A DNA stretch of 32,346 nt from Cytophagales bacterium (GTDB lineage: Bacteria; Bacteroidota; Bacteroidia; Cytophagales; Thermoflexibacteraceae), in NCBI GenBank assembly GCA_013298985.1, contig JAAFJS010000038.1, positions 1 to 32,346 on the forward strand, written 5' to 3'. The translations under genes were made by a program, and so were the position numbers. The notes beneath the pieces are model-generated. The model saw only the letters and a program-made list of their open reading frames with translations. It was not told the origin of the DNA and did not search any database. Of the stretch, positions 1 to 32,346 are shown in pieces. Numbering within the stretch: position 1 is the stretch's first letter; each line of letters opens with the position of its first letter.

Positions 1-10
1 CGTAAGTAAA

Positions 11-277
11 ATGATGGAGAAAAAGCCTGTGGCGGTACTTTCTGCCGAAGAAATTGCCTTCAACAACGAAATGGAAGCGTACTTTGACGCAAAATATAGC
101 AACCCTTTCAAAGTGATGGAAAGCAAATTGGAAAAATTGGTAATCGTTGATGCGGCTGGAAAAACGGTATCAGAAACTACGCTTTCTGACCACAAAGTAC
201 ACGAAGCACAGTTACCCGCAGGTGCAGAAATGTTAATGACTCGCGGCAATACAGCTTACTACATTATCAATAAATAA
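11..277 (+). CDS. Small protein of unknown function (88 aa)
   Basis: I do not recognise this family. The product is a short, soluble, acidic-to-neutral protein with no signal peptide or membrane segment. Its N-terminal half looks helical (residues about 10-40, charged and aromatic) and its C-terminal half looks like alternating beta strands ending in AYYIINK. Two adjacent ATG codons (11 and 14) could each start it. The nine bases before it read Arg-Lys-stop in one frame, so it may be the last gene of an operon entering from outside the window, but that cannot be confirmed. A strong hairpin lies 80 bases downstream. The reading frame has ordinary codon use and no overlapping competitor. Confidence 0.6.
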   Translation: MMEKKPVAVLSAEEIAFNNEMEAYFDAKYSNPFKVMESKLEKLVIVDAAGKTVSETTLSDHKVHEAQLPAGAEMLMTRGNTAYYIINK

Positions 278-357
278 TCTAAGTATTTGGTATTCAGAAT
301 ATTAATAAAGTTAGAATAGAACAAATCATCTTAGCTATCATTGATTATAGAGAGAAC

Positions 358-394
358 AAAAACTGGTACAAGGCAAAGCCTTATACCAGTTTTT
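358..394. terminator. Bidirectional hairpin terminator
   Basis: A 17-base arm (358-374) pairs with 378-394 with one mismatch and a 3-base loop. It is followed by a T run on the plus strand and preceded by an A run, so it can work both for the small gene at 11-277 and for the convergent gene ending at 431. A third, partial copy of the right arm sits at about 401-418. Confidence 0.75.
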
Positions 395-430
395 TTATTG
401 AGCCTTGTATCAGTTTTTATTGCACCTTAC

Positions 431-1384
431 TTATTTGACCACAAACTTGGCAACCACAGGCAGGTGGTCGCTGATTTGTTGCAAAGCCTTCATATCCAAA
501 TTTTCTGCGACCTTCACTCCGTTTGGCACTAAGAATTTATACATATTTTTGTTGGGCAAAATATGGTCTATGCGCCAAGATGGTTTCTCCGCAGGGTGTG
601 AAAAAACAGTTGTATTTGCCAAAGGGTCAATGAATTGCACTTTTTTATCTCCACTTAGCAGCAGTTTAAATTCATCACTTTGAGGTGTGGCGTTAAAGTC
701 GCCCAAAAGCAACAAATTGGTATTTTTGTCTTCCTTCAAAAACCGCTTTGATTGGGCGTGCATCAGGCGCACCTGACCCGCACGCGAGGCAGTATCTCGC
801 TTGGAACGCCCCGCTTTGAGGTGTACGCCAGTGAGGATAAAAGAAAAATTTGCCTTTGCCCTGACTTCCGCAGAAATAATGCGCGCATTGATATTATTTT
901 GCGTTTCTGCGCGCCCAAGCGAATCTTTGAAACCTGCAATGGGCGTGAAAATATTCCCATAAGAATAACTCATGCCCAGGGGCAACTTGCTCATAATCAC
1001 CACATTCATATACCAATCAGGGCTTTCTGTTCCCGCGAAAAAGCGGTAGCCCATACCTGCCAACTTTTCTTTGGCAATTTTCATTGCCAAGGCGCGACTC
1101 TCAAACTCCTCCAATACGACCACATCAGCATCAATTTTTTTGAGCATATCTGTCAGTAAATCAATACGTTTGCTCACTTCTTTGGGTTTGTCTTCCATCG
1201 GATTGCGAATAAACGGATTGTCAAATTCATCTACAAAATGTTCCACATTCCAAGTAAGTACCGAAAGTGTATCTTTGGTCGGGAAAGCGTAGCCAGAGGG
1301 CAGCGTACTTCCCTGAAAACGTGAAAGTTGGGTACAGGAAATAATAACGCAAGCACAAGAAAAAATGAGAATTTTGTTTTTCAT
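431..1384 (-). CDS. Endonuclease/exonuclease/phosphatase family lipoprotein
   Basis: This is a 317-residue metal-dependent phosphoesterase of the EEP (DNase I/exonuclease III-like) superfamily. The ATG at 1384 is chosen because it begins a lipoprotein signal (MKNKILIFSCACVIISC, lipobox IISC); an upstream ATG at 1414 would bury that signal. Family motifs appear in order: LTWNVEHF near the N-terminus, VVLEEFES (metal-binding Glu), GVHLKAG, LLLGDFNATPQSDEF (catalytic Asp/Asn), SWRIDHILP and the closing SDHLPV (catalytic His). The exported, lipid-anchored form suggests a periplasmic or surface nuclease or phosphodiesterase; the substrate cannot be told. It is convergent with the gene at 11-277 and divergent from the glycosyltransferase at 1517. 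Confidence 0.88.
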   Translation of the reverse strand: MKNKILIFSCACVIISCTQLSRFQGSTLPSGYAFPTKDTLSVLTWNVEHFVDEFDNPFIRNPMEDKPKEVSKRIDLLTDMLKKIDADVVVLEEFESRALAMKIAKEKLAGMGYRFFAGTESPDWYMNVVIMSKLPLGMSYSYGNIFTPIAGFKDSLGRAETQNNINARIISAEVRAKANFSFILTGVHLKAGRSKRDTASRAGQVRLMHAQSKRFLKEDKNTNLLLLGDFNATPQSDEFKLLLSGDKKVQFIDPLANTTVFSHPAEKPSWRIDHILPNKNMYKFLVPNGVKVAENLDMKALQQISDHLPVVAKFVVK

Positions 1385-1459
1385 AATTTGTTGATAAATA
1401 TTTGGTTTAGGCACAAAAGTAAGCGATATTGGTTATAAAAACACCAATCTAATGTCAGA

Positions 1460-1491
1460 TTTGTAATTCAAGATTTTTTATATTTCCTTTG
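1460..1491 (+). promoter_or_regulatory. Bacteroidota-type promoter for the glycosyltransferase pair
   Basis: TTTG at 1460-1463, a 20-base spacer, then TTCCTTTG at 1484-1491, one base off the TAnnTTTG -7 consensus. It ends 25 bases before the start codon at 1517. Confidence 0.55.
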
Positions 1492-1516
1492 CGTAAAAAA
1501 ATAATTTGTCAAACCC

Positions 1517-2326
1517 ATGATTTATATTGTTATTCCTGTATTTAACCGCAAACAATTTACCAAAGAATGTCTGGAATCGCTTCATGCACAGACCTTTAAG
1601 GATTTCGTTGTCATCGTGGTTGATGATGGCTCTACGGACGGCACTGAGGAGATGCTAAAAACAGAGTTCCCAGAGGTTATTATCCTGAAAGGCAATAACT
1701 TATGGTGGACGGCGGCAACCAATCTGGGCATCGAGTACGCACTCCAGCATGGCGCAACGGCAGTGATGACCCTCAATAACGATACATTTGCGTTTACGGA
1801 TTATATGGAAAAAATGGTGTATTGGGCAAACCAAAAGCCAGAGGCGATTCTTGGCGCGATGGCAATGAGCAAAATAGATGACACGCCCATTTTTCATGGA
1901 CCCATTCTCTCAGAAAAAAACAAAGATAATACTACGCGCAAAGGCTTGCTGGAAATCAATCATTTCCCTGGTCGCGGCTGCCTGATTCCCAAAAAAGTAT
2001 TTGACAAAATTGGGTTGTTTGACCAAATAAACTTCCCACATTACTACGCTGACTACGATTTTACCCTGACAGCCCACGAAAACGGCTTCCAGATATTCAA
2101 TAACTTTGATGCCAAGCTCTACATTTATCCAGAGGAAAGCGGCGACCAAAAAAACAGAGTGAAAAAAAGCTGGAAAAACTATAAAAATCACCTCACAAGC
2201 ATCAAAGGCGGTGGAAATTTGACTAACTTTACGCGTTTTACTTTCAAACATTACAAAGGTACTAAACGCATTTCTGTACTTATCAAGGGATATGCCTCGC
2301 GATTAGTTGGTTATTGGCTCAAATAA
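1517..2326 (+). CDS. Family 2 glycosyltransferase
   Basis: A 269-residue GT-A fold glycosyltransferase of family GT2, most like rhamnosyl- or galactofuranosyl-type transferases of surface polysaccharide synthesis. It begins with the typical IYIVIPVFNR strand, followed by VVDDGSTDG (Asp36-Asp37, nucleotide-sugar binding). LNNDT with Asp89 stands in for the DxD metal site, and HYYADYDF near residue 175 is the acceptor/catalytic-base region. No membrane segment is seen, so it probably works at the cytoplasmic face. It is followed after only 10 bases by an LpxL-like acyltransferase, which suggests co-transcription and a shared role in glycolipid or LPS/LOS assembly. The sugar and acceptor are not predictable. 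Confidence 0.9.
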   Translation: MIYIVIPVFNRKQFTKECLESLHAQTFKDFVVIVVDDGSTDGTEEMLKTEFPEVIILKGNNLWWTAATNLGIEYALQHGATAVMTLNNDTFAFTDYMEKMVYWANQKPEAILGAMAMSKIDDTPIFHGPILSEKNKDNTTRKGLLEINHFPGRGCLIPKKVFDKIGLFDQINFPHYYADYDFTLTAHENGFQIFNNFDAKLYIYPEESGDQKNRVKKSWKNYKNHLTSIKGGGNLTNFTRFTFKHYKGTKRISVLIKGYASRLVGYWLK

Positions 2327-2336
2327 ATAGCTCAAA

Positions 2337-3233
2337 ATGAAGTTCTTATATAGCAAAATTTTATATCCTTTGCTTTTTCTTTTTTTTAGACTTTTTGCCA
2401 AATTACCTTTTTTTTTGGTCTATTTATTTGCTGATTTTATATTTGTAATTCTTTATTACATAGCGGGTTACAGAAAAAAAGTAGTATTTGAAAACCTGCG
2501 AAATTCATTTCCCGAAAAGTCTGAAAAAGAAATAAAAACGATTGCCAAAAAATATTATTTGCACCTCGCAGATACAATGGTCGAAACTATCAAAATCGCA
2601 GACATGACCTTGACAGATTTCGAGAAACGAGTCAAAGTAAATAATGTAGCCTTGCTCAACCAACTCTACGACGAGGGCAAAAGTGCAGTCATGTTTTGCT
2701 CACATTACGGCAACTGGGAATGGGTGCTTTTTATTCCTACTATGCTCAAACACAGCATTTTACCGATTTACAAACCACTTTCTAATCCTTATACAGACCA
2801 GTATTTTACCAAACTTCGCAGCAAGTTTGGCGGGCTTCCTACGCCCATGAACGAAACGCTGAGGGCTTTGGTCAATTACAAGAAACAAAACAAATTGACC
2901 GTTATTTGGCTCGCCGCCGACCAAGTGCCTGCCCTCGAAGGCGCATACTGGACGGAATTTTTACATCAGGATACACCTTTTTTTATGGGTGGCGAAAAAA
3001 TAGCCAAGAAAATGCAGCAAGTTGCCGTTTTTATGTCTATCCGCAAAACGGGGCGCGGCTATTATCAAATGGACTTAGCACTGATGGAACGCCACCCCGA
3101 AACCCTCCCCGAAAGCGTGCTTACACAGCAGTACATCGCGAAGTTAGAAGCCCTTATCCAAGAAGCACCTGCCTTCTGGCTTTGGTCGCACAAACGCTGG
3201 AAGCACAAAAGAGCAGCCATGCCTAAAAAGTAA
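2337..3233 (+). CDS. LpxL/HtrB-like lysophospholipid (lipid A) acyltransferase
   Basis: A 298-residue member of the LpxL/LpxM/HtrB acyltransferase family, which moves an acyl chain onto a lipid A precursor at the inner face of the cytoplasmic membrane. The first 45 residues hold a hydrophobic membrane anchor. The catalytic HX4E motif is present in SHYGNWEW (His123, Glu128), followed by a substrate pocket segment around IYKPLSNPY and the AADQVP block. Length matches the family (about 290-310). It lies 10 bases after the GT2 gene and likely shares its promoter. The protein ends in a basic tail (HKRWKHKR), common in this family. Whether the acceptor is lipid A or another glycolipid, such as an ornithine lipid, is open. 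Confidence 0.88.
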   Translation: MKFLYSKILYPLLFLFFRLFAKLPFFLVYLFADFIFVILYYIAGYRKKVVFENLRNSFPEKSEKEIKTIAKKYYLHLADTMVETIKIADMTLTDFEKRVKVNNVALLNQLYDEGKSAVMFCSHYGNWEWVLFIPTMLKHSILPIYKPLSNPYTDQYFTKLRSKFGGLPTPMNETLRALVNYKKQNKLTVIWLAADQVPALEGAYWTEFLHQDTPFFMGGEKIAKKMQQVAVFMSIRKTGRGYYQMDLALMERHPETLPESVLTQQYIAKLEALIQEAPAFWLWSHKRWKHKRAAMPKK

Positions 3234-3373
3234 TTTTTGAAAAATGATTAGTTTGTTAAAAAATCCTTATTTTTGATTGTTAGAATCAATAAAATAAATA
3301 AAAATATTTTTGAAATTGCTTTTTTATTTTTTTGTAGCCAAAACAAGAAACAACGAACTTTAAACATATACAC

Positions 3374-3919
3374 ATGGGCATTTTTGACATTTTCAAAAAG
3401 AAAACGGAAGAAGAACAACCACACTATGACCCCACCAATATCAGGGTTGCAGACATTCGCAAGGGCTGGCTTTTTGACTACGACCTCAAAACTTGGGAGG
3501 TCATGGAAGAGTTCGAGTACGACTGGGGCGATAATATTTTTACCTACGAGTACAAAATCCAAGCGGGAACAGATACGCTATATCTATTTATTGAGGACAA
3601 TGCTGGCGTTTATTGCACTTTCACCACCAAAATTAAGTTTGCGCGACTGGGCGAGGCGGTAGAGCAAAGCCTCCTTGATAACCACAAGCCACCTTCCGAA
3701 GTTAGCTACGAAGGCATCAAGTTTTTCCGCGAAAGTGAAAGCCCTGGCTTTTTTCGCAGTCTGGAAGACGAAGATTCGGTCGAGGTGGTGCTTTGGGAAT
3801 ACTTTGACGAGTCAGAAAAGCATATTTTGCTCATTCACCAGTGGGACGAAACGGACTTCGAAGCCTCTGTGGGCATCATAGAAAAAGAGGGAGAAGTGAG
3901 CAATATCTTGCCGCGATAA
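3374..3919 (+). CDS. DUF4178 domain-containing protein
   Basis: A 181-residue cytosolic acidic protein. It opens with MGIFDIFKKK and then a block starting VADIRKGWLFDYDLKTWEV, which I recognise as the start of the DUF4178 beta-rich domain. The domain continues with repeated short strands rich in Trp, Tyr and acidic residues. Function is unknown. In other phyla DUF4178 genes sit beside genes for DUF4247 or DUF350 proteins and for polyamine enzymes; that is recalled knowledge, not shown here. Here the next gene is a Ser/Tyr-rich lipoprotein, with a hairpin terminator between them. A -7-like TATTTTTG at 3268-3275 is a possible promoter, with no good -33 box. The start follows an A-rich leader. 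Confidence 0.72.
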   Translation: MGIFDIFKKKTEEEQPHYDPTNIRVADIRKGWLFDYDLKTWEVMEEFEYDWGDNIFTYEYKIQAGTDTLYLFIEDNAGVYCTFTTKIKFARLGEAVEQSLLDNHKPPSEVSYEGIKFFRESESPGFFRSLEDEDSVEVVLWEYFDESEKHILLIHQWDETDFEASVGIIEKEGEVSNILPR

Positions 3920-4011
3920 TAGTCTTTTTTTGTGAAGATGCCACCATTTTTGGGGCGCAGATAGGCAATCAGAAAATTAAACTTTCCGCTATTGCTTTAC
4001 GTTATAATAGT

Positions 4012-4065
4012 AATTCTTCTTTGAAGGCGCGCTTTGATGGGCAAACCGCAAAGAGAAGAATTTTT
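4012..4065 (+). terminator. Intrinsic terminator after the DUF4178 gene
   Basis: AATTCTTCTTTG pairs with CAAAGAGAAGAATT (a 2-base bulge) around a loop of about 25 bases, and is followed by five T residues. The large loop makes this weaker than a classical terminator. Confidence 0.5.
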
Positions 4066-4127
4066 CAAACATAACGGAATGATTCTTTATCGAAGTTAAT
4101 TAGTATCAAAAAATTTAAACACAAAAA

Positions 4128-4931
4128 ATGAAAGCATTAAAAATAAGCACATTAGTAATGGTTTTCTTGTTTGCACTTGGCTGTTCCTCAGAAAAACGCC
4201 AAGTCAAATCGCCCGTAGATGAATTGGTAAAGCAGATGGACAAGGAGAAAAATTTTAGCATTATTCTTTTTGACATGGACATAGAAGAAAAAACTTTTGG
4301 AGATGACATTTTCAAGCATCAATACAAGGTTATTACTGAAAAAGATTCTTTACCTACTGAGCAGACTACAGGTTGGTACAATGTAAGCAAGGGCTATTTC
4401 CTTCAAAATGAGAACAATATGGGCATGGAAGTTGCCTCCAAAAATGAGGGCGTACTTTCCAAAGTTCCTTCGCCTCCTGGCTACAATAGGTATGTGGGCA
4501 ACGAACGTTACGGAAACTGGTCGACAGGCAGTGATGGTAATTCTTTTTGGGCGTTCTATGGTCAGTATGCTTTTATGAGTTCGATGTTTGGCTTGGCATC
4601 TAATATGATGTACCGCAATAGTTATTATGACTACCGCAACAATTACATGGGTAGGCAGCCTTATTATGGGCAAGTAAATAACGGCAGGGCTACTTTTGGC
4701 ACGTATTCCGCACATGGCGAAAGGGCAAATCCTAACTTTACCAAGCGAATAGGTAGTACAAGTGCGTTCAAAGAAAAAGTAAATAATCGAGTAAACCGCA
4801 GCAGTAATTCCAGCTCTGCTTCGGGCAGTAGGGCTACTGACAACAAGAAATCGTCCTCTTTTTCAAACGGTTCATCTTCTAAAAAGTCATCTGGCTCGTC
4901 TTCGGGGCGTTCGTCCAGAAGGAGAAGATAA
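4128..4931 (+). CDS. Lipoprotein with Tyr/Asn-rich middle and Ser/Lys/Arg tail
   Basis: A 267-residue predicted lipoprotein with a signal peptide of about 18 residues and the lipobox FALGC. Residues about 25-110 look like a folded domain. The region around 125-190 is rich in Tyr, Asn and Gly (for example FWAFYGQYAF and YYDYRNNYMG). The last 60 residues are almost only Ser, Gly, Lys, Arg and Asn and end in RRRR. The family resembles proteins I recall from other Bacteroidota near DUF4178 genes, and the upstream gene here is DUF4178, but I cannot name a function. The basic, disordered tail could bind polyanions such as LPS, nucleic acid or peptidoglycan; that is a guess. A perfect terminator follows. 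Confidence 0.75.
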   Translation: MKALKISTLVMVFLFALGCSSEKRQVKSPVDELVKQMDKEKNFSIILFDMDIEEKTFGDDIFKHQYKVITEKDSLPTEQTTGWYNVSKGYFLQNENNMGMEVASKNEGVLSKVPSPPGYNRYVGNERYGNWSTGSDGNSFWAFYGQYAFMSSMFGLASNMMYRNSYYDYRNNYMGRQPYYGQVNNGRATFGTYSAHGERANPNFTKRIGSTSAFKEKVNNRVNRSSNSSSASGSRATDNKKSSSFSNGSSSKKSSGSSSGRSSRRRR

Positions 4932-4966
4932 GCAATTCGGCTTACTTATTTTGTAAAAATTGTAAT

Positions 4967-5004
4967 AAAACGAACTTTTCCACTACTTAGGAAAAGTTCG
5001 TTTT
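4967..5004 (+). terminator. Strong intrinsic terminator
   Basis: A perfect 15-bp stem (4967-4981 with 4990-5004) with an 8-base loop, ending in TTTT. The A/T ends are symmetric, so it could act on both strands. It closes the lipoprotein gene. Confidence 0.85.
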
Positions 5005-5056
5005 GCTGTCCGTTATAAATTTATTCTATTTTCTAATTTATTTTGACATTTTTTTG

Positions 5057-6121
5057 ATGTTAGTAGAGATTCATCAGCCCGAAACCATGTCGCCTGCGCG
5101 CTTAGACAAACTGCTTGCCGAGGGCTGGTTTCGCAATTCGTCGCGGGTTTCGCGCATACAGTATCTCTGTATGAATGAGGCAGTTGGCTCTGTTATCAAT
5201 ATCAGGGCGCGCCTACGCGACTACTCCTTTTCTAAGGGTTTTCGCAAGATTCTCGCGCAGAACAATACACGTTTTACCCACATTATTCGCAAAATAACAG
5301 CCGTCGACCACCCCAAAGAACGCCTCTACCAACTGCAAAAACACAAGTTTGAAATCTTTGTGATAGACAATCTACAAGTTTTTTTGTATGATTACCTCAA
5401 AGCAGAAGACTGCCTTTTTGATACCTACGAAGTGTGTGTGTATGACGGCGAAAAGTTGGTGGCAGTGAGTTTTTTTGATGTAGGCAATTATTCATTAGCA
5501 AGTATCTTAGGGCTGTACGACCCTGATTATCAAAAATATAGCTTAGGGACTTATACTTTATTACTCGAAATAGAGTTTGCCCAAAAGCATGGTTTTAAGT
5601 TTTACTATCCAGGTTATGTGGTATTGGGCGAAAATGGCTATTCTTTTGCCTACAAATTGCGCTTGGCAAACCTCCAATTTAGGGATTCCGAAGGCAAGTG
5701 GTGTCCGATTAGTGAAATAGAAAAACATAGATGGATTCATCAAGTTTTCGAGGAAAAACGGCAAGAAATAGAAGTCAGTTTACGCGCACATCAGCTTGAT
5801 TATCAATACTCTCTGAACCCTTATTTTGCAGTTGCCCAGTTCATTCCTTTCGAGCAGTGCCTCAGTATGCCTTTCTTTTTCAAGCTATATCTTGCTGGCA
5901 AATATTGGGTGCTGGAATATTTGATGATGACACAAACCTATCGTTTAGGTGCTGTGAGTACCTTAGATGAGAATTTTTTTGAGATGATTACAGAAAGTAC
6001 CAAACTCTCTGAGGATTTTTATCAGTCCAAATTGTACGAACAAAAACCACTAAAATATGATGAAATTTTAGTAGAAAGTGATAGCTTGCCAACTATTCTT
6101 GAAAAAATTGTGTTGCTTTAA
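5057..6121 (+). CDS. Arginyl-tRNA--protein transferase-like (Ate/Bpt C-terminal domain)
   Basis: A 354-residue protein related to aminoacyl-tRNA-protein transferases, which attach Arg or Leu to protein N-termini for the N-degron pathway. The GNAT-like C-terminal domain is recognised from GLYDPDYQKYSLGTYTLL and FAQKHGFKFYYPGYVV, equivalent to the conserved SLG and G-Y-Y-GYY blocks. An N-terminal segment with EGWFRNSS and a conserved RxRLRDYSFSKGFRKIL stretch fits Bacteroidota members. The ATG at 5057 is chosen; an alternative TTG at 5003 would overlap the terminator stem. The usual N-terminal Cys-Cys pairs of eukaryotic Ate1 are not visible, so the donor tRNA is uncertain. No ClpS or Aat gene is in the window. 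Confidence 0.72.
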   Translation: MLVEIHQPETMSPARLDKLLAEGWFRNSSRVSRIQYLCMNEAVGSVINIRARLRDYSFSKGFRKILAQNNTRFTHIIRKITAVDHPKERLYQLQKHKFEIFVIDNLQVFLYDYLKAEDCLFDTYEVCVYDGEKLVAVSFFDVGNYSLASILGLYDPDYQKYSLGTYTLLLEIEFAQKHGFKFYYPGYVVLGENGYSFAYKLRLANLQFRDSEGKWCPISEIEKHRWIHQVFEEKRQEIEVSLRAHQLDYQYSLNPYFAVAQFIPFEQCLSMPFFFKLYLAGKYWVLEYLMMTQTYRLGAVSTLDENFFEMITESTKLSEDFYQSKLYEQKPLKYDEILVESDSLPTILEKIVLL

Positions 6122-6166
6122 GTTAAAAGTAAGTATAGATAACTTGCTTAAATAATTGCAGTTTGC

Positions 6167-6340
6167 AAGCCCGTTAGGGCTTAAATGTTGGTAACACAAA
6201 AGCATTACCTTGTTTTTTAAGCCTCGTAGAGGCTTAACACGGTTCGCCGCTGCGATTGAACTCCTACGGAGTTCATAACACATTGACTATCAATTATTTG
6301 CTATCGCAACGGCGAACCGTCAACATCAAACACCTAACGG
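6167..6340. repeat. Cluster of short palindromes
   Basis: This gap of about 270 bases before the gene at 6396 holds no gene. It contains AAGCCCGTTAGGGCTT (6167-6182), AAGCCTCGTAGAGGCTT (6219-6235), GAACTCCTACGGAGTTC (6258-6274), and a longer inverted pair at 6241-6256 and 6303-6318 that matches at 15 of 16 positions. Similar ACTCC-GGAGT palindromes occur at 9181-9198. Confidence 0.7.
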
Positions 6341-6395
6341 CGTTTTTAATCTGCAAGATGTCTTATTTATGAATTAAAATTTCCAAACAAACAAA

Positions 6396-6740
6396 ATGAC
6401 GCTTATCAACTACAACGGAAAAATTTTCAAACCCATTAGCAATACAGAAAATGCAGAAACAAGTGCAGAAACCTTATTTTATTACCACCAAAAAGGAAAT
6501 GTAGTAACGGCGGAGTATGCAGGTGGCAAAATTAAATCGGGGCATCTGATTGCACTTGTCAATAAAGATGGTAATTTAGAGATGCGTTACCACCAAATCA
6601 ATAACGAGGACGTACTGATGACAGGCATTTGCAAATCCATTCCTGAGATACTGCCTAACGGAAAAATTAGGTTGCACGAAACTTGGCAGTGGACTTCGGG
6701 TGATTTTTCGTCTGGGGAATCAATGATTGAGGAGCAGTAA
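6396..6740 (+). CDS. Small conserved protein often labelled N-acetylglutamate synthase
   Basis: A 114-residue cytosolic protein beginning MTLINYNGKIFKPISN and containing FYYHQKGNVVTAEYAGG, RYHQIN and RLHETWQWTSGD. I recognise it as a widespread small family (bacteria and eukaryotes) that databases commonly label N-acetylglutamate synthase. It is far shorter than a real ArgA/GNAT enzyme (about 430 residues) and shows no acetyl-CoA loop, so that label is very likely wrong. The sequence suggests an antiparallel beta barrel of about ten strands, the shape of a ligand-binding fold. Its true role is unknown. The next gene (BASS transporter) starts 43 bases after its stop and may be co-transcribed. 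Confidence 0.75.
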   Translation: MTLINYNGKIFKPISNTENAETSAETLFYYHQKGNVVTAEYAGGKIKSGHLIALVNKDGNLEMRYHQINNEDVLMTGICKSIPEILPNGKIRLHETWQWTSGDFSSGESMIEEQ

Positions 6741-6783
6741 TTACCTTTGTAAGGAGATACAAATAAAAAATAGGAAGCTGAAA

Positions 6784-7866
6784 ATGAAAAACCTTACCAA
6801 CATTTTTTATGGATTAGCCCTCGTAGCTGCGCTTGCGGTTGTGGGAATGTTCGTGGCAGGCTATGCCGCGCAATCAGGCTATTTTTTGACTGCATTTTTC
6901 ATTTTTATTGCACTTGCTTTCCGAAGCCATCACTTTTTGAAGGGGTTTACCTATACCATGACTATTTTTGCGGCGGTAACAATGGCGATGTATTTTCCGC
7001 AATTTTTCATCAAAATTGGCGATTTCGAACTCAAATCTCTCATCACGCCTCTTTTGCAAATCATTATGTTTGGCATGGGAACGACCATGAGCCTCAAAGA
7101 TTTTTCTGCCGTTATCCAAACGCCCAAAGCGGTAGTAGTAGGGATTTTGGCACAGTTTACCATCATGCCTCTGCTGGGGTTTGGCTTGGCAAACGCTTTT
7201 GATTTCGAGCCAGAAATCGCCGCAGGAATCGTGCTGGTGGGGTGTAGCCCAAGCGGTTTAGCCTCCAATGTCATCTCTTACTTAGCAAAAGCAAATGTGG
7301 CACTTTCCATCACACTTACCGCCATAGCGACCTTAATGGCTCCTTTGGCTACTCCTTTTTTGATGAAACAGCTTGGCGGTCAGTTTGTAGAAGTTCAATT
7401 CTGGAACATGGTCATCGACATCGTCAAAATGGTCTTAGTCCCAATCATTATTGGCTTGATTTTCAATAAGTTATTTTATGGAAAAGCAAAATGGCTGGAC
7501 AAAACCATGCCAGTAGTTTCCATGGCGGGCATTGCCGCAATTATCACCATTATCACCGCTTCGGGCAGAGATAACCTGCTTTCCATCGGTCTTTTATTGC
7601 TTGTAGCCTGCTTTCTGCACAATGTATTGGGGTATTTCTTGGGCTACTGGGTTTGTAAATTGCTCCGAATGGACGAAAAAACCTGCCGCACCATCGCCAT
7701 AGAAGTCGGTATGCAAAACGGTGGACTTGCTTCAGGACTTGCCAAAGGCATGGGCAAGCTGGCAACAGTAGGGCTTGCTCCCGCCATTTTCGGACCTCTG
7801 ATGAATATTACTGGCTCGTCCTTGGCGACTTGGTGGAGTAGCAAACCCACTGAAAATGAGGCATAA
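6784..7866 (+). CDS. Bile acid:sodium symporter (BASS) family transporter
   Basis: A 360-residue integral membrane protein with about ten hydrophobic segments, the size and layout of the BASS family, which imports organic anions with sodium. The hallmark blocks are GCSPSGLASNVISYLAKAN followed by SITLTAIATLMAPLATP (the first crossover helix) and EVGMQNGGLASGLA (the second). The inner-membrane location is clear. The substrate cannot be told; in bacteria members carry bile acids, pantothenate, pyruvate-like acids or other carboxylates. The ATG at 6784 is preferred because it gives a normal hydrophobic N-terminus; a longer start at 6727 would overlap the previous gene and add a polar stretch. 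Confidence 0.9.
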   Translation: MKNLTNIFYGLALVAALAVVGMFVAGYAAQSGYFLTAFFIFIALAFRSHHFLKGFTYTMTIFAAVTMAMYFPQFFIKIGDFELKSLITPLLQIIMFGMGTTMSLKDFSAVIQTPKAVVVGILAQFTIMPLLGFGLANAFDFEPEIAAGIVLVGCSPSGLASNVISYLAKANVALSITLTAIATLMAPLATPFLMKQLGGQFVEVQFWNMVIDIVKMVLVPIIIGLIFNKLFYGKAKWLDKTMPVVSMAGIAAIITIITASGRDNLLSIGLLLLVACFLHNVLGYFLGYWVCKLLRMDEKTCRTIAIEVGMQNGGLASGLAKGMGKLATVGLAPAIFGPLMNITGSSLATWWSSKPTENEA

Positions 7867-7876
7867 AGCAATCCTC

Positions 7877-8182
7877 TTACGCGCTTGCCCTCCACATAGG
7901 CGCAAAGTGTATGGATTGAATCTTCACTTCATACATTTCACTTAACGCCTTTTCGTATTGGCGTTCCTTGTGCGCCGTACTCACCCAAAAATCCACCTGA
8001 TAATCCCCGTATTCTTGCTGAATATCATGGAGTTTCTCCAAATAAGTCTTACGCATTTTGGCATTTTCCAAGTACGGAAAAGCCACATTTTGCATTTCGA
8101 GTGCTGTGATGAAATTGCCATTTTTGCTTTTGAAAACGACAGTGATGTCGCGCGCTGTTAAATTTTGTGTCCTTGTTTCCAT
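7877..8182 (-). CDS. Small protein of unknown function (101 aa)
   Basis: I do not recognise this protein. It is a soluble, mixed-charge, 101-residue product with a likely beta-rich start (ITVVFKSKNGNFITALEMQN) and helical segments in the middle (KMRKTYLEKLHDIQQEYG and KERQYEKALSEMYEV). It has no signal peptide, membrane segment or known catalytic motif. It converges with the BASS transporter, with only 10 bases between the two stops. Its upstream region on the minus strand runs into the fold-back repeat at 8237-8372. Confidence 0.6.
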   Translation of the reverse strand: METRTQNLTARDITVVFKSKNGNFITALEMQNVAFPYLENAKMRKTYLEKLHDIQQEYGDYQVDFWVSTAHKERQYEKALSEMYEVKIQSIHFAPMWRASA

Positions 8183-8236
8183 TTGATAAAGTTTATGTTT
8201 TTTTGGAGTAATTGCTATTTTTGTATATCAGTTTTT

Positions 8237-8372
8237 TGACAATTTTTGTGCAAACTTCTTACGCCTCCCCCCACCCCCTCCAAAGGGGGAGAAAATACAG
8301 GCTGTTTTCCCCCTTTGGAGGGGGTAGGGGGAGGAAAAAGCATCAAAATAAAGTTTATCACAAAAAATGTCA
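8237..8372. repeat. Fold-back element with terminal inverted repeats (copy A)
   Basis: Outer 14-base repeats TGACAATTTTTGTG (8237-8250) and CACAAAAAATGTCA (8359-8372) pair with one mismatch. Inside lie two long GC-rich arms (8264-8289 and 8309-8334) that are near-perfect inverted copies of each other, built on CCCCCTCCAAAGGGGG-like sequence. The outer repeat matches that of the element at 15116-15225. There is no coding capacity and no clear target-site duplication. An open frame across it is not a credible gene. Confidence 0.7.
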
Positions 8373-8417
8373 TACAATCTATATTTCTTCCTTCACGAGA
8401 AAGAGTTTGAATAAATT

Positions 8418-8789
8418 TAAAAGTAAAACTGTTTTATTTTTTGACTATAAGACAAAATTAAAAGTAAAATTTTTAAAATCAAAACATTTTTAAAACTATT
8501 TCTTTTATTTCTATCATTTTGCCTTTTTTATTTAAAAGAAAAACTTTTATAAATTCACCTTTGGCAACAGTTACAGGCTTTGCCAACAGGTACGCGTAAA
8601 AAAAATTAAAAATAAAAAGATTAAAAGTCAATTTATTTCAATTATTCACTACCTTTGTAAAAGCAAAACTTTTAAATTATTTATCCCTATTTTATATTTT
8701 AAAAGAAAAAGTTTTATTTTTAGAAATTTTTAAAATTAAAACTTTTAAAAACACCTGTAACCCTATTTTATTTAAAAGAAAAACTTTTA
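8418..8789 (+). promoter_or_regulatory. Array of TAAAAG-N5-CTTTTA palindromes upstream of the XRE gene
   Basis: Within the gene-free stretch 8183-8788, three perfect copies of TAAAAG-N5-CTTTTA occur at 8533-8549, 8658-8674 and 8773-8789. A one-mismatch copy is at 8700-8716, and further half sites or compressed forms are at 8418-8436, 8459-8464, 8622-8627 and 8737-8747. The last perfect copy overlaps the ATG of the downstream regulator, and another directly follows a -7 box. The layout fits an autoregulatory operator array; an iteron-like role is an alternative. The region is very AT-rich, so chance contributes. Confidence 0.5.
8650..8657 (+). promoter_or_regulatory. -7 box (TACCTTTG) for the XRE regulator
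   Basis: Exact match to TAnnTTTG, 130 bases before the ATG at 8789. No good -33 TTG is seen at the right distance. A perfect palindrome begins one base after it, where a bound repressor would block the polymerase. Confidence 0.45.
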
Positions 8790-9127
8790 TGGACGATTTG
8801 GAGGCTATGCTCGAGCTGATTCGAGAGAGAAGAAAAGAAAAAGGCTTCACCCAAGCTGAGATGGCAGCAAAGTTGGGCATTTCTCAGAGTGCTTACAAGG
8901 ACATAGAGCTTGGTAAAACTGACCTCAAAGTTCGCACTTTGCAGCAAATTGCTGATTTCTTGGGGATTAGCTTTGTGAATGGCAAAGGCGGAAAAACTGA
9001 GCAATCACTTGTGGCGGTGAATCCTGCCAATATTTATTCTGATTTGAACCAGTTGAAGCGCAATCAGGAAGAGATGAATGAAAAATTAGATGAAATTCTC
9101 AAGCTATTTGGAAAAAAGAAGCCTTAA
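8789..9127 (+). CDS. XRE-family helix-turn-helix regulator with C-terminal coiled coil
   Basis: A 112-residue DNA-binding protein. Residues about 8-60 form a HTH_3 (Cro/C1-type) domain: LIRERRKEKGFTQAEMAAKLG, then the recognition helix around ISQSAYKDIELGKTDLKV and the closing TLQQIADFLGI. After a linker, residues 85-112 (LNQLKRNQEEMNEKLDEIL) form a coiled coil that would make a dimer. The ATG at 8789 lies inside a perfect palindrome; an alternative ATG at 8807 has GGAGG too close upstream to be a convincing ribosome site. No toxin-like partner is adjacent, so it may be a stand-alone regulator of this Bacteroidota type rather than an antitoxin. It probably represses its own gene through the upstream array. 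Confidence 0.85.
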   Translation: MDDLEAMLELIRERRKEKGFTQAEMAAKLGISQSAYKDIELGKTDLKVRTLQQIADFLGISFVNGKGGKTEQSLVAVNPANIYSDLNQLKRNQEEMNEKLDEILKLFGKKKP

Positions 9128-9180
9128 TTACTTGGCATTATCTACTGCTCGCGGAAAATTCTCCCTTTTCTACCAATATG

Positions 9181-9198
9181 AAACTCCTAACGGAGTTT
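9181..9198. repeat. Short palindrome AAACTCC-TAAC-GGAGTTT
   Basis: A perfect 7-bp stem with a 4-base loop in the gap between the XRE gene and the convergent Uma2 gene. It resembles the palindrome at 6258-6274 and may be one of a dispersed family. Confidence 0.55.
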
Positions 9199-9272
9199 TA
9201 AGACCACATTTTGCAAGTTACAAAAATTGCGTAAGTCCTGTAATTTCCGTATCCTCATTTTTCCGTATTCTT

Positions 9273-9971
9273 TTATTTTTTCTCAAAAACAATTCGTTCA
9301 TACACTTTTTCCATGGCTAATTTGATATTTACAGATGGCATTTCTACGCTTTTGTCCATGCCTTCAATCTGGTTATTTTGCCATCTGTCTTTGGTTTGCT
9401 TTATGTACTGCTCTGCTTTGGGTTCATCTTGGAAAAACATAATGTACTCTTGCAGAGAATCTATGCTACGATATTCTTCTAATTTTTGGGTTTTATCTAC
9501 TGTTTGAGTGGCAGGAGAGAGGATTTCAAATAAAACAATAGGATTTGTCAGTTGGTTTTTTGAGTTAAAGATTTCTTCTTTGGGCGTAATTACACCATCA
9601 GGATTGCGGCTTTTATCCTTGTTAGGAATAGCGAGGTCGTTAGATTCAGAATTATAAGCAAATTCATCATCTTTTAATAACTGTTTGATAATTTCCATGC
9701 TTAAATTTCTGGAAATTACTTGGTGATTTTTACTTCTTGGCATAAGGTGGTAGGATTCAATGAGTTGTAAAAAATTTTCCCAAGAATAGGCTGGGCTTAA
9801 AATAAAATCGACAAGGTCAATCGGCATTTTCTCTTGGGTATGCCTCCAATAAATCTGTCCCTCATCATACTCAAAAAAAGTCCCTTCATTCACTATTTCA
9901 CAGATTTGTTCGTACTGGGCAAAGGTATAAAGCGACAGTTTTTGCGGTTTTATTTCTGTTTTAACAAGCAT
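9273..9971 (-). CDS. Uma2-family (DUF820) PD-(D/E)XK endonuclease-like protein
   Basis: A 232-residue protein of the Uma2 family, whose fold is that of restriction-type nucleases. The nuclease core is seen as RNPDGVI (Asp125), then IVLFEILSPATQTVDKTQKL (Glu149, with Lys160/Lys163) and EYRSIDSLQEYIMF (Tyr167 and the YIMF strand). The N-terminal 80 residues carry the common region preceding the core. Length is slightly above the usual 190-ish residues. Uma2 genes are abundant in cyanobacteria and some filamentous Bacteroidota, and their cellular role is not settled. It lies alone, convergent with the XRE gene. Confidence 0.85.
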   Translation of the reverse strand: MLVKTEIKPQKLSLYTFAQYEQICEIVNEGTFFEYDEGQIYWRHTQEKMPIDLVDFILSPAYSWENFLQLIESYHLMPRSKNHQVISRNLSMEIIKQLLKDDEFAYNSESNDLAIPNKDKSRNPDGVITPKEEIFNSKNQLTNPIVLFEILSPATQTVDKTQKLEEYRSIDSLQEYIMFFQDEPKAEQYIKQTKDRWQNNQIEGMDKSVEMPSVNIKLAMEKVYERIVFEKK

Positions 9972-10088
9972 TATTTCCTCAAATTACGAATGACACGATT
10001 TAATAAAATGCAATTTAATTATTTTCTGAAAATACTTTTTGAATTTGGGAGAAAACTTGAAGGTAACTTCTTACAAAAGTGTTTTTTT

Positions 10089-10125
10089 ATCGCCTCACCC
10101 CCTGCCCTCTCTTGCTGAGAGGGAG
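10089..10125. repeat. Pyrimidine-rich hairpin repeat
   Basis: A CACCCCCTGCCCTCTC run leads into a perfect hairpin (CCCTCTC 10107-10113 with GAGAGGG 10119-10125). It lies in the 285-base gap before the DUF1501 gene, which holds nothing else I can identify. A looser relative is at 29187-29227. Confidence 0.55.
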
Positions 10126-10256
10126 ATTATTGCATACTTTCGCAAGAAGTAGAAGGTGAAAAACAAAAACAAATACTGATTTCTTCTCTTTTTCTAAAAA
10201 AATCTTAACTTAGTAACAGTTTTTACAAATCCTGACAGCTAAATAATAGGGTAAAT

Positions 10257-11726
10257 ATGAATGAGTTAAATGACTTAGAGTTTGCTACTAATCGTAGGCA
10301 CTTCCTTTCCCGCTTCAGTCTTGGCATCGGCAGCATTGGCTTGGCTTCCCTGCTTGCGCCCAGTACGATTTTCGGAAAAAACAAAAAAGCCGACACTGAC
10401 CCCAAAGGTGGTGTATTGGGCAAGCCGCATTTTGTCCCCAAGGCAAAGCGCGTAATTTATTTGCACCAAAGCGGTGCGCCTTCGCAGATAGATTTATTTG
10501 ATTACAAGCCCACGCTGACCAAAATGTTTGGGCAGGAACTTCCTGAATCAATACGAAATGGGCAGCGATTGACGGGCATGACTTCGGGGCAGGCTTCTTT
10601 TCCGCTTGCGCCTTCGTTTTACTCCTTCAAACAGCACGGACAAAGCGGCGCATGGCTGAGTGAGATTCTGCCACATCTGTCTTCGGTGGCTGACGAATTG
10701 TGTTTTATCAAAACCATGCACACAGAGGCGATTAACCACGACCCCGCCATTACTTTTTTCCAAACGGGCAATCAGCAGCCAGGGCGACCCAGCATTGGCG
10801 CGTGGTTGAGCTACGGCTTAGGCTCTGATAATGAGAATCTCCCCTCTTTTTGCGTACTACTTTCCAAAGGTACGGGCAATACGGGCGACCAGCCGCTTTA
10901 CTCGCGCCTCTGGGGAAATGGATTCCTGCCTTCCCTGCACCAAGGCGTACAGTTTCGAGCAGGCAAAGACCCTGTTTTGTACCTCAATAACCCCGACGGC
11001 ATCTCTCAAATGAGCCGCCGCAATATGCTTGACCACCTGAAAAAGCTCCAAGAAATGCAGTTGGAAACTTTTGGCGACCCCGAAATCATCACACGCATAG
11101 CCCAGTACGAGATGGCATACCGTATGCAAACCTCTATTCCCGAAACGGTGGATTTGTCAAAAGAGCCTGATTTTATTTTTGATATGTATGGACCTGATGC
11201 CAGAAAGCCAGGGACTTATGCAGCTAACTGCCTGTTGGCTCGAAGATTAGCGGAGAGAGATGTGAAGTTTATTCAGCTTTACCACACAGGCTGGGACCAG
11301 CATGGCGACTGTGTAAACCAAGTAAAGCGACAAGCACGCGACATAGACCAGCCTACGGCGGCTCTTATCAAAGACCTCAAAATGAGAGGTTTACTTGATG
11401 ATACGCTGATAATTTGGGGCGGCGAGTTTGGCAGGACAAATTATTCGCAAGGCACACTGACCAAAGAAAACTATGGTCGCGACCATCACCCACGTTGTTT
11501 TACGATTTTTATGGCGGGCGCAGGTGTACGAAAAGGCACAACGTATGGCGAAACAGACGAATTTTCTTATAATATTGCCAAAGACCCCGTCCATGTACAT
11601 GACTTTCAGGCTACGCTTATGCACCTCTTAGGCATTGACCATGAGCAGTTTACGTTCAAACATCAAGGGCGCAGGTACAGGCTGACAGATGTGCATGGAA
11701 AAGTGGTCAAAGGTGTGCTGGCATAA
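10257..11726 (+). CDS. Tat-exported DUF1501 (sulfatase-like) protein
   Basis: A 489-residue DUF1501 protein, a branch of the alkaline phosphatase/sulfatase-like superfamily. It starts with a twin-arginine signal: NRRHFLSR (Arg13-Arg14) followed by a hydrophobic stretch (IGSIGLASLLAPS). Family blocks follow: IYLHQSGAPSQIDLFDYKP, INHDPAITFFQTGN, YHTGWDQHGDC, IIWGGEFGRTNYSQG and GRDHHPRCFTIFMAGAG, which carry the probable metal-binding residues. In Planctomycetes and many Bacteroidota this gene is paired with a DUF1549/DUF1553 (PSCyt) gene; none is adjacent here. It probably acts in the periplasm, substrate unknown. A MFS-type carrier follows on the same strand after 174 bases without recognisable features. 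Confidence 0.92.
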   Translation: MNELNDLEFATNRRHFLSRFSLGIGSIGLASLLAPSTIFGKNKKADTDPKGGVLGKPHFVPKAKRVIYLHQSGAPSQIDLFDYKPTLTKMFGQELPESIRNGQRLTGMTSGQASFPLAPSFYSFKQHGQSGAWLSEILPHLSSVADELCFIKTMHTEAINHDPAITFFQTGNQQPGRPSIGAWLSYGLGSDNENLPSFCVLLSKGTGNTGDQPLYSRLWGNGFLPSLHQGVQFRAGKDPVLYLNNPDGISQMSRRNMLDHLKKLQEMQLETFGDPEIITRIAQYEMAYRMQTSIPETVDLSKEPDFIFDMYGPDARKPGTYAANCLLARRLAERDVKFIQLYHTGWDQHGDCVNQVKRQARDIDQPTAALIKDLKMRGLLDDTLIIWGGEFGRTNYSQGTLTKENYGRDHHPRCFTIFMAGAGVRKGTTYGETDEFSYNIAKDPVHVHDFQATLMHLLGIDHEQFTFKHQGRRYRLTDVHGKVVKGVLA

Positions 11727-11900
11727 ATTTGTGCTGGAACGACTTAAAAAATAAAGAATCAATTTATCAAACAGGAAGGTGAATAAGGAAACGAATAGAA
11801 AACACGTTTAACCTTTGCTTTTGAAATAATAATTACTAATTTTATCTTGCTGTTACCCTCATAAATTTTTCTAACTTGATTTATTTAATGCTAAAACAAT

Positions 11901-12998
11901 ATGGCTCCGAGTCAAAAGACTGTAAACCAACAAATTAATTGGAAACAAATATTTAGCTTAGGCTTTCTGAACGCTGCGGTCGTCATCAGTTGGATTGCTT
12001 ATCACAACTATCAGCCCAAGGTACTGGAAAAATTTGAGGTTACAGACCTTGAGTTTTTTATGAAAGTGGCGCAGGCTCTCGTCTTGGTTTTTATTCCGCC
12101 GATTGCGGGCGCGGTTGGGGATTACTTTATTCGCAGAAACGGCAATCATTTCATTGTTTTTATGGTAGGCATTAGCGTAACAGCAATGGTCTTTATGGCG
12201 GTTGCTTTTGCAGTTTCGGGGAATCCATTGGAAAATATGAAAGTAATTTTGCCAATTATGATAGTGATTTGGCTGATTTCGATGAATATATTTCATAGCC
12301 CTGCCAACTCGATGCTCGAAATCTTTGCGCCTGCTCATCAGCTTCCTTTGGCGATGTCGGTGCTTACCTTGATTACAGAACTTTTGTACGCCTTAGAGCC
12401 TGTGGTGGTGGACATTGTAGATTCGCTTGGCGCAACGCCTACCTTCGTAACGGGGGGCTTACTTATCATTTTGAGTGGTTTTATTTTTCGCCTCACCACC
12501 AGAAATACTGAACTCAAACGAGAAGTCGACAGCGCAGAAGACCACACAGACCATTTTACCAAAATCATTCTTTGCGGCTTGGCTTTTGGCTTGGCAAATG
12601 CGATATTGATGAATGTTTTTCCGCCAATTTTGGCAGAAAAACTCGACTTTTTTGCCAACGAATCCTTAGAGGGAAGGCAATATGTGTCTATGATTTTGGG
12701 TATCAGTGCTTTTGCCGCTATTCCTCTCAGCCCCTTGGTGAGCAGATGGGGAACGAAAAAAGCGGTACTGATTGGCTTGGCAGTTACATTTATGTCTATT
12801 TCTATGATTTCTATTTCTCCATTTTCCGTATTTACGATGGGTGCTTGTGGGCTTTTTGGCTTGGCGTTTAGCTTGCTGGCAGTGAGTTCCTTCCCATTTG
12901 TACTTGAAAATGTAAGCCATCGGAACGTAACTTTTGGGGCGGGCTTATTTTTTGGCAGTTTTGAACTGGTAGATGGGCTAATGAATGTATTTATGTAA
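11901..12998 (+). CDS. MFS-type membrane transporter
   Basis: A 365-residue polytopic membrane protein. I count eleven hydrophobic segments, six in the N-terminal half and five after the central polar loop (RNTELKREVDSAEDHTDH, near residue 200). This is a major facilitator layout one helix short of twelve. A motif-A-like loop GAVGDYFIRRNGNH follows helix 2, and a degenerate equivalent (LVSRWGTKKAV) follows helix 8. The protein stops right after helix 11 (GSFELVDGLMNVFM). No frameshift that would restore a twelfth helix is obvious: another frame stays open downstream but is not hydrophobic. Substrate unknown. Confidence 0.78.
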   Translation: MAPSQKTVNQQINWKQIFSLGFLNAAVVISWIAYHNYQPKVLEKFEVTDLEFFMKVAQALVLVFIPPIAGAVGDYFIRRNGNHFIVFMVGISVTAMVFMAVAFAVSGNPLENMKVILPIMIVIWLISMNIFHSPANSMLEIFAPAHQLPLAMSVLTLITELLYALEPVVVDIVDSLGATPTFVTGGLLIILSGFIFRLTTRNTELKREVDSAEDHTDHFTKIILCGLAFGLANAILMNVFPPILAEKLDFFANESLEGRQYVSMILGISAFAAIPLSPLVSRWGTKKAVLIGLAVTFMSISMISISPFSVFTMGACGLFGLAFSLLAVSSFPFVLENVSHRNVTFGAGLFFGSFELVDGLMNVFM

Positions 12999-13016
12999 AA
13001 TTTTTGATACTTATTG

Positions 13017-13047
13017 TTGGTTTTACACTAACAATGTTTTAACTTTG
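13017..13047 (+). promoter_or_regulatory. Consensus Bacteroidota promoter for the DinB gene
   Basis: TTG (13017-13019), a 20-base spacer, then TAACTTTG (13040-13047), an exact match to TAnnTTTG. The ATG is at 13074, 27 bases after the box. Confidence 0.7.
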
Positions 13048-13073
13048 TGGGCTAAATCAAAGTCTTCGGAGAG

Positions 13074-13544
13074 ATGAAAGAACATTTTATCAGACTTTAT
13101 ACCTATAATCATTGGGCAAATTTCCAATATTTTAACTTTTTAAAGACCATTCCCGCCCAGCAGATTCCTGAGAGAATCCACTTGCTGGCGAGCCACGTAC
13201 TTACTGCCCAAAAGCTGTGGCTCACGCGCATACAAGGCAATCCTGACTTGTCGATTCATATTTGGCAGACGCTTCCTTGGGAAACCTTAGAGAACTTGGC
13301 AGTGGAAAATACCCACAACTGGCTTACCTACCTCCAAAATGCTGACCAAGCGGAGTTTGACCGCATCATGGCGTATGAAAACTTCCAGAAAATCCACTAC
13401 GAAAGTATTGTTTCGGACATCATTATTCAGTGCGTAAACCATGCGACCTATCACCGCGCCCAGTATGCCGTTCTGATTCGCCAGCAGTTAGTAATCACGC
13501 CGCCCAATACTGATTTTATTACCTTTGCGAGGGAGATTGCTTGA
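13074..13544 (+). CDS. DinB-family protein
   Basis: A 156-residue four-helix-bundle protein of the DinB/YfiT superfamily, which binds a metal and, in characterised members, conjugates low-molecular-weight thiols. The three-His metal site is visible: His41 in ASHVLTAQKLWL, and His123 and His127 in NHATYHRAQ. The N-terminal YNHWAN block and the overall length are typical. It has its own consensus promoter and no co-directional partner. The real substrate is not known; many such genes in Bacteroidota are annotated only as damage-inducible because of their namesake. Confidence 0.9.
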   Translation: MKEHFIRLYTYNHWANFQYFNFLKTIPAQQIPERIHLLASHVLTAQKLWLTRIQGNPDLSIHIWQTLPWETLENLAVENTHNWLTYLQNADQAEFDRIMAYENFQKIHYESIVSDIIIQCVNHATYHRAQYAVLIRQQLVITPPNTDFITFAREIA

Positions 13545-13615
13545 TAAGTAGCTTAATATAAAAAGTTGATAATTAAATATTTGCACTTATTTTTACTTCA
13601 AACTAAATACCCTTG

Positions 13616-13667
13616 CTGGGCGGGATTTGTAATCTCGCCCTTAATTTTTTGAGGATTTGTAATCCGA
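13616..13667. repeat. 52-bp double-hairpin repeat, copy 1
   Basis: The first of three copies of the same length. It holds two hairpins: GGGCGGGATTT-GTAATCTCGCCC-type, then GGATTTGTAATCC. It lies at the start of the 393-base gene-free stretch 13545-13937, which otherwise holds two related long hairpins. Confidence 0.8.
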
Positions 13668-13677
13668 CTATGTTATT

Positions 13678-13740
13678 TCCCCATTACAGATATTAACAAA
13701 GCGCACCAATAAAAGATTTTTATTGGTGCGCTTTGTATTA
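13678..13740. repeat. Long hairpin element, copy a
   Basis: A perfect 19-bp stem (13696-13714 with 13718-13736) with a 3-base loop. It is preceded by a CCCCATTACAGATATTAAC leader. It may work as a terminator of the DinB unit, but has no strong T tail. It is a diverged copy of the element at 13822-13886. Confidence 0.65.
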
Positions 13741-13821
13741 ACTCGAATAATAGTTTTAACAAAATTTAACGTTAAAATATGTGCAATGAACTCAAAGTTC
13801 ATAAATACGCATTTCAGCTCT

Positions 13822-13886
13822 TTCCCCCATTGCAGGTGTTAGCGTAGCGCACCTGCAATAATTTGTTGGTGCACTACGCTAATACT
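13822..13886. repeat. Long hairpin element, copy b, with two exclusive foldings
   Basis: It is aligned with copy a over its whole length (CCCATT-CA-AT-TTA-C layout). Stem one pairs 13829-13838 with 13850-13859. Stem two pairs 13839-13853 with 13868-13882, with one mismatch. The stems share 13850-13853, so only one can form at a time. Confidence 0.6.
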
Positions 13887-13937
13887 AACGAAGGCAAAAA
13901 TAGCAAAAGAGTGATTTTGATACTCTTCATAAAATGA

Positions 13938-14873
13938 TTATTTGCAGTATTTACTTTTCATCTCCTCCAATTCTTGCCCATACATTTCTGTAAACTTCAT
14001 TAGCAAACCTTGTGTGATGTCTTTGCACATTGCCTCAATATTTTTTTCTTTTAGGTAAATTAATGCCCTATTTCGATAGGCATAAGCATTGACTGGATTT
14101 AGTTTGATAGCTTTTTCTACATCTGACATAGCCTCTTTTAGCTTGCCCAATTGCAGATAGCTGTAACCCCTGTTGTTATAGGCAAATGCCTCTGACGGGT
14201 CAAGGGCAAGTGCCTGATTAAAATATTCAACCGCCTTGTTGTGATTATTTTCTGTTAAATAATAATAACCTAAATTTACGTAACCAGGGACATATTTAGG
14301 GTCTATTTTTATAATACTTTCAAGATAGGTCAATGCCTCTTGTTTTTTCCCTATTTCATTGCAACAACCAGCTAAATTATTCAATGCGTTGATATTAGTT
14401 TTATCAAGCTCAACTGCTTTTTTGAGAATATCATAGGCTTCAGAGTTACTTCTTATTTTCATCTTAGTTCCCCCCAAATTGCTGTATGCAAAGCTTTTGC
14501 TTTTGTCATCTGTTGCCTTATTTGCCGCTTGTTGATACTCGACTATTGCAGCTTCAAACTCCAAGAGCAAGTCAAATATATTTCCGCGCTCGATGTGAGC
14601 GTCGATTGCTTCAGGGTTGTTTTTTAGACAGGTATTTAAAATATCCAACGCATCAAAAAACTTACCCATTCCCTGTAAAACACCAGATTTGGCATAATAG
14701 AAATCTGGAATCTGAGGAGAAACTCTAATAGCACTATCAATGGAAGATAGTGCGTTTTCATATTTTTCTTGCTTTATCAAACCTTCGATGCGCTCAAAAA
14801 AAGAGTCATTGCTTTGGCTATAAGCAACGTTGCACCAAAAGCAGAAGACTAACATGGATATTTTTATTTTCAT
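13938..14873 (-). CDS. Exported TPR-repeat protein
   Basis: A 311-residue protein with a signal peptide (MKIKISMLVFCFWCNVAYSQ, cleavage probably after AYS). After it comes an almost continuous row of about seven to eight 34-residue tetratricopeptide repeats. The repeat pattern is clear, for example in YVPGYVNLGYYYLTENNH, AFAYNNRGYSYLQLGK and AYAYRNRALIYLKEKN. It probably acts as a periplasmic or secreted scaffold for protein contacts. No catalytic domain is present and the C-terminus (KYC) is short. It stands alone between copies of the 52-bp repeat. A shared promoter with other genes is unlikely, since both flanks are repeat-rich gaps. Confidence 0.88.
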   Translation of the reverse strand: MKIKISMLVFCFWCNVAYSQSNDSFFERIEGLIKQEKYENALSSIDSAIRVSPQIPDFYYAKSGVLQGMGKFFDALDILNTCLKNNPEAIDAHIERGNIFDLLLEFEAAIVEYQQAANKATDDKSKSFAYSNLGGTKMKIRSNSEAYDILKKAVELDKTNINALNNLAGCCNEIGKKQEALTYLESIIKIDPKYVPGYVNLGYYYLTENNHNKAVEYFNQALALDPSEAFAYNNRGYSYLQLGKLKEAMSDVEKAIKLNPVNAYAYRNRALIYLKEKNIEAMCKDITQGLLMKFTEMYGQELEEMKSKYCK

Positions 14874-14983
14874 TATTTATTTGAGTTAAATTATTGATTT
14901 TGTATATTTTAGCTTTAAAACTTATAATATTAAACATATTCCTACCAAAAATATGCTAAATTTCAGGGTTTTGTAAAATCCTA

Positions 14984-15035
14984 CTGGGCGGGATTTGTAA
15001 TCTCACCCTCAACTTTTTGAGGATTTGTAATCCGA
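14984..15035. repeat. 52-bp double-hairpin repeat, copy 2
   Basis: Same 52-base frame as at 13616, in the same orientation, with a few substitutions (CTCACCCTCAAC in place of CTCGCCCTTAAT). The similarity to copy 3 continues for about 45 bases downstream (GTCAATATC-TC-CT layout). Confidence 0.8.
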
Positions 15036-15115
15036 TGCCGCTATTGTCAATATCTTCGCTTAGAATCTTTTACCATAAAAAAATTATATTATTGATAATC
15101 AACAATTTATGATAC

Positions 15116-15225
15116 TCTGACAATTTTTGTGGAAAGTTCCCCCCGCTAAAGCGAGGGGTTAATCTAATCCCTCGCTTTAGCGGGGGGAACTCGTAGAAAC
15201 TCAGTCTGCCACAAAAATTGTCAGA
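15116..15225. repeat. Fold-back element with terminal inverted repeats (copy B)
   Basis: Perfect 17-base outer repeats TCTGACAATTTTTGTGG (15116-15132) and its complement (15209-15225) enclose a perfect 23-bp inner stem (15135-15157 with 15169-15191) with an 11-base loop. The outer repeat is shared with the element at 8237-8372, while the inner arm is different (CCCCCCGCTAAAGCGAGGG). It lies in the 376-base gene-free stretch 14874-15249. No target duplication is obvious. Confidence 0.78.
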
Positions 15226-15249
15226 CAACCCAATTTATTAAGTCAAAAA

Positions 15250-16002
15250 CTACTTTATCCAACCTAATTTTTTCATTTTTTGTTTTAAGGCTAATTTTAT
15301 CAGTCCTTTCAAAGAGTAAGAAATAGCACTATTGGGGTAGGCAAATACACCAAAATCTGGGTGTTTCATATTAAATGCGATGGTGATACGAGTTTTGTTT
15401 CCCAAATATGGCTCTACTCGGTGCGTAAGCGTGCCTGGGAAAAGAAGCATTTTCCCACTTTGGGGAGTAATTTTGTGTTCTCGTACTTTTGGATTCCCAT
15501 TGATGCACTGGCTTGGTACACGCTGGGTAAATACATTCTCTCCTGAAAAGTAAAACCTATCTTCGAAAACAGTTTCTCCACTAATTTGATGACTACCTTC
15601 TTCGCCTGTTTCTACATAATAGACCCCAGACCACTGATTTTTATTGCGAGTGTGTTCGTGTGAAGCATTCGCGTGTCCTTTTTCATTCACATTTGCCCAC
15701 GCTTCAATCTCCCAATTTGTAAAGTATTTAGCTGGTAATTCGCCTTCTACCTTTATCAACATTTCTTTGATAGATGTCAGTATCATTTCTCTAAATTCCT
15801 CAACGCAAGGAGCTTCCCATGTAAGAAAATCCTGTTTGGAATGCCAGCCACCCACATTGGAAATTTTAATTCCCTCATCTACCTTTTTTTTCTCTAAAAT
15901 CACATTTTTGAGTTCTTGGTTTAGTTTTTTTGGATTTTCCCAAGTAATACATATAAACGGGGTAGCAAATATCGGCTCAAATGTATTTGTGTATTTGTTC
16001 AT
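15250..16002 (-). CDS. 2OG-Fe(II) oxygenase family protein (TIGR02466-like)
   Basis: A 250-residue double-stranded beta-helix protein of the putative 2OG-Fe(II) oxygenase group. Family blocks are AWANVNEKGHANASHEH (His115/His117 near the iron site), SGVYYVETGEEGS and ITPQSGKMLLFPGTLTHRV (distal iron His194), then TRITIAFNM (Arg205, which would hold the 2-oxoglutarate carboxylate). The C-terminal 35 residues form a basic, partly hydrophobic tail. The substrate is unknown: members are found in phages, cyanobacteria and marine bacteria, often near glycan or cofactor genes, but here the gene is alone. A -7 box (TATATTTG) lies 38 bases upstream. Confidence 0.85.
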   Translation of the reverse strand: MNKYTNTFEPIFATPFICITWENPKKLNQELKNVILEKKKVDEGIKISNVGGWHSKQDFLTWEAPCVEEFREMILTSIKEMLIKVEGELPAKYFTNWEIEAWANVNEKGHANASHEHTRNKNQWSGVYYVETGEEGSHQISGETVFEDRFYFSGENVFTQRVPSQCINGNPKVREHKITPQSGKMLLFPGTLTHRVEPYLGNKTRITIAFNMKHPDFGVFAYPNSAISYSLKGLIKLALKQKMKKLGWIK

Positions 16003-16039
16003 TTTTTACGCACATTAAAAAGTTATGAAAGATTATAGG

Positions 16040-16047
16040 CAAATATA
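16040..16047 (-). promoter_or_regulatory. -7 box (TATATTTG) for the 2OG oxygenase gene
   Basis: Read on the minus strand it matches TAnnTTTG exactly and lies 38 bases before the ATG at 16002. The -33 region is only weakly matched. Confidence 0.45.
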
Positions 16048-16096
16048 AAGCAGGATTTTTAAACAGTAATAATTCTTTGCCAATTATACTCTCCCG

Positions 16097-16148
16097 CTGG
16101 GCGAGATTTATAATCTCGCCCTTAATTTTCTGAGAATTTGTAATCCGA
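16097..16148. repeat. 52-bp double-hairpin repeat, copy 3
   Basis: Same frame and orientation as copies 1 and 2, with compensating changes in the first stem (GGGCGAGATTTATAATCTCGCCC pairs perfectly around its centre). It lies in the 249-base gap between two minus-strand genes. Confidence 0.8.
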
Positions 16149-16189
16149 TTATACTGTCGTCAATATCCTCACTAACAATCATTTGCTAT

Positions 16190-16229
16190 AAAAAAACCAT
16201 TGGCGCAAGCCGTATGCCTGCACCAATGG
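16190..16229 (-). terminator. Intrinsic terminator of the rhamnose aldolase/dehydrogenase gene
   Basis: On the minus strand, CCATTGGTGCAGGC pairs with GCTTGCGCCAATGG (two G-U pairs) around a 5-base loop, followed by seven T residues. It lies just past the stop codon at 16252. Confidence 0.82.
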
Positions 16230-16251
16230 AATAATATTTTCTAAATGATTT

Positions 16252-18387
16252 TTACCTTACAAACGCCACTGCCAGTCCTCCATCTACGTTGATGACATTT
16301 CCTGTACTTTTGTTTAGCAAGCCACCTACGCACGCAAAAACGCCATTGGCGATGTCTTCAGGAAGGATAATTTCATTTAGCAGGGTTCTTGACGCATAGA
16401 ATTTAGGCAGTTCCTCTACGGCTACACCATAAGCCTTTGCGCGACCTTCTGCCCATGCACCCGCCCAAATCTTGCTGTCCGCTATCACCGCATCAGGATT
16501 TACAGAGTTTACGCGAATATTATCCTTGCCCAGCTCGGCGGCGAGCAACCTACTCATGTGTAACTGTGCCGCTTTTGCAGAGCCATAACCAGCATTATTT
16601 GGACCTGAAACCAGTGCGTTTTTGCTTACAATATTCACAATATCGCCCCCAAAACCTTGTTTTCGCATGATTTCTACGGCGTGCTGACTGATGAGGAACT
16701 GTCCTTTCACCAAAATATCGTACATCAAATCCCACTCACTTTCTTTGGTGTCCTCAATGGTACGCGAAATAGAAATGCCTGCACTATTGACCACAATGTC
16801 CACCCCGCCAAATGCCAAGCAAGCAATCTCATAGAGCTTTCCAATGCTTTGATTATCAGTTACATCTACGACACCTCCCGCAAAGCTATCTTTCCCAAAA
16901 GTAGCATTAAACTCCTCTGTTGCGCTTTTCAAACGGTCAGCGTCATTGTCACAGAGAACTACGCACGCGCCTTCCTGCACGAACTTTTTGGCAATCGCTT
17001 TTCCAATTCCGCCCGCACTTCCAGTAATCAAGGCAACCTTTCTGGAAAGTGGTTTTTCTTTGGGCATTCTTTGGAGTTTAGCCTCTTCGAGTAGCCAGTA
17101 TTCGATATTAAAAGCCTCTTGGAGTGGCAGAGAAATATAGGAAGAAACGGCTTCTGCACCTCGCATAACGTTGATGGCGTTGATGTAAAACTCACTGGCA
17201 ACCCGCGCCGTTTGCTTGTCTTTGGCAAAGGTGAACATTCCCACGCCCTTCCAAAGAATAACGACTGGATTGGGGTCGCGCATAGCAGGGCTGTTGGGGT
17301 GTTTGCAGTTTTCATAATAGGTTGCGTAGCCTTTGCGATACACTTCAAAAGCAGGAGTAAGTTTTTCTTTAATTTTCTTATAATCTGTAACATCTTCATC
17401 TGGTGCAAGTTCCAGTACCAAAGGACAGATTTTGGTGCGTAGAAAATGGTCAGGGCAGCTTGTCCCCAGAGGCGCAAGTTTGTCCAAATCGTGGGAGTTG
17501 ATGAATTGCAATACTTTTTCATCATCAGTAAAATGTCCAATTACGCCCCCCTTTTGTCCCCCCGAAGGAGGGATAGGTGATTCGGAACATAAACCTCTCA
17601 AAGTTGCCGCTAATTTGCTTGCTTGTGAAAGCCTTTGTGCCTTGGGTAGCGATTCCAGCTTGATACCACCAAAAACAGGGCGATTTTTGCCTTCCTTGCT
17701 TGCCAAATATTCGCTTGCTTTCTCGATGACTTCCAGCGTATTGAGGTAAGAACTGTAACAGTCATCTCCCCAAGTGAAAAGTCCATGCTGCCCCAAGATA
17801 ATCCCTTTGATGTCAGGGCTTTCAGCCAAACATTCTGCCAATTTTAAGCCCAAATCAAAGCCTGGACGTTGCCAATCTACCCAGCCCAGTTTGCCTTCAA
17901 AAAGTTCTTGGTTAATTTTTTTGCCCTCTTTGGAAGCCGCAATCGCAATGAGTGCGTCGGGGTGCAAGTGGTCAATGTGCTTAAAAGGCAGAAAAGCGTG
18001 CAAAGGTGTGTCAATCGAGGGAGCTTTGGAGTTTAAGTCATAAATACAGTGGTTAAAAAGTTCAACCATTTCGTCCTCGTACTGCAAGCCGCGATAAATT
18101 TTTTTGAGGTCATTGAGCCTGTCCATGTAAAGAGCCGCCAAGCCACTTTTTTTGAGCGTCCCTAAGTCGCCGCCAGAGCCTTTGACCCACATCACCTCTG
18201 TTGGTTCGCCCGTAAGTGGGTGTTTTTCAGTGGTTTTGCACGAGGTATTCCCGCCACCATAGTTGGTCAGGCGGAGGTCAGCCCCTAAGATATTCGAGCG
18301 GTAAATGAGCAATGCAACTTGGTCATTACCAAAACTTTGTGCCTTTGCTTCGTCCCAAAGGTAGGAAACATATTTGTAATCAGTCAT
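16252..18387 (-). CDS. rhaD: Bifunctional L-rhamnulose(-phosphate) aldolase / short-chain dehydrogenase
   Basis: A 711-residue fusion. Residues about 1-430 are a class II aldolase/adducin domain (NYGGGNTSCK, WVKGSGGDLG, LHPDALIAIAA and GQHGLFTWGDD carry the phosphate- and metal-binding residues). It would split L-rhamnulose 1-phosphate into dihydroxyacetone phosphate and L-lactaldehyde. From about 450 on there is an SDR domain: TGSAGGIG (NAD-binding, near 455-462), NSAGIS, IVSKNA and YGSAK (catalytic Tyr601/Lys605), for oxidation of lactaldehyde. The fusion is a known RhaEW/RhaD type in Bacteroidota and Bacillus. Around residues 270-281 it carries PIPPSGGQKGGV, encoded by a palindromic repeat that looks inserted. 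The isomerase partner is 5.3 kb away on the same strand. Confidence 0.9.
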   Translation of the reverse strand: MTDYKYVSYLWDEAKAQSFGNDQVALLIYRSNILGADLRLTNYGGGNTSCKTTEKHPLTGEPTEVMWVKGSGGDLGTLKKSGLAALYMDRLNDLKKIYRGLQYEDEMVELFNHCIYDLNSKAPSIDTPLHAFLPFKHIDHLHPDALIAIAASKEGKKINQELFEGKLGWVDWQRPGFDLGLKLAECLAESPDIKGIILGQHGLFTWGDDCYSSYLNTLEVIEKASEYLASKEGKNRPVFGGIKLESLPKAQRLSQASKLAATLRGLCSESPIPPSGGQKGGVIGHFTDDEKVLQFINSHDLDKLAPLGTSCPDHFLRTKICPLVLELAPDEDVTDYKKIKEKLTPAFEVYRKGYATYYENCKHPNSPAMRDPNPVVILWKGVGMFTFAKDKQTARVASEFYINAINVMRGAEAVSSYISLPLQEAFNIEYWLLEEAKLQRMPKEKPLSRKVALITGSAGGIGKAIAKKFVQEGACVVLCDNDADRLKSATEEFNATFGKDSFAGGVVDVTDNQSIGKLYEIACLAFGGVDIVVNSAGISISRTIEDTKESEWDLMYDILVKGQFLISQHAVEIMRKQGFGGDIVNIVSKNALVSGPNNAGYGSAKAAQLHMSRLLAAELGKDNIRVNSVNPDAVIADSKIWAGAWAEGRAKAYGVAVEELPKFYASRTLLNEIILPEDIANGVFACVGGLLNKSTGNVINVDGGLAVAFVR
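17544..17578. repeat. GC-rich palindromic repeat translated inside the rhaD-like gene
   Basis: CCCTCC-TTC-GGGGGG hairpin followed by an AAAAGGGGGG run (minus strand), in style like the arms at 8264-8334 and 31131-31196. It is read in frame as PIPPSGGQKGG at about residues 270-280, at a point where I recall homologues having only a few residues between LRGLCS and the HFTDDE block. Confidence 0.55.
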
Positions 18388-18486
18388 GTCTTAAAGCTAT
18401 GATTTATGTTTTGAAAATGCAATCAAATTTAAAAAAGAGAAGCAGAAAAGAAAACAATCTAACGACTTATAAATCATTTATTTCAT

Positions 18487-18494
18487 TATATTTG
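18487..18494 (+). promoter_or_regulatory. -7 box (TATATTTG) for the Rpn-type gene and phosphatase
   Basis: Exact TAnnTTTG match, 46 bases before the ATG at 18541; no good -33 TTG is seen. It lies in the divergent gap with the rhaD-like gene. Confidence 0.45.
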
Positions 18495-18540
18495 TAATAA
18501 GTAATTAAAATACGTTATTTACAAACTGTAAATAGAAAAG

Positions 18541-19455
18541 ATGCTCATAGCCAATCCGATATATGATAGTGTTTTCAAATATCTCTTAGAAGATTTGGAG
18601 ATTGCCAAAGGGCTGATTTCGCTTATTTTAGAAGAAGAAATTACAGAACTTTCCTTCCAACCCCAAGAAACTTCGGTGGAGGGACGAATTGGCGCGCAAC
18701 TTGTTACTATTTATCGCTTGGACTTTAAGGCAGTTATCAAAAACCCAGATGGGAGTCATAAAAAAATCTTGATTGAACTCCAAAAATCCAAACGCTTTGC
18801 TAACATCAAGCGATTCAGGGGTTACTTGGCAGAAAATTACCGTAAAGAGGAGTTAATTACGCTACCTTCGGGCAAGCAAGCAGAAAGAGCCTTACCTATT
18901 ATTACCATTTATTTTTTAGGGTTTAGACTCAATGAAATAGAAATTCCTGTGCTAAAAGTAAGCAAATGCTTTTATGATGTGGTGAAAACAGCACCCATAA
19001 AGTCAAGTATCAGCGAGCCATTCATTGATTTGCTCACGCATGAGGCTTACATGGTACAAATTCCCCTCTTATCCGAAAACGATAAAAGTAGAGTGGAAAA
19101 AGTATTGAATATTTTTAGCCAGCGTTATATTTTTGATGACGGACGACGCTTAGATTTTAAAGGGCAAATAGACGACCCACTACTCAAGCTGATGACTGAC
19201 CGCCTCAATCGTGCCATTGCAGATGAAAAACTGCGAAAAGAAATGGACATGGAAAATGAAATAGATGAAACTTTTGACCGCGAACTTGGCGAAGTATATG
19301 AGGAAGTCATAGAGGAAAGAAAGAAAAATATAGAAAAAACTAAAATTATTGAAGAAAAAGAAAAAACAATCGAGGAAAAAGACAAAGCAATCGAAGAAAA
19401 AGACAGAGAATTAGAAATCCTTAGAAAACTAATTGCAGAAATAGACAAAAGATAG
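18541..19455 (+). CDS. Rpn/PD-(D/E)XK nuclease family transposase-like protein
   Basis: A 304-residue member of the PD-(D/E)XK family often annotated as putative transposase or Rpn recombination-promoting nuclease. It starts NPIYDSVFKYLL (typical DxxFK entry), followed by the active-site frame RLDFKAVI (Asp61) and KILIELQKSK (Glu79-x-Gln81), the ExQ variant common in this family. Residues 240-304 are a long charged coiled coil; inside it three 7-residue units starting IEEK (encoded by three tandem 21-base repeats at 19348-19410) make heptads. The next gene starts 18 bases after the stop, so the two may be co-transcribed. No inverted repeats or target duplications mark it as mobile. Confidence 0.82.
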   Translation: MLIANPIYDSVFKYLLEDLEIAKGLISLILEEEITELSFQPQETSVEGRIGAQLVTIYRLDFKAVIKNPDGSHKKILIELQKSKRFANIKRFRGYLAENYRKEELITLPSGKQAERALPIITIYFLGFRLNEIEIPVLKVSKCFYDVVKTAPIKSSISEPFIDLLTHEAYMVQIPLLSENDKSRVEKVLNIFSQRYIFDDGRRLDFKGQIDDPLLKLMTDRLNRAIADEKLRKEMDMENEIDETFDRELGEVYEEVIEERKKNIEKTKIIEEKEKTIEEKDKAIEEKDRELEILRKLIAEIDKR

Positions 19456-19473
19456 TGTAATTAATCCGCATTT

Positions 19474-21909
19474 ATGCCAAAATATATTACTTTTTGCAAA
19501 CTTAAATTTGCTTATTTACTTGGTTTATGCCTTTGGACGCATGGAATACTTGCCCAAGGTCAAGACCTCAATGCACTACTTTTGCAACTGAATCAAACCA
19601 AAACAGCAACGGATAAAATTTCGCTACTGAATCAGATTGCCTTGCTTTACCAACAACAAAATGCGCCCAGAAAGGCAGCAGAATATTATTTGCAAGTCTA
19701 TGATATTCAGAAAAATACAAGTAATGATGATGCCCTCAGCCTCACACTCCAAAATTTGGGCAAGGCGTATGTCATGGCGGGTGAGTATCGAGCAGCTATC
19801 CTGTTTTATAACGATTTGCTCAAAATCAAGCAAAAGAAAGAAGACAAAAAAGGGCAAGCCGAAGTGATAAGCCAGCTTGCCAATCTACACAAAACTACGC
19901 AAGAATATGAAAAAGCAATAGAGTATAGTCTTGATATACTGCAAATTAGCGCACAAACCAATGATGCTATTGCCATTGCAGAGGCTAATAATAATTTGGG
20001 GTTCTTGTACCGTCAAATTGGCGACCAAAAACTCTCCCTCATGTACTTTGAGAGGTCTATCAGTATGTATAGCATCTTGACGGAGGGCGCAACAAACAAT
20101 ATAGAAAAGGTGATTGCGCTGACCAATACAGGCGTAACTTATTCAAAAATAAGAGATTACACCAAAGCAAATTATTATTATAGCCAAGCCTTAGACCTCG
20201 CCAAAAGCAACAATCTTCTCGTCCAAAGTGCTAATATTTACAATCACATTGCCGCCAACTACTTTGTTTCAGGAAATGAAAACAATGCCTTACAGACTGT
20301 AAATCAAGCCATTGACATTGCCGTAGAAAACAAAGCAGATGAGGTGCTGATGGTCAGCTATCAATTACTTTCTGAGATTTATCAAAAGCAAGAAGACTTC
20401 AAGCTCTCTCAGCGATACGACAAATTGTTCCAAGAAATCAAAGAAAAAATAGCACAAAAAGAAAGGCAAAAAGTACAGGAAGCCCTTGAAACTCAGGTAG
20501 AAGTGGAGAGAAAAGAAAATGAATTGAAAAATCTGATTACTGACAAAGAACGTCAATCCGCCGCTTTGCGCCAGTCAGCCTTGGAAATCGAAAAACAAGA
20601 AAAAGACTTGGCTTTAAAAGCAACCGAATTGACCATTCTCAAACGTGAGCAAGACCTTCAGCTTGAGCAAATTAAGAACCAACAACTGGAAAAAAACAGG
20701 GTACAGCAACTATTGCTCATTACTCAGCAGCAAGCGCAAGCAGAAAAGCAAAAACAAGCATTGGCTATTTTAGAGCAAAATAAAAAACTCCAAGAGGTAC
20801 AAGCACGCGAGAAACAAAATGAAATAGAATTGCTGGAAACAGATAAAAAACTGCAAAACCAACAACTCAAATCCAAGCAAGAACAGTTAGAAAAAGCCAA
20901 CCTCATACGAAACTATGGGCTTGCGGTGCTTGGATTGGGTACGGCAGTGTTTTTGTTGATTTTAATTGGCTTTTTTCAAAATCGCAAGAAGAATAAATTA
21001 CTGAAAGGACAAAATCAGGAAATTCAGCAACAATCCGCCGCTATTCAAGTCCAAAACGAAGAACTCTATCAGCAACAAGAGGAAATTCTCTCACAAAGAG
21101 GCTATATCGAGGAAAAAAACAAAGAACTGAATACACAAAACTACAAAATGAGCAAAAGCATTGAGGCGGCTTTGGTCATTCAGCAATCGTTGCTGCCCAC
21201 AGAAAATATGTTCAAGCAGTCTTTTAAAGAACATTTTGTGATTTTTTATCCCAAAGATATTGTTTCTGGCGACTGCTATATGCTCGAAAAAATAGACAAC
21301 AAACTATTTTTAATCGTCGTAGATTGCACTGGGCATGGCGTTGCTGGCGCATTTATGTCACTGGTAGCCAACAATATACTCGAAAAAATCTTGTATGCCA
21401 ATAGTATTCATTCCCCTGCCGAAATTTTGGCGCATTTAGACCAAGACGTACAAATAGCCCTCAAAAAAGAAGAAACTGGAAATATGTATGGTATGGACTG
21501 CGCCGTAGTTTGCTTAGAATATTTGAACGAAAATCAGGCGCAGCTATCTTATGCAGGCGCAAAAAGAAATCTATATTACAAACCGCACCATATCAGTCAG
21601 TTACAAGAAATTCCTGCTGACCGTCGCGCCATTGGGAATAGAAATTTGACCAATCAAAAAGTGGTTTTTACCAATCACCAGCTAATCGTAGAAAGAGGTA
21701 CATTGATTTATCTTTCCTCAGATGGGTTTGCAGACCAGTGCAACATCAATCGCCGCAACTGGGGAAGTGCTAATTTTAAGAAAATGCTTGATGAAAACTT
21801 AGCTTCGCCACTAAACAAGCAAAAAAACGTCTTTGAAGAAACTTTTGCAAACTACAAACAAGGCGCAGACCAGCGCGATGATGTTACTTTGATTGGTGTG
21901 AGAGTTTAA
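19474..21909 (+). CDS. TPR / coiled-coil / SpoIIE-type PP2C phosphatase
   Basis: An 811-residue signalling protein of a layout frequent in Cytophagales. It has a signal peptide (residues 1-27, ending ILAQ), about seven TPR repeats (40-330) that would sit in the periplasm, and a very long coiled coil (330-478). One membrane helix follows (480-501, NYGLAVLGLGTAVFLLI), then a second coiled coil (510-560) and a cytoplasmic PP2C/SpoIIE domain (565-811). The metal residues are present: Asp600 (SGDCY), Asp617 (DCTGHG), Asp750 (DGFADQ) and Asp802-Asp803 (QRDDVT), so it should be active. It probably dephosphorylates an anti-anti-sigma or other STAS protein, but no such gene is nearby. Confidence 0.92.
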   Translation: MPKYITFCKLKFAYLLGLCLWTHGILAQGQDLNALLLQLNQTKTATDKISLLNQIALLYQQQNAPRKAAEYYLQVYDIQKNTSNDDALSLTLQNLGKAYVMAGEYRAAILFYNDLLKIKQKKEDKKGQAEVISQLANLHKTTQEYEKAIEYSLDILQISAQTNDAIAIAEANNNLGFLYRQIGDQKLSLMYFERSISMYSILTEGATNNIEKVIALTNTGVTYSKIRDYTKANYYYSQALDLAKSNNLLVQSANIYNHIAANYFVSGNENNALQTVNQAIDIAVENKADEVLMVSYQLLSEIYQKQEDFKLSQRYDKLFQEIKEKIAQKERQKVQEALETQVEVERKENELKNLITDKERQSAALRQSALEIEKQEKDLALKATELTILKREQDLQLEQIKNQQLEKNRVQQLLLITQQQAQAEKQKQALAILEQNKKLQEVQAREKQNEIELLETDKKLQNQQLKSKQEQLEKANLIRNYGLAVLGLGTAVFLLILIGFFQNRKKNKLLKGQNQEIQQQSAAIQVQNEELYQQQEEILSQRGYIEEKNKELNTQNYKMSKSIEAALVIQQSLLPTENMFKQSFKEHFVIFYPKDIVSGDCYMLEKIDNKLFLIVVDCTGHGVAGAFMSLVANNILEKILYANSIHSPAEILAHLDQDVQIALKKEETGNMYGMDCAVVCLEYLNENQAQLSYAGAKRNLYYKPHHISQLQEIPADRRAIGNRNLTNQKVVFTNHQLIVERGTLIYLSSDGFADQCNINRRNWGSANFKKMLDENLASPLNKQKNVFEETFANYKQGADQRDDVTLIGVRV

Positions 21910-21947
21910 AATAAGTGCGGTGAAAATTTAAGCCAAATATCATCTAA

Positions 21948-22535
21948 TCAATTTTTTGGCTTCATTTCCAATACTTTAAGAATGACCTCATCAGGGTTTT
22001 CTACCCAAAATCTCAGGAGTTTTTCTGCCTGATTTTCAAGGGGATACATTTTATAATAATCCCAGTTGGTAAAGTACGTAAGCACATCTCCCAACTCTCG
22101 CCTCCCTGACAAAATATCGACCGCGTAGGCTCTCGCCTCCAAATAGGCACGAAAAGGTGCAGGAAAAGGCAAAATGAAAAGCAAGAAAAATAAAAAACAG
22201 ACATTTACTGGAAAAAAAAGTGCAAAAATTGCCAGCACCTGCGGAAAAAGGTACGCAAAAGCAAAAACAGGAAAACCTAACCTCTGTGTATCAAGCAGAT
22301 GAACCGCCTCGTGCGCGAGTGTTTGCGTGGCTTGGCGTGGATAGTTTTCCACATAGCTGCGGCTTGTAAAATAAACCGTATAGCCAATCACCGTCGTAAA
22401 ATCAGTCATAAAAGTTGGGTTAAACCATTTGAGGAAAAAATTTAACCATTTCATTTCCCAAGATTCGTCTTTGTACTTGATTTTCAAGGGAACAATCGTG
22501 CGAAGCCTACTCACAAAATCATGGAAATTGGACAT
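21948..22535 (-). CDS. HExxH-motif membrane protein, probable zinc metallopeptidase-like
   Basis: A 195-residue protein I cannot place in a named family. It has HEAVH (His75-Glu76-His79) in TLAHEAVHLLDTQ. Two hydrophobic segments follow (about 90-110 and 111-127), then LEARAYAVD, in which Glu133 is a likely third zinc ligand. This order (HExxH plus a later Glu in an acidic helix) resembles gluzincin peptidases. The region before (FTTVIGYTVYFTSRSY) looks like the edge strand of such folds. Family, substrate and activity are inference. The gene converges with the phosphatase, 38 bases apart. It has the proportions of DUF4157-like proteins but with membrane helices. Confidence 0.65.
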   Translation of the reverse strand: MSNFHDFVSRLRTIVPLKIKYKDESWEMKWLNFFLKWFNPTFMTDFTTVIGYTVYFTSRSYVENYPRQATQTLAHEAVHLLDTQRLGFPVFAFAYLFPQVLAIFALFFPVNVCFLFFLLFILPFPAPFRAYLEARAYAVDILSGRRELGDVLTYFTNWDYYKMYPLENQAEKLLRFWVENPDEVILKVLEMKPKN

Positions 22536-22701
22536 TTTTAATAATTTTTTTGATAAAACTGATGCAAATTAAAGATTTCCCACTAATTTTATAGAGTTTT
22601 TTACCACATTCATCATAGTAAAATCAGAAAACCTTATATCGGAATCCAATTCAGCATATATTTTGTCCTAATTAAAAAAAACATTTTGGCTTAGATATAA
22701 A

Positions 22702-23424
22702 ATGAAAGATATGAAAATTAATTGCTTAGTGCTTGATGATGACCCTATTAGCAGAACTATTGTCTGCAATTATATCAATCAAGTAGATAGCTTGCATTTG
22801 GTAGCAAGTTGTGAAAATCCTATGCAAGCCATGACCTATTTGCATAATAATCAGATACAACTTGTCTTTTCGGATATAGAAATGCCTATGCTCAATGGCT
22901 TGGAATTTATCAAGTCGCTGAATGACCCGCCACTTTTTATCTTTATCACCTCTCACCAAGAGTACGCTTTGGAGGGTTTTGAGGTTAATGCTACAGACTT
23001 TTTGACCAAACCGTTTACGTATGCGCGTTTCTTGAAAGCCGTAAATAAGGCATTAGAAGCGATTGCTGGCGCGCAAAAAGAGTTAATTGATGTTCAGAAA
23101 GATTATTTTTTCGTCAAATTGGATTCCAAACTCATCAAACTCTATTTCGATGAAGTAATTTACGTGGAAGCGCAAAAAGATTATGTCAAGATTTATACGA
23201 CCACTGGCAAGCCTCAGCTGGTATGGCTCAATCTCAAGCATATTGAGGAACAATTCCCGCCAGACCTTTTTGTGAGGAGTCATCGTTCGTACATTGTCAA
23301 TATTTCTAAGGTAGATATTATTCTAAATGAGGAACTTATCATCGGAAATACCAGTATCCCACTGGGAATGTCTTACAAGGAGCAAGTGCTTAAAATGATA
23401 GACCCTAAGTTGATTAAACGTTAG
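22702..23424 (+). CDS. LytTR-family response regulator
   Basis: A 240-residue two-domain regulator. The receiver (residues 6-122) has the acidic pair Asp12-Asp13-Asp14, the phosphorylation site Asp58 in FSDIEMP, Thr83 and Lys103 (TKPF), so it should be phosphorylated. From about 130 on is a LytTR DNA-binding domain: DYFFVKLDSKLIKLYFDEVIYVEA, the usual KDYVKIYT segment and RSHRSYIVN. Such regulators commonly pair with a membrane histidine kinase of the LytS/YehU type; none is adjacent here, so its kinase is coded elsewhere. It is preceded by about 165 bases without an obvious promoter. Confidence 0.93.
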   Translation: MKDMKINCLVLDDDPISRTIVCNYINQVDSLHLVASCENPMQAMTYLHNNQIQLVFSDIEMPMLNGLEFIKSLNDPPLFIFITSHQEYALEGFEVNATDFLTKPFTYARFLKAVNKALEAIAGAQKELIDVQKDYFFVKLDSKLIKLYFDEVIYVEAQKDYVKIYTTTGKPQLVWLNLKHIEEQFPPDLFVRSHRSYIVNISKVDIILNEELIIGNTSIPLGMSYKEQVLKMIDPKLIKR

Positions 23425-23599
23425 TAATCCATTTTTATAGCAAAAACTGCGGAGAAAAAATTTCAAATTTACCAACAAAACCAAGCTGGCATGAGGGCTA
23501 AACCATTGTCAAACAATCTTTTATTCTATATTTAACCATGCGTTCATAAAAAATTAACAATTATTAGCATAATTATAACTTATTTTTAATTGCATTTAC

Positions 23600-23630
23600 T
23601 TGTTTGGTGTTGAAACATCTATTATCTTTG
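23600..23630 (+). promoter_or_regulatory. Consensus promoter of a candidate small RNA
   Basis: TTG (23600-23602), a 20-base spacer, then TATCTTTG (23623-23630), an exact TAnnTTTG box. There is no coding gene on this strand downstream; the next feature is a hairpin with a T tract. Confidence 0.6.
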
Positions 23631-23636
23631 TAACAA

Positions 23637-23730
23637 GTTTTTAGGTGGATGCAATAGTAAGGAAACGCATGAGGTTTGAAAAAACATAAATCCAGTTATG
23701 TTCATGCGTTTCATCTTACCTTTTTATTTT
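23637..23730 (+). ncRNA. Candidate small RNA, about 90 nt
   Basis: A transcript starting about 7 bases after the promoter would carry a long hairpin: GTAAG (23657-23661) plus GAAACGCATG (from 23662) pair with CATGCGTTTC (23703-23712) and CTTAC (23715-23719). A nested AACATAA/TTATGTT stem sits inside, and CTTTTTATTTT (23720-23730) follows as a terminator tail. The rest of the gene-free stretch 23425-23599 shows nothing. It overlaps the stop codon of the convergent isomerase gene by two bases, so antisense pairing with that mRNA's end is possible. Confidence 0.45.
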
Positions 23731-25012
23731 ACAAACCTGTTGCCATTGTCAATTTTCCTCTCTCTCCAATCAATTTTTCTCTCATATTTAATTTTCTAAA
23801 TAACTCCAAAGGGTTTGTTGCTGCATTTGCGCGTCTTCTTGCCTCTGCCAAGAGTGGTCTTACATCAGTTCTGAATACATTTTGCATCATTTCTTGTGCC
23901 TTCACTGTATCGTTATTATCCTGAATATCAGATAGTTCAGCCCTATTCACCAGTAATGCCTGTGCGTAAGCGATTTTGATAGCTTCTACTGATTGTAGCA
24001 AGTCTTCCAGAGGGTCTTTCACATTGTGGCTGGCATCAATCATCCAAGCAGGATACGGATTTTTAGTATTTTTATCTTCCATTCCCTCTACTAACTCATT
24101 GAAAATCAGGAATAATTGATACGGTTTCATGCAGCCAACGGTCAGGTCGTCATCTCCGTACTTAGAATCGTTAAAGTGAAAACCGCCGAGCTTGCCTTCC
24201 ATCATCAGCGTTGCCACGATTTGTTCTATGTTGGTATTGGGCAGGTGATGCCCCAAATCCACCAAGGTAAATGCCTGATGCCCCAACTTATTTGCCAGCA
24301 AAAACGAAGTCCCCCAGTCTTGGATAACCGTCGAATAAAAATTAGGTTCGTAGGGCTTGTATTCTATAAATAGTTGCCAATCAGCAGGTAAGTGAGCATA
24401 AATTTCTTGCAAAGATTCCAACGTTCGCTGCAAGGCTTTCCTGAAATTTTGCTGGGCAGGAAAGCACGAACCATCGGCGAGCCAAACCGTAATTGCCTTA
24501 GAACCAAGTGCTTCACCATGCTTGATGACCTCAATATTATGCTCGATTGCCTGCCTTCGGGTATCCCTGCTTGCGTGCGAAAGTGAGCCAAATTTATAAG
24601 AGTGAAGCTGATTTTTTTGGTCTTGGAAAGTATTGGAATTGACCGCGTCAAAAGCAATCCCAAAACTGCTTGCATAAGACTTGATAAAATCTGCATTTTC
24701 GGGAATGTCCCAAGGAATATGCAGGGAAATAGCTCCACTGGAACGGTTTAGCGAGTGCAACAAGCCAATGTCTTCAATTTTTTCTTCTAAATTTCGCGGC
24801 TCGCCCCCGCCCGCAAACCTCCCAAAACGCGTACCGCCTGTGCCTAACGCCCACGAAGGAATGGCTATCTGGAAATTGCTTAGTTTTTGAATAATTTTTT
24901 CAACATCAATGCCTTGATTTTCAAGGGTTTCTGCCAAAAAATCAAACTGCCTTTGGTGCTGTTTTTCGTGTTGATGATTGTGTTCCTCAATTTGTTCTTT
25001 GTAAATTTTCAT
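23729..25012 (-). CDS. rhaI: L-rhamnose isomerase-type sugar isomerase
   Basis: A 427-residue TIM-barrel sugar isomerase of the Pseudomonas-type L-rhamnose isomerase group (xylose-isomerase-like, unlike Escherichia coli RhaA). It would convert L-rhamnose to L-rhamnulose. Metal-binding blocks are seen in FIEYKPYEPNFY (Glu), LVDLGHHLPNTN (Asp/His) and FHFNDSKYGDDDLTVG (His/Asp). The start of the barrel, ALGTGGTRFGRF, is the known substrate-entry motif. The last segment, EARRRANAATNPLELFR, is typical. It sits on the same strand as the aldolase/dehydrogenase fusion but 5.3 kb upstream of it, with unrelated genes between. No rhamnulokinase or rhamnose transporter is in the window. Confidence 0.88.
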   Translation of the reverse strand: MKIYKEQIEEHNHQHEKQHQRQFDFLAETLENQGIDVEKIIQKLSNFQIAIPSWALGTGGTRFGRFAGGGEPRNLEEKIEDIGLLHSLNRSSGAISLHIPWDIPENADFIKSYASSFGIAFDAVNSNTFQDQKNQLHSYKFGSLSHASRDTRRQAIEHNIEVIKHGEALGSKAITVWLADGSCFPAQQNFRKALQRTLESLQEIYAHLPADWQLFIEYKPYEPNFYSTVIQDWGTSFLLANKLGHQAFTLVDLGHHLPNTNIEQIVATLMMEGKLGGFHFNDSKYGDDDLTVGCMKPYQLFLIFNELVEGMEDKNTKNPYPAWMIDASHNVKDPLEDLLQSVEAIKIAYAQALLVNRAELSDIQDNNDTVKAQEMMQNVFRTDVRPLLAEARRRANAATNPLELFRKLNMREKLIGERGKLTMATGL

Positions 25013-25076
25013 ATTTAATGGTTTTAATAACGCACTGTTTTGTATAGGAAGGGAAGGAAATTTATAGGAAAAATAA

Positions 25077-26339
25077 TCATATTTCGTACTGTTTTTTCTC
25101 TAAAAAGGCTTTTTCGGCTTTGGCGTGTGTAAGCAAGGCAGCCTCCTGCCAGTATTTTCTGGCATTTGCCAAATCACCAAGTTGGGCATATAACTCGCCC
25201 AAAATAGCAGGAAGCAGGTAAAATTTTTTGAGAGAATGCACATTTGGGATTTGCATTATCGCCTCAATTCCCTCCTTTGCGCCCTTCATTTCACCAATCA
25301 CTACAGCGCGATTCAGTGCTACAACTGGGTCATTTTGAAGAAGATACAGCCAATCATAGCATTGCAAAATCTGCCGCCAATTCGTTTGCGCGTAGCTGGG
25401 CGCGATACAATGCTCATAAGCAATGCTCGCCTCCAGATGATAACGACTCATTTTTTCGCCATTTGCACCTTTGCGAAGAAAAAACGCGCCCTGAGCTATC
25501 AATTCCATGTCCCATAGTTCTCTATTTTGGTCTTTCAAAAGCAAAATATTTCCTGCCTCGTCCACCCTACTTTTGAAGCGAGCCACGTGGAAACACATCA
25601 GCGCAAGCAAGGCAAATACTTGTGGCTGTGCAGTTTGTGAATTTTCTGTAAGCATAAATGCCAAGCGCATCGCCTCTTGTGCCAAGTCCTGCCGCACCAA
25701 CAAGTCGCTTTCTGTCGAGTTATAACTTTCATTAAAAAGCAAATAAATCGCCGTTAGCACGCTATCCAAACGCACTTCTATTTCTTGGGGAGAAGGAATC
25801 GCCAAGTGAATTTTCTCCTCTCGGAATTGCTGTTTTGCACGATAAAGTCGTTTGGTAATGGTTTCTTCGCTGGAAATAAAGGCTTTGGCAACCTCTACAG
25901 TGCTAAAACCACACAAAATTTTCAGAATAAGCGCAAGCTGTCCTTCCTCATTGATAGACGGGTGGCAGCAGGCAAACATCATTTTGAGCAGGTCGTCCTT
26001 AATTTCGCTTTCCTCAGTGAGTTTGTTGATGGTAAACTGTAGCGTATATTCCGATTTGAGCAATGCCGTATTTTCTTTGGCAAACTCCTTTTGGTGCTTT
26101 TCTCTCCGAATCACGTCAATCGCCTTATTTTTAGCGACTTGCATGAGCCAAGCGGCAGGATTTTGAGGCAGACCACTGATTTTCCATTGCTCATACGCGC
26201 GCAAAAGCGTTTCCTGCACGATGTCTTCGGCAAGTTCAACATTGTGTTTTCCAAAAATTTTGGTGAGGACAGCCAGCATTTTGCCTGATTCTCGGCGAAA
26301 AAGATGCTCGATGGTTTGGTTTAAAGACTCAACGTTCAA
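25077..26339 (-). CDS. ECF sigma factor with C-terminal extension (ECF42 type, DUF6596)
   Basis: A 420-residue RNA polymerase sigma factor. Sigma region 2 spans residues about 10-75 (KHNVELAEDIVQETLLRAYEQW), region 4 about 115-165 (CGFSTVEVAKAFISSEETITKRLYRAKQ). The long C-terminal part (FNESYNSTESDLLVR, then TPR-like helices to 420) is the extension of the ECF42/DUF6596 group. These sigma factors usually lie next to a DGPF/YCII-domain gene and lack a classical anti-sigma factor; no such neighbour is seen. The start is TTG at 26339: there is no ATG between it and the upstream in-frame stop, and a good promoter lies 23 bases before it. The next ATG would cut into region 2. Confidence 0.88.
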   Translation of the reverse strand: MNVESLNQTIEHLFRRESGKMLAVLTKIFGKHNVELAEDIVQETLLRAYEQWKISGLPQNPAAWLMQVAKNKAIDVIRREKHQKEFAKENTALLKSEYTLQFTINKLTEESEIKDDLLKMMFACCHPSINEEGQLALILKILCGFSTVEVAKAFISSEETITKRLYRAKQQFREEKIHLAIPSPQEIEVRLDSVLTAIYLLFNESYNSTESDLLVRQDLAQEAMRLAFMLTENSQTAQPQVFALLALMCFHVARFKSRVDEAGNILLLKDQNRELWDMELIAQGAFFLRKGANGEKMSRYHLEASIAYEHCIAPSYAQTNWRQILQCYDWLYLLQNDPVVALNRAVVIGEMKGAKEGIEAIMQIPNVHSLKKFYLLPAILGELYAQLGDLANARKYWQEAALLTHAKAEKAFLEKKQYEI

Positions 26340-26361
26340 CGGATTTTCGTTTTGATACCTT

Positions 26362-26390
26362 CAAAGTTAAAAAATTGGATTGAAAACAAA
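26362..26390 (-). promoter_or_regulatory. Promoter of the ECF42-type sigma gene
   Basis: On the minus strand TTTG (26390-26387), a 17-base spacer, then TAACTTTG (26369-26362), an exact -7 box. It leads directly into the TTG start at 26339 and supports that choice. Confidence 0.6.
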
Positions 26391-26479
26391 AGAAAAACAA
26401 GTACATCAAATTTTTTAAATCTAAAATGGTGATTTTCGAAAAAAAATCGCCAAATTTAAGCTATAAAATCGCTGAACAA

Positions 26480-29185
26480 ATGAAAATTGTCCAAAAACTA
26501 TTTGCAAAAACTATTTCCTTCATTCTTTTTTTCTGTATTTTCTTTTTTTCACTTCGTTCTAATGCACAAATCACGCGTCAAATGCAAAAGAATCTCAACA
26601 ATCAAATGGATTTTAGTAACTATGCCACAGAGCAAATACAGCGCATGGTGAAAAGTTTTTATGATTTTCACACATCATTGAAAAGTGCAAAAAAAAGTAA
26701 ACGTGAAATATGGCTCAGATACCAATGTCCGTATCAGTTTGAGGCATATTATTACGAACAAGCACAGAGCCAAAGTGCGAATATAGGAAATCAGCTAAAA
26801 GTACAATCAGAAGCCCTAAAAAATGCCTTAGACTTGGTAGATGAAAAATGTAAGGCAATAGAAATTTATGTTCGACTCAAAGATTATGAAAAAGATAATT
26901 TGGAAAAAGGATTTGCTTTAATCAATGAAATTCAACCACTTATAATAAATTTTAGAAAAGCAAAAGGCGACTATGAAAGCAAAATCAATGAGATTTATCA
27001 AAAATCAAAAGGAAATAGTGCAAATCCAGCCTATGTACAGTGCGAAAAAAATATGCACCAAATCTTAGAAAAAGACAAAAAATTGATTGATATTTTGATG
27101 CTAAATTTTAATGATGAAATCCACACAGGCTGGGCAAAAGACGAAATTCAACAAAACATCAATGAGGTTGCTGTTTTTCTTGGAGAAATACAAAAAAATA
27201 TTCCTAAGATAGACTACCCTGCTTCACATTATTATACCTCGTTCCTTGACTGCGCCAGAGATTTCCAAGTACACAAAAAATATACGATTGATGGCTATAA
27301 CTTTGAGGCGCAGCAGTCCGACGCGCACGCAAACGCAGCGTATTGGGGCTACATTAACCACTATGATGGCTGTCTTGTGCCTTTTTTTAATCAATTTGGA
27401 GATTTTACACAGGCAGGCAATCTTTTTCCCTTAAAAGCAGGAAAGATTGCGCCCATTTTTGAGCTAAAAAAACAGCGCGTCGAGGTGGATGCCAAAGCCA
27501 AGTTTTTCAAAGATATCGCGTATCAGCCTATTGATGTAAAACCTCAGAATAGTGCAATTTCTGTTTTGATGAATAATTCACTAAACAAATACATAGAATT
27601 TATCAATGAAGGCGTGCGCGTAAATAATAATTTGCTGAGAAGTTTGCAAAATCAAAACGTGAACCTGACCACTTTTGACTATGAAACGACTTTTTATTTT
27701 TACTATGACGACCACCAAATTCCGCAGTCCTTGTACCGAGAAACGATTTTAGAGAATAGGAATTTGCCTGAAAGTGTCAGAAAATCAATTAGTTCACAGA
27801 CAGAAGTTTTGTTTAATATGCTCAAAGAAATGGACGAGCTACGTCAGGAAGTTTTGCTTTTTGCCAAAAGTAATACACACAAAACACAGGGTTTTAAACG
27901 AATAGAAGAAATCAGAGATAGATACAAGTTTTTGTATGAAACCTTTGATAACTATAAAGAAAGATTGTTTTTGGATTTGAAAAAAATCTTTGATTCGTAC
28001 AAATTTGCAGATACGCAAAATAGCTGGGTAAAATCGTATCTTTCGCTTTCTGAGGTGGTGCAGGGTGATAAAGATTTGCTTTTTGCTGCCAAAAAATTTC
28101 ATACCAAAGAAAGCACAATATTTGCCTTTGATACAGAAAAACTCAATGTAAGTATCAGAAATTCAATTAGTAATGAGTTTTCAAATATGAAAGGTATCGA
28201 TAAAATAGGTCGCTATCATGGGCTTTGTCCTTACAATCCTTACGAGGACATAGGCACTGAATCTCAGCAGTTTATAGAATATGCGGCGAAAGTAGAAAAA
28301 AAGAAGTATGAGGATTTTATTTATAAGTACAATGCGATTGTGGATGAAAAAAATCGTTTTGTAGGATTAGCAAAAGTTTCACTGTTAAAAGAGGTTATTC
28401 AGCCTAATTTGTTTTTGCCCAAAGAACCTTATAAGCGAGATAAACCTACTGTTAGACAGACAGTTACGACTGATATTCGTACAAATAATCAAGTAAATAA
28501 TCCAAAAGACAAAGAGCTTGTTCATATAAAAAAACCTGATACGGTGCGCGTGGAAGTGATTAAGGAAGTGGTCAGGCATGACACGATTGTGATTCGTGAT
28601 ACGATTTATTTGGAAAAGCCGCCAGTGATTACCAAAGATTTTTATACGCTGGAAGGCTATGCGCCTAATAATCTGATACTTCTGCTTGATGTGTCGAGTT
28701 CGATGAATATGCCCGACCGTTTGCCGCTTTTGCAGGAATCGATGAAAAAGTTGGTAAATTTGTTGCGCCCCGAAGATGATATTTCGATTGTGGTGTATTC
28801 TGGTTCTGCACAAACTATTTTGCCACCCACCTCGGGCAAGGAAAAAGAGAAAATTATCAAGGTTATCGATGCCTTAGAGCCGCGAGGAAAAACAGACGCA
28901 AATGCGGGGCTTGCGCTGGCATACAAGGTGGCAAACCAAAAATACAAGTACGCAGGCAATAACAAAATAGTGCTGGCGACAGATGGTGAATTTGGCTTGC
29001 GCCCTGTGGTGCTGGAATTGATAGGACAGAACGCAAGTGCAGGTATCTCCTTGACTATCTTTAAGTTCGGGGAAAAACCAACGCCCAATTTGAAGCAACT
29101 GACAGATAGAGGGAAGGGAAATTTGGTAAGTATCAACCAAGAAAATGCAGCCGTTTTTATGATTCAGGAAGCAAAAAAGAAATAA
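26480..29185 (+). CDS. Exported protein with C-terminal von Willebrand factor A domain
   Basis: A 901-residue protein. The ATG at 26480 is chosen because it begins a clean signal peptide (MKIVQKLFAKTISFILFF, cleavage near SNAQ); an upstream start at 26426 adds a polar stretch. Residues 30-640 are mostly alpha-helical, charged and without a family I recognise. A linker near 680-720 is rich in Thr, Val, Ile and Asp (VIRDTIYLEKP). The vWA domain starts at about 730: DVSSSM (MIDAS Asp737, Ser739, Ser741), Thr805 and ATDGEFG (Asp835). An intact MIDAS suggests metal-dependent protein binding in the periplasm or on the surface. It is followed by a YbjN-like gene. Confidence 0.85.
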   Translation: MKIVQKLFAKTISFILFFCIFFFSLRSNAQITRQMQKNLNNQMDFSNYATEQIQRMVKSFYDFHTSLKSAKKSKREIWLRYQCPYQFEAYYYEQAQSQSANIGNQLKVQSEALKNALDLVDEKCKAIEIYVRLKDYEKDNLEKGFALINEIQPLIINFRKAKGDYESKINEIYQKSKGNSANPAYVQCEKNMHQILEKDKKLIDILMLNFNDEIHTGWAKDEIQQNINEVAVFLGEIQKNIPKIDYPASHYYTSFLDCARDFQVHKKYTIDGYNFEAQQSDAHANAAYWGYINHYDGCLVPFFNQFGDFTQAGNLFPLKAGKIAPIFELKKQRVEVDAKAKFFKDIAYQPIDVKPQNSAISVLMNNSLNKYIEFINEGVRVNNNLLRSLQNQNVNLTTFDYETTFYFYYDDHQIPQSLYRETILENRNLPESVRKSISSQTEVLFNMLKEMDELRQEVLLFAKSNTHKTQGFKRIEEIRDRYKFLYETFDNYKERLFLDLKKIFDSYKFADTQNSWVKSYLSLSEVVQGDKDLLFAAKKFHTKESTIFAFDTEKLNVSIRNSISNEFSNMKGIDKIGRYHGLCPYNPYEDIGTESQQFIEYAAKVEKKKYEDFIYKYNAIVDEKNRFVGLAKVSLLKEVIQPNLFLPKEPYKRDKPTVRQTVTTDIRTNNQVNNPKDKELVHIKKPDTVRVEVIKEVVRHDTIVIRDTIYLEKPPVITKDFYTLEGYAPNNLILLLDVSSSMNMPDRLPLLQESMKKLVNLLRPEDDISIVVYSGSAQTILPPTSGKEKEKIIKVIDALEPRGKTDANAGLALAYKVANQKYKYAGNNKIVLATDGEFGLRPVVLELIGQNASAGISLTIFKFGEKPTPNLKQLTDRGKGNLVSINQENAAVFMIQEAKKK

Positions 29186-29186
29186 C

Positions 29187-29227
29187 TACCCCAACCCCAG
29201 CCCTTCCCCAAGAGAGAAGGGAGAAAT
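29187..29227. repeat. Pyrimidine-rich hairpin repeat
   Basis: ACCCCAACCCCAGCCCTTCC followed by a small hairpin (CCCTTC 29201-29206 with GAAGGG 29216-29221), in style like 10089-10125. It lies in the short gap between the vWA and YbjN genes. Confidence 0.5.
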
Positions 29228-29268
29228 AATGAATAAAAATATTAAAATACTTTAAAACCAATCAAAAA

Positions 29269-29694
29269 ATGCAAGATTTACAATTTTATTACGACATGGT
29301 GGATAGCTGTGTGAAGGAACTTGGTGCTGACCCACTAAAAGCACGCCTACCTAATAAAAAGGGCGAATGGGAACTGACCAAAGGCTCTATCACGCTTTGG
29401 ATTTCGATTACTTATTTGGAGCAAAACAAGACTACTTATGTCCAAGTGCTTGCGCCTGTGGTGAATGTGCCTACGAGCAGTGTGCAAAAATTTTATGAGG
29501 AATTATTGGAAATTAACCATACGCTGTATGGCGTGGCGTTCACCAAATACGATAAATGGGTGTATATAAAGGCAATTCGTGAGGTGGAAGGGCTGGACAA
29601 CAATGAGCTTTTTAATATGATTACTCGCGTGGGGAATTATGCGGATATGTATGATGATGTGTTTTGGGCGAAATATAGCGCGAAGTTGGAGTAG
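29269..29694 (+). CDS. YbjN-domain protein
   Basis: A 141-residue soluble protein of the YbjN family, whose fold resembles type III secretion chaperones (two-layer alpha/beta). It begins with a helix (FYYDMVDSCVKELG), then antiparallel strands (TLWISITYLEQNKTTYVQVLAPV), a helix (VQKFYEELLEINH), further strands (YGVAFTKYDKWVYIKAI) and a last helix (NELFNMITRVGNYAD). This order matches the family. Function is unknown; in Escherichia coli YbjN affects stress and motility phenotypes. It follows the vWA gene by 83 bases, including a repeat, and ends in a strong terminator. Confidence 0.75.
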   Translation: MQDLQFYYDMVDSCVKELGADPLKARLPNKKGEWELTKGSITLWISITYLEQNKTTYVQVLAPVVNVPTSSVQKFYEELLEINHTLYGVAFTKYDKWVYIKAIREVEGLDNNELFNMITRVGNYADMYDDVFWAKYSAKLE

Positions 29695-29703
29695 TTTAGG
29701 GTC

Positions 29704-29739
29704 AAACCTGTCAGATTTTAATAAATCTGACAGGTTTTT
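29704..29739 (+). terminator. Strong intrinsic terminator
   Basis: A perfect 15-bp stem (29704-29718 with 29723-29737) with a TAAT loop and a T run. It separates the YbjN gene from the convergent oxidoreductase that ends at 29743; the minus-strand T tail is weak. Confidence 0.88.
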
Positions 29740-29742
29740 AAT

Positions 29743-30714
29743 TTATGGCATTATCAAGATTTTTCCTGTTCTGCCTTCGCCTTGTGCGTGTATGACGGCT
29801 TCTTTGTACTGAGCAAGTGAATATCTTGCGTCAATGGTAACTTTGAGTTCGCCGCTATTGAGCATCGTGATTACGTCTGCTCCTGCTTGTTTTCTTGCTT
29901 CCTTGTCTGCCTCTTGGAGCCAGCTTGTGAGCCAAAATCCTCTGATAATGAGTGATTTGAAAATCATCATTCCATTATTGACGGGTGTATCTTTTTGGCT
30001 CAACATTCCATAGACAAACATCTGTCCTTTATAAGCCAAACTTTGCAACGCCTGTGCGGTCAAGTCGCCTCCTGTGGCATCAAAGCAAGCATTTGCGCCT
30101 TTTTTATCAGTAAGTTCGCGCACACGTTTTGTCAGGTTTACTTCTTCTGTATTGACGACTTCGGTGGCACCAAGTGCTTTTAACTGTGCTACTTGGTCGT
30201 TGCGGCGAACGGTACAGATGGTTTTAATTCCTTTTTTGGAGGCAATCTGAACGACTAACTGGGCAAAAGTAGAGCCACCTGCCGTCAATATCAGCCATTC
30301 TCCTGCTTTCAAACCTGATTCATAGACCATTGCCCATGCAGTGAGTGGGTTTACAAATACCTGACAACCCACCTCAAAAGGCATGGTTTCTGGCAAGGGC
30401 ATCACCGCCTTGGCAGGAACGATAACGTATTCGCCCCAAGCCCCAATAGCGGTAAAACCCACTTTTGAGCCAATGGTTAGGTTTACTTCTGCGCCAACTG
30501 CTTCTACTGTGCCTGCTCCCTCAAAACCCGCGCCCGAAGGCAAGGAAGGACGGATTCCGTACACTCCGTTAATGAAAGCAATGTCTGATGGATTGATAGG
30601 GCTTGCCTTGACGCGAACAAGTACCTCGCCTGCTTGGGGTGTAGGTATCTCGCTATCAACAAGTTCTAATATTTTTTCAGGAGTTCCCGCGTTGTTAAAA
30701 ATAATTTTTTTCAT
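29743..30714 (-). CDS. MDR-family zinc-free NAD(P)H oxidoreductase (quinone/enoyl reductase-like)
   Basis: A 323-residue medium-chain dehydrogenase. It has the N-terminal GroES-like part (EVLVRVKASPINPSDIAFINGVYGIRP, GFEGAGTVEAVG) and a Rossmann domain (LILTAGGSTFAQLVVQIASKKGI, CFDATGG). The zinc-binding Cys cluster of true alcohol dehydrogenases is missing, so it should be a quinone oxidoreductase or 2-enoyl thioester reductase type. The ATG at 30714 is chosen; an ATG at 30789 would overlap the YciI gene by 14 bases and add 25 non-family residues. It is probably co-transcribed with the YciI gene, whose stop is 61 bases upstream. Substrate unknown. Confidence 0.88.
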   Translation of the reverse strand: MKKIIFNNAGTPEKILELVDSEIPTPQAGEVLVRVKASPINPSDIAFINGVYGIRPSLPSGAGFEGAGTVEAVGAEVNLTIGSKVGFTAIGAWGEYVIVPAKAVMPLPETMPFEVGCQVFVNPLTAWAMVYESGLKAGEWLILTAGGSTFAQLVVQIASKKGIKTICTVRRNDQVAQLKALGATEVVNTEEVNLTKRVRELTDKKGANACFDATGGDLTAQALQSLAYKGQMFVYGMLSQKDTPVNNGMMIFKSLIIRGFWLTSWLQEADKEARKQAGADVITMLNSGELKVTIDARYSLAQYKEAVIHAQGEGRTGKILIMP

Positions 30715-30775
30715 GGTTAAATACGAATTTGAAATGGTTTTAATTCTGTTTGAAAATGATTTGAGCAATACAGTT

Positions 30776-31066
30776 TTAGACACTGGCAACTCGGAAGTTT
30801 CTGATTTCTATTTTTTCCCAGACTTTTTGATTGATGTATGGCTCGGAGGCAGTGTAGGCATCAAATTCTTCTTGGGTTTCGAATTGGAGAACGATATTAG
30901 AGCCAATCATTTGTCCGTACTCATTGAGAATAGCGCCACCAAGTACAAAATTGCCTGTTTCTTTGAGTTTTTTGACTAATTCCAAATGGACAGGACGTGC
31001 TGTCATTCGCCGTTCTAATGCCTGCGCGTCTGTATGGTCGTAGGCGTGAATGAGATATTGTTTCAT
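30776..31066 (-). CDS. YciI-family protein
   Basis: A 96-residue ferredoxin-like alpha/beta protein of the YciI/YCII family. It starts MKQYLIHAYDHTDAQALERRM and carries RPVHLELVKKLKETG, in which the His is the conserved active-site candidate, and the VLGGAILNE and EPYINQKVWEKIEIRNF blocks. The ATG at 31066 gives the normal start; the one at 31099 adds 11 unrelated residues. It is the first gene of a likely two-gene unit with the oxidoreductase. It is the short YciI type, not the DGPF type that pairs with ECF42 sigma factors. Role unclear (hydrolase/lyase-like in some members). Confidence 0.88.
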   Translation of the reverse strand: MKQYLIHAYDHTDAQALERRMTARPVHLELVKKLKETGNFVLGGAILNEYGQMIGSNIVLQFETQEEFDAYTASEPYINQKVWEKIEIRNFRVASV

Positions 31067-31121
31067 ATTGGGTTTATGTTTTGAACGTTTTGTATGCAAA
31101 ATTTGGGGAGATAATTCTAAT

Positions 31122-31222
31122 TGTATGATAACCTCCCCCTACCCCAGTTGCACTGCGCCCCCAAAGGGGGAAAACAGCCTTTTATCTCCCTTTGGAGGAT
31201 ATAAAGTTTTAAGCATCATACA
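31122..31222. repeat. Palindromic element related to copy A, reverse orientation
   Basis: Ends TGTATGAT (31122-31129) and ATCATACA (31215-31222) are inverted copies. Its core, AAAGGGGGAAAACAGCCT and a nearby CTCCCTTTGGAGG, matches the reverse complement of the centre of the element at 8237-8372. It lies in the gap upstream of the YciI gene. Confidence 0.55.
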
Positions 31223-31277
31223 TTTGAAAGCACCACCAAATTCTGTGGCGTGAATTTGCGTAAATTTTTTATCAAAA

Positions 31278-32346
31278 CTAATAAACCACAATTTTTTTCT
31301 TTGCAATGTTCTTACTGTCTTTGACCTCAATGATGTATGTGCCTGCGGTGGGTACGTTTACGGGTAGTATGAAGGTCTGCACAAAATTTTGCTTCGCTTG
31401 TGTTTTGATACATTGGACTTCTACGCCGAGCATATTATAGATGGTAATCTGCATATCTTCATTTCGTTTTTGGCGCACCACGACTTGTAGCGTCTTATCT
31501 TCTTGATGGTAAGAGGCATACATAAAGTCCATAGACAGCTCATCGGTGCTTATTTCAATAATTTTGGAAAACGTTTCTGTTCCATCAAAATCTACCTGAC
31601 GAAGCCTGTAATAAAATCTTCCGCGCGAGGGAAGTTTATCGTTATAGTGGTATTTGCTTTCATTGTTTGTGGTTTCATTTCCCTGAATAAATGCGATTTC
31701 TGTAAAGTTATAGCCGTCAATACTTCGTTCTAAGCCAAAGCCTTTGTTTTGTTTCTCGCTGGCGGTCTGCCATTCTAATCTGGCATTAGCGGCATCAGTA
31801 GCTCGCCCAGAAAATGAAGTCAGGTTTACAGGTAAGGTAACTGTGCAGGTAAAGTTTTGTCGTCCTCTTTGGGGAGAGCCGCATTGGTTGGTTTCTACAA
31901 TAAAAGCAAAACTCAAGCCTGTAGTTTGCAAGCCTGGTGTAAATATATTATCACCACCTATATCCAATCGATAACGAAGCCTAATGGTTCGCTTTATGGG
32001 GTCAACCAGCATATTGTCAGTGAAGCTAAAAGGAGGATTAACATTAATAGGAATTAATGTATCAGTGGCATTGATAATGGTATAAGTAAACAGATTGGAG
32101 GCAAACTTATCTCTACTAAATGTAACATCTATAAAAATATCGCCTCCATCATCAAATACGCAGTTAGAGCCACCCAGTGCAGCGGTAATTCCAAAAAGTG
32201 AAGTATCATTTTTAAACTTAATTGAATCTCGTTCGTCAGCCACATACCACCAAGTATTCATTGTTTCCTGAATACGCGGGGGCATATTAATCATGTCTGT
32301 GTTTTTCCCTCTGCTACCCCATCTGTGGCAGCCCTGCCCTGCGGCA
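31278..32346 (-). CDS. C-terminal part of a T9SS-secreted protein (partial)
   Basis: The frame is open to the window edge, so the N-terminus lies beyond it (about 355 residues visible). The middle part has the LPVNLTSFSGRA block followed by LEWQTASEKQNKGFGLERS and YYRLRQVDFDGTETFS, a beta-sandwich module seen just before sorting domains in Cytophagales. The last 75 residues (ITIYNMLGVEVQ, then FILPVNVPTAGTYIIEV and a KKKIVVY end) are a type A type IX secretion sorting domain. The protein is thus exported through the outer membrane and anchored or released. The visible part has no catalytic domain, so the main function is unknown. Confidence 0.85.
   Translation of the reverse strand, partial: AAGQGCHRWGSRGKNTDMINMPPRIQETMNTWWYVADERDSIKFKNDTSLFGITAALGGSNCVFDDGGDIFIDVTFSRDKFASNLFTYTIINATDTLIPINVNPPFSFTDNMLVDPIKRTIRLRYRLDIGGDNIFTPGLQTTGLSFAFIVETNQCGSPQRGRQNFTCTVTLPVNLTSFSGRATDAANARLEWQTASEKQNKGFGLERSIDGYNFTEIAFIQGNETTNNESKYHYNDKLPSRGRFYYRLRQVDFDGTETFSKIIEISTDELSMDFMYASYHQEDKTLQVVVRQKRNEDMQITIYNMLGVEVQCIKTQAKQNFVQTFILPVNVPTAGTYIIEVKDSKNIAKKKIVVY

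Follow-up and report, generated by a model that had tools for sequence, protein, structure and literature searches.

The locus considered here lies on contig JAAFJS010000038.1 of a Cytophagales bacterium, within a window of 32,346 nucleotides (the whole stretch of DNA that was analysed). On its plus strand, 8789-9127 encodes an XRE regulator of 112 amino acids; on its minus strand, 7877-8182 encodes a divergent ORF of 101 amino acids that has no confident family in Pfam or NCBIfam and is a possible second target of the regulator. Between these two genes lies the array of palindromes that is our subject. The same AT-rich gap holds, upstream of the array on the side of the divergent ORF, an inverted repeat at 8264-8334 whose 30-base arms are 93% complementary and separated by 11 bases; it is C/G-rich, resembles a mobile repeat or a two-way terminator, and has a 16-base core that occurs only there in the window. 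Beyond the XRE gene, a minus-strand ORF of 232 amino acids (9273-9971) has no Pfam or NCBIfam family and is matched by the PADLOC model PDC-S03 (E 7.7e-13), a candidate defence-associated family.

Membership of the regulator in the XRE/HTH_3 group follows from a Pfam match to HTH_3 over residues 11-62 (E 2.2e-17; 63.3 bits against a gathering score of 23). Its Pfam matches comprise five HTH families and Sigma70_r4, with no peptidase among them. The structure model, which is of modest confidence (mean pLDDT 72, built from two sequences), contains the helices of the HTH, a poorly predicted linker at residues 64-78 and a C-terminal helix at residues 79-107, in which we read an a/d heptad pattern along the predicted helix (I82-L86-L89-Q93-M96-L100-I103-F107). 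The nearest structures returned by Foldseek include HipB proteins, SinR and C.Esp1396I, none of them at E <= 0.001; among natural proteins of solved structure, a Legionella HipB is the closest in sequence, and the best NCBIfam match, couple_hipB, scores 46.6, below its cut-off of 71.65. The protein is also matched over residues 9-111 by the PADLOC capH model (E 3.9e-10), alongside other HTH models.

Two arrays of palindromic sites

A scan with TAAAAG-N5-CTTTTA at up to two mismatches located eight sites within 8418-8789, so that the repeated palindrome proposed in a sequence-only reading of this DNA, which had counted four copies, is real and larger than was claimed. The sites form two arrays of four. 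The distal array consists of 8418-8434 (TAAAAGTAAAACTGTTT, two mismatches, the same 17 bases as site 1 of the Thermoflexibacter ruber array described below), 8459-8475 and 8491-8507 (one mismatch each) and 8533-8549 (perfect, and also returned by the genome search), with steps of 41-32-42 bases from start to start. The proximal array consists of 8658-8674 (perfect, also returned by the genome search), 8700-8716 and 8731-8747 (one mismatch each) and 8773-8789 (perfect), with steps of 42-31-42; the final base of its last site is the A of the ATG at 8789, and the palindrome that had been seen at the start codon is thus in place. A two-mismatch match at 8706 overlaps the site at 8700 and makes up a ninth count at this tolerance.

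The exact 25-base direct repeat noticed earlier (8526-8550 and 8766-8790, plus strand) and its 240-base offset were borne out on the sequence, as was the occurrence of CCCTATTTTA ahead of two palindrome copies (at 8685 and 8761). That reading overlooked that the sites make up two arrays of four with one geometry, and that the 240-base repeat gives the register between the two. The first and last sites are 115 bases apart in both arrays, and the step from distal site 4 to proximal site 1 is 125. All eight sites are coherent in helical phase (R 0.93 at periods of 10.3-10.6), a value reached by 2 of 5,000 random placements of eight sites; the true weight of this statistic is less, the two arrays not being independent of one another.

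Because this DNA is AT-rich, it had been asked of the motif that chance be tested by shuffling. When 8400-8790 (GC 18%) was shuffled with its dinucleotides kept, none of 5,000 shuffles reached the observed counts at any tolerance: 3, 7 and 9 sites were found at up to 0, 1 and 2 mismatches, against shuffle means of 0.002, 0.07 and 0.75. Over the whole window at up to two mismatches there are 11 sites against 6.6 expected, and 5 of 100 shuffles reach 11; this excess is weak because it is entirely local. Nor is the motif as common in other AT-rich gaps, for the 1,900 other window bases that fall in 100-base tiles of at least 75% AT hold no site with two or fewer mismatches. A looser test that counted any palindrome gave little support and was unused (the window's count of 8 was reached by 1 of 60 shuffles and T. 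ruber's count of 4 by 9 of 60).

A search of the 6.06 Mb draft genome, of which the window is contig 312, gave five exact copies of the palindrome, three of them in 8418-8789, and five pairs of palindromes starting 29-44 bases apart, all five inside the array (none for the control pattern). At up to one mismatch there was no enrichment genome-wide, with 94 places against 189 for a reversed control pattern, and the T. ruber genome was likewise unenriched (118 against 154). The array is a feature of a single locus, and no wider regulon is evident from these counts. The other XRE genes of the same genome (L002-L008) have no convincing array.

Conservation of the spacing among homologs

The same XRE gene is present on NZ_FONY01000015.1 of Thermoflexibacter ruber, which we infer to be the same-genus genome of our set (G002, locus L009). 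The two proteins are 75% identical and have their start codon and first residues in common. The T. ruber array has sites at 1371, 1412, 1444 and 1485 of L009, giving steps of 41-32-41 and a first-to-last distance of 114, and its site 4 ends on the A of the start codon, as does proximal site 4 in the window. Two extra copies lie upstream, at 1322 (one mismatch) and 1341 (two mismatches); with these included, the six sites are less in phase (R 0.59 at a period of 10.5, and at best 0.89 at 10.25). The regulator's neighbours in T. ruber (1914-2966) are genes for a SiaC family phosphoprotein and a DUF6272 protein, and the window neighbour on the matching side has no Pfam family.

Alignment scores were 111 between the distal array and that of T. 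ruber, 60 between the proximal array and that of T. ruber, and 67 between the two window arrays. None of 300 shuffles reached any of the three, the best shuffle coming near the last of them (62 against 67). At site positions the distal array matches T. ruber in 62 of 68 cases and the proximal array in 57 of 67; at other positions the matches are 51 of 77 and 42 of 62. By alignment, the single T. ruber array appears closer to the distal than to the proximal window array, and we read the pair as an old duplication of the array in the lineage of the window.

Homologs were sought in 390 genomes of the order and, at the different taxonomic levels, in samples of 390-395 genomes each. At the level of the order, three homologs at E <= 1e-13 were found beyond the two Thermoflexibacter genes. 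Two of these three, in genomes G179 and G192, belong to one genus of another family and align over most of the protein, with 35-38% identity to the window protein (37-38% pairwise, 35% in a five-row alignment). Their upstream palindrome differs from that of the window, being TACTG-N5-CAGTA, and, counted from the start codon, its copies lie at -149 (one mismatch), -106 (three), -75 (one) and -34 (two). The steps are 43-31-41 and the first-to-last distance is 115 in both genomes. At three mismatches G192 has two further matches (-234 and -141) and G179 has none. Between G192 and G179, 56 of 60 site positions match, as do 82 of 99 others.

A palindromic motif finder that was given no spacing recovered 43-31-41 for G192, recovered the window steps, found the T. 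ruber steps within a longer set, and for G179 found the steps together with one extra site, at -55, inside the last step. When four non-overlapping sites are placed at random, steps within one base of 42-31-42 arise in 3e-5 to 1.3e-4 of draws, a figure for an agreement that was noticed before it was tested and that covers two lineages (Thermoflexibacter, and the genus of G179 and G192) plus one internal duplication. Because the genes share ancestry and the agreement was noticed beforehand, we take it as evidence of kept geometry and not of repeated invention. Counted from the centre, two positions distinguish the half-sites (AAAG as opposed to ACTG or AATG). In the recognition-helix region the difference is at residue 34, which is S in Thermoflexibacter and N in G179 and G192, and which presumably corresponds to Q29 of the 434 repressor. 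We judge that selection or common descent has preserved the four-site geometry, since it recurs in two distant homologs whose operator sequence is a different one. This suggests that the conserved spacing contributes to the way in which the regulator turns its own gene off.

We also looked for further arrays upstream of other homologs. The search without spacing input covered 62 upstream regions, then 32 (25 new identifiers), then 30 (25 new identifiers), roughly 110 in all, several places being represented twice; one region, L029, was left out as too short. Apart from the window, T. ruber and G192, and from G179 with its extra site, no region gave steps within one base of 42-31-42, and we saw no convincing further array of this geometry in those regions. 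Repeat scores taken alone were unspecific, with 18 of the 62 regions beating all 25 of their shuffles. When the scan was told the steps, 8 of 58 upstream regions had a score that 100 shuffles did not reach: G179, G192, the window and T. ruber at z 7.2-13.6, and L033, L021, L064 and L077 at z 2.7-4.9. We find these last four unconvincing: the site sets of L033, L021 and L064 do not resemble one palindrome, and L077, on a virus contig, has real palindromes with other steps (34, 40, 25, 32). A later scan of the same kind added two regions that beat all 40 shuffles: L120 (42-31-42, z 3.4), a candidate at the place of L064, and L118 (42-30-42, z 4.8), the place of L011, which is a stretch of three-base periodicity and unconvincing.

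The case of L083, a paralog in G192 with 26% identity, is less clear. Two perfect AGTTG-N5-CAACT palindromes lie there with a spacing of 31 bases, where sites 2 and 3 stand in the window, without sites 1 and 4. Its scores are insecure, being reached by 8 of 25, 6 of 40 and 0 of 40 shuffles without spacing input and by 17 of 40 in the scan that was told the steps.

Several other arrangements came to light. The XRE-type gene on the virus contig L077 is preceded by five palindromes resembling AGTTAC-N5-GTAACT. An XRE gene from another genus of the window's own family (L015, 1360-1500) has GTTATT/AATAAC palindromes with steps of 22-22-61, the last of which begins on the final G of a TATCTTTG box. 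In L010 (1096-2753), four small XRE genes stand in a row, with short ORFs on the opposite strand, next to a gene that by eye reads like a DNA cytosine methyltransferase. In the published literature we found no title or abstract opening that describes the present array, subscription journals being mostly outside the coverage of the search.

Predicted promoters and other readings of the array

The accessible portion of a study of a Flavobacterium (PMC9723704) gives the Bacteroidota -7 box as TAnnTTTG, at -12 to -5. Such a match, TACCTTTG, lies on the plus strand at 8650-8657. It had been described as followed by a palindrome after one base; the box is there, and the gap is not, as the palindrome at 8658 abuts it directly. 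The predicted start falls near 8662, inside proximal site 1. In T. ruber a box with one mismatch, CATTTTTG, lies at 1476-1483, one base from site 4, which would put the start near 1488, with 13 bases left to the ATG. The TAAATTTG of G179 and G192 lies three bases before the ATG and the last site just upstream of it, so that there the whole array is upstream of the -7 box. The position of the array relative to the promoter therefore varies, the predicted start lying on site 4 in T. ruber and on proximal site 1 in the window. TAnnTTTG is a common pattern, with 36 occurrences on one strand of the window, and each single match is weak. We recognised no -33 element by eye in the window or in T. ruber, and the distal array has no exact plus-strand box between 8217 and 8649. 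On these predictions, the proximal window array and the other three arrays lie on or against the promoter of the regulator's own gene.

Our preferred reading, autorepression from these sites, has to be weighed against others. The array might also, or mainly, control the divergent gene at 7877-8182, as a two-way switch like that of phage CI/Cro or RcoLS20, in which case the distal array would serve the divergent promoter. The pair of genes is kept in T. ruber (43% identity for the divergent ORF) although the next genes on both sides look different, and distal site 2 is touched by a TAATTTTG box that reads on the minus strand, at 8460-8453. Given the frequency of TAnnTTTG, however, one box in an AT-rich gap is weak evidence; the T. 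ruber gap has none on that strand, the hairpin at 8264-8334 would stand in the way of such a transcript, and the divergent ORF was found in only 1 of 58 other genomes searched, and we consider control of this gene improbable. Iteron-like sites had been suggested from the sequence. On a wider version of that reading, which draws on the distant relatives, the palindromes would be iteron- or centromere-like and would serve a mobile element in its replication or partition, the XRE protein binding to them. The G179 and G192 XRE genes adjoin a gene of 304 amino acids without a Pfam family; a related gene (32% identity, E 2e-26) lies beside L083 on contig L145, which carries the G192 paralog. The corresponding L145 ORF narrowly misses the cut-off for Rep3_N (21.7 bits, the cut-off being 22.4), and has ParA, coupling-protein and DUF5712 genes nearby. 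The XRE homologs L054, L055 and L083 lie next to genes related in this way. On L145, the L083 XRE gene and the possible initiator gene are divergent, with palindromes in front of both. These plasmid features were seen on L145. In G179 and G192 the XRE gene stands between the array and the possible initiator gene; L083, the weaker case, has the sole palindromes that share a gap with such a gene. At the window itself no initiator gene was found beside the repeats, with no replication family in the five neighbours tested (three of them without any Pfam family), and candidates appear only near distant relatives. We give the iteron-like reading a slight chance. Distant matches of the 304-residue protein occur on two Persicobacter plasmids, and relatives of the regulator may travel on plasmids, a claim that does not extend to G179, G192 or the window. 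A phage or plasmid origin of the window gene was not borne out by database searches. Plasmid records matched were one with the window protein as query and two with that of G179, none covering 80% of the query; virus contigs gave 10 and 4 relatives, the best at 33% over residues 7-97, and none for the G179 protein.

The composition of the gap invites two simpler readings. With a GC content of 18% and A- and T-rich sites in phase with the helix, the region could be a set of phased A-tracts acting as curved DNA or as a promoter-upstream element, the palindromes being a by-product that the XRE protein does not bind. Against this, dinucleotide-keeping shuffles do not make the sites, other AT-rich tiles of the window lack them, and G179 and G192 keep the spacing with ACTG/CAGT half-sites, which are not A-tracts; the chance that we allow this reading is slighter still than for iterons. 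Chance alone, toward which only the weak whole-window excess at two mismatches leans, is refuted at the level of counts by the local shuffles, and at the T. ruber locus, where none of 200 shuffles reached the palindrome count of 11; we regard it as virtually discounted. Since the geometry was kept while the operator letters changed, both chance and bare A-tract bending are poor explanations.

Proposed mechanism and known systems

We think it probable that the XRE protein, as dimers, occupies four helically phased operators in a cooperative manner and so represses the promoter of its own gene, and that the array has been duplicated here. Each 17-base palindrome would be bound by one dimer. The four sites, about 42, 31 and 42 bases apart, would form one unit, with dimers on the same side of the helix at intervals of about 4, 3 and 4 turns; because the sites face the same side, neighbouring dimers could touch, perhaps through the predicted C-terminal coiled coil, and bind cooperatively. 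Once occupied, the array would overlap or adjoin the promoter, and in two cases, the window and T. ruber, it would reach onto the start codon as well; from this position the protein would shut off its own gene once enough of it had been made. The duplication would have left the proximal copy with the exact -7 box and the start codon, and the helical register of the two window arrays would make bridging between them possible. The earlier proposal of a multi-site autoregulated switch is supported in its autoregulatory part, to which the abutted -7 box, the site on the start codon, the T. ruber array and the same spacing in two distant homologs all point; its switch part, meaning bistability or a second regulated promoter, finds no such support here.

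More tentatively, and as an extension that we think rather less likely to be right than wrong, a group of small Bacteroidota XRE proteins might form a defined four-dimer complex on DNA, with a mirror-symmetric 42-31-42 geometry that would be conserved more strongly than the sequence of the operators. The sites would be re-lettered through the recognition helix (for example at residue 34, S or N) while the scaffold stays, and plasmids may carry some of the versions.

Autorepression by small HTH proteins from several operators is well known, and gene control in the Bacteroidota is, in our judgement, less studied. The lambda CI repressor is an autoregulator that binds several 17-base operators cooperatively, with closer operator spacing. 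The window likewise has several 17-base operators ahead of a putative autoregulator; it differs from the CI case in that its XRE protein, of 112 amino acids with one predicted C-terminal helix, has no C-terminal peptidase/oligomerisation domain, and in that no cro-like divergent gene was recognised. SinR and C.Esp1396I belong to the same HTH fold group and are DNA-bound repressors or controllers, a similarity confined to the HTH; neither a SinI nor a restriction-modification partner was recognised among the neighbours tested.

A close parallel is HipB. As described in the accessible portions of two reports (PMC3920265, PMC3376134), autorepression by HipB at the E. coli hipBA promoter involves cooperative binding to four operators. 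It is a small XRE repressor with four palindromic operators at its own promoter, as is proposed here, and HipB proteins are among the nearest in fold and give the best NCBIfam match; four palindromic sites at the regulator's own predicted promoter were found in the window, in T. ruber and in G179 and G192. The HipB operator is TATCC-N8-GGATA, and the O1-O2 step, counted on an oligonucleotide given in PMC3376134, is 28 bases and not 31 or 42. The window protein also falls short of the couple_hipB cut-off (46.6 against 71.65), and no hipA-like gene was recognised beside its gene: the next large ORF, 9273-9971, is on the opposite strand and has no Pfam family, and the T. ruber neighbours are the SiaC and DUF6272 genes.

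RcoLS20 of plasmid pLS20 is a second parallel, as an Xre-family regulator with two operators of several motifs each. According to the portion of the report available (PMC4207663), these operators lie 75 bases apart and are bound cooperatively, a 5-base insertion between them destroys regulation, from which its authors infer looping, and the protein represses its own promoter at high concentration and activates it at low. The same portion gives an eight-base motif, CAGTGAAA, where the window has palindromes, and describes tetramers and control of conjugation genes; no conjugation genes were recognised in the window, where the divergent gene is a single 101-residue ORF and not a conjugation operon. 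The layout at our locus resembles the HipB and RcoLS20 control regions, without the other defining features of these systems that we tested. What is distinctive here is that the spacing was kept while the proteins diverged to 35-38% identity and the palindrome sequence changed. The locus and its relatives thus offer a natural experiment in which operator specificity drifts while a presumably cooperative assembly is held, and they provide two protein/operator pairs to swap.
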